26,660 nucleotides of DNA, taken from the IMG/VR virus record IMGVR_UViG_3300006058_000001, positions 1 through 26,660 of that record. One strand, 5' to 3'. How positions within the stretch are numbered: the stretch's first letter is position 1; each line of letters starts with the position of its first letter. The notes beneath the pieces are model-generated. The model did no database searches, was not told the origin of the DNA, and was given only the letters and a program-made list of their open reading frames with translations. Both the position numbers and the translations under genes were made by a program. The DNA comes from a virus. Positions 1 through 26,660 of this stretch are shown here, in pieces.

Positions 1-36
1 ACCGGTGGCGACAACCAGGTCATGACCGACTGCTGA
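1..36 (+). CDS. O: Capsid scaffolding protein GpO, C-terminal end only (partial)
   Basis: Only the last 11 codons are in the window, read in frame 1 and ending TGGDNQVMTDC before TGA at 34-36. The identification rests on position directly before the P2-type major capsid gene and on an acidic, Asp/Cys-ending tail of the kind seen in P2-family scaffold proteins. In P2 this protein is an internal scaffold with an N-terminal serine protease that matures the capsid. The protease domain lies upstream of the window, so nothing about it can be checked here. Confidence 0.6.
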   Translation, partial: TGGDNQVMTDC

Positions 37-50
37 CAGCCGGCCTACCC

Positions 51-76
51 AAAGCCCCGAACAAAAGCCCCGAACA
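51..76 (+). repeat. Perfect 13-bp tandem duplication in the O-N spacer
   Basis: The 13-mer AAAGCCCCGAACA occurs twice back to back, at 51-63 and 64-76, in the 56-bp spacer between the scaffold stop and the capsid start. It lies just upstream of the capsid Shine-Dalgarno (GAAGGA, 79-84). It looks like a simple slippage duplication that shifts the spacing but leaves the ribosome binding site intact. Confidence 0.9.
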
Positions 77-92
77 TCGAAGGACGACACCC

Positions 93-1103
93 ATGCGCAA
101 CGATACCCGCAACCTCTTCAACGCCTACCTTGGCCAGTTGGCCAAGCTGCACAGCGTGCCGGACGTGACCACCAAGTTCGCCACCGCGCCGAGCGTCACC
201 CAGACGCTGGAAACCCGCATGCAGGAATCCAGTCAGTTCCTCAGCACGATCAACATCTACGGCGTGACCGAGCAGATGGGCGAAAAGATCGGCATGGGCA
301 TCGGCGGGCCAAACGCCGGCACCACCGACACCACCCTGAAAGACCGCGAAACCAGCGACATCACCACCCTCGACGACCGCGGCTACTTCTGCTCGCAGAC
401 CAACTTCGACACCCACCTGCGCTACAGCAAGCTGGATGCCTGGGCCAAATTCCCCGACTTCCAGGCACGCATCCGCGATGCCATCCTCAAACGCCAGGCG
501 CTGGACCGCATCCTGATCGGCTGGAATGGCATCAACCGCGCCGCCACTTCCAACCCGGCCACCAACCCGCTGCGTCAGGACGTCAACGTCGGCTGGCTGC
601 AAAAGATGCGCACCGAAAACGCCGCCCGGGTCATGTCGGAAGTCGCCGAAGGCTCGGGCAAGATCACCATCGGCGCCGGCAAGGACTTCACCAACCTCGA
701 CGCCCTGGTCTTCAGCATGGTCGAAGAGTTCATCGCGCCGTGGTACCAGGAAGACCCGGATCTGGTGGTGATCTGCGGTCGGCAGCTGCTGGCCGACAAG
801 TACTTCCCAATCATCAACAAGGACAACGCCCCGACCGAGATGCTGGCCGCTGACATCGTCACCAGCCAGAAGCGCCTGGGCAATCTGCCGGCAGTGCGTG
901 TGCCGTACTTCCCGGCGCGCGGGCTGCTGGTGACCAAGCTGGAAAACCTGTCGATTTACTGGCAGGAAGGCAGCCGCCGTCGCACCGTCCTCGACAACGC
1001 CAAGCGCGACCGCGTCGAGAACTACGAATCGGTCAACGATGCCTACGTGATTGAGGATCTGGAATGCGCCTCGCGCGCTGAAAACATCGAAATCGCGTCG
1101 TAA
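93..1103 (+). CDS. N: P2-family major capsid protein GpN
   Basis: 336 aa, close to the usual length of P2 GpN. It forms the icosahedral HK97-fold shell around the GpO scaffold, and in P2 the N-terminus is cleaved during maturation. Family features visible here are the N-terminal helix MRNDTRNLFNAYL, the segment SSQFLSTINIYGV, and the glycine-rich stretch around residues 66-75. A segment near residues 223-247 (DPDLVVICGRQLLADKY) is typical of the central domain. The ATG at 93 has the Shine-Dalgarno GAAGGA eight bases upstream. It precedes the terminase small subunit gene by 10 bases, the normal P2 order O-N-M. A long antisense ORF over this gene is a shadow of GC-rich coding. Confidence 0.95.
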   Translation: MRNDTRNLFNAYLGQLAKLHSVPDVTTKFATAPSVTQTLETRMQESSQFLSTINIYGVTEQMGEKIGMGIGGPNAGTTDTTLKDRETSDITTLDDRGYFCSQTNFDTHLRYSKLDAWAKFPDFQARIRDAILKRQALDRILIGWNGINRAATSNPATNPLRQDVNVGWLQKMRTENAARVMSEVAEGSGKITIGAGKDFTNLDALVFSMVEEFIAPWYQEDPDLVVICGRQLLADKYFPIINKDNAPTEMLAADIVTSQKRLGNLPAVRVPYFPARGLLVTKLENLSIYWQEGSRRRTVLDNAKRDRVENYESVNDAYVIEDLECASRAENIEIAS

Positions 1104-1113
1104 GGGGCCGACC

Positions 1114-1812
1114 ATGAGCAACCCTTGCCGCCAACACTTCCAACGGGTCACTGCCGCCATCGAGGCGGCAGCGGCTGAACCCACCCAGACCATGGCCGGC
1201 GCCACGGCCTACGAGCATCAACTCAATCAGTTGCTGCAAGACCGCCTGCGCCTGAAACAGGTGCAATCGAACCAGGGCAAGGCCGAACTCAAACGCCAGT
1301 TGCTGCCCGACTACGTGCCCTACGTGCAAGGCGTACTCGAGGCCGGCCAAGGTGCCCAGGATGAAGTGCTGACCACTGTCATGGTCTGGCGCTTCGATGC
1401 CGGCGACTTCACCGGTGGCCTGGACATCGCCCAGTACGTGCTGCAGCACAAGATGGTCATGCCCGATCGCTTCGCCCGCACCCTCGGCTGCCTGGTCGCC
1501 GAAGAAGTCGCGACCGCCGCGTTCAAGGCGCAGAAGGTTGGCGAACCGTTCGAGTTGGCCATCCTGCACCGCACCGCCGAGCTGACCGATGCCGAAGACA
1601 TGCCCGATCAGGCCCGCGCCAAGCTGTTCCTCGCCATGGGCCGCGCCACCTTGGAAAGCCTCACCGAAGAACTGCCCGGCCAGCCCGGACAGGTGCAAGC
1701 CGGCATCGACCTGCTGAAGAAGGCCATCGACCTGCACGACGCCTGCGGCGGCAAAAAGGATCTGGAGCGGGCCGAACGCCTGCTTAAAAAACACGCTACC
1801 ACCAGTAGCTGA
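1114..1812 (+). CDS. M: Terminase endonuclease (small) subunit GpM
   Basis: 232 aa from the ATG at 1114, preceded by AAGGGG that overlaps the capsid stop. An in-frame longer reading exists but would overlap the capsid gene without a better ribosome site. In P2, GpM works with the ATPase GpP to recognise cos and cut concatemeric DNA for packaging into proheads. The protein is Gln/Ala-rich and largely helical: an N-terminal segment (HFQRVTAAIEAAA), a central conserved block with MVWRFDAGDFTGGLDIAQY, and a C-terminal helix of charged residues ending AERLLKKHATTSS. The N-M-L order fits. I cannot point to catalytic residues from sequence alone. Confidence 0.93.
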   Translation: MSNPCRQHFQRVTAAIEAAAAEPTQTMAGATAYEHQLNQLLQDRLRLKQVQSNQGKAELKRQLLPDYVPYVQGVLEAGQGAQDEVLTTVMVWRFDAGDFTGGLDIAQYVLQHKMVMPDRFARTLGCLVAEEVATAAFKAQKVGEPFELAILHRTAELTDAEDMPDQARAKLFLAMGRATLESLTEELPGQPGQVQAGIDLLKKAIDLHDACGGKKDLERAERLLKKHATTSS

Positions 1813-1916
1813 CCGAGCGTCCCCACGCACCCCGCCGGCTCGGGGCGGATCGGCCAGGCCGCTCCTCCAGAACGTGAAGCCCCGACCACCGGCGACCTAC
1901 AACAGAGCGTAGATCC

Positions 1917-2378
1917 ATGAGCGGATTCATTGCGGGCGGCACGTCCCCCACCGGCCATATCAACACCGATCCCTTTTGGCCCTCGATAGACCTCGACGAC
2001 GTGCGCGGCACATTGCGCATCGACTCCAGCGTCACCCCGATCCGCCTGGAAACCGCGACCATCGCCGCCGCCATCAGCATCAACCGCGAGTTCGCTGAGT
2101 GGCGCTGCACCAAGCAGGCCGAAGGCTACGTCACCCTCGCCGACGTCCCGGCCGAAAAGGTCAACGATCTCTCGCAGTTCGTCCACCTGTACCAGCGCGC
2201 CATCTACGCCGCGACCGGCGCGGAAATCAGCGAACGCTACCGCTCCTACGACAGCACCAACAGCGGCAGTCAGAACGCCGACGACCTCACCCCCAGCATC
2301 GATGAACTGCGCCGCGACCAGCGCTGGGCCGTACGCGACTTCCTCGGTCTGGGCCGCACAACCGTGGAATTGATCTGA
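1917..2378 (+). CDS. L: Head completion/stabilisation protein GpL
   Basis: 153 aa, typical for P2 GpL, which plugs or stabilises the filled head at the portal before tail attachment. The N-terminal segment MSGFIAGGTSPTGH and the following PFWPSIDLDDVRGTLRID match the family pattern. The helical C-terminus includes ELRRDQRWAVRDFLGLGRT. It follows M after a 104-bp spacer, the largest inside this head block, in which I see no gene. Its stop TGA overlaps the ATG of gene X by one base. Confidence 0.92.
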   Translation: MSGFIAGGTSPTGHINTDPFWPSIDLDDVRGTLRIDSSVTPIRLETATIAAAISINREFAEWRCTKQAEGYVTLADVPAEKVNDLSQFVHLYQRAIYAATGAEISERYRSYDSTNSGSQNADDLTPSIDELRRDQRWAVRDFLGLGRTTVELI

Positions 2379-2590
2379 TGGCCGTCTCCGTCCGCGCTCA
2401 ACAAGGCGACACCGTGGATGCCCTGTGCTGGCGTCATTACGGCCGCACGGCCGGCGTAACCGAAGTGGTGCTTGAAGCCAACCCCGGTCTGGCCGATCAC
2501 GGTCCGACACTACCGCAAGGCCTCCCAGTGGAAATGCCCGAAGCCCAAACCGCCGCACCGCAACGGCAGATGGTGAACCTATGGGACTGA
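2378..2590 (+). CDS. X: Tail protein GpX (LysM-like)
   Basis: 70 aa. GpX is a small essential P2 tail protein with a LysM-like fold, placed at the baseplate/tail tip. The sequence shows the typical opening AQQGDTVDALCWRHYGRT, then VVLEANPGLADHGPTLPQG and a C-terminal tryptophan (MVNLWD). The start overlaps the stop of L (TGATG), implying translational coupling. The next gene, the holin, starts after about 45 bases. Confidence 0.93.
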   Translation: MAVSVRAQQGDTVDALCWRHYGRTAGVTEVVLEANPGLADHGPTLPQGLPVEMPEAQTAAPQRQMVNLWD

Positions 2591-2635
2591 CCCACCCGCA
2601 CCGCGCCCCTGAACCCAACCACCCTGGATCATGGA

Positions 2636-2959
2636 ATGAAACGCATGCCTGACCGTCACGAAACCTGGGCCTGGCTCGCTGCCTGGCTTGAACAGCACTG
2701 GCCGACCCTCTACGCCGGCCTACTTGCCCTGATCATCGCAGGCCTGCGGGTCATCTACGGCGGCGGCACCTTGCGTCGAATGGTGATCGAGGCACCGCTG
2801 TGCGGTGCGCTGGCCCTTGCGGTGAGCCATGGCTTGTCGCTGGTGGGGATTCCGGCTTCGACCGCTCCCTTCTTCGGCGGCGTCATCGGCTTGCTGGGCG
2901 TCGAGGGCACCCGTGCTGCGGCGAAAAGGCTCTTCACTCGCAAGGTAGATCAGCTATGA
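2636..2959 (+). CDS. Phage holin (class with about three membrane segments)
   Basis: 107 aa as called from the ATG at 2636; an ATG at 2645 (MPDRHE) is equally possible and has GGA about nine bases upstream. Hydrophobic segments lie near residues 24-41 (LYAGLLALIIAGLRVI), 50-69 (CGALALAVSHGLSLVG) and 75-90 (GGVIGLLGVEG). The C-terminus is basic (KRLFTRKVDQL). This matches lambda-S/phage_holin_3-type holins found in Pseudomonas P2-like lysis cassettes. It should accumulate in the inner membrane and open it at lysis time, releasing the endolysin encoded next. Its stop overlaps the endolysin start (ATGA). Confidence 0.85.
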   Translation: MKRMPDRHETWAWLAAWLEQHWPTLYAGLLALIIAGLRVIYGGGTLRRMVIEAPLCGALALAVSHGLSLVGIPASTAPFFGGVIGLLGVEGTRAAAKRLFTRKVDQL

Positions 2960-3798
2960 CCACCCTCCGCCACGGCGACCGCTCCCAAGCGGTGCGCATC
3001 CTGCAAAAGAACCTCAACCAGCACGGCGCCAGGCTGATCATCGATGGCGATTACAGTGACGTCACCGAAGCCGCCGTGCGTGCCTACCAACTCAAAGTCG
3101 GCCTGGTCGCCGATGGCATCGCCGGCAGCAAAACACAGGCCGCACTCACTGGCGCTGACTGCCGACCGCTGCTTAAAAACGTCGACCTGGTAAACGCCGC
3201 CGAACGCCTCGGCGTGCCGCTGGCCAGCGTCTACGCGATCAACGAAGTCGAAGCGAAAGGCAGCGGCTTCCTCGACAACGGCAAGCCGGTGATCCTGTTC
3301 GAGCGGCATGTCATGTACCGCCAACTGTCGAAGGTGCGGCACGAAGACGACGATGCCGCAGCACTCAAGCACCACGCCGACCAACTGGCCGCAACCAACC
3401 CGGCCATCGTCAATCCCAGGTCGGGTGGTTATGCCGGCGGCAGCGCCGAACACCAGCGCCTGGCCACAGCGCGCCTGATCGACGACACCGCAGCATTGGA
3501 GTCCGCCTCTTGGGGCATGTTCCAGATCATGGGCTACCACTGGCGACGCCTCGGCTACAGCAGCGTGCAGGACTTTGTCGCCGCCATGAGCGCGGGTGAG
3601 TCGCAGCAGTTCGACGCGTTCGTGCGCTTCATCGAGACCGATCCTGTGCTGCACAAGGCGCTTAAGGGCCGCAAATGGGCCGAATTCGCAAAGCTCTACA
3701 ACGGGCCGGATTACCAGCGAAACCTGTATGACATCAAACTCCAGCGCGCCTACGAACGGCACGAAGACTGCGGCTGCGGTCAGGTGGTGGCCGCATGA
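2956..3798 (+). CDS. Endolysin: peptidoglycan-binding domain plus N-acetylmuramidase
   Basis: 280 aa from the ATG at 2956 (ATGA overlap with the holin). Residues 1-65 form a PG_binding_1 domain (LRHGDRSQAVRILQKNL, then DGIAGSKTQAAL). Residues about 75-270 are an N-acetylmuramidase domain (DUF3380/PF11860 type), with the likely catalytic glutamate E99 in EVEAKGSGF, followed by VILFERHVMY and SWGMFQIMG. No signal peptide is visible, so release depends on the holin. The role is cleavage of the glycan backbone of murein for host lysis. It replaces the P2 GpK lysozyme at the equivalent position. The C-terminal CGCG segment is probably disordered. Confidence 0.93.
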   Translation: MTTLRHGDRSQAVRILQKNLNQHGARLIIDGDYSDVTEAAVRAYQLKVGLVADGIAGSKTQAALTGADCRPLLKNVDLVNAAERLGVPLASVYAINEVEAKGSGFLDNGKPVILFERHVMYRQLSKVRHEDDDAAALKHHADQLAATNPAIVNPRSGGYAGGSAEHQRLATARLIDDTAALESASWGMFQIMGYHWRRLGYSSVQDFVAAMSAGESQQFDAFVRFIETDPVLHKALKGRKWAEFAKLYNGPDYQRNLYDIKLQRAYERHEDCGCGQVVAA

Positions 3799-4001
3799 TC
3801 GACTTCGACGCAGTACAACGTTTGAACGTGCAAGACGGTGAGCTGCTGGTGGTGCCACCGGGCAGCGATCAACACGACATGGAACTGCTGTGCGATGCGC
3901 TGTACGTCCAGATGCCGGGCCGCAAGGTCATCATCATCCGCGGCCCGGTGCAGCAGCTGGACGTCGAGGCCATGAACAAGCTCGGCTGGTACCGCGCATG
4001 A
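3795..4001 (+). CDS. Small conserved phage protein of the lysis cassette, function unknown
   Basis: 68 aa, no recognised domain, no signal peptide and no membrane segment. It is compact and mixed alpha/beta in appearance (GELLVVPPGSDQHDMELLC, then RKVIIIRGPVQQLD). It is locked between endolysin and LysB by ATGA overlaps on both sides, so it is almost certainly translated. Genes of this size and position occur in Pseudomonas P2-like prophages and R-tailocin lysis modules, but I know of no assigned function. Confidence 0.75.
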   Translation: MIDFDAVQRLNVQDGELLVVPPGSDQHDMELLCDALYVQMPGRKVIIIRGPVQQLDVEAMNKLGWYRA

Positions 4002-4441
4002 CCACCCTGCGCCAGGCCCTATTCGGCATCGCCCTGCTCGCGGCCCTCGCCTTGTTGGTCTGGAGCCAGGAGCTACGCATCAGCATGGCAAACCAAGACA
4101 CCAGGCTGGCCACCCAGGATGCGACTAACGCCCGGGAACAGGCCGAGCGCCACCTCGCGAACGCCAACGCATTGCGCGCCACCCTGCACCAGGAACGCAC
4201 CGCCCAAGCCACTTTGCGCACTCAGCAAGATCAACTTCGCCAAGGCCTGGCAAAACGCGAACTCACCATTGAGGCACTGAAACGTGAAAACACCGAACTA
4301 CGCAATTGGGCTGCCCAGCCTTTGCCTGATGCTGCTCGCTGGCTGCGCGAGCGCCCCGCCCTCACCGGCGCCGACGCTTATCGTCAGTGGCTGTCCAGCC
4401 GTGGTGCCCTGCACGCTGCCGCCGACCAGCCCACGCAGTAA
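3998..4441 (+). CDS. lysB: LysB, Rz-like inner-membrane spanin subunit
   Basis: 147 aa from the ATG at 3998 (ATGA overlap). A single N-terminal membrane segment (about residues 7-22, ALFGIALLAALALLVW) is followed by a long Gln/Arg/Glu-rich coiled coil (about 30-100) in the periplasm. This is the layout of i-spanins: anchored in the inner membrane, they pair with the outer-membrane lipoprotein LysC and disrupt the outer membrane as the last step of lysis. The LysC reading frame starts inside this gene at 4284. Confidence 0.88.
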   Translation: MTTLRQALFGIALLAALALLVWSQELRISMANQDTRLATQDATNAREQAERHLANANALRATLHQERTAQATLRTQQDQLRQGLAKRELTIEALKRENTELRNWAAQPLPDAARWLRERPALTGADAYRQWLSSRGALHAAADQPTQ

Positions 4442-4538
4442 CGGCGACCAACTCACCGACCAGGATCGTGTCGAAGCCGCATGGGCTGAATGCGCAAGCC
4501 AGGTCGACATGGTTTACCAACATCAGACCCATCAATGA
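4284..4538 (+). CDS. lysC: LysC, Rz1-like outer-membrane spanin lipoprotein (nested in lysB)
   Basis: 84 aa with a GTG start at 4284, in a different frame from lysB, overlapping its last 158 bases and extending beyond its stop. The N-terminus has a signal peptide and lipobox L18-A19-G20-C21 (MLLAGC), so Cys21 should be lipidated. A proline-rich stretch follows (APPSPAP), as in Rz1 proteins. The mature protein has two more cysteines (GCPAVVPC). It should pair with LysB across the periplasm. The stop overlaps the GpR start (ATGA). Confidence 0.9.
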   Translation: MKTPNYAIGLPSLCLMLLAGCASAPPSPAPTLIVSGCPAVVPCTLPPTSPRSNGDQLTDQDRVEAAWAECASQVDMVYQHQTHQ

Positions 4539-5011
4539 ACAAACCCGACAGCCTGAAAGCTCACCTGCTGGCCACCGTGGCCGAACTCAAACACAACCCC
4601 GACCGGCTGCTGATCTTCATCGACAACGGCAAGATCCGCTGCACCGCCGCTGCAACGCTTTCCTTCGAATACAGCTTCGACCTGCAGGTCATCCTCACCG
4701 AATTCGCCGGCCACCCCGACAGCGTAATGCTGCCGCTGCTCGGCTGGCTGAGCATTCATCAATCCGAACTGCTGGAGAACCTGAGCAAGGCGGCTGATGG
4801 TATCCAGTTCGAGGCCGATATCCTGGACAACAGCAAGGTCGATTTGAGCCTGACGCTACCCCTGACTGAACGGGTGGTAGTGGATAAGGATGACCAGGGC
4901 AACACCACCATCCGTCATCCAGGTGAACCGCAGCGAGCCGCTGCATTTCTCAACCCTAACTGGATACCTGGTGCACAAGGTACTTGCAGCGAGTGGGTGC
5001 TTCCGAAATGA
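4535..5011 (+). CDS. R: Tail completion protein GpR
   Basis: 158 aa from the ATG at 4535, coupled by ATGA to lysC. GpR acts with GpS at the head-proximal end of the P2 tail to finish the tail and allow head joining. Family features are the N-terminal KPDSLKAHLLATVAELKHNP, then RLLIFIDNGKIRCTAA and FDLQVILTEFAGH. The C-terminal part has PLTERVVVDKDDQGNTTI and ends near SEWVLPK. It overlaps the start of gene S. Confidence 0.92.
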   Translation: MNKPDSLKAHLLATVAELKHNPDRLLIFIDNGKIRCTAAATLSFEYSFDLQVILTEFAGHPDSVMLPLLGWLSIHQSELLENLSKAADGIQFEADILDNSKVDLSLTLPLTERVVVDKDDQGNTTIRHPGEPQRAAAFLNPNWIPGAQGTCSEWVLPK

Positions 5012-5469
5012 CCAACCGCCTGGAATCGCTGGAGGACTGGGCGACCGGTCTGCTCGGGCAACTTGAACCTGCATCGCGCAACAAGCTCGCCCGAAGCATC
5101 GGCCAGGCGTTGCGCCGCAGCCAGCAAAAACGAATTATTGCCCAGCGCAATCTGGACGGCAGCAAGTTCGCGCCGCGCAAACGGCGAAACCTGCGCGGTA
5201 AACAAGGGCGGGTGAGGCGGAAGATTCAGATGTTCCAGAAACTTCGCACGGCTAGCTTTCTGAAAGTTCAGGGTGACGGTAATGCCATCAGCGTTGGGTT
5301 TACAGGTCGGATTGCGCGAATTGCGCGAGTGCACCAGTATGGTTTGAAAGACCGTGCCGAACATGGGGCGCTGGATGTAAAATACGACCAACGGGAGTTG
5401 CTCGGATTTGGTAAGGCGGACCTAGATCTGATCCGCGACTCCTTACTCCTTCACTTCGCTCGAGGGTAA
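5008..5469 (+). CDS. S: Tail completion / virion morphogenesis protein GpS
   Basis: 153 aa from the ATG at 5008, which overlaps the GpR stop (ATGA); an in-frame upstream extension to 4984 is unlikely. It is very basic in the middle (RSQQKRIIAQRNLDG, then APRKRRNLRGKQG) and has the conserved HQYGLKDRAEHG block near residues 112-123, typical of phage virion morphogenesis (GpS/gpG-like) proteins. It is the last gene before the inserted minus-strand DUF4062 gene, with only 15 bases between the two convergent stops and no obvious terminator hairpin. Confidence 0.92.
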   Translation: MTNRLESLEDWATGLLGQLEPASRNKLARSIGQALRRSQQKRIIAQRNLDGSKFAPRKRRNLRGKQGRVRRKIQMFQKLRTASFLKVQGDGNAISVGFTGRIARIARVHQYGLKDRAEHGALDVKYDQRELLGFGKADLDLIRDSLLLHFARG

Positions 5470-5484
5470 AATAATTTTCAGACA

Positions 5485-6531
5485 CTATTCCGTTTCTGAA
5501 ACACCAACACGCTCTATACCTTCCTTATGAATCGACAAAGGTGCTGTTTTCTTTATTGCACGGAGCTCCACCATGATTTTTTCCCCTTCAGTAGTCAGCG
5601 TCCAAAAAGGAAGAATCTTACCGCTTGTCGACTTAGACACAGTGACTTTTATCAACCCTAAAGCCTGCAGCTGTATGGCCACCGTTTGAAAAACTTGATC
5701 ATTCAGCTCATTTAGGCGAGTACTAATATTATCGCGATCACAAATTGCCACTCTAAGAACATTCTTAACAGAGTCTTGAGGGTACGCCTTAATCAAATAA
5801 GGCGACACATAGTAAAATATCTCTTTCCAAGTAACCGAGGCCACCCAACCAATAGTTCGCACGCCATTAAAATACGAACCACTCAGTTCAAAAAAATCAT
5901 CAAGCCCCGCCAAGTCAGGAACACTATAGACAGTCTCCTGCAAAACTTTAACGCTCGACAACTGCGACTTCAGCGAATCATTCTCTTTTCGCAACTGGTT
6001 TATTTCTTTTAATAGTTCCTCACTAGAACCTTCGCTCGCTCGAACCCAACCCACAGCAGGGAACAGCCTAATAGTTTTAGATAAACTTAGCGCAACTAAC
6101 CCCGGCAATTCGCTACCATTTTGCCAAAACTTCACAAGTCTACCGGTGGATGCTTTACTGCGAAAGTCCTCAAGCTTCTCTCTTGACTCCTCAGAGCTTT
6201 CGGACTTCTCCAAAGAAAGCTTACCTGGACTCCCATGTATTAAAGCAACAACCTTAATCCCTTTCTCGACAGCATAATCATACTCCTTCTCCGTGTAACT
6301 TACCCCTTCAGAACTTATGGTTCCATACCTACCACCAATAATCAAAAGATAATAATCACAATCATCAATTATACTTTTGATAAATGCCCACTGCTCTTCA
6401 TCTGTTGCGGGAAAAAGTTCCATACCTGCGGGAATACAATCCATCTCCATTAAGGTCTGGGTTACGCTTTGACGCTCCTCTTTCAAGTCCGTATATGTTG
6501 AGCTCACGAAAACCTGATAGCGCTTATCCAT
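5485..6531 (-). CDS. DUF4062 protein inserted between S and V; candidate accessory/defence gene
   Basis: 348 aa from the ATG at 6531, which has GGGGG/AAGGGG about six bases upstream; an in-frame TTG at 6537 has no room for a ribosome site. Residues 5-87 carry the DUF4062 hallmarks: [14 protein letters not shown] (7-20), AGMELFP (35-41), [15 protein letters not shown] (57-71) and [10 protein letters not shown] (78-87). This TIR-related, nucleotide-sensing-type fold often sits at the N-terminus of bacterial conflict proteins. A coiled coil follows (about 172-198), and the C-terminal third looks winged-helix-like ([11 protein letters not shown], then [12 protein letters not shown]). The gene is AT-rich and antisense to the late operon, as expected of an acquired lysogenic gene. 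Its biochemical activity is unknown. Confidence 0.85.
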
Positions 6532-6653
6532 TACCAACCCCCTTTTATAAAATCACAAATCAACATACGAGCCCTGACCCACCACATATATGATTCATCA
6601 TAGTCCATTTACTAAAAAGTCTAATGCAAGCTCCCGTTTATCTTGAAATACCT

Positions 6654-6672
6654 TGTAAGTCACGACTGCACA
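6654..6672 (+). promoter_or_regulatory. Candidate Ogr-activator site upstream of V (PV-like)
   Basis: TGT at 6654-6656 and ACA at 6670-6672 flank 13 bases, within TTGTAA...ACA. P2 late promoters carry a TGT-N12-ACA element bound by Ogr/Delta about 55 bases upstream of the start site. The present element is one base longer but shares TTGTAA and ACA, with the same spacing, with the site upstream of FI. It lies about 55 bases upstream of the preferred V start codon, so a transcript starting 55 bases downstream of the element would have almost no leader. An AT-rich CATAAT lies at 6680-6685. Confidence 0.4.
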
Positions 6673-6719
6673 GTTTCAACATAATGCACTCATCTGCGCA
6701 CAATCGCATGATCCGCGCC

Positions 6720-7292
6720 ATGAACGACTCAGCCACCCTCGCCCGCCTGATCGAAAACCTCATCCGCCCCGGCACCATCACCGCCGTCCAGATGAGGCCC
6801 CCACGCGTGCAGGTCAAAACCGGATCACTGACCACCGCTTGGCTACCTTGGATCGCCCCCCGAGCCGGCGCCGACCGCGAGTGGAGTCCACCAACCCTCG
6901 ACGAACAAGTCATCCTCTTCAGCCCCTCCGGCCAACTCGGCAACGGCTTCGTCCTGACCGGCCTTTTCAGCGACCACATCCCGGCCAACGGCGACCGCGA
7001 AGGTCTACACCGCTGCACCTACCGCGACGGCACGGTGATCGAGTACGACAGCATCGCCCACCACCTGAACGCCACGCTGGCAGAAGGCGGTACCACCGAC
7101 ATTGTCAGCCCCGGCGGCATCCACATCGTCGGTCCGATCACCCATGAGGGCGACTACACCCAGACCGGCAATCAGACCATCACCGGCAAGGTCACAGTGT
7201 CCGAAGACGTGGTCGCCGCCGGTATCAGCCTGGTCAACCACCTGCACGGCGGCGTGATGTCCGGCCCTGGGAAAACAGGTAAACCGGAATGA
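6720..7292 (+). CDS. V: Baseplate spike protein GpV
   Basis: 190 aa from the ATG at 6720 (MNDSATLARLIENLIRPG), chosen because P2 GpV begins with a similar helix; longer in-frame starts exist up to 6624 but their residues look non-homologous. No clear Shine-Dalgarno is visible. GpV is the trimeric membrane-piercing spike: an N-terminal OB-fold region (VQMRPPRVQVKTGSLTTAWLPW, split here by position), then a C-terminal beta-helix region (GGIHIVGPITHEGDYTQTG). The C-terminus HLHGGV is a typical His-rich spike end (metal-binding HxH in P2 relatives). It begins a new late operon after the DUF4062 insertion. Confidence 0.9.
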   Translation: MNDSATLARLIENLIRPGTITAVQMRPPRVQVKTGSLTTAWLPWIAPRAGADREWSPPTLDEQVILFSPSGQLGNGFVLTGLFSDHIPANGDREGLHRCTYRDGTVIEYDSIAHHLNATLAEGGTTDIVSPGGIHIVGPITHEGDYTQTGNQTITGKVTVSEDVVAAGISLVNHLHGGVMSGPGKTGKPE

Positions 7293-7633
7293 ACCGAGAA
7301 ACCGGCGCCGCCCTCAACCTGGTCGAACACATTGCCCAGTCCATCACCGACATCCTGACCACCCGCCTCGGCACCCGTGTCATGCGCCGCGAGTACGGCA
7401 GCCTGCTGCCCGAACTGGTGGATCAACCGTTCAACGACTTCACCCGCTTGCAGGTGTACGCCGCCACCGTTATGGCCCTGATGCGTTGGGAACCACGTAT
7501 CAGCCTGAGCCGTGTGCAACTCGTCGGGGTGAACCTGCAAGGCCAAGCATCGCTGGATCTTGAAGGCACCCTGGTCGACAGCAACCAGCCGCTGAGCCTG
7601 AGCGTGCCTCTGCAATTGGGGGGTAGCGCATGA
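7289..7633 (+). CDS. W: Baseplate wedge protein GpW (gp25-like)
   Basis: 114 aa, ATGA overlap with V. It belongs to the GPW/gp25 family, related to T4 gp25, a baseplate wedge component that nucleates the sheath. The conserved segment ILTTRLGTRVMRREYGSLLPEL (split by the domain, residues about 19-40) and the EPRISLSRV block near residues 71-79 identify it. It is followed by J with an ATGA overlap. Confidence 0.95.
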   Translation: MNRETGAALNLVEHIAQSITDILTTRLGTRVMRREYGSLLPELVDQPFNDFTRLQVYAATVMALMRWEPRISLSRVQLVGVNLQGQASLDLEGTLVDSNQPLSLSVPLQLGGSA

Positions 7634-8541
7634 ACAGCTTCGTCGCCATCGACCTCAGCCAACTGCCGGCGCCGCAGATCGTCGAACAACTCGATTACGA
7701 GCAGATCCTCGCCGAGCGCAAGGCCTACGCCATCAGTCTCTGGCCGGCCGAGCAACAGGAAGAGATTGCTGCTCGCCTGGAAATGGAATCCGAGCCATTG
7801 ACCAAATTGCTCGAGGAAAACGCCTACCGTGAAACCGTGTGGCGGCAGCGGGTCAACGAGGCGTCCGTCGCCAACATGCTCGCACTCGCCAAAGGCACCG
7901 ACCTGGAAAACCTCGCCGCCAACTACAACGTCAAACGGCTGGTCATACAGCCTGGCAATCCAACGGCTATGCCGCCGATACCGCAGCAGTTGGAAAGTGA
8001 CGACAGCCTGCGCGAACGTGCGCAGATGGCATGGGAAGGGCTCAGCACCGCCGGGCCGCGCAACAGTTACATCTTTCACGCTCGATCCGCTGACGGTCAG
8101 GTCGCCGACGCGACCGCAGAAAGCCCGGCGCCGGCCGAAGCCGTGGTCACGGTGCAATCGGTTTTGGGGGATGGCACCGCCTCGCAGGCCCTGCTCGACA
8201 AGGTCAACGCCTATCTCAGCGATGAGGACCGCCGTCCTGTCGCGGATCGCCTGTCCGTTCAGGGCGCTCAAGTCATCCACTACCAAATCAAGGCCAGGAT
8301 CTACCCGTTGACCAGCGGCCCGGAAACCGAGCTGATCCTCGCGGCCGCTGAAGCCCGTTTGCTCAAGTTCGTGCATCAACGGCGGCGCCTGGCGCTGGAG
8401 GTTTCCGAATCCATCGTGCATGCCGCGTTGCACGTCGAAGGCGTGCGCAAGGTCGTGCTGGAAGATTGGGTGGACATCGTCGCCACCCGATACCAGGCGC
8501 CGTTCTGCACCCACATTGAATTGGTGCTGGGGGTTGAGTGA
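7630..8541 (+). CDS. J: Baseplate assembly protein GpJ
   Basis: 303 aa, the usual length for P2 GpJ, a wedge protein related to T4 gp6. Visible family features are the N-terminal IDLSQLPAPQIVEQLDYEQI, the block ETVWRQRVNEASVANMLALA, and DSLRERAQMAWEGLSTAGPRNSY split over residues about 118-141. A region around residues 160-200 (VQSVLGDGTASQALLDKV) is typical of the J/Mu gp47-like fold. It overlaps W (ATGA) and I (TGATG). Confidence 0.95.
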   Translation: MNSFVAIDLSQLPAPQIVEQLDYEQILAERKAYAISLWPAEQQEEIAARLEMESEPLTKLLEENAYRETVWRQRVNEASVANMLALAKGTDLENLAANYNVKRLVIQPGNPTAMPPIPQQLESDDSLRERAQMAWEGLSTAGPRNSYIFHARSADGQVADATAESPAPAEAVVTVQSVLGDGTASQALLDKVNAYLSDEDRRPVADRLSVQGAQVIHYQIKARIYPLTSGPETELILAAAEARLLKFVHQRRRLALEVSESIVHAALHVEGVRKVVLEDWVDIVATRYQAPFCTHIELVLGVE

Positions 8542-9161
8542 TGACCTACCAATCGCTGCTGCCCGGGAACTCGACACCGCTGGAACGACAGGCCGCCCAG
8601 GCCTTGGCCCAGATTCAGCGCGTGCCCATTCCCCTGCGCACGCTATACAACCCGGATCAATGCCCCCTGCCCTTGCTGCCGTACCTCGCGTGGGCGTTTT
8701 CAGTGGATCGATGGGACAGCAAATGGGCGGAATCCGCCAAGCGCTCGGCCATCCGCGCGGCGTACTACATCCATTCGCGCAAGGGCACCATCGGTTCCCT
8801 GCGCCGGGTGGTCGAGCCACTGGGTTATCTGATCGAGATTATCGAGTGGTGGCAGACCGTTCCGCTCGGTCCCCGCGCCACTTTCGCACTCAAGGTGGGG
8901 GTACTGGACACCGGTATCACCGAAGAGATGTACCAGGAACTGACCTGGCTGATCGACGACGCCAAACCCCTCACACGCCACCTGACCGGCCTCGCCATTA
9001 GCCTCGAAACTCAGGGCCGCCTGAACCTCGGCGTCGCCCTGTACGAAGGCGACGTCATCGACGTTTACCCACCGGTGATGCGTGACATCGAGGTCACAGG
9101 ACACTTCGGCGTGGTCGGTCGCGAACATTCCATAGACACCCTGGACGTTTACCATGATTGA
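8541..9161 (+). CDS. I: Tail/baseplate protein GpI
   Basis: 206 aa from the ATG at 8541, which shares a base with the J stop (TGATG); a GTG at 8538 adds one residue. GpI links the baseplate wedge to the tail fibre in P2. Recognisable blocks are LLPGNSTPLERQAAQAL, then LPYLAWAFSVDRWDSKW (about residues 43-59) and AAYYIHSRKGTIGSLRRVVE (about 73-92). The last eight bases overlap the start of the tail fibre gene. Confidence 0.95.
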   Translation: MTYQSLLPGNSTPLERQAAQALAQIQRVPIPLRTLYNPDQCPLPLLPYLAWAFSVDRWDSKWAESAKRSAIRAAYYIHSRKGTIGSLRRVVEPLGYLIEIIEWWQTVPLGPRATFALKVGVLDTGITEEMYQELTWLIDDAKPLTRHLTGLAISLETQGRLNLGVALYEGDVIDVYPPVMRDIEVTGHFGVVGREHSIDTLDVYHD

Positions 9162-10500
9162 CGCGAACTCACAGTTTTTCGCCATCCTGACCCAGGTCGG
9201 CGAGGCCAAGCAGGCGAACGCCGACGCACTCGGCCGGCCCTGGCTGATCACCGAAATGGGCGTGGGTGATGCCAACGGAACCGACCCCGTTCCGGATCGC
9301 CTGCAAACCCGGCTGATCAATGAATGGCGGCGCCAGCCGCTGAACCAACTCAAGGTCGACCCGGTGAATCCGGCGGTGATCATCGCTGAACAAATCATTC
9401 CGGCCGATGAAGGCGGAAAGTGGATCAGGGAAATCGGCCTGTACGATGCCGATGGCGACCTGGTGGCAGTGGCCAACTGCGCCCCCAGCTTCAAGCCGGT
9501 GCTGTCGCAAGGTTCCGGGCGCACGCAGATTGTGCGCATGAACCTGATCGTCAGCAGCGCGGGGAACATCACGCTCAAGATAGATCCGGCGGTGGTGCTC
9601 GCGACTCGCAGTTATGTCGATAACGTATTCGCTTCAATCATCGAGGTGTACGCGCAAAAGACGCCCTATGACGGGACGCCCGGGAAGCTCGCGAAAGTGG
9701 GTTACATGGGCTGGGGTTCCAGTTACGTCAACGGGCCTCAGTTGTTCGGCGACATGACCGGCGACCAAACGATATTTAGCGGGCTGTACCGATACTCACC
9801 GCAGACCATAGGGCATCCCGGGTTTGGCAGCGGTTACGGCAGCGTCCTGCAAGCTTCTCTCAGCAGCGCCGGTGGTAACTGGGGCACGCAACTGGTCATT
9901 GATTATGCGTTTGACGCTATTGGATTCCGCCGCCTGTCCGGGCCAGCAGGTTGGCAGCCGTTCCAAGAGATCTGGCACCGAGGCAACCTCAAGGCCGCAA
10001 CGCAAGATCAGACAAATTCGGGCATCGACGACACAACATTTGTCACCCCGAAGAAGTTTGCGGCCGGCCTCTCCGCACTGATCATCCAGGCCAGCGAAGC
10101 GATCAAGGGTATCGCCCGGGTGGCGACTCAGTCGCATATCAATTCGGGTGTAGATGACGCGACCTTTGTCACGCCGAAGAAACTGCGCTGGGGGTTCCAG
10201 GTACTCAAGGCCCAGCAGGGTTACGTGGTGTTCCCGACGTGGCTGGGTGGCTTTGTCGTGCAATGGGGGTATGCCTCCATTCCGGGAGTGGCAACAGCGG
10301 TGCCTTTTGCGTTGAGTTATCCGAGCGCCTGCTACGCCGTTGTCCCCATGGTGATCAACTCATCGGTGGGTGCTGACACAGTCGAGTTGACGCACGCACC
10401 GACGAAAAACAGTTTCACGTCGGCGGTTGTGAGTTCTGGTGCGTCGGGCCCAGCCTCGCAGGTGGCAGGCGCTTTCTATTGGCTATCGGTTGGGTTCTGA
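9154..10500 (+). CDS. H: Tail fibre protein GpH (collar domain, fibre repeats, gp53-like tip)
   Basis: 448 aa, shorter than the 669-aa P2 GpH. The N-terminal 150 residues are a DUF3751 phage tail-collar domain (FFAILTQVGEAKQANADALG, then WIREIGLYDADGDLVAVANC) that binds the baseplate. Two Phage_fiber_2-type repeats lie at residues 281-302 and 323-344. The C-terminal 90 residues resemble the gp53-like receptor-binding tip (GGFVVQWGYASIPG). The middle part (about 165-275) is presumably adapted to receptor or shaft formation. It determines host range. The downstream gene encodes a DUF4376 protein instead of a recognisable P2 GpG-type fibre chaperone. Confidence 0.9.
   Translation: MIDANSQFFAILTQVGEAKQANADALGRPWLITEMGVGDANGTDPVPDRLQTRLINEWRRQPLNQLKVDPVNPAVIIAEQIIPADEGGKWIREIGLYDADGDLVAVANCAPSFKPVLSQGSGRTQIVRMNLIVSSAGNITLKIDPAVVLATRSYVDNVFASIIEVYAQKTPYDGTPGKLAKVGYMGWGSSYVNGPQLFGDMTGDQTIFSGLYRYSPQTIGHPGFGSGYGSVLQASLSSAGGNWGTQLVIDYAFDAIGFRRLSGPAGWQPFQEIWHRGNLKAATQDQTNSGIDDTTFVTPKKFAAGLSALIIQASEAIKGIARVATQSHINSGVDDATFVTPKKLRWGFQVLKAQQGYVVFPTWLGGFVVQWGYASIPGVATAVPFALSYPSACYAVVPMVINSSVGADTVELTHAPTKNSFTSAVVSSGASGPASQVAGAFYWLSVGF
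9994..10185 (+). repeat. Two tail-fibre repeat units (Phage_fiber_2 type)
   Basis: Two 22-codon units at 9994-10059 and 10120-10185, 126 bases (42 codons) apart, are identical at 15 of 22 residues. Both share the core NSG[IV]DD.TFVTPKK. Such units form fibre shaft repeats and are common points of recombination between phage fibres. Confidence 0.85.
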
Positions 10501-10509
10501 GAGGTGGAC

Positions 10510-11034
10510 ATGAAATTTGTAACATTCGATTCCGAGGGTGTTCTCTCAAGCCGTCTGATCAGAGGCGTCAACGACATTCCACAACGCGCCATGGAGATCA
10601 ACGAAGACCTTTGGATGCAGATCACCCAAGAGGTCGACGGTGTCTGGATGCTGGTCGATGGGAAGATCATCAAGCGACCGCTGCCGGTCGCCGCCCCGGA
10701 TTTACCCACATTGGTCGCCAATGAGCGTTTCAAACATGAGGCGTCGGGCATTCGTTTCGAAGGCCGGTCCATCGACACCTCGCGCGATGGCCAAGCGTTG
10801 ATAGCCGGCGCCGCTGTCTCGGCCATCCTCGACCCGAATTACCACTGCAACTGGAAAACCGGCGCCGGGTTTATCGAGCTTCAGGCACCTCAACTGATCG
10901 CCATCGCCACCGCGGTTCGCACGCATGTTCAGGCCTGCTTCGACCGAGAGCTGGCTCTGTTGCGTGCCATTGACGCGGGTGAATATCGCGATGAAATGGT
11001 GGCTGAGGGCTGGCCAAACTCGGCGACATCCTGA
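10510..11034 (+). CDS. DUF4376 protein at the tail-fibre assembly (GpG) position
   Basis: 174 aa from the ATG at 10510 (GAGG at 10501-10504 as ribosome site); a GTG at 10504 is less likely. The N-terminal about 60 residues have an RLIRGVNDIPQRAMEI region and DGVWMLVDGKIIKRP. The C-terminal about 110 residues match DUF4376 (HEASGIRFEGRSIDTSRDGQ, then HCNWKTGAGFIELQAPQLIA). DUF4376 proteins regularly follow phage tail fibre genes and are thought to aid fibre assembly or to be fibre-associated. The exact role is unproven. It ends the V-to-G operon. Confidence 0.85.
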   Translation: MKFVTFDSEGVLSSRLIRGVNDIPQRAMEINEDLWMQITQEVDGVWMLVDGKIIKRPLPVAAPDLPTLVANERFKHEASGIRFEGRSIDTSRDGQALIAGAAVSAILDPNYHCNWKTGAGFIELQAPQLIAIATAVRTHVQACFDRELALLRAIDAGEYRDEMVAEGWPNSATS

Positions 11035-11052
11035 AGCGGCCGCTTATTCCTT

Positions 11053-11071
11053 TGTAAACCTCAAGCCTACA
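11053..11071 (+). promoter_or_regulatory. Candidate Ogr-activator site upstream of FI (PF-like)
   Basis: TGT at 11053-11055 and ACA at 11069-11071 flank 13 bases within TTGTAA...ACA, the same arrangement as upstream of V. It lies in the 113-bp gap between the DUF4376 gene and FI, where P2 has its PF promoter. No strong -10 is obvious, as expected for an activator-dependent late promoter. Confidence 0.4.
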
Positions 11072-11147
11072 TGCCCACGCGCTCGCCCATCCGGCGCGCG
11101 CGCGGCAGCCTGTGCACTGTCATCTCATTTACTGCGCAGGCAAAACC

Positions 11148-12317
11148 ATGGCCGACTATCTTCACGGCGTGCGGGTGCTCGAACTCAACGACGGCACCCG
11201 CCCCATTCGCACCATCCCCACTGCGGTCATCGGCCTGGTCTGCACCGCCGACGACGCCGACGCCACCGTCTTCCCGCTCGACACCCCGGTGCTGTTGACC
11301 AACGTGCAGACCGCCGTCGGCAAGGCTGGCGTGAAAGGCACCCTGGCGGTGAGCCTGCAAGCCATCGCCGACCAGACCAAACCCTACACCATCGTCGTGC
11401 GCGTCAAAGAAGGCGCCACCGAGGCGGAAACCACCAGCGCCCTGATTGGCACCACCACTGCCGACGGCAAATACACCGGCATGAAAGCACTGCTCGCGGC
11501 CAAGGCCAAAGTCGGCATGGTGCCGCGCATCCTGGGCGTGCCAGGCCTCGACAGCCAACCGGTGGCCACCGCCCTGGTCAGCATCGGCCAGCAGCTGCGC
11601 GCGTTCAACTACGTCAGTGCCTGGGACTGCAAAACCAAAGAAGAAGCCGTCGCCTACCGCGAGAACTTCGGCGCCCGTGAAGTGATGGTGATCTGGCCGG
11701 ACTTCCAGAACTGGGACACCGCCACCAGCGCGACAGTGAAGGCCTCGGCCGTTGCTCGTGCCCTCGGCCTGCGCGCCAAAATTGACCAGGAAGTGGGCTG
11801 GCACAAAACCTTGTCCAACGTCGCCGTCAATGGCGTCACCGGGATCAGTGCCGACGTGTTCTGGGATCTGCAAAACCCGGCCACCGACGCCAACTACCTC
11901 AACAGTAACGAAGTCACCACCCTGATCAACGAAGGCGGTTTCCGCTTCTGGGGCAGCCGCACCTGCAGCGACGATCCGCTGTTCGCCTTCGAGAATTACA
12001 CGCGCACCGCGCAGATCCTCGCCGACACCATGGCCGAGGCGCAGATGTGGGCCATCGACAAGCCGATGAATCCCTCCCTGGTGCGCGACATGATCGAGAG
12101 CATCAACGCCAAGTTTCGCGAGCTGATTGCCGCTGGCTACCTGATTGGCGGCAGCTGCTGGTACCCGGAAGACATCAACGACAAGGACACCCTCAAGGCC
12201 GGCAAGTTGTTCCTCGACTACGACTACACGCCCGTGCCACCGCTCGAAGACCTCACCCTGCGGCAGCGCATCACTGACCGCTACCTGATCAACTTCGCCA
12301 ACAAGATCAATAGCTGA
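11148..12317 (+). CDS. FI: Contractile tail sheath protein GpFI
   Basis: 389 aa from the ATG at 11148 (MADYLHGVRVLELNDGTRP), close to the 396 aa of P2 FI; a longer in-frame reading to 11112 has no support. It polymerises around the tube and contracts on infection. Family blocks visible: PTAVIGLVCTADDAD near the start, RILGVPGLDSQPVATALVSI (about 131-150), and the conserved C-terminal domain with GGFRFWGSRTCSDDP (about 264-278). The C-terminus has the ERISDRY-like LRQRITDRYLINF. It is followed by the tube gene after 23 bases. Confidence 0.96.
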   Translation: MADYLHGVRVLELNDGTRPIRTIPTAVIGLVCTADDADATVFPLDTPVLLTNVQTAVGKAGVKGTLAVSLQAIADQTKPYTIVVRVKEGATEAETTSALIGTTTADGKYTGMKALLAAKAKVGMVPRILGVPGLDSQPVATALVSIGQQLRAFNYVSAWDCKTKEEAVAYRENFGAREVMVIWPDFQNWDTATSATVKASAVARALGLRAKIDQEVGWHKTLSNVAVNGVTGISADVFWDLQNPATDANYLNSNEVTTLINEGGFRFWGSRTCSDDPLFAFENYTRTAQILADTMAEAQMWAIDKPMNPSLVRDMIESINAKFRELIAAGYLIGGSCWYPEDINDKDTLKAGKLFLDYDYTPVPPLEDLTLRQRITDRYLINFANKINS

Positions 12318-12340
12318 CCCGTGTATCGGAGAACACCGCC

Positions 12341-12856
12341 ATGGCCCTGCCTCGCAAACTGAAAAACCTCAACCTGTTCAACGACGCCCACAGCTACGTT
12401 GGCGTGGTGAAGTCAGTCACCCTGCCCCCACTCGGTCGCAAGATGGAAGCCTACCGCGGCGGAGGCATGAACGGCCCGGTCAAGGTTGACCTGGGCTTCT
12501 CCGACGACGGCATCCAGTTCGAATGGAAGACCGGCGGCCTGGACCTGATATCCCTGCGCCAGTTCGGCGCCGTCAACGCGGCCGGCATCGGCCTGCGTTT
12601 CTCTGGCCCGTTCCAACAGGACGACACCGGTGAAGTCAGCACCGTGGAAGTCGTCCTGCGTGGCCGTCACGAAACCATCGAGATGGGCGACGCGGCGCCG
12701 GGGGAAGACACTGAACACTCGATCACCACGACCTGCACCTACTACAAGCTGATCGTCGATAACGAGGAAATCATCGAGATCGACTTGCTCAACTTCATCG
12801 AGAAGGTCAACGGCGTGGACATGCTGGAAAAACAGCGCACCGCCCTTGGCATTTGA
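12341..12856 (+). CDS. FII: Tail tube protein GpFII
   Basis: 171 aa, as in P2. It forms the inner tail tube over the tape measure. Visible family blocks are ALPRKLKNLNLFNDAHSYVG at the start, then EAYRGGGMNGPVKVDLGFS and the C-terminal TTCTYYKLIVDNEEIIEIDL (about 129-148). The ATG at 12341 has a purine-rich GGAGA upstream at about 12328. It precedes the tail chaperone E by about 54 bases. Confidence 0.96.
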   Translation: MALPRKLKNLNLFNDAHSYVGVVKSVTLPPLGRKMEAYRGGGMNGPVKVDLGFSDDGIQFEWKTGGLDLISLRQFGAVNAAGIGLRFSGPFQQDDTGEVSTVEVVLRGRHETIEMGDAAPGEDTEHSITTTCTYYKLIVDNEEIIEIDLLNFIEKVNGVDMLEKQRTALGI

Positions 12857-12910
12857 ACTGTACCGCCGCACTCAACCGAGAACGGTCAACCCTGAGATCT
12901 GGAGCCACCT

Positions 12911-13240
12911 ATGAAAACTGAAGACACCGTCGAAGCACTGCCCCCGGTCGACGACAACACCGTGCACCTGGATACGCCCATCGTTCGAGGCAAGAGCTAC
13001 TTCACCAGCCTGACCTTGCGCAAACCCGCCTCTGGCGAGCTGCGCGGCATCCAGTTGGTCGAGCTGCTGAACATGGACGTGGCCACCCTGATCAAGATCC
13101 TGCCGCGCATCACCAGCCCGGGCATTACCGCTCCGGAAGCCGCCAGCATGGACCCGGCCGACTTGCTCGCCTGTGGCAGCAAGATTGCCGGTTTTTTGTT
13201 GCAGAAGTCGGTGAGGACGGACGTCTCCCTCGTTGCGTAG
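12911..13240 (+). CDS. E: Tail assembly chaperone GpE (unshifted product)
   Basis: 109 aa. It is the short product of the E/E' locus, needed as a chaperone for the tape measure during tail assembly and not part of the virion. The conserved region LTLRKPASGELRGIQLVELL (34-53) and the DPADLLACGSKIAGFLLQKS block (81-100) match P2-type GpE. The ATG at 12911 follows a GGAGCC purine site. Ribosomes that do not slip at the T_TTT_TTG stretch (13192-13198) end at the TAG at 13238. Confidence 0.93.
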   Translation: MKTEDTVEALPPVDDNTVHLDTPIVRGKSYFTSLTLRKPASGELRGIQLVELLNMDVATLIKILPRITSPGITAPEAASMDPADLLACGSKIAGFLLQKSVRTDVSLVA

Positions 13241-13368
13241 AAGACGCCATGGCCGATCTGGCCGTGGTCTTTCACTGGGCGCCGGCTGACATGGACCAGC
13301 TGGGCCTGCAAGAACTGATGGACTGGCGCGAGCGCGCCAGGGTGCGGAGTTCCACTGATGGCCAATGA
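12911..13368 (+). CDS. E': GpE+E' tail chaperone fusion made by -1 ribosomal frameshifting
   Basis: E' has no start of its own. Reading E to codon 96 (TTG, 13196-13198) and slipping back one base, translation continues from 13198 as VAEVGEDGRLPRCVEDAMAD, then LAVVFHWAPADMDQLGLQEL, then MDWRERARVRSSTDGQ and TGA at 13366-13368. That adds 56 residues, giving 152 aa in all. The VVFHW...ELMDWRERA block is the hallmark of P2-family GpE'. The slip site T_TTT_TTG is identical to that of P2. The stop overlaps the tape-measure start by 11 bases, so the tape measure is translationally coupled. The balance of E to E+E' sets correct tail assembly. Confidence 0.92.
13192..13198 (+). promoter_or_regulatory. 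-1 frameshift slippery heptamer T_TTT_TTG
   Basis: In the zero frame the codons are GGT TTT TTG; a -1 shift re-pairs both tRNAs on TTT TTT. It matches the P2 E/E' slip site. I see no strong stem just downstream, only weak GC-rich pairing, so the stimulatory element is unclear. Confidence 0.9.
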
Positions 13369-15922
13369 CTTGAAACTGCAGGTGCTGCTCAATGCCATCG
13401 ACCGAGCTACGCGCCCGCTCCGCGCCATTCAGCGACAGTCAACGGAAGCGGCGCAAGCACTCAAAGCGGCTCGCGACAAGCTGAAAAACCTTAACGATAC
13501 CCAGAAACAAGTCACTGGGTTCCGTGAGCTGAAACAGGGACTGGCTTCCACCCAGGCAGCACTGGAAAGCGCTCGCCTGCACGCCCAGCAATTAGGGAAA
13601 ACCCTGGCACAAACGCAAAACCCCACGCGGGCCATGACTCGGGAATTTGATCAGGCCAAGCGCGCTCTGCACCAGCTCAAACAACAGGAAAACGCCCAGA
13701 CGATGCAGCTCCAGCAGCTGCGTCAGAAGCTGCAAACCACCGGTATTTCGACACGTAACCTGGGCGAACACGAACGGCAGCTGCGCCAAGACATCAGTGC
13801 GGCCAATCAACAGATGGACATTCAACGTCGCCGTCTCGAGTCCCTGGCGCGCCAACAACTACGCCTGACCCGAGCCAGTCAGATCTATCAACGCCAGCAG
13901 CAAACCGCTGGCAACTTGGCGGGTAAAGGGGCTGTTATGGCTACCGGCGGCGGAGGAACACTGTATGCCGGCACCCGGTTGATGGCTCCGGGGCTGGAGT
14001 TCGATGCCAGCATGAGCCGGGTTCAAGCCATTACACGACTGGATAAAGGGGATCCTGAAAAGGCGGAGCAACTGCAAGGATTGCGCGATCAAGCCCGCGC
14101 GCTCGGCGGCTCAACAATGTTCACCGCCGGCCAGGCTGCCGATGCTCAGGGCTACCTCGGCATGGCGGGTTTCGACCCTAAAGCCATCAAAGCCGCCATG
14201 CCTGGCATGCTCGACCTCGCGGCAGCTGGTGGCGCTGACTTGGCACAAACCGCCGACATTGCCTCAAACATCATGTCCGGGTTGGGCATGACGGCCGACC
14301 AGATGGACAGACTGGGCGATGTGCTGGTGGGCACCTTCACGCGCTCCAACACCAACCTGCAGATGCTTGGCGACACCATGAAATATGCCGCGCCCATGGC
14401 GAAAACCTACGGCGTCGAACTGGAAGTGGCGGCCGCGATGGCGGGCAAACTGGGTGATGCGGGGTTGCAGGGCAGCATGGGTGGTACCGCGCTCAGCTCC
14501 ATCATGAACCGTTTGGCCGCGCCACCCAAAGCAGCGCAAAAGGCCCTTGAACAACTCAACATCAAAACCGCCGATGCCAACGGCAATCTGCGGCAAATGC
14601 CCGACATCCTCAAAGAGATCTACGACAAAACCAAAAATCTGGGCACTGCGAAAAAAGGTGGGTTGTTCAAAGCCATCGCCGGCGAAGAAGCGGTCAAAGG
14701 CATGGCGCAACTGGTGGAGCAAGCCGGGATCGGCGAGTTGCAAAAACTCATTGCAACCCTGCGCGAGACCCAAGGCGAGGCAGCCAAAACGTCCAAGGTG
14801 ATGGCTGACAATCTCAAGGGTGACCTGACCACGCTCGGCAGTGCCTGGCAAGACCTGGGTATCGAACTGCAAGAACAGCAGGATGGCCCGCTGCGGGGGT
14901 TGGTGCAGTCGGTCATTGACATCGTTCGCGGCGTCAAAACATGGGCCATGGAAAACCCCGGACTCGCATCGGGGCTGGTCAAAACCGTCGCTATTGTGGC
15001 CGGGTTGGCCATGGCCATTGGTGCGCTCCTGGTGACCGTGGCGAGCGTGCTGCTGCCCTTCGCCGCCCTGCGCTTGATGTTCGCTCAAGTGGGCATTCGA
15101 CTGCCCAGCCTGATAGGACTGCTATGGAAACTAGGCAAAACCGTGTTGCCTTTTGTCGGCAAGGCTCTGCTCATGATTGGTCGCGCGCTGATGCTCAACC
15201 CCATTGGCCTGGCCATGACCGCCCTTGCCGGCGCGGCCTACTTGATTTACCAAAACTGGGACGCGGTAAAGCTGTACTTCACCAGCGCCTGGGCCGAAAT
15301 CAAAGCCGGCTTCAGCAGCGGAATCGGCGGCATCCTCACGACGCTGGCCAACTTCAGCCCTATCGGATTGATCTACCAGGCGTTCGCCGGCGTGCTCAGT
15401 TACCTGGGCGTGGATCTGCCCAGCCGCTTTACCGAGTTCGGCAATATGATCGTCAACGGCCTGGTCAACGGGCTGTTCGCCGGCTTGGGCCAGATCAAGG
15501 GCGCCATCACTTCAATCGGTGATTCGACCATTGGCTGGTTCAAGGAAAAGCTCGATATCCACAGCCCTTCGCGGGTGTTTACTGAGTTGGGTGGTTTCAC
15601 CATGGCGGGCCTGACCCTCGGCCTGGAAGGGGGTGCCAAAGGCCCGCTCGACGCCATTGCCCGCATGGGCAAACAACTCACCGCTGCCGGAACCCTGGCA
15701 CTCGGTACCGCCTCGATGCCCGCCCTTGCCATCGATGATCGACCGCCGATCAGCAGCATGACTTCGCCGGCCTACGACAGCCACGACAACTACGAGATCA
15801 ACATTCATCCCACCCCCGGCATGGATGCACAAACCATTGCCCGTGCCGTACGCACCGAGCTCACCCGCATCGAGCGTGAAAAAGGCGCACGCACGCGCAG
15901 CAGACTGTCGGACCTGGAGTAA
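13358..15922 (+). CDS. T: Tail tape measure protein GpT
   Basis: 854 aa, in the range of P2 GpT (815). It sets tail length and helps DNA passage through the inner membrane. Residues 1-190 are a Gln/Ala/Arg-rich coiled coil. Residues about 230-440 are the PhageMin_Tail domain (SRVQAITRLDKGDPEKAEQL, GSTMFTAGQAADAQGYLGMA, GGTALSSIMNRLAAPPKAAQ). Hydrophobic segments lie near residues 540-575 and 590-630 (LVTVASVLLPFAAL, IGLAMTALAGAAYLIYQNW). A C-terminal part has WFKEKLDIHSPSRVF (728-742), a common tape-measure end motif. It overlaps E' by 11 bases. Confidence 0.96.
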   Translation: MANDLKLQVLLNAIDRATRPLRAIQRQSTEAAQALKAARDKLKNLNDTQKQVTGFRELKQGLASTQAALESARLHAQQLGKTLAQTQNPTRAMTREFDQAKRALHQLKQQENAQTMQLQQLRQKLQTTGISTRNLGEHERQLRQDISAANQQMDIQRRRLESLARQQLRLTRASQIYQRQQQTAGNLAGKGAVMATGGGGTLYAGTRLMAPGLEFDASMSRVQAITRLDKGDPEKAEQLQGLRDQARALGGSTMFTAGQAADAQGYLGMAGFDPKAIKAAMPGMLDLAAAGGADLAQTADIASNIMSGLGMTADQMDRLGDVLVGTFTRSNTNLQMLGDTMKYAAPMAKTYGVELEVAAAMAGKLGDAGLQGSMGGTALSSIMNRLAAPPKAAQKALEQLNIKTADANGNLRQMPDILKEIYDKTKNLGTAKKGGLFKAIAGEEAVKGMAQLVEQAGIGELQKLIATLRETQGEAAKTSKVMADNLKGDLTTLGSAWQDLGIELQEQQDGPLRGLVQSVIDIVRGVKTWAMENPGLASGLVKTVAIVAGLAMAIGALLVTVASVLLPFAALRLMFAQVGIRLPSLIGLLWKLGKTVLPFVGKALLMIGRALMLNPIGLAMTALAGAAYLIYQNWDAVKLYFTSAWAEIKAGFSSGIGGILTTLANFSPIGLIYQAFAGVLSYLGVDLPSRFTEFGNMIVNGLVNGLFAGLGQIKGAITSIGDSTIGWFKEKLDIHSPSRVFTELGGFTMAGLTLGLEGGAKGPLDAIARMGKQLTAAGTLALGTASMPALAIDDRPPISSMTSPAYDSHDNYEINIHPTPGMDAQTIARAVRTELTRIEREKGARTRSRLSDLE

Positions 15923-15928
15923 ACAACC

Positions 15929-16369
15929 ATGATGCTGGCCCTCGGCATGTTCGTCTTCAGCCTCTCCACTGCTGCCTACCAGGAGCTGCAACGCCAAACC
16001 GAATGGCGCCACGCCAGCAACAACCGCATTGGCGCGGCACCGGCCAGGCAGTTCACCGGTCGTGGAGAAGACGCCATCACCCTCCCCGGCACCATCCTGC
16101 CCGAACTCGCCGGCAGCGCCCTCAGCCTCGACGCCCTGCGCCTGATGGCCAACACCGGCAAAGCCTGGCCCATGGTCGAAGGCAGCGGCCGTATTTACGG
16201 CTTGTGGATCATCGAGAGCCTGAGCGAGACCAGGACAATTTTCTTCCGCGATGGCACGCCACGGCGCATCGAGTTCACCCTCACCCTCAAGCGCATCGAT
16301 GACGACCGCATCGACCTGATCGGCGCTGGCACCCGTGCAGGTGTTGGCATCATGAGATCGCTACTGTGA
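15929..16369 (+). CDS. U: Tail protein GpU (tail tip terminator region)
   Basis: 146 aa, starting ATGATG at 15929. P2 GpU belongs to the phage P2 GpU family of tail proteins placed between tape measure and D. Visible family features are LGMFVFSLSTAAYQELQRQT, RIGAAPARQFTGRGEDAITL and GSGRIYGLWIIESLSETRTI (about 90-109). The TGA stop overlaps the GTG start of D (GTGA). Confidence 0.95.
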   Translation: MMLALGMFVFSLSTAAYQELQRQTEWRHASNNRIGAAPARQFTGRGEDAITLPGTILPELAGSALSLDALRLMANTGKAWPMVEGSGRIYGLWIIESLSETRTIFFRDGTPRRIEFTLTLKRIDDDRIDLIGAGTRAGVGIMRSLL

Positions 16370-17628
16370 TCGATGCCGCCCTCTCCCGTGTCACCGGATT
16401 CCTGAGCGACAGCGCCGAGCGTTTTCGACGGGATGCCGCCTACCCGGTACCGGCGTTTCGCATCACCGTCGATGGCAATGACATTGCTCACTTGATCAGC
16501 CCACGGCTGATGAGCCTGGACCTAACCGACAACCGCGGCATAGAGGCCGACCAGCTCAGCATAACCCTCAGCGACCACGACGGCCTGCTGGCCATCCCAC
16601 CCACGGGTGCGGTGATTAGGCTATGGCTCGGCTGGAGTGATACCGGCCTGGTCGACAAAGGCACCTACACCGTTGACGAAACCGAACACAGTGGCGCGCC
16701 AGACGTGCTGAGCATCCGCGCCCGCTCGGCGGACCTGCGTAAGGGGTTGAAAGCCAAACGCGAGCGTAGCTGGAGCAACACAACACTCGGCGACGTGTTG
16801 GGCGACATTGCCCTGGGCAACGGTCTGACCGCCACCATTGCCGGCGCCCTGGACGGGTTGCCCATCCTGCAGCTCGACCAGGCCAACGAATCTGATGCCA
16901 ACCTGCTCAGCCGTATTGGTGAAGAGTTTGATGCGGTGGTCACCGTCAAGGCTGGTTGCCTGCTGTGCCTGCCGGCGGGCGGCGGCAAGACCGCCAGCGG
17001 GGCCGAGTTGCCCCACATCACCCTGACTCGCGCCGACGGCGACCAGCACCGTTACCTGCATGCCGAGCGCGACAGCTATGACGGTGTGCGGGCCTACTTC
17101 TACGACGTGAACAGCGCCAAGAAACAGGAAGCCATCGCCGGCGGTGGGGAGAATCTCAAGGACCTGCGGCATACTTACAGCGACCGCCAGTCCGCCCTGC
17201 GTGCTGCTCGGGCTGAGTTCAACCGGTTGCAACGTGGCAGCGCGACGCTCAGCTACACCCTGGCCATGGGGCGACCGGACTTGATCCCTGAACTGACCTA
17301 TACGCTCCAGGGGGTGAAGTCTGAGATTGATGAAATCATTTGGTATGGCGGGAATGTGCAGCACATCCTCAGCGCCGACAATGGCTACACCGTCAGTCTG
17401 GAGCTGGAGAGCAAGTTGCCGGAGGATACGGTTGAGGGTTTGGCGGAAGAGAGTAAATGTGATTTTACGGGGATCATTGCGTACTACCGCGACAAGAAGA
17501 CAGGGAAAGAAAAAACGATGGTGGTTGGGGATCAAAGCAAACCGAGGAGGTTGCGATGGTTATATGCGAATGAAAGAAGCGCTAAACGGGCCATAGATCG
17601 AGAAATACAACGGCTCCGGGTAGGTTAG
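16366..17628 (+). CDS. D: Late control / tail hub protein GpD
   Basis: 420 aa with a GTG start at 16366 overlapping the U stop. GpD forms the baseplate hub that carries the GpV spike (related to T4 gp27). Visible blocks are YPVPAFRITVDGNDIAHLIS near the start, GIEADQLSITLSDHDGLLAI (about 52-71), and RSWSNTTLGDVLGDIALGNG (about 134-153). The C-terminus has FTGIIAYYRDKKTGKEKTMV (about 366-385) and a helix of Arg/Ala (ANERSAKRAIDREIQRLRVG), both usual for this family. It is the last late gene. An inverted repeat overlaps its end. The minus-strand cassette follows convergently after 21 bases. Confidence 0.95.
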   Translation: MIDAALSRVTGFLSDSAERFRRDAAYPVPAFRITVDGNDIAHLISPRLMSLDLTDNRGIEADQLSITLSDHDGLLAIPPTGAVIRLWLGWSDTGLVDKGTYTVDETEHSGAPDVLSIRARSADLRKGLKAKRERSWSNTTLGDVLGDIALGNGLTATIAGALDGLPILQLDQANESDANLLSRIGEEFDAVVTVKAGCLLCLPAGGGKTASGAELPHITLTRADGDQHRYLHAERDSYDGVRAYFYDVNSAKKQEAIAGGGENLKDLRHTYSDRQSALRAARAEFNRLQRGSATLSYTLAMGRPDLIPELTYTLQGVKSEIDEIIWYGGNVQHILSADNGYTVSLELESKLPEDTVEGLAEESKCDFTGIIAYYRDKKTGKEKTMVVGDQSKPRRLRWLYANERSAKRAIDREIQRLRVG

Positions 17629-17639
17629 TACTGGAGCCG
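17611..17639. repeat. Inverted repeat at the D end / cassette boundary
   Basis: CGGCTCC (17611-17617) pairs with GGAGCCG (17633-17639) around a 15-base loop, overlapping the last codons and stop of D. On the plus strand it is followed by an A-run, not a T-run, so it is not a classical intrinsic terminator in either direction. A second hairpin with the same stem bases lies beyond the cassette at 19842-19861. Confidence 0.6.
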
Positions 17640-17649
17640 ATCAAAAAAA

Positions 17650-18333
17650 CTACTTCGCACTTTTTGCAGGTTTTTTAACCGCTGCCTTGGATCTTTTCGC
17701 CGAGCTTCCTTTAGCGCTATTTCTAGCACTCTTATCAGTAGGCTTATAATAAAGTGATATTGGAATATGACGAACCCTGTAATCTACACCAGTAGATTGG
17801 TGCGAATGCATAGTACGTGACGTTAAAGTTTCAGAACACCGCTCCGTGCAGGCGACGGGAACCTCATAATTCGCGCCGACATGCTCCAGCCAACCGTCCA
17901 TGAAAGTCACTTTATTTTGCTTCTGAGTATATATCAACAACCCCCCTCTACTGCTAGCGGGGTTACCATCAGTGTAACGATCCGATAATTGCCGAAACCC
18001 TTCCATCAAATATGCGGGACCGTTATCAAGCTTCGCCTCTCCCATCCACTCATATCGACCATTTTTTACTAGAAGATCAACATGACCGTTTCTAAAAGTA
18101 TCGTGATCCGCGTCGAAACCAGCAGCTTTAAGCGAAATAACTATTATACCGGTAAGCTGATCCTCACCAAGCTCGTGATAAAGGGGCTTGTTACGCTCCA
18201 AGTCCAATGCTATGTCTAAAACTTTATTCTCTACCAAATCGCAAAAAGAGTCATATGTCTGGGCTATTTCTTGAAGAAAAGAGACCTTGACTACACTCCC
18301 ATCCGGCATTTGTAAGATATTGTTCAAATTCAT
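17650..18333 (-). CDS. Putative PD-(D/E)XK nuclease-like protein, third gene of the cassette
   Basis: 227 aa from the ATG at 18333, overlapping the stop of the preceding gene (ATGA). Not a family I can name. Residues 57-101 have the layout of a PD-(D/E)XK active site: E57 in a helix, D86 in GHVDLLV, then E99-A100-K101 in WMGEAKL. A GFRQLSDRYT helix follows (about 112-121) and then a strand GGLLIYTQ (about 130-137). This order of D, E-x-K strand, helix and strand supports the fold. The last about 25 residues are Lys/Ala/Ser-rich (SSAKRSKAAVKKPAKSAK), a histone-H1-like nucleic-acid-binding tail. Inferred role: effector that cuts nucleic acid in a three-protein defence module. No relative with known function is recognised. 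Confidence 0.75.
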   Translation of the reverse strand: MNLNNILQMPDGSVVKVSFLQEIAQTYDSFCDLVENKVLDIALDLERNKPLYHELGEDQLTGIIVISLKAAGFDADHDTFRNGHVDLLVKNGRYEWMGEAKLDNGPAYLMEGFRQLSDRYTDGNPASSRGGLLIYTQKQNKVTFMDGWLEHVGANYEVPVACTERCSETLTSRTMHSHQSTGVDYRVRHIPISLYYKPTDKSARNSAKGSSAKRSKAAVKKPAKSAK

Positions 18334-18728
18334 AGCTGAATCACCGTTTTATCGGCGACATACAAAATATATACGCGCTCTTTAAAATCAGGATCCAAAT
18401 AGCCATGCTCAGGGTGACTTAACGCATTATCCAGCATGGCTGCCTGCAAGTCTTCTCTACTTATATCATGTGGAACACCATCAGCATCCACATATTGATA
18501 CTGCTGTGCAAACAAATTGATAGGAGATGCCTTCAAATAATTTAAAGCTCGTTGTAAATCCTCAATTGCACAACCATCCAACGCTTCAGTTAATGCTGCA
18601 TAAGTATAAGCTGGATGGTTAATCGCAGATTTCATAACAAGCTCAACCAATTTATAACAAAAACCATCCAGCCCGAGAGGCGTTGTCTCGACTTGAATTT
18701 TTTCGTATAAACGGTCGATATTTATCAT
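18330..18728 (-). CDS. Unknown small protein, middle gene of the cassette (winged-helix-like)
   Basis: 132 aa, ATG at 18728, coupled by ATGA overlaps to the genes on both sides. I do not recognise the family. The sequence is soluble and mostly helical at the start (LYEKIQVETTPLGLDGFCYK). A helix-helix-strand pattern follows (YTYAALTEALDGC, IEDLQRALNYLKAS, INLFAQQYQYVDADG) that resembles a winged helix-turn-helix. The C-terminus is mixed (FKERVYILYVADKTVIQL). Small wHTH-like middle proteins are known as connectors in several multi-gene bacterial conflict systems, so an adaptor or regulator role is plausible but only inferred. Confidence 0.75.
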   Translation of the reverse strand: MINIDRLYEKIQVETTPLGLDGFCYKLVELVMKSAINHPAYTYAALTEALDGCAIEDLQRALNYLKASPINLFAQQYQYVDADGVPHDISREDLQAAMLDNALSHPEHGYLDPDFKERVYILYVADKTVIQL

Positions 18729-19798
18729 TTGGAAAAAGACGCTATCTTTTTAAGAACAAAATTAGAATCGCAATTAGAGCGAATTCCCTTGAGTATAGCA
18801 AAGTCACACCGAGGATCAAGTGAAACTGAGTTCTGATGTGTTCCTGGCACATACAGTTCCGGTTTAGTATTGACGCTATCAATATCAATTCGATGCCAGA
18901 TAATTGCGACTTCAAACAGTGTCATTTGATGATTAATTGCTTTAGCACCATTTAAATGGAATGGCTCCTGTCGCAAATCGACACCACCCTTCATAGTTTC
19001 CGTTTTAATCGACCCACTAACTGTTGAGAAGCCTAATTTCTTGATCGCACCGGCCGGATCTGCATAAATCTTCTTGATCAAGGGGAATAAATTTTTCGGA
19101 GACTCGAAAATTTTTTCCTTGAGCTCACTAAAGAAAAGCAGCTGCGCTTTTTTACGCAGATCATCAATCGACTTTTCCTGCTGTTTAACTGTTTGCACCA
19201 GTACATCACTCCGCGTAATATCCGCACGAAGCTCTATAACATTATGCTCAATATTGAGATAAACAACGTCAAATGTTTGATGATGATAGTGCTTGATAGC
19301 TACTATTTTATCGTGCTCTGGAAACTGCTTGAGCATAGGTGCTGTGAATTTATCGCGTTCATACTCTTCACTAATGGTGAATACACGCTTGCGCGAGTAA
19401 ATAATACCAACACCAAAAGCGTCAGAAAACGAGTGCACGATTTTTAGCTCGCCATCATCTTGCTTTAGTTGCGCTGCCGTGACAGACAAAGGAAATGCAT
19501 CGAGCATCTCACCTTTGTGCAATTTTACTTTCTGAAGAACAGATTTCACTGCCAAGGTTTTACTTGGATCGATGGAAAAATACGAAGTAGCCTTCAAATC
19601 ACAGACCAATTGAACACTTAGCGCATCAACAAGTGAATCATACAGCTTTGGATTCTTTCCAATCGCCTGAATGATAATAGCTTCAATCGCCGTCCAGCTT
19701 TTAGCAGATGGTAGCTTAGCCGTCCTCAGAATATTTTGCGCAACATTGATACCAGCGCGGGATTTTAAATTTCTTACTAGCAGCTCGGCCTTACTCAT
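18725..19798 (-). CDS. Unknown 357-aa protein, first gene of the three-gene cassette
   Basis: ATG at 19798 with GGGGA six bases upstream. I do not recognise the family; there is no signal peptide, no membrane segment and no P-loop. The N-terminal third is helical (ELLVRNLKSRAGINVAQNIL, then WTAIEAIIIQAIGKN). The middle looks like an alpha/beta domain with strands GIIYSRKRVFTIS and FDVVYLNIEHNVIEL (about 140-195), ending in a charged helix KQQEKSIDDLRKKAQ. The C-terminal third holds IIWHRIDID and ends in a basic helix. The overall look, a DUF4868/KwaB-like central strand pair, is only a weak impression. As first gene of a coupled operon ending in a nuclease-like protein it may be the sensor or recognition subunit. 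It is AT-rich compared with the flanking phage genes. Confidence 0.75.
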   Translation of the reverse strand: MSKAELLVRNLKSRAGINVAQNILRTAKLPSAKSWTAIEAIIIQAIGKNPKLYDSLVDALSVQLVCDLKATSYFSIDPSKTLAVKSVLQKVKLHKGEMLDAFPLSVTAAQLKQDDGELKIVHSFSDAFGVGIIYSRKRVFTISEEYERDKFTAPMLKQFPEHDKIVAIKHYHHQTFDVVYLNIEHNVIELRADITRSDVLVQTVKQQEKSIDDLRKKAQLLFFSELKEKIFESPKNLFPLIKKIYADPAGAIKKLGFSTVSGSIKTETMKGGVDLRQEPFHLNGAKAINHQMTLFEVAIIWHRIDIDSVNTKPELYVPGTHQNSVSLDPRCDFAILKGIRSNCDSNFVLKKIASFSK

Positions 19799-19841
19799 AT
19801 TAGATCCCCATCTACAAAATCAAACAACCTTGCATCTTATT

Positions 19842-19861
19842 GGCTCCGAATAAATTGGAGC
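19842..19861. repeat. Second GGCTCCG...TGGAGC hairpin, on the other side of the cassette
   Basis: GGCTCCG (19842-19848) and TGGAGC (19856-19861) enclose seven bases. The same two arms, GGCTCCG and TGGAGC, occur in the hairpin at the D end (17612-17618 and 17632-17637) with 13 bases between. Neither copy has a T-tract. Confidence 0.5.
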
Positions 19862-19871
19862 ATTGTTAAAC

Positions 19872-20063
19872 TCAGTTAAAAGTAAAAAACACGAGCGAAT
19901 TTGAATTGCCATCCACCCCCGGCAAGTCATCTTTGAATTTTCCGAGGGCACGCGAAATGGCCGACTTAACGGTTGAGTTTTTATCGACATTCCGGATGTC
20001 ATCGAAACCAGTTGTTAGATCGATAAATGACAATAAGCCAGTAGTAATAGATGCATCGAGCAT
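19872..20063 (-). CDS. Small hypothetical ORF (63 aa) between cassette and repressor, doubtful
   Basis: ATG at 20063 with AGGGA about eight bases upstream. The protein (MLDASITTGLLSFIDLTTGF..., ending LVFFTFN) has no recognised domain but a plausible composition: a hydrophobic start, then a charged middle (SRALGKFKDDLPGVDG). It is on the same strand as the three-gene cassette, 73 bases upstream of it. It could be a fourth cassette gene, a remnant of an older accessory gene, or chance. The rest of the 384-bp gap between the cassette and the repressor (19799-20182) shows only short GC-rich pairing (AGCCC...GGGCT near 20110-20126). Confidence 0.4.
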   Translation of the reverse strand: MLDASITTGLLSFIDLTTGFDDIRNVDKNSTVKSAISRALGKFKDDLPGVDGNSNSLVFFTFN

Positions 20064-20182
20064 GAATCACGTCCCTATGTCGTGGTAGCGCCTGTCGGCA
20101 GTCTCACCAGCCCTGTCGTCGGGCTTTGGCAAGTGGAAAATCGCCGTCCCTGTCTGACTGATCCGTTCTTAATGGGTACAGA

Positions 20183-20614
20183 TTATGCTGGCCTTTTAGA
20201 ATCGGCAAGGGCTTCGGTCAGATCCTTGAGGCGTTGCTCTACGTCCATCAGGCGTTTTTTTTCTTCGGCGGCGCTCTGGATTTCTCGCTTTCCTGCCTCT
20301 CCCAGGGAGCGGAAGAGCTCAAGCATGGCCTTTTCCTGAGTATTTTCTGCGGAAACACCAGCTTCATCCGCCGAAACACCGCGAAACATAGTCCCTTCAC
20401 CCGTAAGCAACCAGTCAGAAGAAACACCCAATCGGGAACTTATCGTACGCAATGCTTCCGCCCCGGGTTCACGCAACCCAAGGGTGTAGTTTTGAAGTGA
20501 ACGATAAGGAATCCCGCATATCTCCGCAGCGTCTTTGATCTTCAGGCCTTTCGCCTGGATCGCCTCTCTTAGGCGCAGAGAAGTCTCCATTTGAACATCT
20601 TTGCTCGTTGACAT
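20183..20614 (-). CDS. Prophage repressor (HTH, C-type)
   Basis: Called from the ATG at 20614 (MSTSKDVQ..., 143 aa); an ATG at 20590 (METSLRLREAIQ) is also possible, while the in-frame extension to 20677 runs through the divergent promoter and is unlikely. Residues about 11-70 form an XRE/Cro-like helix-turn-helix: RLREAIQAKGLKIKDAAEIC, GIPYRSLQNYTLG, EALRTISSRLGVSSDWLLTG. The C-terminal half is a charged helix (EEKKRLMDVEQRLKDLTEAL), perhaps for dimerisation. There is no LexA-type peptidase domain, so induction is not by RecA-stimulated autocleavage. It should maintain lysogeny by binding the operator region at 20608-20680. Confidence 0.88.
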   Translation of the reverse strand: MSTSKDVQMETSLRLREAIQAKGLKIKDAAEICGIPYRSLQNYTLGLREPGAEALRTISSRLGVSSDWLLTGEGTMFRGVSADEAGVSAENTQEKAMLELFRSLGEAGKREIQSAAEEKKRLMDVEQRLKDLTEALADSKRPA

Positions 20615-20635
20615 TTCCAATTGGGTGCCTATCAT
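20608..20635 (+). promoter_or_regulatory. Early promoter (Pe-like) for the Cox-to-primase operon
   Basis: TTGACA (20608-20613), 16 bases, then TATCAT (20630-20635): near-consensus sigma-70 boxes directed to the Cox-like gene whose ATG is at 20680. The -10 box overlaps the palindrome at 20634-20643. The -35 lies at the repressor start codon region, so repressor binding here would silence early genes. Confidence 0.7.
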
Positions 20636-20643
20636 GACGTCAT
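20634..20643. promoter_or_regulatory. Candidate operator palindrome ATGACGTCAT
   Basis: A perfect 10-bp palindrome between the divergent repressor and Cox-like genes, covering the -10 edge and probable start site of the early promoter. It is a good candidate for repressor or Cox binding, but no second copy is obvious. Confidence 0.45.
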
Positions 20644-20679
20644 ATGGGTACATATTAACCAAGTAGGGACACATCAACC

Positions 20680-20952
20680 ATGAGCCAAGCCATGGAAAAG
20701 CGCCATATCCAGGCGCGATTGATCGAGCACGGTAGCAACTTCCGCCAATTCGCCCTCAGCCACGGCTACGAGCCGCGGACAGTGACGCAAGTTGTCCAGC
20801 GCTGGGCCGGCCACGACACGCTGCCACGAGGGCGGCTCTCGTTCTGCATCCTGCGTGATATTTCAAAGTTGATTGGGAAGGAAGTGCTGCCCGGCATCCT
20901 TGTGGATCCCGTTGAGCTACTTGATGTAACTGAGGCTGTGAATCAACTGTAG
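20680..20952 (+). CDS. Cox-like DNA-binding protein (BcepMu gp16 family)
   Basis: 90 aa from the ATG at 20680 (an ATG at 20692 is possible). It matches the BcepMu gp16 family pattern: IQARLIEHGSNFRQFALSHG, then YEPRTVTQVVQRWAG, then a C-terminal part with LPRGRLSFCILRDISKLIGK. This is a small helix-turn-helix protein. Its position, first in the early operon and divergent from the repressor, is that of P2 Cox, which represses the lysogenic promoter and helps excision. That role here is inferred from context. Confidence 0.8.
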   Translation: MSQAMEKRHIQARLIEHGSNFRQFALSHGYEPRTVTQVVQRWAGHDTLPRGRLSFCILRDISKLIGKEVLPGILVDPVELLDVTEAVNQL

Positions 20953-20981
20953 AGGCAGTGATGCCAAGGAGAAACCAGAAG

Positions 20982-21455
20982 ATGAAACGCCCAGTTCTAG
21001 CCAACCGGAAAGATGTTGTCAGCGCCGTTATCTGCGCTTACCCAGGCGGTCGCCTTTATGCCGCTGCCGAACTGGGTATGCCGGTGAAAAAGTTCGATAA
21101 CCAGGCCTATGAGAGTGCCGGCAGTCGCCCCCTGAGCGACGACCACATTCACCGGCTTGAGCAGATTGCGGGTACTGCCTATTTGGCGAATTACATCGCA
21201 GCCAAATACGGCGGCATATTTGTTCCGCTGACCGCTGCGGCAGACCTGGACAATGTCGAGTTATACAACCGGTCAGTCAAGGCGGCCGCCAAGCGCGGCA
21301 AAGTTGATCAGATTATTGCTGCGGCCCTGGACGACGGGGTGATCAAACCCGATGAGGCCCAGGCGATTATCACAGCCTTGATGAACTACATGTCCGCTCG
21401 CTACGCCGAGGTGCTGGCCACCATCCAGCTGCACGCTCGGGGGGCTGTCAGGTGA
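20982..21455 (+). CDS. CII/YmfL-type phage regulatory protein
   Basis: 157 aa from the ATG at 20982, preceded by AAGGAG ten bases upstream; longer readings from 20958/20961 lack this site. The N-terminal half has AVICAYPGGRLYAAAELGMP, then KKFDNQAYESAGSRPLSDDH and GTAYLANYIAAKYGGIFVPL, the pattern of the YmfL/phage CII-like regulators. The second half is helical (KRGKVDQIIAAALDDGVIKP). Role presumably in early gene control or the lysis/lysogeny choice. It overlaps the ogr-like gene (GTGA). Confidence 0.75.
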   Translation: MKRPVLANRKDVVSAVICAYPGGRLYAAAELGMPVKKFDNQAYESAGSRPLSDDHIHRLEQIAGTAYLANYIAAKYGGIFVPLTAAADLDNVELYNRSVKAAAKRGKVDQIIAAALDDGVIKPDEAQAIITALMNYMSARYAEVLATIQLHARGAVR

Positions 21456-21742
21456 GCACCTACAAACTCGTTTGCCCCCACTGCTTCAGCCGCATGCGCA
21501 TCCGCACCAGCGAAGGCACCCACATCTTCCTGCGTGTGGCCTATCTGCAATGCACCAATGAGGCCTGCGGTTGGTCGGTGCGTGCCCAGTTCGAAATGAC
21601 TCACGAGATGAGCCCAAGCGGCATGGCCAACCCAGCCGTGCGCCTGCCTGTCGCCGACATTGCACTGCGCCGCGCCGCGATGAAGACCGCCAACGATCAA
21701 CCCGACCTGCTCGACCAAATGGAAATGGAGTGTGCGCAATGA
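21452..21742 (+). CDS. ogr: Ogr/Delta-like zinc-finger activator of late genes
   Basis: 96 aa with a GTG start at 21452 that overlaps the preceding stop. It has the exact Ogr/Delta zinc signature C-X2-C-X22-C-X4-C (CPHC at 8-11, then CTNEAC), with the typical MRIRTSEGTHIFLRVAYLQC spacing, followed by a helical C-terminal tail. Ogr binds upstream of late promoters and contacts RNA polymerase alpha. In P2, ogr is beside D; here it sits in the early operon after the CII-like gene. Its likely targets are the sites upstream of V and FI. The stop overlaps the next start (ATGA). Confidence 0.9.
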   Translation: MSTYKLVCPHCFSRMRIRTSEGTHIFLRVAYLQCTNEACGWSVRAQFEMTHEMSPSGMANPAVRLPVADIALRRAAMKTANDQPDLLDQMEMECAQ

Positions 21743-22110
21743 ACCACGAACAGCTTGATCACGACTATCGCAGCAGCATGCAGCGGGCGGCGTTCGCCTA
21801 TCTGCAACGCCATGAGGCGCAGCACCTGGTGGATTCCGACTTGCTGTACGACAACTGCGTGCGGCACATGACCACCGCTCTGGAGGTGCCGGTGTTCCTG
21901 GCGCAGCAGCTGGTGCACAACGCCTGGACCGAGTTGCAGGTGATCAACCAGCGCAAGTGGATCGGTGTGGATTGGGGCAATTCCCCTGGTAGTACCGTTG
22001 TGCACCTGATCGACACGCGGGCAGACCTGCGTTACCCGGTCCCGGCAAGGCTGCTGCCGCAGACCTTGCTCGCCCAGCGCGCGTCCGCGCTCAAGCAACA
22101 CCCTCAGTAA
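21739..22110 (+). CDS. Hypothetical early-operon protein (123 aa)
   Basis: ATG at 21739 overlapping the ogr stop. I recognise no domain. It is helical in the first half (QLDHDYRSSMQRAAFAYLQR, then HMTTALEVPVFLAQQLVHNA), His-rich, and ends with a segment of strands and turns (GNSPGSTVVHLIDTRADLRY). No signal peptide or membrane segment. Coupling to ogr suggests it is a real early gene. Confidence 0.7.
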   Translation: MNHEQLDHDYRSSMQRAAFAYLQRHEAQHLVDSDLLYDNCVRHMTTALEVPVFLAQQLVHNAWTELQVINQRKWIGVDWGNSPGSTVVHLIDTRADLRYPVPARLLPQTLLAQRASALKQHPQ

Positions 22111-22185
22111 GCCCTCTCTAAAACTCCCGCCCTGCCCCGCTTCCCGTGGGTTTGGGTGAGCTTTGCCCATAATCCGAGGTGGACC

Positions 22186-22419
22186 ATGGAAATCGACGTC
22201 GCCATCACCGCAAAACTGAGCCGTTCGCAGGCCGAGGCGTTGCTCGAAACGCTACGCGGCCAGTACGCGATGCAGTTCAACGAGCATTGGTACGACGATC
22301 GGTTTCGCCTGGTGCCCGAGGGTTTGCGACATGGCTCGTTGCTCGCGGCCTTCCCGGTGATGGCCGCACAGAAACGCCTGATTGGCGCCCTCAAATACAG
22401 CCTCGGCGAAGTGAAGTAA
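22186..22419 (+). CDS. Hypothetical small early protein (77 aa)
   Basis: ATG at 22186 (MEIDVAITAKLSRSQAEALL), preceded by GAGGTGGACC, a good ribosome site; an upstream in-frame ATG at 22156 adds ten residues without a site. No recognised domain. A helix (LSRSQAEALLETLRGQ) is followed by FNEHWYDDRFRLVPEGLRHG and a C-terminal helix. It lies in the early operon just upstream of the primase-helicase. Confidence 0.65.
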   Translation: MEIDVAITAKLSRSQAEALLETLRGQYAMQFNEHWYDDRFRLVPEGLRHGSLLAAFPVMAAQKRLIGALKYSLGEVK

Positions 22420-22425
22420 GCCCCG

Positions 22426-25140
22426 ATGACCATGAAACACGACTTACGCGCCGACATTCTGCAACGGCTCCAGGCTGACTACGGCCTCAAGCACAAGGCC
22501 GGCAGGTACATGCGCGAAGGCGAATGCCCGGCGTGCAAGAAGAAGGAGCTGTACGCCTTCCACGATGATCCGTGGATGATCCGCTGCGGCCGGGGCAAGT
22601 GTGGCCAGACCTGGCATGTGAAGGAGATCTACGAAGACCTGTTCGACGACTGGAGCAAACGTGCGCCGGCGACCGTACAGCATCCCCATGCAACGGCCCG
22701 GGCGTATCTGGAATTTGCGCGCGGCTTTCGCCTGGATTTGATTCAGGGTTGGTTCACCCAGGAAACGTATTTCTCCGTCGAATTGAATGCCGGCAGTGCG
22801 ACGGTGCGCTTTGCCCTGGACAAGGGCGGGTACTGGGAGCGGCTGATCGACCGACCGCACCGCTTTGGAAAGATGAAGGCGCGGTTCAAGTTCGGTGACA
22901 GCCCGCGGGGTGTTTGGTGGTGCCCGTCCTGTGTTGAACTGCTGGACGTCAAAGAGCTGTGGATTGTCGAGGGGATCTTTGACGCCATTGCCCTGGTGCA
23001 TAACGGCATTGCGGCGGTGTCGGCGATGTCATCCGGTGCCTTTCCGGAAGAGTCGTTGAAAGAGCTGTCTCGGTTGCGGGGCGGCAAGTTGCCCAAGCTG
23101 GTGTGGGCACTGGATAACGAGCCGGGGGCGCACAAGTACACCAAGCGTTGGGTACGACAGGCGCGTGCCCTGGGCTATGAGTGCGAGGCGGCGCAGATTC
23201 CCCAACCGGACAGTCGCAAGGTTGACTGGAATGACCTGCACCAGCGTTGGAACTTCATCGATGACCAAACCCAACGCATTGAGCAAGTCGAAAAAGACCT
23301 GACCACTGCTCGCTACTACGGCTCTCTCCTGATCGCTGAAAGTGCGTCAGAGAAAGGCGTACTGATGTACGACTGGCGCGAGCGCCATGAATTTCACTTC
23401 GGCTTCGACAGTCGGTTGTACTGGTTCAAGATGGACCTGGAGAAATTCAACAAGGCGATGCAGGCGCTGGAGACATCCACCAGTCACGAAGACCAGCTAC
23501 TCAATGAAAAGCAGCGCCGTCAAAAAGCCTTGCGCCAATGCGGCGGTGTGGTGGAAATCGCCAACTGCTACCCGCAGGCGCTGTACTTCCAACGCAACGA
23601 AGTCACCGACGAATCCTGGTACTACTTCCGCGTCGACTTCCCACACGACAGCGGCAGCGTCAAAAACACCTTCACCGGTGGCCAGGTCGCCGCCGCCAGC
23701 GAGTTCAAGAAGCGCCTGCTCAGCATGGCCGCCGGCGCGGTTTTCACCGGCAGTGGCCAACAGCTCGACAAAATCATGAAGGACCAGCTCTTCGGCCTGA
23801 AAACCGTGGAGACCATCGATTTCATTGGCTACAGCAAACAGCACAGCTGCTACGTGTTCGGCGATCTTGCCGTTCGCGGCGGCATCGTCAGCCAGGTGAA
23901 CAAGGAAGACTTTTTCGAGTTCGGCAAGCTGCGGCTCAAGACGCTGCAGAAGTCGATCGCCATGCACATCCAGCGCGACAGCAAGGTGTACCGCAGCGAC
24001 TGGCTGCCGATGCTGTGGCTGTGCTTTGGCGCCAAGGGCATCATCGCACTCGCATTCTGGTTCGGCTCGCTGTTCGCCGAACAGATCCGCGCGCAGTACA
24101 AGTCGTTTCCGTTCCTCGAGGTCACGGGGGAAGCCGGTGCCGGCAAGACCACGTTGCTAACCTTCCTGTGGAAACTGCTGGGCCGGGAGCATGAGGGTTT
24201 CGACCCATCGAAATCGACCCGTGCCGGCCGTCAGCGCGCCATGGGCCAGGTATCGAACATGCCGGTGGTGCTGATCGAGGGTGACCGCAATGAGCCGGAC
24301 AAGGCGCATGCCAAGGGCTTCGACTGGGACGAGCTGAAAGACTTCTACGGCGGCGGCACGCTCGGCACCAAGGGTATGAAGACCAGCGGTAACGAGACCT
24401 ACGAACCGCCGTTCCGCGGCGCCATTGCGATCAGCCAGAACGCCGATGTCAACGCCTCAGAAGCCATCCTGACCCGGATTATCAAATCGCACTTTGCGCG
24501 TCCAGAAGTCACCACGGAGAGCCGTGCGGCCGCTGACAATCTGAACCTGATCCCGGTTGAACAGTTGAGCCACTTCCTGCTGCTGGCCGTGCGCGCAGAG
24601 GCGCAGGTGATGACCAGATTTGCCGAACGCGTGCTGGTTCATGAACGGCAGCTGCGCACGCTCAAGGAAATTCGCGTCGAGCGGATCATCAAAAATCACA
24701 GCCAGTTGATGGCCCTGGTGGATTGCCTGCGCCTGGTGTGCTCGCTGGATGAGAACCTGGTGGTGACGACACAACAAGCGCTGACGGTCATGGCCCTTGA
24801 GCGTCAGGCCGCGATCAGCGCGGATCACCCGTTGGTGGCTGAGTTCTGGGAGGTTTTCGACTACCTCGAAAGCCTGGGTGAAGGCCCACAGGTAAATCAC
24901 AGCACCGATCCCACGTTGATCGCCATCAACCTCAACGAATTCGCCGAGCTGGCCAGCGTGCACCGGCAGAACCTGGCCGACCTGAAGACCTTGCGCACGC
25001 TGCTGGTCAACAGCCGCAGCCGCAAATGGCTGGAGTCCAATAAGGCCTCCTATAGCGCTGTGCGCGCTTCACAGGCTGCAGGCAACGCGATGTTCAATAA
25101 ACCCATGACCGTGCGCTGCTGGATTTTTAAAAGCGCCTGA
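22426..25140 (+). CDS. Primase-helicase: zinc finger, TOPRIM and ATPase domains (P4-alpha-like)
   Basis: 904 aa from the ATG at 22426 (or the ATG at 22432). An N-terminal zinc-binding domain has C34-x2-C37 and C54-x4-C59. A TOPRIM-like primase region has E182-G183 in LWIVEGIFDAIAL and D230-N-E232 in VWALDNEPG. A C-terminal P-loop ATPase/helicase has Walker A G568-E-A-G-A-G-K574-T and Walker B-like VVLIEGD (614-620). The likely role is replication: priming and unwinding at an origin, as with P4 alpha. It takes the place of P2 gpA, which nicks the origin for rolling-circle replication; no gpA-like tyrosine nickase is seen. The replication origin is not evident in the window. Confidence 0.88.
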   Translation: MTMKHDLRADILQRLQADYGLKHKAGRYMREGECPACKKKELYAFHDDPWMIRCGRGKCGQTWHVKEIYEDLFDDWSKRAPATVQHPHATARAYLEFARGFRLDLIQGWFTQETYFSVELNAGSATVRFALDKGGYWERLIDRPHRFGKMKARFKFGDSPRGVWWCPSCVELLDVKELWIVEGIFDAIALVHNGIAAVSAMSSGAFPEESLKELSRLRGGKLPKLVWALDNEPGAHKYTKRWVRQARALGYECEAAQIPQPDSRKVDWNDLHQRWNFIDDQTQRIEQVEKDLTTARYYGSLLIAESASEKGVLMYDWRERHEFHFGFDSRLYWFKMDLEKFNKAMQALETSTSHEDQLLNEKQRRQKALRQCGGVVEIANCYPQALYFQRNEVTDESWYYFRVDFPHDSGSVKNTFTGGQVAAASEFKKRLLSMAAGAVFTGSGQQLDKIMKDQLFGLKTVETIDFIGYSKQHSCYVFGDLAVRGGIVSQVNKEDFFEFGKLRLKTLQKSIAMHIQRDSKVYRSDWLPMLWLCFGAKGIIALAFWFGSLFAEQIRAQYKSFPFLEVTGEAGAGKTTLLTFLWKLLGREHEGFDPSKSTRAGRQRAMGQVSNMPVVLIEGDRNEPDKAHAKGFDWDELKDFYGGGTLGTKGMKTSGNETYEPPFRGAIAISQNADVNASEAILTRIIKSHFARPEVTTESRAAADNLNLIPVEQLSHFLLLAVRAEAQVMTRFAERVLVHERQLRTLKEIRVERIIKNHSQLMALVDCLRLVCSLDENLVVTTQQALTVMALERQAAISADHPLVAEFWEVFDYLESLGEGPQVNHSTDPTLIAINLNEFAELASVHRQNLADLKTLRTLLVNSRSRKWLESNKASYSAVRASQAAGNAMFNKPMTVRCWIFKSA

Positions 25141-25216
25141 CCCAACGATAAGGAAAGCGGTCTATCCGCTGCCCTGATACATCAGCCTATGGACCTTTTC
25201 GCCACGGAGGCGAGTT

Positions 25217-25429
25217 ATGAGCAGTATTGAGTTTCTGACACATGAACAAGTCTGCGAACTGACTGCCGCCCGAACAAAGGCAGGGCAGCTGACTGTATTG
25301 CGCAAAAACGGCGTCCGACACACGATCAAGCGCAATGGATGGCCTTGTGTAACGACATCTGCATTGTTGGACCCCAAACAGAGTCAATCATCGGAGCCAG
25401 GTACCTGGCAGCCAAGGAAAGCCATCTAA
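25217..25429 (+). CDS. DUF4224 protein, putative excisionase
   Basis: 70 aa, ATG at 25217 with GGAGG six bases upstream. It matches DUF4224: FLTHEQVCELTAARTKAGQL, then VLRKNGVRHTIKRNGWPC. Small proteins of this family sit next to phage integrases and probably act as the excision factor (recombination directionality factor). The stop TAA is directly followed by the integrase start, so the two are translated together. Confidence 0.8.
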   Translation: MSSIEFLTHEQVCELTAARTKAGQLTVLRKNGVRHTIKRNGWPCVTTSALLDPKQSQSSEPGTWQPRKAI

Positions 25430-26464
25430 ATGGGAAGAAAACCATCAAAACCGGACAGCATTGCAAGACTCCGCAAGCGCACACAACGTAGTGGGACGGT
25501 TTATTACTACTACGACACCGGCTCCAAGCCGCGCCGTGAAATCCCACTGGGTTCAGACTATGGCCTGGCCATCCTCGAATACGCCAAGCTTGAGAAAAGC
25601 CGGGTTTCCGTTGCCCTGGTGCGGACGGTTCTGACCCTCGAATACGTAGCCAATCTTTATATGGAAGAAGTTGTCCCGACAAAGGCACCGGCGACACAGA
25701 GGGATAATGCCCGCGAGTTGAAGCAGCTACTGGTGTTTTTCAATGACCCACCTGCCCCGCTTGAGGCCATTGAGCCACTGCATGTCAGGCAGTATTTGCG
25801 GTATCGCTCAAAGACGGCGCCTGTCCGGGCAAATCGAGAAAAGGCGTTGCTCAGCTCAATCTGGAATTTCGCCCGCCAGAGCGGTTACACCGCCCTGGCC
25901 AATCCTTGTTCAGGTGTAAAAGGCAATAAAGAGCTGGGACGGGACGTTTATGTCGAGGATGAATTACTGCTGAAGGTATATGAGCACGCCGAGCACCCTC
26001 TTCGTGATGCCCTGGATCTGTTCTATCTGACCGCCCAGCGCATAGCGGACACGTTAAAAATGGACGAGCGTGATATCCGCGACGGCCAGCTAGCCGTTCA
26101 ACAGGGGAAAACCAGCGTAAAGCGACGGATCGAGATTGTCGGTGAGTTGAAGGTAGTGATTGATCGAATTCTGGCGCGCAAGGCCGGGTACAAAATTCGC
26201 TCCACTCGCTTGGTGGTCATGGAAAATGGCCAGCCAATGACAACCAGCATGCTCAGAAAACGATTTGATGACGCCCGCGAAGCCGCCGGTATTGAGAAAG
26301 CTGACTTTCAGATGCGCGATTTAAGAGCGAAGGCAGCAACAGATAAAGAAGAATCAACCGGCAATATACGTGCGGCGCGTGATCAACTTGGACACACCAC
26401 TGTGGGCATGACAGAGCACTACATTCGCATGCGAAAAGGCATGAAAGTTACGCCTACAAAATGA
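25430..26464 (+). CDS. int: Tyrosine-type site-specific integrase
   Basis: 344 aa, ATG at 25430 immediately after the excisionase stop. N-terminal arm-binding and core-binding domains cover residues about 1-165. The catalytic domain has R204 (LTAQRIADTL), K227 (QGKTSVKRR), R299 (DLRAKAATD), H322 (LGHTTVGM) and Y331 (EHYIRM). The residue at the usual box-II His position is R296 in MRDLR; this substitution is frequent in DLRAKA-type phage integrases. The enzyme joins attP to attB, here most likely in the tRNA-Leu gene 95 bases downstream. Confidence 0.95.
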   Translation: MGRKPSKPDSIARLRKRTQRSGTVYYYYDTGSKPRREIPLGSDYGLAILEYAKLEKSRVSVALVRTVLTLEYVANLYMEEVVPTKAPATQRDNARELKQLLVFFNDPPAPLEAIEPLHVRQYLRYRSKTAPVRANREKALLSSIWNFARQSGYTALANPCSGVKGNKELGRDVYVEDELLLKVYEHAEHPLRDALDLFYLTAQRIADTLKMDERDIRDGQLAVQQGKTSVKRRIEIVGELKVVIDRILARKAGYKIRSTRLVVMENGQPMTTSMLRKRFDDAREAAGIEKADFQMRDLRAKAATDKEESTGNIRAARDQLGHTTVGMTEHYIRMRKGMKVTPTK

Positions 26465-26516
26465 CCAGCGGTCGCGAGTTGCGGAGCAGACTTTTTATTT
26501 TGCGGTGCAAAGAAAT

Positions 26517-26550
26517 AAGGGCCTGCATGAGGTATCTCATGCAAGCCCTT
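26517..26550 (-). terminator. Intrinsic terminator hairpin of the tRNA-Leu gene
   Basis: A 15-bp stem with one non-Watson-Crick pair and a 4-base loop (AAGGG...TGCATGAG, GTAT, CTCATGCA...CCCTT). On the minus strand it is followed by a T-rich run (TTATTTCTTT), so it ends the tRNA transcript about eight bases after the CCA. The hairpin may be part of, or beside, the att core. Confidence 0.75.
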
Positions 26551-26558
26551 GATATTCA

Positions 26559-26645
26559 TGGTGCCCGAAGCCGGAATCGAACCGGCACGCCCTTACGAGC
26601 GGGGGATTTTAAGTCCCATGCGTCTACCAGTTTCGCCATTCGGGC
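26559..26645 (-). tRNA. tRNA-Leu (anticodon TAA), likely attB
   Basis: Read on the minus strand, 87 bases with encoded CCA (26559-26561). Acceptor stem GCCCGAA/TTCGGGC, T-arm GCCGG-TTCGATT-CCGGC, a long class-II variable arm, and anticodon loop CTTAAAA (anticodon TAA). The 3' end faces the integrase, the usual arrangement for a prophage integrated at a tRNA 3' end. The core repeat would be the T-arm/acceptor part near 26559-26600; the other att copy is outside the window. Confidence 0.93.
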
Positions 26646-26660
26646 GGTAGCGCGGTGAAG

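Follow-up and report, generated by a model that had tools for sequence, protein, structure and literature searches.

We identified, in the late region of a P2-like phage, a minus-strand gene that probably represents a prophage-borne member of the Swarozyc (Swz) family of defence NADases. It lies antisense between the tail completion gene S and the baseplate gene V. The window (the whole stretch of DNA analysed) is a virus record of 26,660 bases, the first gene of which encodes a P2-type major capsid protein (TIGR01551, 1.1e-96); the portal, terminase and scaffold genes fall outside it. Our reading is built on comparison of the predicted protein with KpSwz of Klebsiella pneumoniae, the founding Swarozyc member, described in a May 2026 preprint as a portal-triggered NADase that causes abortive infection and is found in bacterial defence islands (PMC13174449). 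It also draws on a survey of the S-V junction in related phages.

An intact, AT-rich gene between S and V

The open reading frame is intact and begins with an ATG at position 6531. Its GC content is 42%, against about 62% in the surrounding late region, and local values of 0.39–0.46 at the gene rise to 0.58–0.65 on both flanks. Pfam identified gpR (PF06891, 6e-49) and gpS (PF05069, 3e-33) on the left side, and gpV (PF04717/Apex) and gpW (PF04965) on the right side. The original prediction of an AT-rich minus-strand gene of about 1 kb separating S from V is thus confirmed. Its further proposal, that this gene is expressed independently of the late genes, is conjectural: the gene is antisense and lies outside the pV box, which agrees with it, but no sigma-70-like promoter was found within 5380–6780. 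The coordinates of all features are given in Table 1.

Table 1. Features of the window (positions in nucleotides; aa, residues of the Swz homologue)
Feature	Position	Strand	Basis or remark
Swarozyc (Swz) homologue, putative DUF4062 TIR-like NADase with stalk and AUX sensor	5485..6531	-	348 aa
TIR-like effector domain, aa 1-136	6124..6531	-	70% identical to KpSwz
Predicted catalytic Glu E83 codon	6283..6285	-	ORF coordinates and alignment
Helical stalk, aa 167-200 (model helix 171-198)	5932..6033	-	structure model
AUX sensor domain, aa 201-328, winged-helix core	5548..5931	-	28% identical to KpSwz
Predicted portal-recognition beta-hairpin, aa 213-234, tip Y220-F221	5830..5895	-	model and alignment
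Tail completion gene S, bounding the cargo slot on the left	5008..5469	+	Pfam
Late activator palindrome of the Ogr type (TTGTA..N..ACA), bounding the slot on the right, about 66 bp upstream of V	6653..6673	+	
Baseplate gene V, first gene of the V operon	6720..7292	+	
Ogr/Delta zinc-finger late activator; the palindrome is its presumed site of action	21452..21742	+	PF04606, 2.6e-16

Elsewhere in the window, three adjacent minus-strand frames of 227, 132 and 357 aa follow gpD (17650–19798). They correspond to phrog_9664, phrog_11490 and phrog_12777, all of unknown function, and the 357-aa product weakly matches the PADLOC Mem_03 model (E=0.002). This region is possibly another cargo site.

The protein is a homologue of KpSwz

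The product carries a DUF4062 domain at residues 6–87 (PF13271, 4.6e-31, with a score of 107.3 against a cut-off of 24.7 bits) and matches phrog_15411 over its full length (4.6e-111). A sequence search of the PDB identified a full-length homologue, KpSwz (entries 10wc, 11cq and 11cv, named 'KpSwz TIR/DUF4062'; E=3.5e-90). The phmmer match covers residues 1–328, and a profile made from 80 relatives hits KpSwz with E=1.2e-128. Identity is 50% overall; by domain it is 70% (TIR-like), 34% (stalk) and 28% (AUX). Residue E83 aligns with the catalytic glutamate of KpSwz, E97; the solved KpSwz chain carries the E97A substitution, and that alanine is the residue facing E83 in the alignment. Glutamate occupies this position in 80/80 relatives. 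The core-dimer contacts named for KpSwz, D16, R18, D71 and W176 (PMC13174449), correspond to D2, R4, D57 and W162 and are all conserved. In the C-terminal domain, Y220 and F221 align with W238 and Y239, which anchor the hairpin of the HTH/winged domain by which KpSwz binds the phage portal (PMC13174449).

An AlphaFold2 model (mean pLDDT 86, pTM 0.52) is reliable for the individual domains and not for their relative placement. It shows a helix at residues 171–198 followed by the C-terminal domain, in which a beta-hairpin (strands 213–221 and 226–234) is located exactly at Y220/F221. In Foldseek searches the N-terminal part matched TIR folds (TIR-STING, RPS4/RRS1, AbTir, SARM1 and the SPARTA TIR) and the C-terminal part matched PadR-type winged helices. 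KpSwz itself was absent from the Foldseek matches, probably since the library ends on 2026-04-08. The TIR-related DUF4062 fold announced in the original prediction is recovered both by PF13271 and by structural comparison, and its coiled coil and winged-helix-like C-terminus are supported by the model helix and the PadR-type matches. The sensor-effector organization proposed there is supported by homology to a protein of solved structure with a portal-binding C-terminal domain. Two other domain hits, NCBIfam YhbY at residues 274–302 (weak and far below cut-off) and the Pfam coiled-coil family Herpes_BLRF2 (weak), were dismissed as chance matches.

Judged from its sequence, the protein is a member of Swarozyc, sharing with KpSwz the order TIR-like DUF4062, stalk and HTH/winged AUX domain, the glutamate, the dimer residues and, in the alignment, an aromatic pair at the tip of a predicted hairpin. 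It differs from KpSwz in being carried by a P2-like phage instead of a bacterial defence island, in its divergent AUX domain and in its shorter hairpin. As judged from the model, it would share a TIR-like fold and an NADase logic with canonical TIR NADases such as SARM1, AbTir, TIR-STING and the SPARTA TIR; unlike the relation to KpSwz, no significant sequence match to them appeared in the PDB search, and DUF4062 dimerises via a different (AB) interface (PMC13174449). PADLOC gave no family match for the Swz homologue at E<=0.1, Thoeris and the other listed TIR defence systems included, and INPHARED phage records contained only remote relatives (24% identity).

A horizontally acquired passenger, unexpressed or no longer working, could also be AT-rich and devoid of a promoter-like match, as here. 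We consider this improbable: the frame is open, the catalytic and dimer residues are all intact, the TIR core is strongly conserved, and intact copies occupy the same slot in at least five P2-like phages.

The S-V junction is a cargo slot

The original prediction assumed that V comes directly after S, at a short distance, in P2. This does not hold for P2 itself (AF063097), where the order is S, a terminator, the minus-strand nonessential orf30 (786 bp), the pV activator site and V. Close spacing is found in D14A-type phages, with an S-V distance of 69 bp. From IMG/VR we collected 129 loci through relatives of gpS (loci are designated by L numbers throughout), determined the length of the S-V gap in each, and counted a junction as occupied when the gap exceeded 200 bp. 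By this measure 113/129 junctions (88%) are occupied; the others have little or nothing between the two genes (61–100 bp). The gap has a median of 921 bp over all loci and a maximum of 2858 bp, and the mean GC content of occupied gaps is 0.44. The neighbouring junctions are tight, V-W being at most 17 bp long and R-S having a median of -4. Variable cargo is therefore a property of the S-V junction and not of the region.

The cargo comprises about 50 families, encoded on either strand. Established defence proteins are among them: Shedu SduA (2.4e-198), PD-T4-6 (1.8e-200), Septu PtuA (2.8e-97) and OLD (9e-57, in Burkholderia phage KS5). A PDC-S15/FRG protein and an AbiV-like protein also occur. 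The presence of SduA, PtuA, PD-T4-6 and Old counts in favour of a defence function for the gene in the window. The accessory site with variable cargo that had been proposed is thus upheld by the junction comparison, and few of the surveyed junctions hold a Swz gene. Among cargo of unrecognised function, 15 members are related to L158:4966-5769 (DUF4145), 11 to L150:1816-2538 and six to L203:4965-6218. The slots of L158, L150, L203, L212 and others contain candidates for undescribed defence genes.

The right edge of the slot is marked by a palindrome, TGT-N11-13-ACA, located 63–68 bp upstream of V in 112/115 distinct loci (0.6% in shuffled sequence). The annotated pV activator site of P2 contains a palindrome of the same type at the same place. 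In the window it is recognisable with a degenerate second arm. Cargo is therefore inserted after the S stop codon and before the late-promoter element, so that neither late operon is interrupted. At the left edge, the last residues of gpS differ among otherwise near-identical phages with different cargo (L108, L109 and the window), as if the 3' end of the gene were replaced by cargo exchange.

Its location among essential tail genes could suggest that the gene is a fixed regulatory or structural component of the phage instead of cargo. The junction comparison already refutes this explanation, to which we give next to no credence: the slot is empty in D14A and others (61–100 bp), filled by other families in most relatives, and occupied in P2 by a gene annotated as nonessential. 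Furthermore, in L003 and L005 the phage backbone is 91–93% identical in nucleotide sequence to the window and the slot only 50–74%.

Swz genes in other phages and in bacterial chromosomes

At least five P2-like phages carry an intact Swz gene antisense in the S-V slot. Their products show 66% (L003/L005), 62% (L006, identical to L191), 61% (L007) and 69% (L207) identity to the window protein, and L004 contributes a further fragment. L003 and L005 have capsid and sheath proteins 99% identical to those of the window, and the drop in DNA identity across the slot resembles that seen in the tail-fibre region. With slot identity so far below that of the backbone, the cargo has been exchanged, or diversifies much faster than the phage. 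In the tail-fibre and assembly region itself (9500–11050, with the tail-collar fibre PF12571 and DUF4376), DNA identity to L005 is about 45–50% in a backbone otherwise above 90%; this divergence is an exchange of the receptor-binding module.

Further Swz relatives are found beside the portal gene Q (L012, L013, L017, L020 and L066). This recurrence in P2-like phages, in the S-V slot and next to Q, also counts in favour of the defence reading. In L022, a phage with most late proteins 70–82% identical to those of P2, the S-V slot holds a DUF4062 protein with a different C-terminus (L022:1773-3107, plus strand, 444 aa, the C-terminal part longer and unrelated). Here the same effector seems to be combined, within the same slot, with another sensor.

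We also searched 300 genomes drawn from the genus of a Pseudomonas carrier (L026), and 13 contained a relative at E<=1e-10, a patchy distribution. The neighbours of chromosomal Swz relatives are sparsely PADLOC-positive, so the link to defence is drawn from the phage slot and from the published survey. Genes flanking these chromosomal relatives gave five matches to RtcR-type CARF/sigma-54 activators or sigma-54 domains and three to RtcB. Our guess is that these Rtc matches come from the Psychrobacter loci L056, L062 and L067, around 8000–12700.

Effector and sensor evolve at different rates

Averaged over 79 relatives, identity to the window protein amounts to 68% for the TIR-like domain, 31% for the AUX domain and 20% for the hairpin. 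For the closest phage-borne relatives the corresponding ranges are 75–82%, 48–55% and 32–50%. No segment of the family is less conserved than the hairpin, which also varies in length. Such a fast-changing hairpin resembles a recognition surface under pressure from a shifting target, which is consistent with portal sensing as far as sequence comparison can tell. Enrichment of aromatic residues at the hairpin tip is weak across the whole family (13.7%, against 10.4% in the AUX domain), and the aromatic-tip argument is therefore drawn only from the direct alignment with KpSwz.

With just 28% identity between the two AUX domains, the trigger may not be a portal. The protein could be a Swarozyc-type NADase whose AUX domain senses another virion protein, another phage-specific protein, or DNA or RNA through its winged helix. 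The low conservation and variable length of the hairpin, the structural matches to PadR-type regulators and the different, longer C-terminus of the L022 protein in the same slot all speak for such a sensor. However, the AUX domain can be aligned with that of KpSwz over its whole length and retains two aromatic residues at the predicted hairpin tip, so that we regard a non-portal trigger as rather unlikely.

Portal sensing raises a problem of self-recognition, as this phage family encodes its own portal, gpQ. Were a P2-type portal the trigger, induction of the prophage would be self-defeating. Either P2-type portals are not seen by the sensor, or the prophage evades the conflict through timing. 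We looked for adaptation of the carriers' portals and detected no signal, the portals of L005 and L207 sharing 86–93% identity with those of most close siblings that lack Swz. For a comparison with the Bas14 portal we searched the PDB with P2 gpQ, which gave no meaningful sequence match.

Discussion

The reading that we favour, a defence NADase of the Swarozyc type carried by a prophage, suggests the following mechanism. In the lysogen, the protein would rest as a TIR-headed, autoinhibited dimer or oligomer. A structural protein of a competing phage, most likely its portal, would act as the trigger. The AUX domains would dock onto it through the Y220/F221 tip of the beta-hairpin, and docking would align the stalks and bring the TIR heads into their active state. 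Hydrolysis of NAD+, dependent on E83, would then drain the cell of NAD and abort the infection, protecting sister lysogens. By analogy with KpSwz, we infer expression, NADase activity and triggering by foreign portals for the copy in the window; portal sensing is the least certain of these steps.

The Swarozyc family and its mechanism (2026) were already known, and in P2-like phages the orf30 region had been regarded as a place where genes are acquired (Lynch et al. 2010, PMC3091744). The Swz gene resembles P2 orf30 in occupying the same S-V slot, antisense, before the pV activator site; unlike Swz, orf30 encodes an unrelated protein of unknown function with no Pfam match. Besides S-V, P2-like phages have accessory loci at Z/fun and TO (old-tin). 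The cos-proximal A-Q locus has been described as a defence hotspot in E. coli P2-like phages (Rousset et al. 2022, PMC9122126). It is likewise a P2-like locus with exchangeable defence genes, and Swz relatives also occur beside Q. In contrast to the A-Q locus analysed in that study, the S-V slot lies inside the late region and has a late-activator palindrome as its boundary. The main text of the Swarozyc preprint makes no mention of prophages (PMC13174449). In a limited literature search we found neither a description of Swarozyc in prophages nor one of the Pseudomonas-type P2-like S-V slot as a palindrome-bounded defence hotspot.

Taken further, the S-V slot could be an exchangeable defence bay sealed by the palindrome, in which the hairpin of the Swz homologue is tuned to the portals of competitors and ignores that of its carrier. 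We put this forward tentatively, as a speculation in which we have limited confidence. If it were true, discrimination between self and non-self among phage portals would be encoded in one protein domain.

Our analysis places Swarozyc in temperate phages that make portals themselves, so that natural pairs of protein and portal can serve to test directly how a portal sensor deals with self and non-self. The old orf30 slot of P2 proves to be a busy defence hotspot, bounded by a late promoter, in phages related to Pseudomonas P2-like phages. With about 50 cargo families, many without known function, it offers a practical hunting ground for new defence genes.
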